Positions 1 to 34,280 are shown, counted from the stretch's first letter. The stretch is DNA of 34,280 bases from Candidatus Falkowbacteria bacterium RIFOXYD12_FULL_34_57 (GCA_001780285.1 MFGN01000018.1:1-34280); one strand, 5' to 3'. Notes: a model not told the origin generated them from the sequence alone. A program made the numbers and translations.

Positions 1-2
1 GT

Positions 3-83
3 TTCCATTGGGGGCTAAATTTAGAGACTCCTGTGGATTATTTAATCAATAATGGCTATGTTGTCCAATATGTGGTGAACTAA
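3..83 (+). pseudogene. C-terminal end of a probable transposase/integrase-core protein (cut by window start)
   Basis: An open frame enters from the left edge and stops at TAA 81-83, giving 26 residues that contain a HWGLNLETPVDYL stretch. The pattern 'H..LN..TP..YL' is typical of the C-terminal end of DDE integrase-core transposases (IS3/IS481 type), where it follows the catalytic Glu. Nothing upstream is visible, so it is unknown whether the gene is intact; it is listed here only as a fragment. No obvious terminal inverted repeat is visible in the next 80 bases. The identification rests on a short motif. Confidence 0.45.
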
Positions 84-112
84 TACATTTAATACCATAA
101 AAAGTAAAAATT

Positions 113-121
113 TGATATAAT
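113..121 (+). promoter_or_regulatory. Extended -10 promoter for the acetate transporter
   Basis: TG-A-TATAAT is a perfect extended -10 element 41 nt before the ATG at 163; a start site near 128 would leave a leader of about 35 nt. No good -35 is visible. No Shine-Dalgarno sequence precedes the ATG. Confidence 0.5.
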
Positions 122-162
122 ATAAATATAATTAATTATTTTATTAAACTAATTTTTAATTT

Positions 163-768
163 ATGGAAAATATAAAAAAATCCTTCGACCCCGCTCAGGG
201 CGAGAAAGAACAAACAAAAATAATCAATTTAGCTAATCCGGCTCCATTGGGATTATTGGGTTTTGGGATGACAACTGTTTTACTAAATTTACACAATGCT
301 GATTTTTTTGTGCTAAACAGCATGGTACTGGCAATGGGAATATTTTATGGCGGATTCGCTCAGATTATAGCGGGAATTTTGGAGTGGAAAAAGGAAAACA
401 CTTTTGGCATGACAGCTTTTATTTCTTACGGCTTTTTTTGGCTTTCACTGGTGGCTATAATCGTGATGCCTGAGATTGGGTGGGCAGAGAGAACGAGTTC
501 GGTTGCCATGGCGGCATATTTGTTTGTATGGGGGCTTTTCACTGCCGTGATGTTTGTGGGAACTTTAAAATTAAGCAAATCTCTACAATTCATATTTGGA
601 TCATTAACCCTGCTATTCTTTTTGTTAGCTGTCGGCGATCTAACCGGCAATGGAACAATTAAGATAATAGCAGGATATGAAGGAATAATCTGCGGTTTCT
701 CGGCAATTTACACCGCCTCTGCACAAATATTGAATGGTGTTTACAAAAAAACAGTTTTACCTGTTTAA
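163..768 (+). CDS. satP: Acetate uptake/efflux transporter, SatP/YaaH (GPR1/FUN34) family
   Basis: This 201-residue protein carries the family signature [11 protein letters not shown] at about residues 25-35 and then six hydrophobic helices, matching the usual ~190-200 residue SatP proteins that move acetate or succinate with protons across the inner membrane. A Glu-Trp pair after helix 2 ([12 protein letters not shown]) and conserved Asn/Gly positions also fit. The N-terminal 20 residues before the signature are odd: codons 7-14 are encoded by a sequence resembling the dispersed repeat family CCTTCGAC..CGCTCAGG (see the repeat entry). It lies 15 nt before an aminotransferase gene and probably shares its transcript. 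Acetate handling fits the ADP-forming acetate-CoA ligase at the other end of the window. Confidence 0.9.
181..205 (+). repeat. Dispersed-repeat-like segment inside the start of satP
   Basis: The segment reads TCCTTCGACCCCGCTCAGGGC followed by GAGA. From memory it closely resembles a short family (CCTTCGACTCCGCTCAGGACG) scattered through many bacterial genomes, normally between genes. Here it is in frame in satP and GC-rich against an AT-rich background. Only one clear copy is visible in the window. Confidence 0.4.
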
Positions 769-783
769 ATCTAAGTATGGTTT

Positions 784-1956
784 ATGGTTCAAAATAATAA
801 AAAAGAGAGGAGTGAAAAGGGAATAGGAAATAAGACAATAAACGATGTGGAGAGTCTGTTGATTAAAAAAGTAATAAACTCCCGACACCTTTTTAGATTT
901 TCAGAATCTATTTATAATTCTTTTTCTTTTAAATTTGAGAAAAAAGTGGGCAAGATGTATGATGACAGTAACTGTTTGCTTTTTCCATCGGCGACACTTG
1001 CACTATTGTCATTTTTAAAATTTTTAAAACTACCAAAAGACTCGGAAGTAATCATATCGCCCTTGGGTTGGGTAGCAAATTACTCTGTTTTAAGATTGGA
1101 GGGGCTAAAAATTATTTTTACGCCGTTAGATTCTGATTTGAACATGGATCCCAAAGAAATCGAAAAGAAAATTACAAAAAAAACAAAGATAATTATAACT
1201 GCGCACTTATTCGGCAGAAAACAAAAATATATAAATAAAATTTCTAGAATTGCTAAAAAGAACAGTATATATTTAGTAGAAGATATTGCTCAGAGTTTTG
1301 GTGTGGGAACAAGTGGATCAATGCCCGGTACATATGGGGATTTTGCATACTGTTCTCTTAATCGTTTTAAAATAATAAGCTCGGGAGACGGCGGTTTCGC
1401 GCTTACAAAGAACAAAAAAATATTTCATGGCATACAGGCTATGCACGATCAGGGATGTATAATAGAAAACGGTAAAAGAAAAATTCCAAATAACCCAACA
1501 GAGGGTCTGTCGATGAGAGTAAATGAATTAACCGCCGCAGTTGCTTATGCGCAAGTTATGAAGTTTTCTTATATAAAAAAGCAGGTACAAAAAGCATACA
1601 GGGAAGTTCGGGAAATAATAAGAGACTTAATTAAAGTTGATGAAATAAATCCCGAAAAAGGTGATATTCCTTATTTTTATTTATTTAGAAGTGAAGAAAT
1701 AAAGAAAGAAAAGCATCCACCCTTGTTAAAATCCGGTTGGCATTATGCCGGGAACATCCCTTATTTAAAAAAAGAATTTAATAAACAAAAAAGAGGTGAT
1801 AAAAAATTAGCGGAGACAGAAAAAATATTATCAGAGACCTTCTCTGTTGGTAGCGGGCTTATTCAAGAATATCTATCTACACCAATTGGTCTTAGTATTA
1901 ATTTTGACAATAAAGAAAAGAAAATTTTTATAAAAAATTTTAAAAAAATTATATAG
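784..1956 (+). CDS. DegT/DnrJ/EryC1/StrS-family PLP-dependent aminotransferase
   Basis: A 390-residue protein with the fold-type I architecture of sugar-nucleotide aminotransferases. PSATLALL (about 68-75) corresponds to the PLP-phosphate loop, VEDIAQSFG (165-173) gives the Asp167 that pairs with the PLP ring nitrogen plus the adjacent Gln, and SLNRFKIISSGDGG (191-204) places Lys196 where the Schiff-base lysine sits in the family (S-F-x-x-x-K). Members usually make amino sugars for surface polysaccharide, so this could feed glycans built by the glycosyltransferases elsewhere in the window; the substrate cannot be read. The region after residue 290 is divergent from typical members. Starts 15 nt after satP with no Shine-Dalgarno; an alternative start is not obvious. 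Confidence 0.75.
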   Translation: MVQNNKKERSEKGIGNKTINDVESLLIKKVINSRHLFRFSESIYNSFSFKFEKKVGKMYDDSNCLLFPSATLALLSFLKFLKLPKDSEVIISPLGWVANYSVLRLEGLKIIFTPLDSDLNMDPKEIEKKITKKTKIIITAHLFGRKQKYINKISRIAKKNSIYLVEDIAQSFGVGTSGSMPGTYGDFAYCSLNRFKIISSGDGGFALTKNKKIFHGIQAMHDQGCIIENGKRKIPNNPTEGLSMRVNELTAAVAYAQVMKFSYIKKQVQKAYREVREIIRDLIKVDEINPEKGDIPYFYLFRSEEIKKEKHPPLLKSGWHYAGNIPYLKKEFNKQKRGDKKLAETEKILSETFSVGSGLIQEYLSTPIGLSINFDNKEKKIFIKNFKKII

Positions 1957-1980
1957 TTAGTATTGAGAAATTGATTTTAA

Positions 1981-2057
1981 CGCTTTCTCCTTCTGGGGGC
2001 AGGCAGACTCTAGTCGTTGCTCGCCCGAAACTAGTTCGACTCACCACGGCTACGAAT
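1981..2057. repeat. GC-rich non-coding patch, possible dispersed-repeat remnant
   Basis: About 75 bases are far richer in G+C than the flanking DNA and contain partial inverted arms (CTAGT / ACTAG at 2011-2015 and 2030-2034) and TTCGACTC and CGCCCG words reminiscent of palindromic dispersed repeats. No reading frame of note. It sits between the aminotransferase stop and the tRNA terminator. Confidence 0.3.
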
Positions 2058-2092
2058 AAAAAAAGACCTCACTAATCGTGAGACCTCTTTTA
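2058..2092 (-). terminator. Rho-independent terminator of the tRNA-Glu transcript
   Basis: Read on the minus strand, AAAAGA-GGT-CTCAC, loop GATTA, GTGAG-G-TCTTTTTTT forms a hairpin followed by a T run. It begins 6 nt after the tRNA 3' end. The A-rich other flank means it can also act on the plus strand behind the aminotransferase gene. Confidence 0.75.
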
Positions 2093-2098
2093 ATTATG

Positions 2099-2170
2099 TA
2101 GCCCGTAGGGGAGTCGAACCCCTCTTTCATGGATGAGAACCATGTGTCCTAGCCGATAGACGAACGGGCC
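2099..2170 (-). tRNA. tRNA-Glu, anticodon CUC
   Basis: The minus strand folds as a full 72-nt cloverleaf. The acceptor stem is GGCCCGT with ACGGGCT (first pair G-U), the D arm is GTCT/GGAC, and the anticodon arm is CATGG-TTCTCAT-CCATG. The T arm is AGGGG-TTCGACT-CCCCT and the discriminator is A. Loop positions 34-36 read CTC, giving Glu for GAG codons. CCA is not fully encoded (CAT follows). A terminator follows directly. The cognate synthetase gltX is 10 kb away. Confidence 0.95.
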
Positions 2171-2251
2171 ATTTTTTATTCAGGATTGCGAATTTTACTA
2201 AATTGATATTAACACGAAAATATTTTTATGTCTATACCTTTTAGACTTTAA

Positions 2252-3208
2252 TTAATTTAATACTTTTCCTATTAAATTACTATTTCCTTGCAAAAAAACA
2301 TTAGAATTCAATGGTTTTTTGCCTCCTAATTGAATTTTTTTGATATTCAGGCTATTTGTGCCACATTGTATTGCTAATTCGTTATTATGTAAAAATAACT
2401 CACCTGGTTTATATTTATTTATTTTTATTATATTATTATCAACCCCAATAATTTTCACCAATTGGCTTTTGACTTTTGACTTTTCATTTTTAATTTGCGC
2501 GTATGCGCTTGGCCATGGATTCATGGCTCTGACAAATCTTTCTATTTCTATGGCAGATTTAGTCCAGTCAATATGCCCGTCTTTTTTGGATAGCATTCCC
2601 ACATAGCTAGCCCGAGAATTGTTTTGTGGAACGGATTTTATTTCACCTTGAATATATTTTTTTAAAGTTGGAATTAACAATTTTCCGCCAAGTTGAGAAA
2701 TTTTACCGAATAATGTGCCAGTTGTATCATTTTTTTCTATTTTAATTTTTTCTTGCGCCAATATATCTCCGGTATCCAATCCCTCATTCATTTTAATAAT
2801 CGTAACACCTGTTTCCACATCGCCATTTATTATTGCAGCTTGGATGCATGATGCACCGCGATATTTTGGCAGAAGCGAACCGTGAATATTGATACAACCA
2901 TATTTAGGCATCTCCAATATTTTTTTGGGAATAATTTGCGCGTATGCGGCAACAATTATTAAATCAATATCAACAACAGGAAAATCAAAACTTTTAATTG
3001 AATCAGGCTGCCAGACGGGAATTTTGCATTTTTGCGCCTCTAGTTTGCAAGCGGGGCAAGATATGACTTGTTTTCTGCCGATTTTCTTGTCCGGCTGCGT
3101 AACCACCCCTGCTACATCAAAATTTTTATCATCAATTAAAGCGCAAAGCGCCGGAATACCAAAATCCGGAGTGCCTATAAAGATTGCTTTGATTTTTTTG
3201 TTAGACAT
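2252..3208 (-). CDS. fmt: Methionyl-tRNA formyltransferase
   Basis: Transfers a formyl group from 10-formyl-tetrahydrofolate to initiator Met-tRNA in the cytoplasm. The 318-residue length is standard. FIGTPDFGIPAL opens the formyltransferase domain (residues 10-21). The catalytic triad is seen as Asn107 and His109 in NIHGSLLPKYRGAS and Asp145 in EGLDTGDI. A C-terminal OB-like domain follows from about residue 205 (KKDGHIDW, AMNPWPSAYA). Start ATG at 3208 has no Shine-Dalgarno. It is divergent from the DedA gene and shares the minus strand with def about 760 nt upstream, so the formylation/deformylation pair is nearby but split by DedA. Confidence 0.97.
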   Translation of the reverse strand: MSNKKIKAIFIGTPDFGIPALCALIDDKNFDVAGVVTQPDKKIGRKQVISCPACKLEAQKCKIPVWQPDSIKSFDFPVVDIDLIIVAAYAQIIPKKILEMPKYGCINIHGSLLPKYRGASCIQAAIINGDVETGVTIIKMNEGLDTGDILAQEKIKIEKNDTTGTLFGKISQLGGKLLIPTLKKYIQGEIKSVPQNNSRASYVGMLSKKDGHIDWTKSAIEIERFVRAMNPWPSAYAQIKNEKSKVKSQLVKIIGVDNNIIKINKYKPGELFLHNNELAIQCGTNSLNIKKIQLGGKKPLNSNVFLQGNSNLIGKVLN

Positions 3209-3225
3209 GATATTATTTTAGTGTA

Positions 3226-3295
3226 TAGTATTTAGCATTAAGGGGTTGATTGTTGAAAAATTATTCGCTTTGTGGATGTTTATTGCTAAATACTA
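3226..3295. repeat. Inverted repeat in the fmt/dedA divergent spacer
   Basis: Perfect 12-bp arms TAGTATTTAGCA (3226-3237) and TGCTAAATACTA (3284-3295) flank a 46-nt loop; the right arm continues as a repeated CTAAATA word. It is one of several such word-based AT hairpins in the spacers of this window. Confidence 0.7.
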
Positions 3296-3314
3296 AATAC
3301 TAAATATTAATTGT

Positions 3315-3962
3315 ATGCATGATTTAATTGATTTATTGCTTGGTTTAAGCGCTCAAATGGGTTACGGGGGAATTGTTTTTCTTATGACCATAGAAAGCTC
3401 GTTTATTCCTTTTCCCTCCGAAATTGTTATTCCTCCGGCGGCATATCTGGCATCACTCGGACAGATGAATATTTATTTAGTAATACTCTCTGGAATACTT
3501 GGCAGCCTGATTGGTGCTATTATTAATTATATAATTGGTATGACTCTGGGGCGAAAATTTATTTATTATTGTGCTGACCATAAGCTGTGCAGGATGATGT
3601 TGATAAACAAAAGAAAGGTGGAAATAGCGGAAAATTATTTTTTGAAATATGGAAAAATTTCCACGCTTATGGGCAGATTGGTTCCGGCTGTACGCCAACT
3701 TATTTCTATTCCAGCCGGATTTTCTAGAATGAATTTTAAACAGTTTTTATTTTATACTTTTCTGGGATCCGGTACATGGACAATTATCTTGGCGGTGCTT
3801 GGTTATGCTTTTGGTGCCAATCAGGAACTCTTTGAAAAATACTATAAAGAAGCGACCATTGGGGCGGTTGCGGTAGTTGCTATCGGAGTAATTTGTTTTG
3901 TAGTTTATCAAAAGAAAAAAAATATTAAAACTGAAATTGATTTTGAATCAAGCTCAGAATAA
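3315..3962 (+). CDS. DedA family inner-membrane protein (SNARE-associated/VTT domain)
   Basis: 215 residues with the DedA hallmarks: ESSFIPFPSEIVIPPAAYLA near residues 28-47 (the re-entrant Glu/Pro-Ser-Glu motif) and GRLVPAVRQLISIPAGFSRM near 118-137 (the conserved Arg and Ala-Gly-x-x-x-Met motif), followed by GSGTW and two more hydrophobic helices. The tail is short and charged. DedA proteins are lipid scramblase/flippase-like transporters, often linked to undecaprenyl phosphate recycling; which lipid is used here cannot be read. It converges with def, leaving only 7 nt between stop codons. Confidence 0.9.
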   Translation: MHDLIDLLLGLSAQMGYGGIVFLMTIESSFIPFPSEIVIPPAAYLASLGQMNIYLVILSGILGSLIGAIINYIIGMTLGRKFIYYCADHKLCRMMLINKRKVEIAENYFLKYGKISTLMGRLVPAVRQLISIPAGFSRMNFKQFLFYTFLGSGTWTIILAVLGYAFGANQELFEKYYKEATIGAVAVVAIGVICFVVYQKKKNIKTEIDFESSSE

Positions 3963-3969
3963 CATATTT

Positions 3970-4431
3970 TTAAACAGTTTTAATATTTTTTGCTGAATCT
4001 ATAAAAAGAATTCCGTCTAAATGATCTAATTCATGTTGAAAAATACGGGCCGGCATTCCAGACATATCCAAGGTTTGTTTTTTTCCGTTTTTATCTATAA
4101 ATCTGCATTTTATTTTTTTGTGCCGCCTTACTTTCCCAAAAGTATTTGGTACCGAGAGACACCCCTCTTCTCCCCATTCCTTACTCCATGATTTTTTTAT
4201 GATTTCAGGATTAAGAATAATCATATCCAGATTATCATTGTGTATTACAAATACTCTGATATTTTTACCGATTTGCGGAGCAGCGAGTCCAACACCATCT
4301 TTCTTTTTCATAGTCTCTATTAGATCATGGCAAAAAGTTTGAAATTTTTTAGTTTTTATGTCACTAATTTTAACTTCTTTTGACTTTTTCCGTAAAATTG
4401 AATTTGGGTTTGTAATTATTTTTAATAGCAT
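3970..4431 (-). CDS. def: Peptide deformylase
   Basis: Removes the formyl group from the N-terminal Met of nascent proteins at the ribosome exit. All three family motifs are present in the 153-residue protein: GVGLAAPQIG (46-55), EEGCLSVP (88-95, metal ligand Cys91) and QHELDHLDG (132-140, ligands His133 and His137, catalytic Glu134). Length is typical. Start ATG 4431 lacks a Shine-Dalgarno and is preceded by a very AT-rich stretch. Works with fmt on the same strand. Confidence 0.97.
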   Translation of the reverse strand: MLLKIITNPNSILRKKSKEVKISDIKTKKFQTFCHDLIETMKKKDGVGLAAPQIGKNIRVFVIHNDNLDMIILNPEIIKKSWSKEWGEEGCLSVPNTFGKVRRHKKIKCRFIDKNGKKQTLDMSGMPARIFQHELDHLDGILFIDSAKNIKTV

Positions 4432-4489
4432 AGTATGTTGTTAATATGAATATTAATAATAATATTATTTTTTAAATTAGTCAAGTATT

Positions 4490-4792
4490 ATGAGCGAAGA
4501 TAAGCAAAATAAAGGATTTCAATCTTTGGGGGATATACTTAATATATCAAAAGAAGAAGATTGTTTCGACGGGTTAAAAACAAATAAAAGGAAGGGTACA
4601 GCTTATGTTTGGCAGGATTTTGCTTTGCGGGTTATCAAAGAATTGAATATCCCTAGTTTTAAGAGAAGCGCAGTATTTAAAATTTGTAAGGAAAATTCTA
4701 AAGAAACAGTGGAAAGAGCCATGAATGATACGAAAGAACTGTGTAAGACAGGGGAGAGGTGGAAATATTTTTTTAAAATAATCAATCAATAA
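4490..4792 (+). CDS. Small hypothetical protein, 100 residues
   Basis: Not recognised. The frame is clean, begins with ATG after an AT-rich spacer shared with def, and encodes a soluble, charged, Lys-rich protein. An acidic, low-complexity N-terminal 30 residues are followed by an apparently helical domain (WQDFALRVIKELNIP and SAVFKICKENSKETVERAMND) ending in aromatic residues (WKYFFKII). No signal or membrane segment. It could be a small nucleic-acid-associated or adaptor protein, but nothing visible fixes this. The product looks more protein-like than the overlapping minus-strand frames, which are Phe/Leu-rich shadows. Confidence 0.6.
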   Translation: MSEDKQNKGFQSLGDILNISKEEDCFDGLKTNKRKGTAYVWQDFALRVIKELNIPSFKRSAVFKICKENSKETVERAMNDTKELCKTGERWKYFFKIINQ

Positions 4793-4809
4793 ATCAATAG
4801 TATTAAGAA

Positions 4810-4861
4810 TTAAGCATAAAAGGAACCGTAAATAATGCGAAATATTTTATTTATTGCTTAA
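4810..4861. repeat. Imperfect inverted repeat in convergent spacer
   Basis: TTAAGCATAAA (4810-4820) can pair with TTTATTGCTTAA (4850-4861) with one bulged base; the neighbouring AATTAAG/CTTAAT words extend it. It lies between two convergent genes and may help termination. Confidence 0.5.
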
Positions 4862-4876
4862 TGTTTATATAATTGT

Positions 4877-5662
4877 TTACATTTTAAAATTCATTACTAA
4901 ATAGCCGACACCAAAAGGGGCTTCATAGGAGAATAGTTCCGGTTTGTAGGTCGTATCAAACATAATCCCAAGCAAAATAAGAATTGATCTGAGTCCGCAT
5001 TCTCCCACTTCCTCAATTAATTGTCTATCCATGTCTAATATTTTTTGAGTTTCCTTATTTTTTAAGTAATCTATCAGCCTATTATCAAATTTTTTGCCCT
5101 TTGCTGAATATCCAGCGGGGGCATTTTTTGTTAATCTGTGAGACAGGTCTCCAGAGGCTATTACTGCCACTCTTTCTTTACTAATTAATAATTCGCGTTT
5201 TAATAGTTTTCCAAAGTTAAAGTGATCTTCATGTGAGAGATAAGAGTAATACATGGGAATAATTTTTACTTTTGGCAGGTTTTCTGTAAGCAAATATAGA
5301 GGAACAGAGGTTCCATGATCCAAGTTTTCATTGCTCATTAACTGAAGGGCTGCCTTGGTTTCTAGATTTTCTTTAATTCTATAAGTAAGTTTAATATTAC
5401 CGTCCCATTCTTTTTTTGTAGAAAAATCTCCAAAATCTTCAAAGTTGCAAGAAAATTTTGGACTTAAATTTATAGAAAATGAATTTTCTAAAAGATGACC
5501 ATGGGGTGAAATAATAAAAATTGTTTCAATATCCTCTTTTTCTAATTCTTGAGCAAGTTTTTGGTAGGCGTTAACAGTGGTTTTTAATTGAGACAAATTT
5601 TCTTTGCCGATTTGCGGTATTAGTATTGGCGGGTGAGGAACTATAGATGATGCAATTATCAT
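4877..5662 (-). CDS. MEMO/class III extradiol dioxygenase-like protein (AmmeMemoRadiSam system, AmrB-type)
   Basis: 261 residues of the LigB/MEMO fold. SSIVPHPPILIPQIG (5-19) carries the His in the family's first metal-like site; FIISPHGHLL (about 50-59) gives the second His motif; HGTSVPLYLL and ASGDLSHRLT (about 169-178) give the remaining His/Asp motifs of extradiol-dioxygenase-like proteins. In the AmmeMemoRadiSam system, a MEMO-like protein occurs with an AMMECR1 domain and the AmrS radical SAM enzyme, and amrS lies 4.5 kb away on the same strand here; no AMMECR1 gene is visible. The exact reaction is not something the sequence shows. Start ATG 5662 with no Shine-Dalgarno. Confidence 0.8.
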   Translation of the reverse strand: MIIASSIVPHPPILIPQIGKENLSQLKTTVNAYQKLAQELEKEDIETIFIISPHGHLLENSFSINLSPKFSCNFEDFGDFSTKKEWDGNIKLTYRIKENLETKAALQLMSNENLDHGTSVPLYLLTENLPKVKIIPMYYSYLSHEDHFNFGKLLKRELLISKERVAVIASGDLSHRLTKNAPAGYSAKGKKFDNRLIDYLKNKETQKILDMDRQLIEEVGECGLRSILILLGIMFDTTYKPELFSYEAPFGVGYLVMNFKM

Positions 5663-5671
5663 AATAATGAA

Positions 5672-5759
5672 AATTTTGAATCTTGAATTAATTTTAAATG
5701 AAATAATTTTTAATTATTAAAAAAATTAAATATTTATTCAGAATTCATAATTCGAAATT
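5672..5759. repeat. Imperfect inverted repeat upstream of the MEMO-like gene
   Basis: Arms 5672-5689 (AATTTTGAATCTTGAATT) and 5742-5759 (AATTCATAATTCGAAATT) pair over 18 positions with about three mismatches. Another example of the locus-specific AT-word hairpins. Confidence 0.6.
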
Positions 5760-5775
5760 AAATTAATATAAAATA

Positions 5776-7224
5776 TTATTCTTCAAATTCATTTTTTAGA
5801 GGATTGCCAAGGTTGTATGTAGCTAACACCTTTGGAGACACAGTAATAACATTGCCCCATTTGTATCCAAGCGCCTCAAAAGCTTCGCCTGAAACAATTG
5901 GTCTTTTCTTGTTTCCGTCAATAATATAAACAGCGGGAGAAGTATTTGATTTTAACAATTCCCCATCCTCAAATACTATTGGGTTGGTGGTAGTATACTT
6001 ATCTAAAACTTCCGGGTTTACTTGAGTAATTGGTTTATTCTTAAATTTTGTTTTTAAAAATATTGCGTCAATTAAAGGAGCTTTTTCACCACTAGATACC
6101 CAGTATACACCGCCGGTTTTATTGTTTTGTAATAATGCTCCGGTGGGGTATTTTGATTCAGCCGTTATTTCACTTCCGTTTCCATAAGAATTAACATCTT
6201 CCCAGCTGGCGCTCATTACTTCTTCGGGATTGAAGCCAATGACGCGAAACGCTTCCATGTTGGAAACTTTTCTTTTTTGATCATCAACAAGTAAATAGAT
6301 ATCACCCTTTGGCGATCTAATCAATGAGTATTGCGGAAATCTAATTGGTGCACCAATGGTGTAGTTATCTAAAACAGATTTGTCTACCTGGATGATTTTA
6401 TCAGGATTGAATCTTGAAGTCAGCGCCCCTCTTGTCAAAAATGGCCTCTTTTTTCCATCTTTAATCAGCCAAACCCCCACTTCGCCGCGAACCTGTAGTA
6501 ATGAGTTATTTGGATATTTTCTGGTGAAATATTTAATCCATAGATTATAAAAATTATAATTTCCATAATATACATGAGGGGTATAGTTATATAGAGCGGC
6601 AGTGGCGTTGTTTGATGGGGTAACAATAGACGGGGGATTGTCGGTGTTGGAAATGGTATATGTATTACCGGCTTTATAGGTGTACTGTTGTGGTTCGGTT
6701 ACATAGCTATAAAATTGCAAGGAAGCAGAATTAACCTGTTTGCCAAAACCCCTATATCTTTCAATGCAAGCCTGCCCATCAAAACATCCATAACCAGTTG
6801 CCCAGTCTAATTGTTTTTGGGTGGGAGATTTTTCTTCGACCAGACTTTGTTCTTTTTGCAATAATGTGAGCAGGAATTTTGGGTTAATATGAATCGGATT
6901 ACATTTCAATTTCATTTGCGCCGTAGTAAAATCTCTGCCATTATCATCGAAATCACTACAGTCATAATTATTTACAGCGGCATCATAGATAATTTCTGCC
7001 GCAGTTTTTAATTCATCACGAGCATTCAATGTTTTGAAATTTTTTATATATCCACCCTTTGTGGTTAGAAAATTTTGCACATCATCAAGACTCATTGATG
7101 TTGAATCTAAAATTTCAGCGTCGCTTATTATATAGTTTGGATTAAAATTTGCGGCTTGCACAAAGTTAGCTGAAAACAAAAAAGTTAACAGAAAACCAGT
7201 TAATAATAATTTATTCTTTTTCAT
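5776..7224 (-). CDS. Secreted protein: lysozyme-like N-terminal domain plus 'GKKRPI' repeats
   Basis: About 482 residues when started at the ATG at 7224 (an in-frame TTG 15 nt upstream is less likely because the signal peptide KKNKLLLTGFLLTFLFSANFVQA begins right after this ATG). After cleavage near AQAA/QAAN, the N-terminal half contains a helical region with LLTLLQKEQSLVEE, DWATGYGCFDG and YYGNYNFYNLW, which resembles lytic-transglycosylase/lysozyme-like domains with a catalytic Glu; this is inference. The C-terminal half holds about four 60-70 residue repeats of the form 'VYxIxDGKKRPIxSxxAFxxLGY..VxxVxxxxLxxYxxGxPI'. Such repeats are common in exported proteins of Patescibacteria and Gram-positives and probably bind the cell wall. 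No anchor is visible. Confidence 0.7.
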   Translation of the reverse strand: MKKNKLLLTGFLLTFLFSANFVQAANFNPNYIISDAEILDSTSMSLDDVQNFLTTKGGYIKNFKTLNARDELKTAAEIIYDAAVNNYDCSDFDDNGRDFTTAQMKLKCNPIHINPKFLLTLLQKEQSLVEEKSPTQKQLDWATGYGCFDGQACIERYRGFGKQVNSASLQFYSYVTEPQQYTYKAGNTYTISNTDNPPSIVTPSNNATAALYNYTPHVYYGNYNFYNLWIKYFTRKYPNNSLLQVRGEVGVWLIKDGKKRPFLTRGALTSRFNPDKIIQVDKSVLDNYTIGAPIRFPQYSLIRSPKGDIYLLVDDQKRKVSNMEAFRVIGFNPEEVMSASWEDVNSYGNGSEITAESKYPTGALLQNNKTGGVYWVSSGEKAPLIDAIFLKTKFKNKPITQVNPEVLDKYTTTNPIVFEDGELLKSNTSPAVYIIDGNKKRPIVSGEAFEALGYKWGNVITVSPKVLATYNLGNPLKNEFEE

Positions 7225-7299
7225 ATAATGGAAACACAACTTATTATTTTGTTATTTAATTTAATATTATTATACTATAATTTTTATTATAATACAAAC

Positions 7300-7328
7300 A
7301 AAAAATAGCCATTTTTGAGCTATTTTTT
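7300..7328 (-). terminator. Terminator after clpB
   Basis: Ten-base-pair stem AAAAAATAGC / GCTATTTTTT with a 9-nt loop, 12 nt after the clpB stop on the minus strand. The A/T flanks make it usable in both directions. Confidence 0.85.
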
Positions 7329-7339
7329 GTTGAAATATT

Positions 7340-9979
7340 TTATTTAACTTGCATTAAAACTTGATTTTTAATACCCAAATTAATAGTTACTATGTCTCCG
7401 TCTTTTACTTTTCCTTCAATAATACTCATAGCCAGTTCATCTAAAATAATACTTTGAATAATTCTTTTTAGCGGTCTTGCGCCGAAAGTCACATCATAAC
7501 CCTTTTCTGCTAGCATTTTTTTAACTTTCGCGGCCACATTAATAGAAATATTTTTATCTTTTAATCTTTGTTCCAGTTTTAATAGTTCCAGGTCAACAAT
7601 TTTAAATAGGGTTTTTTTGTCTAAGCTCTTGAATATTACAATTTCGTCAATACGATTTAGAAATTCTAGTTTGAAGTGTTCTTTGAGTATTTTATCTATT
7701 TTTTCTTTCATTTCACCTTCTTGAATTTCCGTAACCCGATTTTTGTCACTGCCGTCAAAACCGATGGAATACTGCTTGATTACTTCGTTGCCCAGATTGG
7801 AAGTCATGATAATGATTGTATTCTTAAAGTTAACTGTGCGCCCTTTGGAATCGGTAAGTCGTCCATCATCCAGTATTTGCAAGAGTATGTTAAAAACTTC
7901 CGGATGAGCTTTTTCTATTTCATCAAAAAGAATTACACTATAAGGTCTTCTGCGAATTTTATCTGCTAATTGCCCGCCATCATCGTGTCCGATATAACCC
8001 GGTGGAGAACCGATTATTTTTGATACGCTGTGTTTTTCCATAAACTCACTCATATCAAGTCTAACCAGAGCTGCGTCATCATTAAACATAAATTCAGCCA
8101 ATGTTTTAGCAAGTTCTGTTTTCCCCACACCCGTAGGACCCACAAACAAGAATGAACCGATTGGTCTTTGTTCTTCACTTATTCCTGCTCTTGATCTTCG
8201 AATAGCATTAGCTACAGACTTTATCGCATTATTTTGACCCTTTACTCGTTTATTTAATTCTAGTTCAGCTTTGGCTAATTTTTGAATTTCAGATTCCAGC
8301 ATTTTAGAAACCGGAATACCGGTCCATCTGGATATTACCCTGGCAATATCTTCTTCGTCTATTTCTTCTTTTAATATTCTTTGACCCTTTTTTTGTATTT
8401 TGGTTAATCCCTCTTCGTGTTTTATAACCTCTTTTTCTAGGTTTGGTATTTCTGAATATCTAATTTCCGCCACTCGGGTCAGATCATCGCCTTTGCGTTC
8501 GGCAATCTCTGCTTCCGCCTTTAATTTATCAATTTGTTTTTTGGTTTCGCTTATCCTGGAAATAATTTCTTTTTCATTTTTCCAATGGAGCTCTAACTGA
8601 TTAGCTTCTTCTTTTGTTTGTTCAAGTTTTTTGTTTAAAGTTGTAATTTTATAGGAAGTATTTTTATTTTTTTCTCTTTGAATGCCAACTTTTTCTATTT
8701 CCAACCTTTTGATTTCTCGTTTCAATTTATCTAAATCCTCCGGCATAGAATCTATTTCCATGCGCAGAGCAGAAGCAGCTTCATCAATTAAATCTACGGC
8801 TTTATCAGGTAAAAATCTATCTGTAATATAACGAGAAGAAAGTTTGGCTGCAGAAACAATAGCATCATCTGTAATTCGTACTCCGTGGTGTACTTCATAT
8901 TTTTCTTTGATGCCCCTGAGAATCGCAATAGTATCTTCTTGACTTGGTTCAGAAATATAGATTGGCTGGAACCTTCTTTCTAGAGCCGCATCTTTTTCAA
9001 TGTATTTTTGATACTCTTTAGTGGTTGTGGCGCCAACAGCTTTTAATTCTCCGCGAGCAAGCGCTGGTTTTAGCAGGTTAGAAGCATCCATGGATCCTTC
9101 TGAGGCTCCTGCGCCTACCAGGGTGTGCAATTCGTCTATGAAGAGAATGGTTTTTCCTCCTTGGGATTCCAATTCTTTTACCACTGCCTTTAATCTATCT
9201 TCAAATTCACCCCTAAATTTAGCTCCGGCTACAAGAGCACCAAGATCTAAACTGACCAACTCTTTATTTTTTAATGTTTCCGGCACATCTCCCGATATTA
9301 TTCTTTGAGCCAAACCTTCAATGATAGCGGTTTTTCCAGTACCAGCTTCTCCAATTAGAACAGGATTGTTCTTTGTTCTTCTGGATAAAACTTGCATAAT
9401 CCTTCTAATTTCCCCATCTCTACCAATTACGGGATCAAGTTTTTTCTTGCGAGCTTTTTCGGTAAGGTTAACAGAATACTTTTCTAATACCTTGTATTTT
9501 GTTTCCGGGTCAGGACTGTCTATTCTCTGATTTCCCCTGAGTTCCGAAAGAATTTTTAACACAACATCATATTCTATTTTTAAAGACAATAAAATACTTT
9601 GAGCTTCAGACTTGATGCCCACCAAAGCAAGCAATAAATGTTCTGTGGAAATATATTCATCACTCATTTTGTCCGCTTCTTTTTTTGCCCTCTCCATAAT
9701 CATTGCTACTTCAGCAGTTCCCTGAACAGCGCCTTGTGGGGCCATTTCTTCTCCTTTTGGTGCATGTGGCATCTTTTTTATTTTATTAAATACTTGATTT
9801 AAAACCAAATCAGGCACTATATTCATTTTCTCTAAAATGGGCTTGATTAGGCTTTCGTTTTGCTCCAAGAGGGCTGCTAGAATATGTAAAGCCTCTATAT
9901 GCTGCTGGCCATAGTCTTGGGCAATGATCTGAGCATTGATAATTGTTTCTTGAGATTTGTTTGTAAATTTATTAAACAT
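7340..9979 (-). CDS. clpB: ClpB disaggregase (Hsp104-type AAA+ ATPase)
   Basis: Hexameric cytoplasmic chaperone that, with DnaK, extracts proteins from aggregates. At 879 residues the full architecture is present. Double Clp-N repeats lie in the first 150 residues, and nucleotide-binding domain 1 has GEAGTGKT and ILFIDELH. A long middle coiled coil (about 410-530, Glu/Lys-rich) separates ClpB from ClpA/ClpX. Domain 2 has [29 protein letters not shown] and the sensor GARPLKR near the C-terminus. No ClpP-docking IGL/F loop stands out, consistent with a disaggregase. A CIRCE operator and a TTGACA promoter lie upstream, so HrcA heat-shock control is likely. The start ATG 9979 lacks a Shine-Dalgarno. 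Confidence 0.97.
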
Positions 9980-10044
9980 ATAAAATTATTAAATTTACAA
10001 GTTATGTTTGTGTTGTAAATTTAATTTTTAATAAAAAATTATTA

Positions 10045-10071
10045 TTAGCACTCCTGAAAAGAGAGTGCTAA
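10045..10071. promoter_or_regulatory. CIRCE operator (HrcA binding site)
   Basis: TTAGCACTC, nine bases, GAGTGCTAA is an exact match to the CIRCE consensus (9-N9-9). It lies 66 nt before clpB, just downstream of that gene's promoter, so HrcA should block clpB transcription until heat shock. Confidence 0.95.
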
Positions 10072-10075
10072 TTAA

Positions 10076-10104
10076 AGATTAATATATTATAAAGAATATG
10101 TCAA
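10076..10104 (-). promoter_or_regulatory. clpB promoter
   Basis: On the minus strand TTGACA (10104-10099), a 17-nt spacer and TAATCT (10081-10076). The predicted start site falls at the CIRCE element, the usual arrangement for HrcA repression. Confidence 0.75.
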
Positions 10105-10121
10105 CACCCTAATTAAAAATT

Positions 10122-10146
10122 AACCCCCTTTATGGAGAAGGGGGTT
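10122..10146 (-). terminator. Terminator after amrS
   Basis: AACCCCCTT, 7-nt loop, AAGGGGGTT, a perfect 9-bp stem followed on the minus strand by AATTTTTAATT. It lies 25 nt after the amrS stop. Confidence 0.75.
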
Positions 10147-10171
10147 TAAAGTAACTCTTTTTTAATGAATT

Positions 10172-11185
10172 TTAATCAATAATATCAAGATTTTTTCCGC
10201 AATGCGCGCATTCTCCGTTATCATCAAATCGTTCTACTTCATAATCAATTCTTTGTATAGCAAGTTCTCCGCACTTGGGACAATAAGTGTTTTCTTTGTC
10301 ATCCCCGGGAAGATTTCCCACATATACATACTTTAGTCCCGCTGTTTTTCCGATTTCATAGGTATTGTAAATCATCTCGGTGCTTGTCGAGTGGGAATCT
10401 TGCAGTTTCCAAGAAATAGAGGAGGAAAATTTAGTAATATGCCAAGGCGTGTCCGCGCCCAGTTCATCTACGATAAAATTTGCCAAATCAATTAACATAT
10501 CTTCGTTATAAGTAAGTGATGGAATAATTAGGGTAGTAATTTCTAAATGAGTTTGTTCTTTTAACCTCTTTAAGTTATCAAGTATTGGTTGTAGTTTAGC
10601 CGAACAGCTTTCACGATAGAATTTTTCATCAAAAGATTTAAGGTCTACATTAATTGCATCCAGGTAGGGAAGTATTGCATCTAAACAAATATCGCTCATA
10701 TAACCGTTGGATACCCATACATTTTTTAATTTATTCGCATGAGCTAGTTTCATGATGTCGAGCGCATAGTCTGCGAACATGGTGGGTTCGTTGTATGTAT
10801 AAGCAATTGAGGTGCAATCTGAGTTCAGGCAATCTTCTACAATTTTTTCGGGGCTCAGAAATGGCAAATCATTATTTTGTTCTTCAATTTTTTTAGCTTG
10901 GCTGATATTCCAATTTTGACAATTGACGCATGTAAAATTACACCCCAATGTGCCGATTGAATAAGTATTTGTTCCCGGCAGGAAATGAAATAAAGGTTTT
11001 TTTTCAATTGGGTCAATATTTGCATCAAAGGGATGTCCATAAACCATGGATTTTAATATTCCGTTTTCATTTTTGCGAGATCGACAGATGCCTATTTTTT
11101 CCGGAGCGATATCACAAAAATGATTGCAGAGCAAACATTTAACTTTGTTTGCTGGTAATTTTTTAAAAAATTGAGATTCTTGCAT
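10172..11185 (-). CDS. amrS: AmmeMemoRadiSam system radical SAM enzyme
   Basis: 337-residue radical SAM protein. The SAM-cluster motif is C82-x3-C86-x2-C89 (GCNFTCVNCQNW), with the highly characteristic preceding block YGHPFDANIDPIEKKPLFHF (50-68). Four N-terminal cysteines (Cys17, 20, 24 and 34; CLLCNHFC..GIC) and a C-terminal CPKCG...CAHCG zinc-ribbon-like pair may bind further metal. These features match the AmrS/PflA-like family that co-occurs with MEMO and AMMECR1 proteins. A MEMO-like gene lies downstream beyond clpB; AMMECR1 is not in the window. The substrate is not evident from sequence. Start ATG 11185 is divergent from the wecG-type gene. Confidence 0.93.
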   Translation of the reverse strand: MQESQFFKKLPANKVKCLLCNHFCDIAPEKIGICRSRKNENGILKSMVYGHPFDANIDPIEKKPLFHFLPGTNTYSIGTLGCNFTCVNCQNWNISQAKKIEEQNNDLPFLSPEKIVEDCLNSDCTSIAYTYNEPTMFADYALDIMKLAHANKLKNVWVSNGYMSDICLDAILPYLDAINVDLKSFDEKFYRESCSAKLQPILDNLKRLKEQTHLEITTLIIPSLTYNEDMLIDLANFIVDELGADTPWHITKFSSSISWKLQDSHSTSTEMIYNTYEIGKTAGLKYVYVGNLPGDDKENTYCPKCGELAIQRIDYEVERFDDNGECAHCGKNLDIID

Positions 11186-11187
11186 AT

Positions 11188-11255
11188 TTTTTAGCTTATA
11201 GCTGTTAGCCTATAGATTCTAGAAGATTGATACCCTAAAAGCCATAAGCTAAAAA
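11188..11255. repeat. Inverted repeat in the amrS/wecG divergent spacer
   Basis: Perfect 12-bp arms TTTTTAGCTTAT (11188-11199) and ATAAGCTAAAAA (11244-11255); further TAGC/GCTA words between and around them allow additional pairing. Confidence 0.7.
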
Positions 11256-11285
11256 CTAACACCTAATTAAATTATAACAAAAAGT

Positions 11286-11314
11286 TTGTAAAAAAAAAAT
11301 ATATTAAGTATAAT
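11286..11314 (+). promoter_or_regulatory. Promoter of the WecG/TagA gene
   Basis: TTGTAA (11286-11291), 17-nt spacer, TATAAT (11309-11314). Only 9 nt separate the -10 from the ATG at 11324, so the transcript should start 2-4 nt before the start codon, i.e. practically leaderless. Confidence 0.75.
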
Positions 11315-11323
11315 TTTATTAAT

Positions 11324-12076
11324 ATGAATATAGTAAATATTTTAGGGATAAATATCTCCATTGTCAACAAAGAGGATGTTTTTGGAAAAGTTAATGAATT
11401 TTTAGACAGCAATAAACAGCATTATATAGTTACCCCTAATCCGGAAATTATTTTAACCAGCCTAAAGGATGAAGAATATTTTTATGTTTTAAATAAGGCT
11501 GATCTGGCTATACCCGACGGCATAGGGCTCAAATTTGCCGCTTGGAATTTTTTGGTAAATATAACTAGGACAACCGGGGCCGATCTCACGGGATGGATAA
11601 TTAAGCTGGCCGAAGAAAGAAAATTAAAAGTGGGTATAGTGAATTTTCAAGGCGGGTTGTCAAATGGGGATAATATAAAAAATATATTACGAAAAAAATA
11701 TCCAAATTTACAACTTGAGATTGATGATATTGATAGGGATAAAAGGGCGGAGGATTGTAAAAATATCATAAAGCTTAAACCTCAAATTCTATTCGTAACC
11801 CTCGGCGCCCCCTATCAGGAAAAATTTATCTTTCATAATTTGTCAAAATTTTATTCAGTTAGATTAGCGATTGGTATAGGCGGATCTTTTGATTTTTTAA
11901 CCGGTAGAATAAAAAGGGCGCCACAAATAATGAGATTTTTTGGCGTGGAATGGCTTTGGAGGATTTTTCAAGAACCAAGAGGAAAGAAAATATGGCGTTT
12001 AAAAAGGATTTTTAATGCTGTAATAATTTTTCCGATAAAATTTATTATTTGGAGATATTTTAAGAAATTTTTATGA
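11324..12076 (+). CDS. WecG/TagA/CpsF family glycosyltransferase
   Basis: 250 residues of the GT26 family, which transfers N-acetylmannosamine-type sugars to lipid-linked intermediates at the inner face of the membrane. Diagnostic stretches are TPNPEIILTSLKDEEY (38-53), LAIPDGIGLKFAAW (about 62-75, the active-site Asp region), LFVTLGAPYQEKFI (about 156-169) and IGIGGSFDFLTGRIKRAP (about 183-200), followed by the GVEWLWRIFQEP block. The C-terminus is basic and amphipathic, as usual for membrane association. The stop overlaps the start of the next small gene (ATGA). The acceptor and sugar are not determinable here. Confidence 0.92.
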   Translation: MNIVNILGINISIVNKEDVFGKVNEFLDSNKQHYIVTPNPEIILTSLKDEEYFYVLNKADLAIPDGIGLKFAAWNFLVNITRTTGADLTGWIIKLAEERKLKVGIVNFQGGLSNGDNIKNILRKKYPNLQLEIDDIDRDKRAEDCKNIIKLKPQILFVTLGAPYQEKFIFHNLSKFYSVRLAIGIGGSFDFLTGRIKRAPQIMRFFGVEWLWRIFQEPRGKKIWRLKRIFNAVIIFPIKFIIWRYFKKFL

Positions 12077-12258
12077 AAAAACCAACATTATTAAAAAGTT
12101 TTGTTTATTTGATAAATGACATCAGTAATATTTTACTAGAAAAAGAAAGGCAAAAAGATGATGAGGCTGTTGAGAAAATACACAAAATATTAATTTTTGT
12201 TGTTTTTTTATTGTTGATTTCTATTGGATTGAATATTTACTTATTATATATAAAATAA
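12073..12258 (+). CDS. Small single-pass membrane protein, 61 residues
   Basis: Not recognised. It begins at an ATGA overlap with the preceding glycosyltransferase, which implies translational coupling. A charged N-terminal region (about 1-38, with ILLEKERQKDDEAVEKIHK) is followed by one hydrophobic helix (about 39-60, ILIFVVFLLLISIGLNIYLLY), so the N-terminus probably faces the cytoplasm. It may tether or assist the glycosyltransferase, but this is inferred from coupling alone. Confidence 0.65.
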   Translation: MKKPTLLKSFVYLINDISNILLEKERQKDDEAVEKIHKILIFVVFLLLISIGLNIYLLYIK

Positions 12259-12319
12259 TTTATCTAATTTAGCAATTTGCGGCATTTATATGGTGTTCGC
12301 GGATTAGCGACATATCAAT

Positions 12320-13789
12320 ATGGAAAATAAAATTAGGTTAAGATTTGCGCCTTCCCCGACAGGATTTTTGCATATCGGCAGCCTGAGAACGGTTCTTTTT
12401 AGTTATATAATAGCTAAAAAGCTAAAAGGAAAATTAATACTGCGTATTGAAGATACTGATCAAAAAAGAGAAGTGCGGGGCGCCACAGAGTCCCTTGTTA
12501 AAATATTGGATTGGGTGGGGCTTGAGTTTGATGAAGGACCGCATATTGGTGGAAATTTTGGACCATATATCCAAACCGAGCGCTTGGATATATACAACAA
12601 GAATATTGAGAAATTATTAAAGGAGAAAAGGGTATATAGATGTTTTTGTAGTTTTGAGAGATTACAAGATATGCGCGAAAAACAACAGGCCGAAAAGTTG
12701 CCACCAAGATATGATCGGACTTGCCGTGATTTAAGCGACGAGGAAATTAATAAAAAAATAAAAAACGATGAAAAATTTGTAATAAGACAGGCCATGCCAT
12801 TAAGCGGAGAAACTGTGGCACTGGATGAGATTCGTGGAAAGATAAAATTTAAAAATGCGGAATTGGATGATCATGTATTAATTAAGTCAAATGGTATTCC
12901 GACTTATCAGTTTGCCAGCGTGGTAGATGATCACATAATGGAGATTAGCCATGTTACCAGGGCGGAAGAGTGGATACCCTCTTTTCCTAAAAATATATTG
13001 CTTTATCAGGCATTTGGATGGAAAGCTCCAAAATTTATCCACTATCCGTTTATTGCCAACAAGGAGGGCGGTAAACTTAGCAAGAGACAAGGCGATGTGG
13101 CAGTAGAAGATTTCCGCGATAAGGGGTATTTGCCCGAGGCTTTGATTAATTTTTGCGGACTTTTGGGATGGCACCCTAAAGATGATAATGAAATTTTAAG
13201 TCTAGATGAGATTATTGCTAAATTTGAACTTGGAGATATGGGTGCTAAGCCGGCAATATTTGATATTGAAAAACTTGGCTACTTTAACGGTTATTATATT
13301 CGCCATAAACCAATTGATGATTTAGTAAAACTTTGCAGACCATATTTAGAAGAAAATATTGAATTAACAAAGAATCAAAAAAAGAAAGAAGATGAGTTTA
13401 TTAAAAAGGTTGTGGCTATTGAACAGGAAAGACTGAAAAAAATATCGGATATCACGGAAGCTACTAAGTTTTTCTTTGTTGATGATTTGAATTACGAAAA
13501 AGATATTTTGGCTTGGAGAAAAATGAGCGCAAAAGAAGCGCAAGTTAACCTAAGTATCGTTTATAAACTATTGGAGAAGATTCCGGAAGAAAACTGGACT
13601 AACGACTCTATAGAGGATGGTTTAATGACTTATTTGCAGGCCAAAGAGTTGCGAGTCGGCGAGTATTTATGGCCGATGCGAGTAGCCCTCTGTGGACAGA
13701 AAGCAAGCCCGGGTCCATTTGATATTGCGGAGATATTGGGAAAAAGTGAGACTATGAAGAGAATTGAAAAATCAATAAATCTAAATTAA
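12320..13789 (+). CDS. gltX: Glutamyl-tRNA synthetase
   Basis: Class I synthetase charging tRNA-Glu (and possibly tRNA-Gln in organisms lacking GlnRS). 489 residues. Class I signatures are PSPTGFLHIGSLRTVLF (11-27, HIGH equivalent HIGS) and GGKLSKRQGD (KMSKS equivalent KLSKR, about 250). RIEDTDQKREV and a CFCSFERLQ...YDRTCRDLS segment match the Glu-binding and zinc-like insert of bacterial GluRS. The C-terminal anticodon-binding domain (from about 330) is helical and complete. No Shine-Dalgarno. A small hairpin (ATATG..TTCGC / GCGA-CATAT, about 12288-12316) ends just before the start. Confidence 0.97.
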   Translation: MENKIRLRFAPSPTGFLHIGSLRTVLFSYIIAKKLKGKLILRIEDTDQKREVRGATESLVKILDWVGLEFDEGPHIGGNFGPYIQTERLDIYNKNIEKLLKEKRVYRCFCSFERLQDMREKQQAEKLPPRYDRTCRDLSDEEINKKIKNDEKFVIRQAMPLSGETVALDEIRGKIKFKNAELDDHVLIKSNGIPTYQFASVVDDHIMEISHVTRAEEWIPSFPKNILLYQAFGWKAPKFIHYPFIANKEGGKLSKRQGDVAVEDFRDKGYLPEALINFCGLLGWHPKDDNEILSLDEIIAKFELGDMGAKPAIFDIEKLGYFNGYYIRHKPIDDLVKLCRPYLEENIELTKNQKKKEDEFIKKVVAIEQERLKKISDITEATKFFFVDDLNYEKDILAWRKMSAKEAQVNLSIVYKLLEKIPEENWTNDSIEDGLMTYLQAKELRVGEYLWPMRVALCGQKASPGPFDIAEILGKSETMKRIEKSINLN

Positions 13790-13878
13790 AAGCGAAAAAC
13801 CAGAATGAAAAATCAATAGTTGAAATTTAAAAAGTTTTAATTTTTAAGTTGTTATTTTTAGTTTTTAGTTTAAAATTA

Positions 13879-13887
13879 TGCTATAAT
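13879..13887 (+). promoter_or_regulatory. Extended -10 promoter giving a leaderless M23-peptidase mRNA
   Basis: TGC-TATAAT: an extended -10 with TG at 13879-13880 and TATAAT at 13882-13887. The ATG at 13894 is 7 nt after the -10, exactly where transcription should begin. Confidence 0.7.
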
Positions 13888-13893
13888 ATAGAT

Positions 13894-15132
13894 ATGAATA
13901 AGAGATTTCAGCAATTATCTTTAATATTGGTGTGCATTTTTATATTTAATGCACCTTTCTTTGCGTTGGGACAAAGTGAAGATTATCTTTCTACCCGCAC
14001 TAATCAGGAAATAAAAGAAATTAATAATGATATTTTATCTAAAAAGGGGCAGATTCAAAAAATCCAGGAACAACAGGAAAAATATTCGGCGCTTATTAAT
14101 CAAAAGCAGTCAGAAAAAGCTACTTTAAATAATCAGGTAGCAATACTTGATAATAGATTAGCTAAGGCCGAATTAGATATTGAGATAGTACGAACGGAGA
14201 TAGACCGCACACAGCTTGAAATTCAAAAAACAGATTTGGAAATTGAGGATAAAAACAAAACTATTGATACTGAAAAAAAGCACATTTCCAATGTTCTAAA
14301 ATTAATAAATAAGAATGATAATGTTTCCACCTTAGAGATCATGCTTTTAAATGATTCTTTTGCCAATTTTTTAAGCCAAGCAAAATATTTAGAAGATGTT
14401 AGTGAGGATGTAAAAACAAGCTTGGATAAATTGAATGATCTTAAAAAAGAGTTACTTGATGAAAAAAATAGTTTAAAAAAACAAAATACTGATTTAGATG
14501 AACTTAAAATAGAACTGGAAGAAAAACAAAAAGAATTAAGTGAGGAAAAAGAAAGCAAGGGGCACATTTTGGAACAAGTAAAAGAATCTGAAAAGACATA
14601 TCAAATCCTGCTTGCGCAGGCAAAAAAAGAACAACAGGAAGCATCAGCGGAGATTGCCAGTATGGAAAAATTAGTAAGGGCAAAACTTGCAAATTTGGAA
14701 GGAAAAAAGTTAGAATTTAATGATAACGGCATGATTTGGCCCGTTCCAAGGAATACTATTACTTCATATTTCCATGATCCTGATTATCCATTTAGAAATA
14801 TTTTTGAACATCCGGCTATTGATATTAGGGCGGGACAAGGAACGGTGCTCAAGGCCGCCGCATCCGGTTATGTGGCGCGCGTTAAAGAAGGAGTTGGCGG
14901 CAGTTATGGCTATATCATGCTTATTCACGGCGATGGTCTTTCTACTGTTTATGGACATGTATCCAAAATTTACGTAGAAGAGGATGAATATATAGTTCAG
15001 GGTCAAACCATAGGTCTTACCGGAGGTCTGCCTGGTACTCCGGGTTCCGGCGCCCTGACGACCGGTCCGCACCTTCATTTTGAGGTTCGTTTAAATGGGA
15101 TACCGGTAAATCCGCTTAATTATTTAAATTAA
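13894..15132 (+). CDS. Murein hydrolase activator/M23 peptidase with coiled coil (EnvC-like)
   Basis: 412 residues from the ATG at 13894 (upstream in-frame TTG starts would only add non-signal residues and overlap the promoter). N-terminal signal peptide (KRFQQLSLILVCIFIFNAPFFALG), then a long coiled coil of about 230 residues rich in Glu/Lys/Gln heptads, then an M23/LytM domain. The M23 metal motifs HPAIDIRAGQGT (H-x3-D), GYVARV, and HLHFEVRLNG (H-x-H) are all present, and GPHLHFEV suggests an active zinc site rather than a degenerate activator. Typical role: peptidoglycan remodelling at the envelope or division site. Monocistronic, with a terminator 18 nt after the stop. Confidence 0.9.
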   Translation: MNKRFQQLSLILVCIFIFNAPFFALGQSEDYLSTRTNQEIKEINNDILSKKGQIQKIQEQQEKYSALINQKQSEKATLNNQVAILDNRLAKAELDIEIVRTEIDRTQLEIQKTDLEIEDKNKTIDTEKKHISNVLKLINKNDNVSTLEIMLLNDSFANFLSQAKYLEDVSEDVKTSLDKLNDLKKELLDEKNSLKKQNTDLDELKIELEEKQKELSEEKESKGHILEQVKESEKTYQILLAQAKKEQQEASAEIASMEKLVRAKLANLEGKKLEFNDNGMIWPVPRNTITSYFHDPDYPFRNIFEHPAIDIRAGQGTVLKAAASGYVARVKEGVGGSYGYIMLIHGDGLSTVYGHVSKIYVEEDEYIVQGQTIGLTGGLPGTPGSGALTTGPHLHFEVRLNGIPVNPLNYLN

Positions 15133-15149
15133 AGAAAAATTTATTAAAT

Positions 15150-15178
15150 AAAAAAGTGAGCTCTGAGCTCATTTTTTT
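15150..15178. terminator. Terminator after the M23 peptidase gene
   Basis: TGAGCT-CTG-AGCTCA stem with A5 upstream and T7 downstream; works for the plus-strand gene and possibly for the convergent recombinase gene. Confidence 0.8.
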
Positions 15179-15300
15179 ATCGTATTCAGAATCCACCATG
15201 CAAAAAATATTCAAAACGAGATAGATTCTAAATCAAGTTTATGGTGACACAATAAAAATAACCTTATAAACTTTACTGACTCTTAACTTTTTATTACACT

Positions 15301-16263
15301 TCATTCTTTTAAGCGATTTTTTCCATGAAGGTTTTTGTGGATATCTTTAAGTTGTTTATTAGTAACATGGGTATAGATTTGGGTGGTGGCAATATTTCTG
15401 TGGCCCAGGAATTCTTGTACCAACCTAAGATCTACACCGTTGGCAAGTAAATCCGTAGCAAATGAATGGCGGATAGTATGGGGCGTGGCCATAATCGGCA
15501 GGCCGGCTATTTTTACATATTTTTTTACAATCATTTCAATGCTTTTAGGGGTCAATCTTCTAGATTCGTTGGTTTTTTCTATTCCCGGCTTATAATTTAT
15601 AAATAAAGCGTCGTCCATATCTGTTCTTTTATCTAAATAAGTTTTAAGCCATTTAATGGTTCTATTGGAAAAATATATAGAACGCACTTTGCTTCCTTTG
15701 CCGACTACTGCCACCTCTAATTCGTCGCTTGATTCTTTGATTTTAATCTGTTCACGATTCAGATTTACAAGTTCGGCCACACGCAATCCGGTAGAGAATA
15801 GTGTTTCCAGTATAGCTCTGTCGCGCAAGCCTATTTTAGTGCTCACATTGGGGGCTAGAAGCAATTTCTCCACTTGTTCCAATTTTAAAAATTTAACCTC
15901 CTTGTCACTTTTATCTTTAGCCAGTTTGACACCAGAAGGGGAAAGGGAATTAATCTTTTTTTCTACAAAAAATTCCAACAAACTGCGAAGAGCGATGAGA
16001 TAATAATTTTGCGTGGATTTTTTGAGTGATTTTTTGGTGCGCGAATCCGTATGGCGGGACAAAAAAACACGATATTTCCAAATTATGTCGTCATTTAATT
16101 TCTCCGGTTTTAAATCGGTATAATTATTTTCCTGCAGCCAATTGAAAAATTTTTGCAGGAAGCGAGTATAGTTTTCCTGAGTTTTACCAGAAAGCCCTCT
16201 TTCTATTTCCAAATAGTCCAAGAAATCAGGTAAATATTCAATTATAGATTTATTGTTTGTCAT
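15301..16263 (-). CDS. Tyrosine recombinase, XerC/XerD type
   Basis: 320 residues from the ATG at 16263, a typical Xer length; a longer frame exists upstream but its first 40 residues lie before the promoter and look unlike the family. N-terminal SAM-like core-binding domain (YLDYLEIERGLSGKTQENY..FLQKFFNWL), then the catalytic domain with Arg in FSTGLRVAELVNL, Lys in VVGKGSKVR, HTIRHSFATDLL (His-x-x-Arg), LGH and nucleophile Tyr in TTQIYTHV. Probably resolves chromosome dimers at dif. No dif-like 28-mer was recognised nearby. Genes outside mobile elements flank it, so a housekeeping role is more likely than an integron or phage role. XerC and XerD cannot be told apart by eye. Confidence 0.93.
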   Translation of the reverse strand: MTNNKSIIEYLPDFLDYLEIERGLSGKTQENYTRFLQKFFNWLQENNYTDLKPEKLNDDIIWKYRVFLSRHTDSRTKKSLKKSTQNYYLIALRSLLEFFVEKKINSLSPSGVKLAKDKSDKEVKFLKLEQVEKLLLAPNVSTKIGLRDRAILETLFSTGLRVAELVNLNREQIKIKESSDELEVAVVGKGSKVRSIYFSNRTIKWLKTYLDKRTDMDDALFINYKPGIEKTNESRRLTPKSIEMIVKKYVKIAGLPIMATPHTIRHSFATDLLANGVDLRLVQEFLGHRNIATTQIYTHVTNKQLKDIHKNLHGKNRLKE

Positions 16264-16270
16264 ATAGTAA

Positions 16271-16279
16271 ATTATAGCA
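16271..16279 (-). promoter_or_regulatory. Extended -10 promoter giving a leaderless recombinase mRNA
   Basis: On the minus strand TGC-TATAAT (16279-16271) followed by 7 nt and then ATG at 16263. This is the same TGC-TATAAT-N6/7-ATG layout as the M23 gene and it fixes the start codon choice. Confidence 0.7.
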
Positions 16280-16353
16280 TAATTTTGATTAAGAAGGCGA
16301 TTTTTGACTTTTAACATTTTTTTCAGTAGAGTAATTATATAGATAAACTCTAA

Positions 16354-17421
16354 ATGATTATGGAAAATAAAACTGCTTTGCAAATTGATGATCGAAACAT
16401 CTCCGAGGAAGAGGCTGGTTTTTATCGCTATGAAAAAGTTTTGGAATTTGTTAAAAAATTAGGGCAAGCCCTAGAAAAAAAAGATTTAAATAAGATTATT
16501 GAGGTTTTTCAAGACAGGATCGCGATTCGCAGTATGATGATTTTGCGCGGAAAATATGATCAATATTTACAATTAATAGTAGATTCTTTTATTTTGTTGT
16601 TGCAAAAGCATGATATTGAATTAATAAAAAAAGACTTGCAGAGATTAATTGAGTTTTTACACGAAAATAATATTTCGGAATTTATTATTCATGAGATACT
16701 CTCGGTTGCTTTTCATGTTAGAAATGAAGGGTTGTTTAATAAACTGGAAAAGATGATTGACGAGCAGAAGAATATTTTTCATAAAGAAAAAGTTTATTAC
16801 TGGCTTCTTCATAGCCGAGCCAGCTGGTACGAAGTGTTTAAAAAGGATCATAAAAAAGCTATTGAATTTAACCTAAGAGTTGTTTTTGCCATGAAGAATA
16901 TAGACAGGGTTTTGTATTTGAAGGCTAAATTTGGTTTGACCTATAATAAAGAATTAATGCCCAAACAAAAAATAAAAGATTTTTTATATTTTTCCGAAGA
17001 ATTTTTAAAAGAAAATAATCTACACGATGCTTTTCGGGGTGAAGTAGAAGCCGGGCGCGCTTATCTGGCCTTAGCTCGGCAACAAGGACTTAAAAATGAT
17101 GCGTTTGACACCCTTGAACAAGCAAAAAATATAATATTGAAATCTTTAAGGGTTTCCAAAGAAATAAATTATCCTAATTTAGAAATTATCGCCAGTGAAA
17201 TGATGGCTGATATCTATAAAGAAAGAATTAAAAAAGTGCAAGCATACTTAAAGGTAAAAAGCAGAGATGATTTTATTATAAATATTATTAAAAGAACAAA
17301 GGATGATGAGAGAAAAATGAGCAGTTTTTTAAAGAAAGCCGGAATTGCCCGCAAAAAATATAATTATCAAACTGTTTTTACAGAAAAGTATAAAAAGGAA
17401 TACTATAAGCATATTACTTGA
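16354..17421 (+). CDS. Hypothetical all-helical protein, 355 residues
   Basis: Not recognised. The sequence is almost entirely amphipathic helix, with tandem helical pairs of about 35-40 residues (for example WLLHSRASWYEVFKKDHKKAIEFNLR, then AFRGEVEAGRAYLALARQQG, then ASEMMADIYKERIKKV) that suggest a TPR-like scaffold, though no strict TPR consensus is met. No signal peptide, no membrane helix, basic C-terminus. Two in-frame ATGs lie at 16354 and 16360; neither has a Shine-Dalgarno. The gene is divergent from the recombinase. Its TGA stop is embedded in the -35 box of the next promoter. It may be a protein-protein scaffold, which is inference only. Confidence 0.65.
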   Translation: MIMENKTALQIDDRNISEEEAGFYRYEKVLEFVKKLGQALEKKDLNKIIEVFQDRIAIRSMMILRGKYDQYLQLIVDSFILLLQKHDIELIKKDLQRLIEFLHENNISEFIIHEILSVAFHVRNEGLFNKLEKMIDEQKNIFHKEKVYYWLLHSRASWYEVFKKDHKKAIEFNLRVVFAMKNIDRVLYLKAKFGLTYNKELMPKQKIKDFLYFSEEFLKENNLHDAFRGEVEAGRAYLALARQQGLKNDAFDTLEQAKNIILKSLRVSKEINYPNLEIIASEMMADIYKERIKKVQAYLKVKSRDDFIINIIKRTKDDERKMSSFLKKAGIARKKYNYQTVFTEKYKKEYYKHIT

Positions 17422-17445
17422 CAAAAAAATATTTTGTGCTAAAGT
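17418..17445 (+). promoter_or_regulatory. Promoter of leader RNA copy 1
   Basis: TTGACA (17418-17423), 16-nt spacer, TAAAGT (17440-17445) with an upstream TGC extending the -10. The -35 overlaps the preceding stop codon. The spacer contains the inverted repeat ACAAAA-N5-TTTTGT (17421-17437), in the same place as the palindrome in promoter copy 2. Confidence 0.7.
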
Positions 17446-17479
17446 GTTTTAAACAGAACATTAACAATATTTTAAAAAT

Positions 17480-17546
17480 GCAATGCGAGACATTGCGCAT
17501 ATCTTCGAGATATATGGTTCGTTGTCTTTGGACAAGCGAAGTGAAG
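17480..17546 (+). ncRNA. Leader RNA element, copy 1 (three hairpins)
   Basis: Three consecutive stems lie about 30 nt downstream of a TTGACA promoter. P1 is GCAATG-CGAGA-CATTGC (17480-17496). P2 is ATATCT-like arms around a TCG loop (17499-17513). P3 is TTCG-TTGTC, loop TTTG, GACAA-G-CGAA (17518-17540), followed by GTGAAG. Copy 2 at 20070 keeps the P1 sequence CAATGCGAG, the P3 outer stem TTCG/CGAA with the same bulged G side, and GCGAAGTGA. P1 pair changes (U-A to U-G) preserve the stem. A 25-codon frame with an ATG at 17478 runs through it, but the conserved 3' block is read in a different frame in copy 2, so conservation is at RNA level. Known riboswitch classes were not recognised. Confidence 0.55.
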
Positions 17547-17605
17547 AGTTTTTAAAATGAGTGATGTACTAACTAATTATTATAAAAAATAATTTATATA
17601 TTGAT

Positions 17606-17637
17606 AAAAACCCTTCATTTCGTGAGGGGTTTTTTTA
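17606..17637 (+). terminator. Terminator/attenuator directly upstream of the HD-domain gene
   Basis: AAAAACCCTTCA-TTTCG-TGAGGGGTTTTTTT forms a strong stem with a T7 tract and ends only 15 nt before the HD gene's first ATG. With no room for another promoter, transcription of the operon must read through it. The segment 17613-17622 (CTTCATTTCG) can instead pair with 17537-17546 (CGAAGTGAAG) over 10 positions with one G-U. Confidence 0.75.
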
Positions 17638-17652
17638 TTTTTTATTATTTAA

Positions 17653-18909
17653 ATGGGGGTAAAAATGAAAAGAAAGAAGTTTGAGCTAGAAGAAGAAATA
17701 ATTGATTATGGAAAAATATTATTTTTAAGAAATAGTGTTGAGAAGAGTCCTTTATGTTTACTTAAGGAAGTGAGCATAAAAAACAAAGAAGATGCAATAG
17801 GGAGGGCCCTGAGAATTATTCATGATATTTTTAGAGAATTATTTTTATTAAAAGTTGATTTTAAAAATATTGAACCAGCTCATGGTCTGGGACACATGGT
17901 GCGTGATTATCTTCATGCTATCAACTTGTTTCAAACAGGAAACTATGAGCCAAAATCTATCTTTGTCGGTATGATTGCCGGGGCTCTTCATGATATAGGC
18001 TGTATTTTAATTCATCGATATGACGAAAAAAATAGAGCAGTTCGTCATGCTGAGATTGGCGCATTGTTAATTCAGGATATTTTGGACAACTTAAATGTAA
18101 ATGATAGTGAAAAAAAATTAATCGCTTATGCTATTGCTGCTCACACACATTATATAAATACGGAAAAAATAGAATGTAGGGATGGAGTAAAGAGGACCAG
18201 ATATTCTTATGTTGATATGGTTAACCAAAAACCTTTTGAGTTAGTTTATTTTCCTCGCTGGGTTGATAGATTGGATTGTAATGGCCCGGCATTCGTAGCC
18301 AGACATTATTTAACCTTAGTTAAAAATCATGAAGATTTTGAAGGTGATAGATTTCACAAGATTAATAGTTTTTTAGAACGAATGAAACCTTTTTCAAGAG
18401 AAAAGACAGGACACCCAACAATGCTTAGTCATCTGGATATGTTTGCTAGTTCCCAAAATAATAAAAATATTTATGGAAAATATGATTATGGTTTTATGAT
18501 TCAGGTCCGTAATTTCCACAAGATTTTAATGGAAAGAACCATCAATTTAGTGTTATCTGGAAAAGGGAAATATGATTATGATGAGGATGAGTTGATAAAT
18601 ACTTGGACGATTTTTCTTCAACAGAATATTGAGCCGACAGAATCAGGTAAAAATGGAAGTTTAATTTTAGAAAAAAAGTTTAGAAAATTAAATAAGAATG
18701 TTAAAAAAATTTGGGCAAATGGTTTTATTGAGACCATGATACAATATATTAAATGGTCCGATTATCATTTGCGGTTATCTGAAAAATGGTCGCAAGAATG
18801 GTTTGAAATTCCTTATTATTGTAAAGATATCAGAAAAGTTATGATATTAAATAAAAACTCCCAGAATTTTATTGATAATAAAATTAAGATTTTAAGAAAG
18901 GAGGATTGA
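17653..18909 (+). CDS. HD-domain metal-dependent phosphohydrolase-like protein
   Basis: 418 residues. The HD-superfamily residues are in order: HGLGHMVRDYLHA (His77, His81), GALHDIG (His113-Asp114), RHAEIGA (His132), AAHTHY (His164/166) and RWVDRLD (Asp205 or Asp208). Five or six ligands suggest a two-metal HD domain. HD proteins of this form hydrolyse nucleotides or phospho-compounds, or act as di-iron oxygenases. Residues 210-418 form a second, unrecognised domain rich in Trp and charged residues. The ATG at 17653 lacks a Shine-Dalgarno, but ATG 17665 has GGGGGT 6 nt before it and may be the true start. Its stop lies one base before the radical SAM ATG, so the two are translationally coupled. 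Expression appears to be gated by leader RNA copy 1. Confidence 0.75.
   Translation: MGVKMKRKKFELEEEIIDYGKILFLRNSVEKSPLCLLKEVSIKNKEDAIGRALRIIHDIFRELFLLKVDFKNIEPAHGLGHMVRDYLHAINLFQTGNYEPKSIFVGMIAGALHDIGCILIHRYDEKNRAVRHAEIGALLIQDILDNLNVNDSEKKLIAYAIAAHTHYINTEKIECRDGVKRTRYSYVDMVNQKPFELVYFPRWVDRLDCNGPAFVARHYLTLVKNHEDFEGDRFHKINSFLERMKPFSREKTGHPTMLSHLDMFASSQNNKNIYGKYDYGFMIQVRNFHKILMERTINLVLSGKGKYDYDEDELINTWTIFLQQNIEPTESGKNGSLILEKKFRKLNKNVKKIWANGFIETMIQYIKWSDYHLRLSEKWSQEWFEIPYYCKDIRKVMILNKNSQNFIDNKIKILRKED
18898..18904 (+). promoter_or_regulatory. Strong Shine-Dalgarno of the radical SAM gene
   Basis: AAGGAGG, 6 nt before ATG 18911 and overlapping the end of the HD gene. Notable because nearly all other genes in the window have no such site. 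Confidence 0.85.
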
Positions 18910-18910
18910 A

Positions 18911-19942
18911 ATGCAGACAAATGATTTTGGGGCGCAAAAAATATTAGCCCACCCAGATAAAATCACTAATTATTTTGAGGGAAAAGAAAAAACAATTATA
19001 GTTTTTGAAATTTATATGTCTAGTAAGTGTGACGCTAAATGCCCAAAATGTTTTCGAAAAGATAATATTATTGAACCCTGTGAGCTTAGTTTAAAGGAAG
19101 TCAAGAATTACTTGAAACAACTCAAAGATTTTGGTGCTAAGGCCGTGATTTTTTCTGGTGGGGGGGAGCCACTTATTTGTCGAGACACACCCAGTGCTAT
19201 GTCATTTGCGAAAAGAATAGGATTAAATGTGGGTCTAAATACCAATGGTATGAATTTACACAAAGGCTTTATTAATTTGGAGTTATTGGCCGCAAATTGT
19301 GATTTTATCAGAATAAGTTTGGATGCTGGTGATTTTAAAATGTATCAAAGAACACATGGAATGAAAGAAAAAATTTTTGATGAAGTAGTATCTAATATTA
19401 AAGAAATTATCAGTGTTAGAAATAAATTAAACTCTAAAACTGTAATTGGCGCCGGATATTTAACAGGAAAAGACACTTCTGGCATTGAGGATATGGAAAA
19501 ATTTGTAATTCTTTGCAGGGAAATAGGATTGGATTTTGCTCATTTTCGTCCTTTCCATTGGGATTTTATTTCTATTAGTGAACAGTTAGGGATATTAAAA
19601 AGAAAATACGCTCATGAGATAAAAATTCTTGCCTCTGATCAAAAATATAATTATTTTAACAAAATTAATGGATTAAGCAATGTTTGTCACGGTATTCATT
19701 TTTTTACAGTTATCGGAGCAGACAAACATGTTTATGCTTGTTGTCATTTGGCAGAAGACAGAAAATATTCTTTAGGTACTTTAGAGAATAAAAGTTTTAA
19801 AGATATTTGGAAAAACAGAAGAGACATCTTTAAAATAATAGATACATCAAAATGCGTTCCTTTTTGCAGGTGTTGCAACATTAATCGGGATATTGATTAT
19901 ATTTTAAAAATTAGTGAAAATAGTCATGTTAATTTTTTATAG
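18911..19942 (+). CDS. Radical SAM protein with SPASM-like C-terminus
   Basis: 343 residues. The SAM-cluster motif is C40-x3-C44-x2-C47 (SSKCDAKCPKCFRK), preceded by a strand FEIYMS and followed by the GGE-type motif FSGGGEPL (81-88) that positions SAM. The C-terminal part contains Cys259, Cys277-278, Cys315, Cys319 and Cys321-322 (CH.., ACCHL, CVPFCRCC), a pattern suitable for one or two auxiliary iron-sulfur clusters as in SPASM/twitch enzymes. LGTLENKSFKDIW before the last cysteines is typical of SPASM proteins. Such enzymes often modify peptides, but no clear precursor is present; the paired HD protein suggests a small-molecule or nucleotide pathway as an alternative. It ends with a strong terminator. 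Confidence 0.85.
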   Translation: MQTNDFGAQKILAHPDKITNYFEGKEKTIIVFEIYMSSKCDAKCPKCFRKDNIIEPCELSLKEVKNYLKQLKDFGAKAVIFSGGGEPLICRDTPSAMSFAKRIGLNVGLNTNGMNLHKGFINLELLAANCDFIRISLDAGDFKMYQRTHGMKEKIFDEVVSNIKEIISVRNKLNSKTVIGAGYLTGKDTSGIEDMEKFVILCREIGLDFAHFRPFHWDFISISEQLGILKRKYAHEIKILASDQKYNYFNKINGLSNVCHGIHFFTVIGADKHVYACCHLAEDRKYSLGTLENKSFKDIWKNRRDIFKIIDTSKCVPFCRCCNINRDIDYILKISENSHVNFL

Positions 19943-19952
19943 TTATTGAATT

Positions 19953-19990
19953 AAGACCTCTTAAAAGTAATTTTAAAGAGGTCTTTTTTT
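19953..19990 (+). terminator. Terminator of the HD/radical SAM operon
   Basis: AAGACCTCTTAAAA, loop GTAA, TTTTAAAGAGGTCTT: 14 pairs with one bulged A, followed by T7. One of the strongest terminators in the window, 10 nt after the stop. Confidence 0.93.
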
Positions 19991-19995
19991 CATGC

Positions 19996-20024
19996 TTGAC
20001 AAAGATGTCTTTGTCTGATAATAT
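19996..20024 (+). promoter_or_regulatory. Promoter of leader RNA copy 2 with an embedded operator-like palindrome
   Basis: TTGACA (19996-20001), 17-nt spacer, TAATAT (20019-20024). The 18-mer GACAAAGATGTCTTTGTC (19998-20015) is an inverted repeat with 8-bp perfect arms and a 2-nt centre covering the -35 and spacer, a natural binding site for a dimeric repressor. Confidence 0.8.
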
Positions 20025-20069
20025 AGCTTGAAGGTCTTTTACAATTTAAGAAAAATAAATAATAAAAAA

Positions 20070-20147
20070 CAATGCGAGTCGTTGTGTGAAATATTGGTTT
20101 TTCTCATTCGTTATCAAAAAGGATATTGGCGAAGTGAGGGGTTTTTT
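20070..20147 (+). ncRNA. Leader/small RNA element, copy 2
   Basis: Related to copy 1. P1 is CAATG-CGAGT-CGTTG (20070-20084), and P2 is GAAA..TTTC (about 20088-20103). P3 is CTCA-TTCG (20103-20110) pairing with CGAA-G-TGAG (20130-20138), with an inner TATC/GATA helix. The 3' end GTGAGGGGTTTTTT (20134-20147) is the same string found at the end of the copy 1 terminator (17622-17635), and here P3 itself doubles as an intrinsic terminator. Predicted transcript about 115 nt. It may be a free small RNA or an attenuator for the membrane protein gene 260 nt downstream. Confidence 0.55.
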
Positions 20148-20180
20148 ATATAAAAAAAAGTATTTTGTTATGTGTTTTAA

Positions 20181-20360
20181 TCAAAAAATCTAATATGTAA
20201 TACCATAGAAAGTCTTGCTGTTAATATCGTAACCACAAAAGATTTGAATAAAGAAGAGGCAAAACAGTTGTGGCTCAACCTAGTGTCAGAAATAAAATTT
20301 TTCGAAGACGAAGCAGGTTCTATGAAGGAAAAAATGTTATTGGCAGTAAGACAAGATTAA
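20181..20360 (+). pseudogene. Open frame without a start codon, possible gene remnant
   Basis: A frame open from a stop before 20181 to TAA 20358-20360 encodes about 59 residues of protein-like composition (for example KDLNKEEAKQLWLNLVSEIK and EDEAGSMKEKMLLAVRQD). No ATG or GTG lies near its beginning; the only candidate is a TTG at about 20235 without a Shine-Dalgarno. It could be the 3' remnant of a gene or a short frameshifted ORF. The rest of the 19943-20405 gap holds a terminator, promoter and leader RNA copy 2. Confidence 0.35.
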
Positions 20361-20390
20361 GTTTTTATATAAATTTTCAACTTTAAATTA

Positions 20391-20396
20391 AAGGAG
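20391..20396 (+). promoter_or_regulatory. Shine-Dalgarno of the membrane protein gene
   Basis: AAGGAG, 9 nt before ATG 20406; the second strong site in this island. Confidence 0.8.
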
Positions 20397-20405
20397 AATT
20401 GAATA

Positions 20406-21095
20406 ATGAAGGTTTTGTTGGATATTTTTTATAATAAAGGGCGATGGTTTGAGATAATAGCACCAATAATATTCATGATTTCTTTGGGTGCACATGTATT
20501 TGCAAATGAAATGATAGGCATTATTCTCTTGGGTATGATTGTTGCAGTAGCTGCAGGTTTTAGATTTAAGGGTTTAATAAGGTTTATATTTATAGCAATC
20601 GTTTTTTTTATTATTCGTTGGTTAGTCTTTGATATTTGGGGAATACAACCTGTGCGGGGCGAATATTTTGGATTAAATAATTATTTGTTGTTACTGTTTT
20701 GTGGATTTATGTCCTCTATGTTTATGTTTTTAGTGAATTATTTAGTAGATAAAAAAATAAGTCAAAATAAGGAAAAATATTTTGAACAGTTATTGAAAGC
20801 AACTATTAATAGACATTTTAACCATGATGATTGTAGGTATTATGCAAAGAGAATAGCAAATTTAAAACTTGATAATGATACCTGGGAAAAGGTTTGGTAT
20901 AAATGTTTTAACAATGAAGGATTTGATCAAGATATTATTATTTATGCTCTAATTTGTGACTTACAAGAAGCAAAATTTTATCCAGCAGTTCAGGATAATA
21001 AAGATTTTTGGAATAAGATTTTTGCAAGATTAGAAACTAGAGATTTTGGATATATAATTCATCATTATAGCAGATTAAAGTTTTTAAAAGCATAA
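20406..21095 (+). CDS. Hypothetical membrane protein with four transmembrane segments
   Basis: Not recognised. 229 residues. Hydrophobic segments at about 15-33, 36-52, 56-76 and 88-112 are followed by a soluble, charged cytoplasmic part (about 115-229) with a His/Asp/Cys-containing stretch NRHFNHDDCRYYAKR and several Trp/Tyr residues. No known motif is apparent. It lies downstream of leader RNA copy 2 and a degenerate frame, has a Shine-Dalgarno site like the radical SAM gene, and ends with a terminator. It may belong functionally to the HD/radical SAM island, which is inference from position and start-site style. Confidence 0.65.
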   Translation: MKVLLDIFYNKGRWFEIIAPIIFMISLGAHVFANEMIGIILLGMIVAVAAGFRFKGLIRFIFIAIVFFIIRWLVFDIWGIQPVRGEYFGLNNYLLLLFCGFMSSMFMFLVNYLVDKKISQNKEKYFEQLLKATINRHFNHDDCRYYAKRIANLKLDNDTWEKVWYKCFNNEGFDQDIIIYALICDLQEAKFYPAVQDNKDFWNKIFARLETRDFGYIIHHYSRLKFLKA

Positions 21096-21107
21096 TTAAA
21101 TAACAAG

Positions 21108-21136
21108 CTCTTTCGAGTAAATCGAGAGAGTTTTTT
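21108..21136 (+). terminator. Terminator after the membrane protein gene
   Basis: CTCTTTCGA, 5-nt loop, TCGAGAGAG: 9 pairs with one wobble, followed by T6. It closes the island that began at 17418. Confidence 0.88.
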
Positions 21137-21137
21137 A

Positions 21138-21166
21138 TTGACTTTTCTGGGGTTTTTCGGTAGAAT
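21138..21166 (+). promoter_or_regulatory. Promoter of the first GT2 gene
   Basis: TTGACT (21138-21143), 17-nt spacer, TAGAAT (21161-21166), starting 1 nt after the preceding terminator. Predicted start near 21173, leaving a leader of about 117 nt that contains the palindromic repeat at 21182. Confidence 0.7.
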
Positions 21167-21181
21167 ATTGGTACATAGACT

Positions 21182-21218
21182 GGATTCCCTCCGCCGACTG
21201 GCGGATTCGCGAGAATGA
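21182..21218. repeat. REP-like palindromic repeat in a 5' leader
   Basis: GGATTC-CCT-CCGCC-GACT-GGCGG-ATTCGC-GAGAAT: nested arms CCGCC/GGCGG and ATTC/GAAT. GC-rich against the AT-rich background. It resembles the widespread GGATTCCC..GGGAATGA type of intergenic palindrome (recalled, not searched). Confidence 0.6.
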
Positions 21219-21289
21219 AAAAGGGAAATTAAATTAGATTTAAATTTATATTTTAATATATATTTAATAACTACAAGTTCCAGGAAGTT

Positions 21290-22354
21290 ATGGTTGGTAT
21301 TATTATAATAAACTATAAAGATTATGCGAATAGGTTCCTGGCTGATTGCCGGGATTCTTTGCGCACACAATCTTTTCAGGAAGAAAAAGTTCGATTTTAT
21401 ATCGTAGATAATGCTTCATCAAAAGAATCCAGAAACAGCTTAAAAGATAATTTTCAGGAAGCGGTTATTCTGCCACGCTCGGACGGTAATTATGCCGCGG
21501 CCAACAAATTGGGAGTAGAGACTGCTCTGGGGGATGGGTGTAACTATATAGTGATCGCTAATATGGATACGGTTTTTGATAAAAATTGGCTCCGGGAATT
21601 AATATTGGCTGTGGATAGTGACGATCGAATTGGCGTAGTCCAATCAAAAATGCTGCTTTACCCTAAAATAGAAGAAGAAAAAAAACATCCAAAGATAAAT
21701 AGTATTGGTAATGTAATACATTTTTTAGGATTTGGCTTTACTTCCGGATACAAAGAGGCGGATCGGGAAATTGGGGGATTACCGGAGATTAGTGGATATG
21801 CAAGCGGATGTTCTTTTATTATTAAAAAAGAGGTATTGGAAAGAATCGGCAATTACGATGAAGAGTATTATATGTATCACGATGATATTGAGATGAGTTG
21901 GCGAGTAAAACTTGCCGGATACAAGATAGTTTTAGCGCCCAAGTCTATTATGTATCACAAATATGAATTTTCCAGAAGTGTGCGCATGCTTTATTATATG
22001 GAGCGCAATCGTAATTTAATAATGTTTCATTATTATCGTTTGCCGACTTTATTATTGATTTTACCCATGATGATGGTTATGGAAGCGGGTATGATTTTAT
22101 ATTCAATACCCGGTAAATGGTTTTTAACAAAAATGAAAGCAATTGGATATTTTTTAAGACCTGTAACCTGGATGAAAATAACAAGAAAGAGAAGAAAAAT
22201 AAATGCTTTGCGTCGCGTAACCGATCGTGAAATTATTAAGAATTTTGCCAGCAGAATAATTTTTCAGGAAATAGAAAATCCTGTTTTGAAATATATAGCC
22301 AATCCAATCATGGATTTATATTGGCAGATGGTTAAATATATTATAGTCTGGTGA
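21290..22354 (+). CDS. GT2-family glycosyltransferase (rhamnosyltransferase-like)
   Basis: 354 residues with a GT-A fold: VGIIIINYKDY opening strand, YIVDNASSKES (nucleotide-binding Asp region), the metal-binding DxD equivalent VIANMDTVFDKNWL (about 86-99), and the acceptor-side EYYMYHDDIEMSWRVKLAGYKI (about 196-217, ED/DD motif). A C-terminal hydrophobic segment (LPTLLLILPMMMVMEAGMILYSIPG) and basic tail indicate membrane association. Family members add rhamnose or related sugars to surface glycans. AGGAAG lies 4 nt before the ATG, a modest Shine-Dalgarno. Confidence 0.88.
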   Translation: MVGIIIINYKDYANRFLADCRDSLRTQSFQEEKVRFYIVDNASSKESRNSLKDNFQEAVILPRSDGNYAAANKLGVETALGDGCNYIVIANMDTVFDKNWLRELILAVDSDDRIGVVQSKMLLYPKIEEEKKHPKINSIGNVIHFLGFGFTSGYKEADREIGGLPEISGYASGCSFIIKKEVLERIGNYDEEYYMYHDDIEMSWRVKLAGYKIVLAPKSIMYHKYEFSRSVRMLYYMERNRNLIMFHYYRLPTLLLILPMMMVMEAGMILYSIPGKWFLTKMKAIGYFLRPVTWMKITRKRRKINALRRVTDREIIKNFASRIIFQEIENPVLKYIANPIMDLYWQMVKYIIVW

Positions 22355-22362
22355 TAATAATG

Positions 22363-22480
22363 ATGCAAATCTATGAATTATATGCAAATATGGCGAATTT
22401 GAATTATGCAAATAAAATTTATTTTTAATTCGCGTAATTCGTAATCTGTGAATTTGCATATTAATTTGCGGTATTTGCAC
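22363..22480. repeat. Long nested inverted repeat between the two GT2 genes
   Basis: Three nested perfect arm pairs: TGCAAAT/ATTTGCA (22364-22370 with 22473-22479), ATATGCAAAT/ATTTGCATAT (22380-22389 with 22452-22461) and GCGAAT/ATTCGC (22393-22398 with 22428-22433). Together they make one imperfect hairpin with arms of about 50 nt. Confidence 0.75.
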
Positions 22481-22491
22481 TATGATTAAAG

Positions 22492-23286
22492 ATGGATTTA
22501 AGTATTGTGATAGTACAATATAAGACTAAAGAAAAAACCCTCAAGTGTTTGAGGTCTGTTTATGATAGTGATATTCGTGATTTGCAGTCTGAAATTATTG
22601 TAGTAGATAATGATTCACGCGACGGAATAGGGGAAATTATTAAAAAAAATTTTAGAGATGTTATTTTTATTCAAAATGATAAAAATATCGGCATGGGAGC
22701 CGGTAATAATTCCGGCATTAAACACGCTACAGGAAAATATATTTTAATTTTAAACGCGGATATTGTAGTAAGTGAAAATTCAATTTTTAAATTATATAAT
22801 TATATTAAAAATCATAAAGATGTCGGGTTGGTTGCCCCTAAGCTTTTAAATCCCAATGGTTCAATGCAGCAATCTTGTTTTCGTTTCCCTACTTTTTTTC
22901 TACCCCTTTATAGAAGAACCTTTATGTCAATGTTTGGCGAGAAACGCTTGCATTATTTTTTGATGAAAGATTTTGATTATGCTAGCATTAAGGAGGTTGA
23001 CTGGATAATGGGCTCTTGTTTTATATTAGAAAAAAAATTAATTGATAAACTTGGTGGTTTTGATGAACGATTTTTTATGTATTTAGAAGATACTGATTTG
23101 TGCAAAAGAGTTTGGAAATCCAAATTAAAAATAATTTATAATCCGGAAATAAATGTAATTCATGATCATGGCAGGGGTAGTGCGAAGCAGGCTTGGTATA
23201 TAGGTATATTTACCAATAAATTAGCGAGAGAACACATTAAATCATGGTTAAAATATTTTTGGAAATGGGGAAAATGGTTTAAATAG
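22492..23286 (+). CDS. GT2-family glycosyltransferase
   Basis: 264 residues. MDLSIVIVQYKTKEKTLKCL is the usual N-terminal strand-helix; IIVVDNDSRDG is the nucleotide site; ILILNADIVVSENS (about 84-97) carries the DxD equivalent; WIMGSCFILEKKLIDKLGGFDERFFMYLEDTDLCKRVWKSK (read in two halves, about 179-219) is the acceptor/catalytic block. It lacks the C-terminal membrane segment of the upstream GT2 protein but keeps a basic Trp-rich tail. Likely acts with its neighbour and galU in surface polysaccharide assembly. No Shine-Dalgarno at ATG 22492. Confidence 0.88.
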   Translation: MDLSIVIVQYKTKEKTLKCLRSVYDSDIRDLQSEIIVVDNDSRDGIGEIIKKNFRDVIFIQNDKNIGMGAGNNSGIKHATGKYILILNADIVVSENSIFKLYNYIKNHKDVGLVAPKLLNPNGSMQQSCFRFPTFFLPLYRRTFMSMFGEKRLHYFLMKDFDYASIKEVDWIMGSCFILEKKLIDKLGGFDERFFMYLEDTDLCKRVWKSKLKIIYNPEINVIHDHGRGSAKQAWYIGIFTNKLAREHIKSWLKYFWKWGKWFK

Positions 23287-23348
23287 AATAATTTTTTTAT
23301 TATTTTTATTGTTAGTGAGAAATTAAGGTATTTTTTAAAAACTAATAA

Positions 23349-23456
23349 AATTTTTAATTTTATAAATAATTTTTAAAGTTTAAATTTTTAAACAAGGGTT
23401 GTAGTTTAGAGTTTAAGCATTAAAAATTTTTGATTTATTTATAAAATTTAAAAATT
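23349..23456. repeat. Imperfect inverted repeat upstream of galU
   Basis: AATTTTTAATTTTATAAATAA (23349-23369, written without its flanks) pairs with the TTATTTATAAAATTTAAAAATT arm at 23435-23456 with one extra base. The arms lie in a nearly pure A/T spacer, so some pairing is expected by chance, but the length is notable. Confidence 0.5.
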
Positions 23457-23466
23457 GTTTATATTT

Positions 23467-24324
23467 ATGCAAAAAGTTAAAAAGGCAGTTGTGGCAGTAG
23501 CCGGTTCCGGAACCAGGCTTTTGCCCGCAACCAAAGCAATGCCCAAAGAAATGTTGCCAATAGTTGATAAGCCCATTATTCAATTGGTGGTAGAAGAATT
23601 GGTGGAGGCGGGAATAGAAGATATTATTTTGGTTACAAAATGGGATAAAAAACCCCTGGAGGATCATTTTGACCACAGTTGGATACTGGAACACGAACTT
23701 AAAAATAGCGGAAAGGAAAAAAGGTTAAAAGAAATAGTTCGGATATCAGAAATGGCAAATTTTATTTATATCAGGCAAAAGGGACCCTATGGGAATGGTA
23801 CCCCTGTTTTGTCTGCGGCTAATCTCGTAAAGGACGAACCCTTTATGTATGTTTGGGGAGACGACTTAGTAAAATCAAAAATATCATTTGCTAAGCAAAT
23901 GGTGGATGACTTTCATGAAACAGGCCACTATATGATAGGGGTACAGGAAGTGCCGGGAGACCAAGTTGATCGATATGGTATTGTTAGTCTAAAAGAGGGC
24001 ACTATGCAAATAAACGATATTATTGAAAAACCATCTATTGAATCCGCACCTTCAAATTTAGCTGATTTTGGTAGAATGATTTTGAATCAGGAAATAATAG
24101 ATGTTTTAAAAAAGACGGAACTGGGGAAGGGAAATGAACTTTGGATTGTTGATGCTATAAAAAAGTATATAGAAAACGGTGGAGAATTTTATGCTAAAAA
24201 AGTAGAAGGCGGGGAATGGCTCACAACGGGAGATCCATTGAACTATTTAAAGGCCATATTGAAGTATGCCATGGACAGAGAAGATTTGGCGGGTCCGATA
24301 AAAGAGCATTTCAAGACATTATAG
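23467..24324 (+). CDS. galU: UTP-glucose-1-phosphate uridylyltransferase
   Basis: Makes UDP-glucose from UTP and glucose-1-phosphate for glycan synthesis. 285 residues from ATG 23467 (an in-frame TTG 12 nt upstream is less likely). The nucleotidyltransferase signature AVAGSGTRLLPATKAMPKEMLP (about 9-30, in two overlapping parts AGSGTRLLP and KAMPKEMLP) is almost canonical. VWGDDLV supplies the metal Asp, VPGDQVDRYGIVS and IIEKPS the sugar-binding motifs. Immediately follows two glycosyltransferases. No Shine-Dalgarno. Confidence 0.95.
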   Translation: MQKVKKAVVAVAGSGTRLLPATKAMPKEMLPIVDKPIIQLVVEELVEAGIEDIILVTKWDKKPLEDHFDHSWILEHELKNSGKEKRLKEIVRISEMANFIYIRQKGPYGNGTPVLSAANLVKDEPFMYVWGDDLVKSKISFAKQMVDDFHETGHYMIGVQEVPGDQVDRYGIVSLKEGTMQINDIIEKPSIESAPSNLADFGRMILNQEIIDVLKKTELGKGNELWIVDAIKKYIENGGEFYAKKVEGGEWLTTGDPLNYLKAILKYAMDREDLAGPIKEHFKTL

Positions 24325-24377
24325 CAGGCGGGACCTGCAAATCTGATGGTCTTAAAGTTTAAAAGGTTGAAAGTAAT

Positions 24378-24408
24378 AAAAAAACACATCAATCGTGGTG
24401 TGTTTTTT
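24378..24408. terminator. Bidirectional terminator between galU and the PEGA protein gene
   Basis: AAAAAACACATCA, loop ATCG, TGGTGTGTTTTTT: at least 10 pairs with A and T tracts on both sides, between convergent genes. A second small perfect hairpin GCAGG-CGGGA-CCTGC lies at 24324-24338. Confidence 0.88.
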
Positions 24409-24452
24409 GTTTAATTTAGAACCTTAAATTAGAGAATTATTTATAAAAATTT

Positions 24453-25808
24453 TTATTGTATCAACAATTTGTATAATCCTTTTTGGTTACCGATTTGTGC
24501 ATAAAAGTATAGCGTGTCTCCCTTTTTGTTTAAAACAGTGTTTGTTATACCATCTAATTCAATTATTTTTGTAATATTATATTTTTCTCTGTCATCCAAT
24601 TCAATAACATTAATATTTTTATTTGTAGAGTAAATAATATTGTTATTACTTGGATGCCAAATAATGTTATCAATTTTTTGGCTTATTCTAGTTAGCAATT
24701 TTTTTTGTAAATTTTTTAAATTAAATATCCAAACCTCAAAGTCGTTGGTATATAGCAATCTTGTGTCGTCTGCCCAATATGTTTTAGTAATATTGTTGAT
24801 GGTTTCGCGCAAGGGCTTGAAATTATCGTACGGATCTATCAAATAAAGAATTTTATGTTTAGGGTCATAGAGGTTTATTAGTTTGTGCCCGTAATTTATA
24901 AAAGAATAATCTGAAAGCGGAAGACTGATTTGATTGACTTCCCGAGCCTCATCAATATTGTATATTTTTAACAAAGAGTTATCTTTTTGATTTTCAATAA
25001 AAAAAATAGTTTCATTTTTAGCAATATAATCTTTTAAAAAGTCATTCTTGAAAATAATTTTATTTGTGTGATTGTTGAAATTATAATAATTTAAAGTATT
25101 TTTATCTTTATAAAAAATTTTATTATCATTATTTATATCCCATTTTATATCATCTATATTTTTACCGATAATCTTGTTTAATGATATAGGATTTTCGGGA
25201 TTATTTAAGTCAAAAATTTCATTGTTTATAATTATTTTTTTGCTGTTTTCTGACCACCTAATTATTGAGTCAGTTAAAATTTTATTTTCGGTTTTTAATA
25301 TTTTTTCCGTTTCTGAGTCAATATCTATAAAAATTATTTCATTTTCATCATTAATTGTAATCAATCTTTTATTATTAGGAGAAATGGTGCTGTTTATTTC
25401 TGTTTTTGGCATCATTAAGAGTGGTAAGTTGTCTTTGAATAAATTAATATCTTCTGCAAATGTCGATTGTCCAGGATTGATTGTTAATTTTTTTTTCCAC
25501 GGCAGATAATCTTTTAAGTTAATCTCTACTGTATATTCTTCTGGTGATAAATTTTTTATTTTTGCCGGAGTTGTTATGTATCCACCACCACTAGAGAATA
25601 TTTTTTTAAAAATATTTTGTTGAACCTTGTTGTTTATTAATATTCGTGCTCCGCGAGGGTTGGAATTGATAATCAAACTCCCTGTTTTTTGCACCTTAAA
25701 ACCTCCGGAAAATTTATAGCCGGCAGCATACATTGATATTATGGGGGTAATAACTATAAAAAGAAAAACAAAGAATAAATATAGAAATTTTCTTGTTTTT
25801 AGGGTCAT
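24453..25808 (-). CDS. Membrane-anchored PEGA-domain protein with beta-propeller-like region
   Basis: 451 residues. One N-terminal transmembrane segment (FLYLFFVFLFIVITPIISMY, about 8-27) anchors the protein, with the rest outside. A PEGA domain follows (about 42-118: GSLIINSNPRGARILINN .. PAKIKNLSPEEYTVEINLKDYLPW). The remaining 330 residues are Asn/Ile/Lys-rich strands in repeating blades, such as IFIDIDSETEKILKTE, WADDTRLLYTNDFEVWIFNLKN and WHPSNNNIIYSTNKNINVIEL, resembling a WD40/TolB-type propeller. Family role: extracellular binding or surface-layer function, substrate unknown. It ends 44 nt from a bidirectional terminator. Confidence 0.8.
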   Translation of the reverse strand: MTLKTRKFLYLFFVFLFIVITPIISMYAAGYKFSGGFKVQKTGSLIINSNPRGARILINNKVQQNIFKKIFSSGGGYITTPAKIKNLSPEEYTVEINLKDYLPWKKKLTINPGQSTFAEDINLFKDNLPLLMMPKTEINSTISPNNKRLITINDENEIIFIDIDSETEKILKTENKILTDSIIRWSENSKKIIINNEIFDLNNPENPISLNKIIGKNIDDIKWDINNDNKIFYKDKNTLNYYNFNNHTNKIIFKNDFLKDYIAKNETIFFIENQKDNSLLKIYNIDEAREVNQISLPLSDYSFINYGHKLINLYDPKHKILYLIDPYDNFKPLRETINNITKTYWADDTRLLYTNDFEVWIFNLKNLQKKLLTRISQKIDNIIWHPSNNNIIYSTNKNINVIELDDREKYNITKIIELDGITNTVLNKKGDTLYFYAQIGNQKGLYKLLIQ

Positions 25809-25847
25809 TTGTAATTAATTATAAATTTTGAATTATAAATTATTTTT

Positions 25848-27113
25848 TTATTTACGAATTATATCTGCTCCTATTTTTTGCAACCTCTCTACTATGTTTT
25901 CGTATCCGCGATCTATCTGGTAAGCATTATCTATTTCTGTTACCCCCTTAGCCATTAAGGCAGCTATTAAAAGAGTGATGCCGGCGCGTAAATCGGGACT
26001 TAGCACCTTTTTACCAAGAAGTTTTACTGGTCCGGTTATAATTACTCTATGGGGATCGCACAAGGTAATATCGGCACCCATTAATATTAATTTATCCACA
26101 AAAAATAATCTTCCCTCAAACATCCATTGTTGTATTAGGGTATTTCCCTTGGCTTGTGTAGCCAAAACCACAAAAGGACTGATAGCATCAGGGGAAAGGG
26201 CGGGCCATAAGCCATCCTGTATTTTTTCAACCGCATAAATAGTGCTTGGAAATATTTCTAATGATGTGGCAGTGCATTTATAATTAATACCCATTTTATC
26301 AAAAATATGCAAAGCCATTTTTAAATCGTCGCTTATAATATTTGTAAGCTTTAAGTGGTTTTTGGTGGCTGCCGCAAGACAAGCAAAGGAAATTGCCTCC
26401 ACATAATCACTTCTTAGGGTGTGGATTGCACCTCTTAATTTTTTAACTCCGATTATTTTTATAGTATTAGTTCCCATGCCCGTTATTTTTGCACCCATTT
26501 TATTTAAAAAATTTGTCAGATCTTGGACATGTGGTTCCGCAGCAGCATTTTCAATAATAGATTTGCCCTTAGCCAATACGGCCAGAAGTATGGCGTTTTC
26601 TGTGGCGGTAACAGATTGTTCTCCAAGAAATATATTGGTCCCCCTTATGCTGTTGTTGGAAATTTTATAAACATCTGCGTTATTTAATTTTTCTGTTTTA
26701 ATTTTTGCTCCAAATTCTTCTAGTACTTGCAAATGGGCATCCAGTGGCCTTTTTCCAATTATACATCCCCCCGGATGAGGCATAGACATTTTGTGAAATT
26801 TAGAAGTAAGAGAACCCATTAGGGTAATGCATCCTCGGAGTTTGTTGGTTAATTCGGGATTTAGATTCGTTGTTTTTATTTTTTTAGCCTGTATCTGGTA
26901 GCAGTGTTTATTTATTTTTTTAATATCAACCCCAATATCGCGCATAATATCTATCATCGCATCTTTATCTCCGATATCAGGAACATTCTTTATAATACAT
27001 TTTTGGTTAGTTAAGAGGCAGGCGGCAAAAATAGGAAGAACAGAGTTTTTATTTCCAGATATTCTGATATTTCCTTTTAATTTTTTACTGCCGGTTATGA
27101 TTAATTTAGACAT
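25848..27113 (-). CDS. murA: UDP-N-acetylglucosamine 1-carboxyvinyltransferase
   Basis: First committed step of peptidoglycan synthesis: transfers enolpyruvate from PEP to UDP-GlcNAc in the cytoplasm. 421 residues, usual length. GNKNSVLPIFAACLLT (20-35, catalytic-lysine region), MPHPGGCIIGKRPLDAHL (with the active-site Cys that fosfomycin attacks) and SPDLRAGITLLIAALMAKG (about 372-390, DLRAG motif) are all present. The Cys is retained rather than replaced by Asp, so fosfomycin sensitivity is predicted. Divergent from the S41 protease gene. Start ATG 27113 lacks a Shine-Dalgarno; a TATAAT (27231-27226, minus strand) lies about 113 nt upstream. Confidence 0.96.
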   Translation of the reverse strand: MSKLIITGSKKLKGNIRISGNKNSVLPIFAACLLTNQKCIIKNVPDIGDKDAMIDIMRDIGVDIKKINKHCYQIQAKKIKTTNLNPELTNKLRGCITLMGSLTSKFHKMSMPHPGGCIIGKRPLDAHLQVLEEFGAKIKTEKLNNADVYKISNNSIRGTNIFLGEQSVTATENAILLAVLAKGKSIIENAAAEPHVQDLTNFLNKMGAKITGMGTNTIKIIGVKKLRGAIHTLRSDYVEAISFACLAAATKNHLKLTNIISDDLKMALHIFDKMGINYKCTATSLEIFPSTIYAVEKIQDGLWPALSPDAISPFVVLATQAKGNTLIQQWMFEGRLFFVDKLILMGADITLCDPHRVIITGPVKLLGKKVLSPDLRAGITLLIAALMAKGVTEIDNAYQIDRGYENIVERLQKIGADIIRK

Positions 27114-27139
27114 AGTGTTTGATTTAAAGTTAAAAGGTC

Positions 27140-27199
27140 ATAAAGTCTAAAATTAATTAAATTAATATTGTGAAGCAATTCCAGACTTTAAGACTTTAT
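27140..27199. repeat. Imperfect inverted repeat in the murA/S41 divergent spacer
   Basis: ATAAAGTCT (27140-27148) pairs perfectly with AGACTTTAT (27191-27199); repeated AAAGT/ACTTT words extend the pairing imperfectly. It lies within the predicted murA leader. Confidence 0.55.
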
Positions 27200-27259
27200 A
27201 AATTTTTTATTTTCAACTATCCTTTATTATACCCCAAACTAACATCTTTTAAAACCATC

Positions 27260-27289
27260 TTGTCAATAATTGTTGTATTGTGTTAAAAT
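27260..27289 (+). promoter_or_regulatory. Promoter of the S41 protease/hxs transcript
   Basis: TTGTCA (27260-27265), 18-nt spacer, TAAAAT (27284-27289) with a TG extending the -10 (27281-27282). Predicted start near 27296, 19 nt before the ATG. As no other clear promoter precedes hxsD, it may drive the whole 27315-30985 set. Confidence 0.6.
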
Positions 27290-27314
27290 TAAATAAATTA
27301 AGCTTATAGATTTT

Positions 27315-28574
27315 ATGGATAAAAATAAATTTAAAAACAGAATATTTAAAGACATTTTTTTTATTTCAAGTATTGTTTTATTGGTTCTCTTTAGTTTTTT
27401 TGCCGGAATATATATTGCCGGAAAGAGTGATTATATCAGAGACGCCTCTATTCGAAAAATTGAATATGTTGGTGATGTAATTATAAACAACAAAGAAAAC
27501 GAGGGGGGCATAGAAAAAGATGTAGATTTTAAGTTATTTTGGGATGTTTGGGATTCATTGAAGCTGCAATATGTTGACAGGGAAGAACTCAGCGAGAAAA
27601 AAATGTTTTATGGCGCAATTCATGGCATGGTAGCTTCTTTGGGGGATCCATATACCGTTTTTATGGAACCAAAGATTGCAAAAGAATTTGAAGAAGATCT
27701 AGCCGGAACATTTGAGGGTATAGGAGCTGAAATCGGCATAAAGAATGATATTTTGACAATTATTGCGCCGCTTCCGGATATGCCCGCAGAAATTGCGGGA
27801 CTCAAGGCTGGAGACAAGATACTGGCTATTAATGATGAATCTACCTCGGGGATTTCCATAGATGAGGCCGTAAATAAAATTCGAGGACCAAAAGGTACAG
27901 ATGTAATCCTTTCTGTTGCTCGCAATGGAGTTGACGGGTTACAAAAAATCACTATTACCAGAGGAGCTATTTCAGTAAAAAGTGTTCGCTCTACTTTGCG
28001 TGATGATAATATATTTATAATTAAGATTACAAATTTTAACGGAGACACGGAAGATTTATTCAATGATGCCGTTAAGGAGGTGATAGCAAAAGAGCCAAGA
28101 GGTATTATTTTAGATCTTAGAAACAATCCTGGTGGATATTTAGATACCGCAATTGAGGTTTCTAGTGAATGGGTAGAGGATGGTTTAATTGTTACAGAGC
28201 AATATAATGAAGAAAAAAAGACTGAACACTTATCAAGGGGTAGGGCAAGATTAAAAACATATAAAACGGTAGTTTTAGTTAATCAAGGCAGTGCTTCAGC
28301 ATCCGAAATTGTATCCGGGGCCCTGCAAGATTATGGTTTGGCTAAAATTGTGGGAAAAACAACTTTTGGCAAAGGTTCTGTGCAGATATTAAATAATTTT
28401 TTTGATGGTTCCTCGGTCAAGATAACTGTTGCCAAATGGCTGACGCCCAAGGGGCGAAGTATTAACGATGAAGGGATTGCCCCCGACATTGAAATAGATT
28501 TAACAAGCGATGATTATAACAATGATCAAGACCCTCAATTAGAAGAAGCAGTTAATATATTGTTAAATAATTAA
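27315..28574 (+). CDS. C-terminal processing peptidase, S41 family, with PDZ domain
   Basis: 419 residues. N-terminal signal/anchor helix (about 13-35, IFFISSIVLLVLFSFFAGIYI), then a helical region, a PDZ domain (about 125-215; GIGAEIGIKNDILTIIAPLP, AGLKAGDKILAIND) and the S41 catalytic core. The Ser/Lys dyad is recognisable as Ser328 in QGSASASEIVSGAL and Lys353 in TTFGKGSVQ. These proteases act on exported protein C-termini outside the membrane. The stop is only 10 nt before hxsD, so it is probably co-transcribed with the RiPP cassette; that might be coincidence or could mean it matures or clears the precursor. Confidence 0.93.
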   Translation: MDKNKFKNRIFKDIFFISSIVLLVLFSFFAGIYIAGKSDYIRDASIRKIEYVGDVIINNKENEGGIEKDVDFKLFWDVWDSLKLQYVDREELSEKKMFYGAIHGMVASLGDPYTVFMEPKIAKEFEEDLAGTFEGIGAEIGIKNDILTIIAPLPDMPAEIAGLKAGDKILAINDESTSGISIDEAVNKIRGPKGTDVILSVARNGVDGLQKITITRGAISVKSVRSTLRDDNIFIIKITNFNGDTEDLFNDAVKEVIAKEPRGIILDLRNNPGGYLDTAIEVSSEWVEDGLIVTEQYNEEKKTEHLSRGRARLKTYKTVVLVNQGSASASEIVSGALQDYGLAKIVGKTTFGKGSVQILNNFFDGSSVKITVAKWLTPKGRSINDEGIAPDIEIDLTSDDYNNDQDPQLEEAVNILLNN

Positions 28575-28584
28575 TTTAAATTTT

Positions 28585-28965
28585 ATGGAAAATAAAATTA
28601 AAATAAAATTAGATATAGGGATTTATCCACTGGAAGCAGTTTATGCCGCATGTTACATGTTTATAGATAGAGTTTATATTTATTTAGAGGATATAAATGA
28701 AAAAAAACAAATTTTTTTGCAGTTTAAAGCTAAAGAAGAAAAGTTGGATATGGAAGTTATAAAAGGAGAATTTTTAAATGAATTATTGCACTGTGTTTAT
28801 AGAATTAATATTGCGAAAAACAACAAAAAAATCAGAGAATATATTGTAGAAAAAGCTTTGTTTTCCGCAATTAGTCAGTCAGACAATGAAGATGATTTAA
28901 TTTTTGATGATCCTTTAGGCATAGCAATTCCATGGGAGGAGAAGTATGGGGATGGTAAAAAATAA
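28585..28965 (+). CDS. hxsD: His-Xaa-Ser system protein HxsD
   Basis: 126 residues. Recognised from IDIGIYPLEAVYAACYMFIDRVYIYLE-like organisation (the stretch YPLEAVYAACYMFIDRVYIY at about 14-33) and the distal GEFLNELLHCVYRINIAKNN...IREYIVEKALF block (about 66-98), both typical of HxsD, a small partner of the radical SAM maturases in His-Xaa-Ser RiPP systems that probably acts as a recognition or chaperone element. It has an acidic tail (about 99-126). Lies 10 nt after the S41 protease gene and 19 nt before a second HxsD-like ORF. The function of HxsD is not biochemically fixed as far as I can state. Confidence 0.82.
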   Translation: MENKIKIKLDIGIYPLEAVYAACYMFIDRVYIYLEDINEKKQIFLQFKAKEEKLDMEVIKGEFLNELLHCVYRINIAKNNKKIREYIVEKALFSAISQSDNEDDLIFDDPLGIAIPWEEKYGDGKK

Positions 28966-28984
28966 ATAATTAATCAACCAATAA

Positions 28985-29191
28985 ATGTTACAAATTAAAT
29001 TAAATAAAAATTTATATAAACTTAAAGCTGTTAATGCAGCAATAAAAGAGTTTAAAAACTTGGCTGATTTTGAAATTATAAAAGAAAAAGATAAATATTT
29101 AATCAATTTAAGCAATATAAAGAATGAAGCTCGGAACAAAGTTTGTGATGAATTCTGTAATTTTGTTTTGTATTTGATGAATAAAAATTAA
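28985..29191 (+). CDS. Short second HxsD-like protein, 68 residues
   Basis: A short ORF between hxsD and hxsB whose layout echoes HxsD: Leu-Tyr-x-Leu-x-Ala-Val near the start (YKLKAVNAAIKEF), a strand pair (FEIIKEKDKYLINL), then a C-terminal helix with DEFCNFVLYLM comparable to GEFLNELLHCV. It is much shorter than HxsD and lacks the IREYIVEKAL part. It stops 3 nt before hxsB. Likely a recognition/adaptor domain for the precursor or the maturase; this is inference from position and resemblance by eye. Confidence 0.6.
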   Translation: MLQIKLNKNLYKLKAVNAAIKEFKNLADFEIIKEKDKYLINLSNIKNEARNKVCDEFCNFVLYLMNKN

Positions 29192-29194
29192 CTT

Positions 29195-30670
29195 ATGCCT
29201 TCTCAAAAAAATAAATTTAAATATGTCTCGAAAAAAGCGTCTTTGGGGTGTAAAAATTTAGCTTTTTTTAGGTTTAGAAATATTAATAATGAGTATATAA
29301 TTACCAATGATTATGGTGATTATGTTTTTTTATCAAAAAATAATTTTAATGATTTAATGCAGGGTAAATTGAAAAAAAATAGTAAAATTTATCAAGATTT
29401 AGCTAAAAACAACTTCATAAAAGACAAAATAGATACAGAAAAAGTTGTGGCTAAATATCGTACTAGAAAAAATTATTTATTTGCCGGACCCAGTCTGCAT
29501 ATTATGGTGGTCACCTTAAGGTGCAATCATCGCTGTTTATATTGCCATGCTTCTGCGCGTGACATGGAAGACATGGAAAAGGACATGACAAAAGAAACCG
29601 CCAAAAAAACTTTGGATAATATTTTTAAAACAACTAGCGGATATATTGTTATAGAATTTCAAGGAGGTGAGCCACTGGTTAATTGGCCTATTATTAAGTT
29701 TGTTGTTGAAGAAGCGAGGCGCAAAAACAAAAAAGCAAAAAAAGAGCTTTCACTTAGACTCATATCCAATTTTAGCTTAATGGATGAAGAGAAATATCAA
29801 TATTTAATAAAAAATAAAGTAGAAATGTGCACATCCTTGGATGGACCGGAAAAATTACACAATAAAAACAGGCCATCCACCACAGGGGTAAATAGCCATA
29901 AAAATATTGCAAAATGGATAAACAGGTTTAACGAAGATTATCCAGTTCTAAGAAAAAGGGGTTATATTTGGAAAATAGGAGCAATTGTAGTAATTAGTAA
30001 ATATTCTTTAAAAAATCATAAAGAAATAATAGATGAATATATAAAATTTGGTTTTAGCAGTCTTTTTTTGCGTCCCCTAAATCCCTTTGGTTTTTCGCAT
30101 GAAGTTTGGAGTAAAATAAATTATTCTGCGGATGAATTTATTGATTTTTATAAAAAATCTCTAGATTATATTATAGAAAGAAATTTAGCGGGAATATATA
30201 TTGTTGAAAAGTGGGCAAAAACATTCCTGCAAAAAATACTTACAGATAATGACCCCAACATGATGGAAATCCGCAATCCATGCGGAGCAGGACTTGGGCA
30301 GCTCGCTTATAATTATAATGGGGATGTTTATACCTGTGACGAGGGGCGTATGATGAGTATGATGGGTGATGAAAGTTTTAAAATTGGTAGTGTTAAGGAT
30401 GATTATGAAAAAATAGTAACCCACACTGTAACCAGAACACTTTGTTCAGCCTCTTGTTTGGAGGGCGTGGCCGGATGCAGTAATTGTGCATATTTACCCT
30501 ATTGTGGAGTGTGTCCAATTTATAACTATTTTGAACAGGGTAATATTTTTGGCCAATCCGCCACAAATGATAGATGTAAAATTAACCTAGCTATACTTGA
30601 TTATTTGCTTTTAAAATTAAAAAATGATAAAATAAAGAAAGAAGTATTTTTAAATTGGTTGAAAAAATAA
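29195..30670 (+). CDS. hxsB: His-Xaa-Ser system radical SAM maturase HxsB
   Basis: 491 residues. An N-terminal region (1-95, with GDYVFLSKNNFNDLMQGKL, resembling a precursor-recognition fold) precedes the radical SAM core: C110-x3-C114-x2-C117 (RCNHRCLYCHAS), and EFQGGEPLVNW (about 154-164). The C-terminal SPASM region is rich in Cys: NPCGAGLGQLAYNYNGDVY, CDEGRM, then CSASCLEGVAGCSNC, YCGVCPIYNY and DRC, enough for two auxiliary clusters. This architecture and the neighbouring HxsD and His-Xaa-Ser precursor identify HxsB. Predicted to modify the repeated core of HxsA; the chemical change is not visible. Its stop directly abuts the hxsA ATG. Confidence 0.88.
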   Translation: MPSQKNKFKYVSKKASLGCKNLAFFRFRNINNEYIITNDYGDYVFLSKNNFNDLMQGKLKKNSKIYQDLAKNNFIKDKIDTEKVVAKYRTRKNYLFAGPSLHIMVVTLRCNHRCLYCHASARDMEDMEKDMTKETAKKTLDNIFKTTSGYIVIEFQGGEPLVNWPIIKFVVEEARRKNKKAKKELSLRLISNFSLMDEEKYQYLIKNKVEMCTSLDGPEKLHNKNRPSTTGVNSHKNIAKWINRFNEDYPVLRKRGYIWKIGAIVVISKYSLKNHKEIIDEYIKFGFSSLFLRPLNPFGFSHEVWSKINYSADEFIDFYKKSLDYIIERNLAGIYIVEKWAKTFLQKILTDNDPNMMEIRNPCGAGLGQLAYNYNGDVYTCDEGRMMSMMGDESFKIGSVKDDYEKIVTHTVTRTLCSASCLEGVAGCSNCAYLPYCGVCPIYNYFEQGNIFGQSATNDRCKINLAILDYLLLKLKNDKIKKEVFLNWLKK

Positions 30671-30985
30671 ATGAAAAAAAATATTAAAAAAAATTCAAAC
30701 AATTTATTTCCGTCTATCAAGAAGGATGTAAAAGATTTTTTAACTAGCGAAGAAGGAAGTATTAACAAAAAAGATGTAGCCAGGATAGCTATGAGCGTTT
30801 TGGCTTTGGGCATCGGTTTGGCGGGCGCTATGAAGCCGGATCCCACCGAGGCTGCTTGCACCCATGCCTCACATAGTTCTCATAGTTCTCATGGTTCCCA
30901 CGCTTCACACGCCTCCCACGCTTCACACGCCTCCCACGCTTCACACGCCTCCCACGCTTCACACGCCTCCCACTCTAGTTATTAA
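30671..30985 (+). CDS. hxsA: His-Xaa-Ser repeat precursor peptide HxsA
   Basis: 104 residues. The leader (1-62) begins with a Lys/Asn-rich stretch, then FLTSEEGSINKKDVARIAM and a small hydrophobic segment MSVLALGIGLAGAMKPDP. The C-terminal core after Cys63 is 13 units of His-Xaa-Ser (Ala at X in 9, Ser in 3, Gly in 1), ending Ser-Ser-Tyr. This is the hallmark of HxsA. Part of the core is encoded by four exact copies of an 18-bp unit (30899-30970). The ATG directly follows the hxsB stop, implying translational coupling; a terminator lies about 37 nt downstream. The hydrophobic stretch could be an export or protease site. Confidence 0.9.
   Translation: MKKNIKKNSNNLFPSIKKDVKDFLTSEEGSINKKDVARIAMSVLALGIGLAGAMKPDPTEAACTHASHSSHSSHGSHASHASHASHASHASHASHASHASHSSY
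30899..30970 (+). repeat. Four perfect 18-bp tandem repeats in the hxsA core
   Basis: The unit CACGCTTCACACGCCTCC encodes His-Ala-Ser twice and occurs four times with no differences. It is about 67% G+C, unlike the preceding units that use CAT/AGT/TCT codons. Confidence 0.97.
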
Positions 30986-31021
30986 TTCTAATTGTTTTTG
31001 TGGGTAAAAATAAGATCTTAT

Positions 31022-31057
31022 ACGATCAATTATTTATTATTTTGGTCGTTTTTTTAT
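31022..31057 (+). terminator. Terminator after hxsA
   Basis: ACGATC (31022-31027) pairs with GGTCGT (31044-31049) across a 16-nt A/T loop, followed by T8-9. The stem is short but the T tract is good. Confidence 0.6.
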
Positions 31058-31133
31058 TTGTTTTTAAAAATTATCAAATTCTTTTTTTTATTACGGTTTT
31101 ATGGTAGAATTTACTTATAATCTTATTAATTTA

Positions 31134-31142
31134 TGTTAAAAT
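31134..31142 (+). promoter_or_regulatory. Extended -10 of the acetate-CoA ligase gene
   Basis: TG-T-TAAAAT with TAAAAT at 31137-31142, 11 nt before the ATG at 31154; the predicted leader is only about 5 nt. A second possible -10 TATAAT lies at 31116-31121. Confidence 0.5.
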
Positions 31143-31153
31143 AATATTTAAAT

Positions 31154-33814
31154 ATGAAACTTGATAAACTATTTAACCCTAAAACCATTGCTGTGATTGG
31201 CGCCAGCAATGAAAAGGGGACTGTTGGGTATTTTCTTTTTAAAAATTTAATCAGTAGTGATTACGAAGGTATTGTGTATCCGATAAACATTAAAAGAAGC
31301 AGTGTGCAAAGTATCAAGGCTTATCCATCAATAAAGGATTTGCCGGATAAAATTGATTTAGCTATTATTGCTACTCCGGCTAAAACTGTTCCGGGTATCA
31401 TAAAAGAATGTGGGGAGGCGGGGGTTGGCGGAGCGGTAATAATTTCTGCCGGATTTAGCGAAGTTGGAAAAGAGGGTATAGCTATGTGTGATGATATTTT
31501 AAAACTTTCCCGTAAATATAACATGAGAATTATTGGACCGAATTGTCTCGGGTTTATTCGTCCTTCATTGCACCTAAATGCAAGTTTTGCCAGTCAGATG
31601 GCTTTGCCCGGCAAAATCGCGTTTATTTCTCAAAGTGGCGCCTTGTGTACCGCTATTTTGGATTGGTCGGTCAAAAATAATGTTGGTTTTAGTCATTTTG
31701 TATCCATTGGTTCTATGCTCGATGTCGGCTTCCATGATTTAATTGATCATTTTGGTCAGGATCCGGAAGTATCCAGTATATTGATTTATATGGAATCTTT
31801 AAATAATGCACGCAAATTTTTGAGTGCAGCACGCGCTTTTTCTAAAGGAAAACCGATTATTGTGTTAAAAGTCGGCAGAAGTAACGAGGGCGCGAAAGCG
31901 GCTAAATCGCATACTGGAAGTTTAGCCGGAAACAATGCGGTATTTGATGCGGCCTTTGAAAGAGCGGGAATCGTGAGGGTGAATACTGTAGTTGGTTTGT
32001 TTCATACCGCCAAGGCCCTTGCTATGCAACCCCGTCCTTTGTCCGCTAAAATGGTTGTGGTTACCAATGCTGGAGGAGCCGGAGTTATCGCCACGGATTC
32101 ATTAATTTACTCCGGAGGATCTTTAGCATCTCTCTCTAAAAAAACGATTGTTAAATTAAATAAAATCCTCCCCAATGCTTGGAGTCATAATAACCCGGTA
32201 GATATTTTGGGAGACGCTGAATCTATGAGGTATAAAAAAACAGTAGAGGTGTGCTTGCGAGATGAAAATGTAGATTCAATTTTAATAATTTTAACTCCAC
32301 AGGCCATGACAGATCCGACTTCTGTAGCGCGTGAAATAGTGGTCATCTCCAAAAATAACAATAAACCTATTTTTGCTTGTTGGATGGGTGGAAACACGGT
32401 GGCTGAAGGTAGAAGTGTTTTGGAACAAGGAAGTGTTCCCGTGTATCGCAGTCCGGAGGACGCAATAACCTGTTTTATGAATGTTTATAACTATTCTAAA
32501 AATTTAAAACTTCTTCATGAAACACCATCCACTATCCCACATGCTTTTACTCCTAAAATTAAAGAAAATAAAAAGCTAATTTTGGAAGTTGCAAATAGTG
32601 GTAGGGACACACTAACCGAAGCGGAGTCCAAAAAATTATTAGATAATTATGATATTCCAGTAGTAAAACATGCTATAGCCAAGGATGCCAAGGAAGCCGG
32701 TAAACTTGCCAGTAAAATCGGTTTTCCGGTAGTAATGAAGATACTTTCACCGGATATTCTGCATAAAACCGATGTGGGTGGTGTGAAGTTGGACATTAAT
32801 TCTGAAGAAGAAGCACAGCATGCTTTTGAAAAGATAATTAATTCAGTGCGCAAACACAAACCCAAAGCGGATATCCACGGTGTTTTTATTGAGGGTATGG
32901 TAAATAAAAAATATGAACTTTTGATTGGCTGCAAGAAAGATCCAATATTCGGTCCGGCAATTGTATTTGGTATGGGCGGGGTGGCCGTAGAGGTGTTTAA
33001 GGATACCAAGGTTGGCTTGCCGCCGCTCAACATGGCGCTCTCAATGCGCATGATTAATGAAACTAAAATATCCAAGCTTTTAAAAGGTTATCGAAATATG
33101 ACCGGAATAGATATTCAAGCTATTCAGTTTTTATTATATAAATTTGCTTATTTAATTATTGATTTTCCGGAAATTAAAGAAATAGATATCAATCCTTTTG
33201 CGGTTGATGAAAATGGCGGAATTGTTTTGGATGCAAAAGTTATTTTAGATAAAGAAGTGATGAAAAAAGAGATTATTCCTTATTCACATTTAGTGATTTC
33301 TCCATACCCTAAAGAATATATCACTCAATTCAAAATGAAAAATAAAAAGTTGGTTATTATTCGTCCGATAAGGCCAGAAGATGAGCCCCTGGAACGAGAA
33401 CTCTTTAAAATTTTTTCTAAAGAAACCCAAAGACATCGTTTTTTTCATCTAATTAAAGATATTTCACATGAATTACTACAAAGATATACTCACATTGATT
33501 ATGATCGGGAGATTGCTTTAATAGCGGAACTCACGGAAAGAAAAAGAAAAAAAATAATCGGTGTGGTGCGTTTAATTAGCGACCCATATAACGAATCAGC
33601 AGAATTTGCAACGGTTATAGGTGATCCTTGGCAATATCAAGGACTTGGAAATAAATTCACCGATTATATTCTGGAAATAGCAAAAAGCAGGGGATTAAAA
33701 AGAGTTTACGCTAAATTTTACAAGGATAATAACCCTATTATTAGTATTTTTAAGAAAAGAGGTTTTGAAATCAGTTTTAAGGGGGATACGGGATATGCGG
33801 AATTGAGTTTGTGA
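31154..33814 (+). CDS. ADP-forming acetate-CoA ligase fused to a GNAT acetyltransferase domain
   Basis: 886 residues. Converts acetyl-CoA, ADP and phosphate to acetate, CoA and ATP (substrate-level phosphorylation) in the cytoplasm. Domains: CoA-binding Rossmann domain (1-135; VIGASNEKGTVGY), succinyl-CoA-ligase-like domains with the phospho-histidine loop KSHTGSLAGNN (His253), then an ATP-grasp beta part (about 470-695; GFPVVMKILSPDILHKTDVGG, IFGPAIVFGMGG, EIDINPFAV). A GNAT domain follows (about 725-886; IIRPIRPEDEPLERELFKIF, YQGLGNKFTDYIL). Fusions of alpha, beta and GNAT parts are known (Pat/PatZ-like); in some the ligase part is regulatory, but here the catalytic His is kept. The last bases overlap the next small ORF (GTGA). 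Confidence 0.93.
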   Translation: MKLDKLFNPKTIAVIGASNEKGTVGYFLFKNLISSDYEGIVYPINIKRSSVQSIKAYPSIKDLPDKIDLAIIATPAKTVPGIIKECGEAGVGGAVIISAGFSEVGKEGIAMCDDILKLSRKYNMRIIGPNCLGFIRPSLHLNASFASQMALPGKIAFISQSGALCTAILDWSVKNNVGFSHFVSIGSMLDVGFHDLIDHFGQDPEVSSILIYMESLNNARKFLSAARAFSKGKPIIVLKVGRSNEGAKAAKSHTGSLAGNNAVFDAAFERAGIVRVNTVVGLFHTAKALAMQPRPLSAKMVVVTNAGGAGVIATDSLIYSGGSLASLSKKTIVKLNKILPNAWSHNNPVDILGDAESMRYKKTVEVCLRDENVDSILIILTPQAMTDPTSVAREIVVISKNNNKPIFACWMGGNTVAEGRSVLEQGSVPVYRSPEDAITCFMNVYNYSKNLKLLHETPSTIPHAFTPKIKENKKLILEVANSGRDTLTEAESKKLLDNYDIPVVKHAIAKDAKEAGKLASKIGFPVVMKILSPDILHKTDVGGVKLDINSEEEAQHAFEKIINSVRKHKPKADIHGVFIEGMVNKKYELLIGCKKDPIFGPAIVFGMGGVAVEVFKDTKVGLPPLNMALSMRMINETKISKLLKGYRNMTGIDIQAIQFLLYKFAYLIIDFPEIKEIDINPFAVDENGGIVLDAKVILDKEVMKKEIIPYSHLVISPYPKEYITQFKMKNKKLVIIRPIRPEDEPLERELFKIFSKETQRHRFFHLIKDISHELLQRYTHIDYDREIALIAELTERKRKKIIGVVRLISDPYNESAEFATVIGDPWQYQGLGNKFTDYILEIAKSRGLKRVYAKFYKDNNPIISIFKKRGFEISFKGDTGYAELSL

Positions 33815-33990
33815 ATGGGGGTAGTGGTTTGTTTTATAGAAGGAAAGCATTAAAAGAAAAAGATATTGAATTTAAAGATGGAGACAGGGTTTGGAGCATA
33901 GACTCAGATTGTTGTGGCTATGGCATGGTGGCAGTTGGGCGGGAAACAATAAAAACCGATCTATTTTTCACGAAAAAGAAAAGAAGGTGA
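33811..33990 (+). CDS. Small hypothetical protein (59 residues, GTG start), overlapping the ligase gene
   Basis: Not recognised. A GTG at 33811 overlaps the ligase TGA in a GTGA junction, typical of translational coupling, and the frame runs 59 codons. The product is charged and soluble, with GGSGLFYRRKALKEKDIEF at the N-terminus, FKDGDRVWSIDSDCCGYG in the middle (a possible small beta fold with adjacent Cys) and a very basic end (FFTKKKRR). No Shine-Dalgarno. A short hairpin AAGGTGA-CTA-TCACCTT covers the stop codon (33984-34000). Confidence 0.55.
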   Translation: MNGGSGLFYRRKALKEKDIEFKDGDRVWSIDSDCCGYGMVAVGRETIKTDLFFTKKKRR

Positions 33991-34034
33991 CTATCACCTT
34001 TGAAGCCCCTTAATTTTTGTTTTTTGCAAACTAC

Positions 34035-34063
34035 ACCCGATATAGCAAGATATCGGGTTTTTT
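34035..34063 (+). terminator. Terminator after the ligase gene pair
   Basis: ACCCGATAT, loop AGCAAG, ATATCGGGT: perfect 9-bp stem followed by T6. Confidence 0.93.
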
Positions 34064-34073
34064 ATCGTATAGG

Positions 34074-34135
34074 AATTTCCCCCCTAACCCCATATCTGTT
34101 ATATGGCTTCATCTTGTGGGGGATCTCCCGAAATT
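34074..34135 (+). ncRNA. Candidate structured RNA between two terminators
   Basis: Three nested helices: AATTTC (34074-34079) with GAAATT (34130-34135), CCCCC (34080-34084) with GGGGG (34118-34122), and CCATAT (34090-34095) with ATATGG (34101-34106). An ATCTCCC bulge (34123-34129) and an asymmetric internal loop complete the fold. It is followed at once by a terminator. No known RNA class was recognised, and the strand is chosen only because the T tracts lie on the plus strand. Confidence 0.35.
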
Positions 34136-34137
34136 TC

Positions 34138-34159
34138 AAAAAGCCTTTCAGGCTTTTTT
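34138..34159 (+). terminator. Second terminator near the window end
   Basis: AAAAAGCCT-TTC-AGGCTTTTTT: 9-bp stem, triloop, T6. After it (34160-34280) no gene or signal is seen. Confidence 0.9.
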
Positions 34160-34280
34160 GTGTTAAATATATCTTTAAAATATTGGTTATCGCATTTAGA
34201 CATTTAAAAATCTAACTTTACTGCCTCTGGTTGAGGCATATATTATCTTACTTTGTTAATGATTGCATTTTCTTGATTTT

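Follow-up and report, generated by a model that had tools for sequence, protein, structure and literature searches.

A candidate orphan attenuation leader ahead of an HD/radical SAM operon in Candidatus Falkowbacteria and a shorter related copy downstream

The DNA analysed (the window, 34,280 nt of Candidatus Falkowbacteria bacterium RIFOXYD12_FULL_34_57) contains a two-gene operon, and this operon and the leader features described here lie on its + strand. The first gene (17665-18909) encodes an HD-domain phosphohydrolase-like protein (Pfam HD, 6.1e-6); the ORF search listed its frame from 17653, and the likely start at 17665 is preceded by a segment (17653-17664) made up of the ribosome-binding site GGGGG (17655-17659) and a spacer. 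The AlphaFold model of this protein has a pLDDT of 82 and its best structural matches, which are weak, are HD phosphohydrolases such as YpgQ. The second gene (18911-19942) encodes a radical SAM/SPASM protein and the operon ends at a terminator-like hairpin (19953-19990; -14.2 kcal/mol for the fold of 19950-19992). Copy A, which precedes the HD gene, has a structured, aptamer-like domain in the predicted fold (17467-17560; stems P0, P1, P2 and P3), and copy B, beyond the operon, has a structured domain homologous to it by sequence comparison and fold (20056-20153). Both copies lie on the same strand and each starts approximately 20-30 nt past a sigma-70-type promoter: TTGACA-16-TAAAGT, preceded by TG, for A (17418-17445), and TTGACA-17-TAATAT for B (19996-20024), the latter with the palindrome GACAAAGATGTCTTTGTC at 19998-20015. 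Downstream of B there is a broken small frame (20170-20360) followed by a 229-aa membrane-protein-like gene.

The original prediction placed an inverted repeat in the spacer of both TTGACA promoters. The promoters are present at both copies but the repeat is not distinctive, given that the genome has 8 instances of the spacer palindrome TTGACAAA..TTTGT (17418-17437, 19996-20014 and L077-L082) and 4 of the reversed pattern, and several of the 8 sites are ordinary promoters without such a leader. A shared promoter operator for A and B was rejected for this reason. Several TTGACAAA..TTTGT promoters also have an extended -10, for example TTTTTGTGATAATAT.

Comparison of the two copies identified three shared blocks, CAATGCGAG (17481 in A, 20070 in B), TTCGTT (17518 and 20107) and GCGAAGTGA (17536 and 20129), in identical order and with nearly identical spacing, which bears out the earlier claim of two copies with a common block order downstream of TTGACA promoters. 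This three-block pattern is found at two sites only, A and B, in the 1.6-Mb genome. Among the 380 pairs formed by the 20 intergenic regions of the window, A and B are the top-scoring pair (36.8 bits, with the runner-up at 27.6); against all stretches of the window their score of 31.2 bits is not exceptional, as 3 of 147 random 80-mers match some other stretch just as well, and nhmmer returns an E-value of 0.04-0.26. The homology is accepted because the pair is clearly first among the intergenic pairs, with the caution that it was selected out of a 34-kb window.

The P0 stem of copy A is formed, by sequence and in the minimum-energy fold, between ATTTTAAAAA (17469-17478) and 17549-17558, and encloses three folded hairpins: P1 (17480-17496; GCAATG-CGAGA-CATTGC), P2 (17499-17513; ATATCT-TCG-AGATAT), which is not conserved in sequence, and P3 (17518-17540; TTCGTTGTC-TTTG-GACAAGCGAA). 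In copy B, folding and pair comparison give P1 as ACAATG-CGAGT-CGTTGT (20069-20085). Pairing of P1 and P3 is possible in both copies, as is the A/U closing stem P0, which the original prediction did not name, and the base of P3 is TTCGT/GCGAA in both. Between A and B both nucleotides of one P1 pair differ (G-C to A-U) and a single nucleotide of another (U-A to U-G), so that the structure-preserving change predicted for P1 is borne out by one compensatory and one G-U change, and the five scored base pairs of P3 are invariant. There is no statistical covariation because just two sequences are known, and 240 of 500 control shuffles score at least as high as the real pair. The minimum-energy fold of A is -23.1 kcal/mol, with a z-score against shuffles of -2.41 with P0 and -1.34 for the core alone; B, at -2.05 with P0, is only modestly better than its shuffles, and its core alone, at +0.44, folds no better than they do. 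A and B probably encode structured RNA leaders.

Downstream of the domain of A, an intrinsic terminator (AAAAACCCTTCAT-TTC-GTGAGGGGTTTTT and a U tract, 17606-17634; -15.1 kcal/mol) adjoins the HD ribosome-binding site, and no obvious promoter follows the terminator. The terminator 5' arm, TAAAAACCCTTCATTTCG (17605-17622), is complementary to CGAAGTGAAGAGTTTTTA (17537-17554), and the two would form the 3' and 5' strands of an antiterminator, with 17 of 18 positions paired (16 Watson-Crick and one G-U, with one A-C mismatch). The duplex is worth -20.7 kcal/mol, and none of 2000 leader shuffles is as good (mean -8.2, sd 1.9, minimum -15.5). This upstream partner coincides with the conserved 3' block of A, which also supplies the 3' strand in P3 and in P0, so that three pairings compete. 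Folds of the growing transcript follow this competition: the P0-P3 domain is the minimum-energy structure up to 17618 (-29.7 kcal/mol at that point), the antiterminator wins at 17622-17626 (-33.7 and -36.0 kcal/mol) and the domain together with the terminator is the minimum from 17630. Of 894 other segments of 152 nt taken across the window, the ones that attain approximately -20 kcal/mol with the terminator arm are those holding the arm's own complement, copy B (-26.0) and one coding stretch (two overlapping segments, -20.7 and -20.4 kcal/mol). When 31 predicted terminators of the window and of related loci were compared, the upstream complement of A was the strongest in the window (-16.1, the next being -11.6), and three loci of other genomes equalled or beat it by raw energy.

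The 5' leader of A thus looks like an on/off switch that ends or continues transcription of the two-gene operon. In the proposed mechanism, the folded P0-P1-P2-P3 domain would hold the 3' block GCGAAGUGAAGAGUUUUU so that it cannot reach the terminator 5' arm, the terminator would form and the operon would be off. Were the domain opened or remodelled by a sensed factor, the 3' block would pair with the terminator arm as antiterminator and the HD gene would be read. The similarity of the copies, the mutual exclusion of the pairings and the succession of minimum-energy folds are shown; we infer that A is transcribed, that it switches in this direction and that a ligand or protein binds the face formed by P1 and P3. 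The predicted switch supports a structured leader more strongly than was known when the locus was first described. One part of that description was wrong, namely a GTGAGGGGTTTTTT end common to both copies: in B, GTGAGGGGTTTTTT continues directly from P3, and the counterpart in A is GTGAAGAGTTTTT (17541-17553), whereas the GTGAGGGGTTTTTT end of A belongs to a separate terminator, located 80 nt beyond, of which it forms the 3' arm.

Riboswitches that terminate transcription have the general architecture of an aptamer, an antiterminator and an intrinsic terminator (PMC7266159). Copy A resembles them in its promoter, in a structured 5' domain that carries blocks of conserved sequence, and in its mutually exclusive antiterminator and terminator, the latter just before the first gene; it differs from them in lacking a covarying family, an Rfam match and a second locus sharing its expression platform, and few unpaired nucleotides are conserved between A and B. 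It is most likely, given these features, that A is an orphan attenuation leader with the layout of a riboswitch-type attenuator. An even chance is given to the fuller reading, in which the HD/radical SAM operon is controlled by A as a cis-acting attenuation leader and B, 2.6 kb downstream, is a homologous shorter leader or relic.

Searches with two covariance models, R1 and R2, recovered A and B themselves, and no credible third member came from overlapping samples of 11 genomes of the family, 111 of the order, 381 of the class and 380 of the phylum; the larger runs used stricter filters able to lose weak members. The best match in the order (G017, E 3.5e-5, the sole good E-value among the model matches) and that in a congener (G035) are both inside a protein gene, the other weak matches are mostly long open frames or a dispersed repeat, and the R2 matches in the phylum (E 0.009-0.02) are those expected by chance over 380 genomes. 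The exact three-block pattern has 4 matches in GTDB genomes and a looser pattern 17 in IMG/VR, none of them convincing with R1 or R2 and all consistent with chance, and no relatives of the RNA were identified in plasmids (query A) or phages (query B). The original prediction expected matches upstream of HD/radical SAM genes in related genomes and, had the element been a repeat, matches scattered among unrelated genes; the covariance search gave no credible match of the first kind and, there being no credible matches at all, none of the second. It had also recognised no known class, and Rfam agrees: whether gathering or relaxed thresholds were applied, the bare terminator was all that matched, with no family above its gathering threshold. 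A riboswitch class would show a conserved aptamer whose stems covary across many genomes, and here there are two copies in one genome; as judged from sequence, A would be a riboswitch-type attenuator by layout and at present falls short of riboswitch status as a family. To our knowledge, regulatory RNAs of ultra-small uncultured bacteria have been little studied, and the sizes of its relatives suggest that the genome examined here is of such a group. If confirmed, A would give an HD/radical SAM operon an attenuation leader whose sequence is related to no known class, and it illustrates that a leader can still look orphan with several hundred relatives sampled.

Homologues of the HD protein are scattered through the phylum and several adjoin surface-sugar genes; none is followed by this radical SAM gene and none is preceded by this RNA. 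The closest that was found, 44% identical and from the same order (G029), has a plain 5' UTR of approximately 30 nt and no leader. Model R1 had no match near the HD homologues of five genomes (G329, G171, G719, G556 and G761), and HD homologues elsewhere have different leaders or none, which indicates no fixed link between this RNA and the HD family. Elsewhere, radical SAM and HD homologues are mostly near sugar or polysaccharide genes, again without this RNA; radical SAM relatives are absent from viral contigs and only distant ones are found in plasmids, and HD relatives are absent from phages. The structured leader at A is supported. Given that the class, order and phylum samples gave no third member and that the closest HD homologue found has an ordinary 5' UTR, the larger claim of a leader-RNA family forming a linked system around an HD/radical SAM operon is unsupported. 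In one of these genomes (G329; L042:5816-8425) two divergent HD-family genes lie in tandem beside surface-sugar genes.

It is possible that pieces of dispersed palindromic repeats, inserted in two intergenic regions, account for the conserved blocks, with the hairpins and the terminator-like pairing arising from the palindromes and no regulatory RNA being made. As the original prediction cautioned, GCGAAG words do recur in dispersed repeats: GCGAAGYGA is present 29 times in the genome, approximately 13 of these within two repeat families, GTCATTCTGA..GCGAAGYGAAGAATC and TCCGCCAGCTGGCGGAG..TTCGCGAAGYGAATAAC, and CGAAGTGAAGAGTTTTTA and TAAAAACCCTTCATTTCG of A constitute an 86-nt imperfect palindrome. 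However, this reading is unlikely for several reasons: A and B both lack the GTCATTCTGA/GAATC arms and the CCAGCTGG core; the P1 block CAATGCGAG occurs together with TTCGTT only in A and B; the two copies share one orientation, each just past a promoter; and B retains the block without a second arm. A and B share the word GCGAAGTGAAGA with the GTCATTCTGA..GCGAAGYGAAGAATC repeats but have neither the flanking arms nor more than two occurrences, and the full pattern, at two sites, is unlike a REP-type element with its many copies and palindromic arms. As the arms are absent, a pure REP-repeat origin is unlikely, and the GCGAAGYGA block alone may be repeat-derived. The members of the two families lie at L083-L086 and L103, and at L089, L093, L100, L101, L104, L106, L107 and L110.

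In copy B, the pairing CTCA/TGAG lengthens P3 and a TTTTTT tract comes after it, which makes a probable terminator (20100-20147; -11.2 to -11.3 kcal/mol). There is no antiterminator/terminator pair in B and no terminator beyond this P3-U6 structure; only in A do a terminator between promoter and first gene and a competing antiterminator strand occur. B probably ends at its own P3-derived terminator, which would make its transcript some 115 nt long. Across 18 contiguous pairs, G-U included, the 3' block of B (20130-20148) is complementary to the terminator 5' arm of A (-26.0 kcal/mol). This complementarity arises because B is homologous to A, and it also permits a trans-acting reading: either both copies are small RNAs or B alone is one, its 3' end pairing with the terminator arm of A to antiterminate the operon. 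The promoter and terminator of B would suit such an RNA, and its duplex with the arm is stronger than the -20.7 kcal/mol of A's own. Nevertheless, the scenario is improbable, given that the complementarity is expected from the homology of B to the antiterminator strand of A and that a hairpin of about -11 kcal/mol sequesters the block of B. B may be decaying, since a broken small reading frame comes next. That small gene (20170-20360), which has no Pfam match, appears frameshifted or truncated, beginning MCFNQK and continuing in another frame with ...NTIESLAVNIVTTKDLNKEEAKQLWLNLVSEIKFFEDEAGSMKEKMLLAVRQD.

The choice between antiterminator and terminator in A could in principle be made by a ribosome that does or does not stall on a short frame such as MRDIAHIFEIYGSLSLDKRSEEFLK (17483-17560). 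Two frames of 24-25 codons overlap the domain of A, one of them sharing an ATGA at its end with an 11-codon frame, the switch geometry would suit a ribosome, and a terminator with a competing upstream strand is shared with leader-peptide attenuators such as Phe_leader (RF01859), whose match to A is below threshold (26.5 bits, with a cutoff of 55) and covers the terminator part only. This is highly doubtful: the starts of these frames have no Shine-Dalgarno sequence, unlike the clear ones of neighbouring genes, the frames are not kept in B, which has a 5-codon frame, and there is no single-amino-acid run. A also resembles T-box leaders in the antiterminator/terminator choice within a 5' leader, but Rfam gives no T-box match, neither a T-box sequence nor a specifier stem was seen in A, and the genes that follow are not aminoacyl-tRNA or amino-acid genes.

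That the copies are merely promoter-proximal segments duplicated along with their promoters, with no function beyond transcript stability, is very improbable: another promoter-leader pair ahead of a distant HD homologue in genome G556 indicates that such duplications may be common, but P2 and the flanks of A and B are fully diverged while the loop side of P1, the P3 base and the 3' block match exactly, a pattern suggesting that the blocks are under selection. Very little credence is given to the boldest reading, of a very rare new class of sensor RNA with two copies at adjacent operons on different platforms, in which B would also antiterminate A in trans. The promoter-plus-leader element of G556, AGACTTAYAARGTTCGAC..GGAGCC, has no Rfam match; its two copies (L045:4803-4884 and 5523-5612) align with 45 bits, and shuffles reach 32.6 at most.
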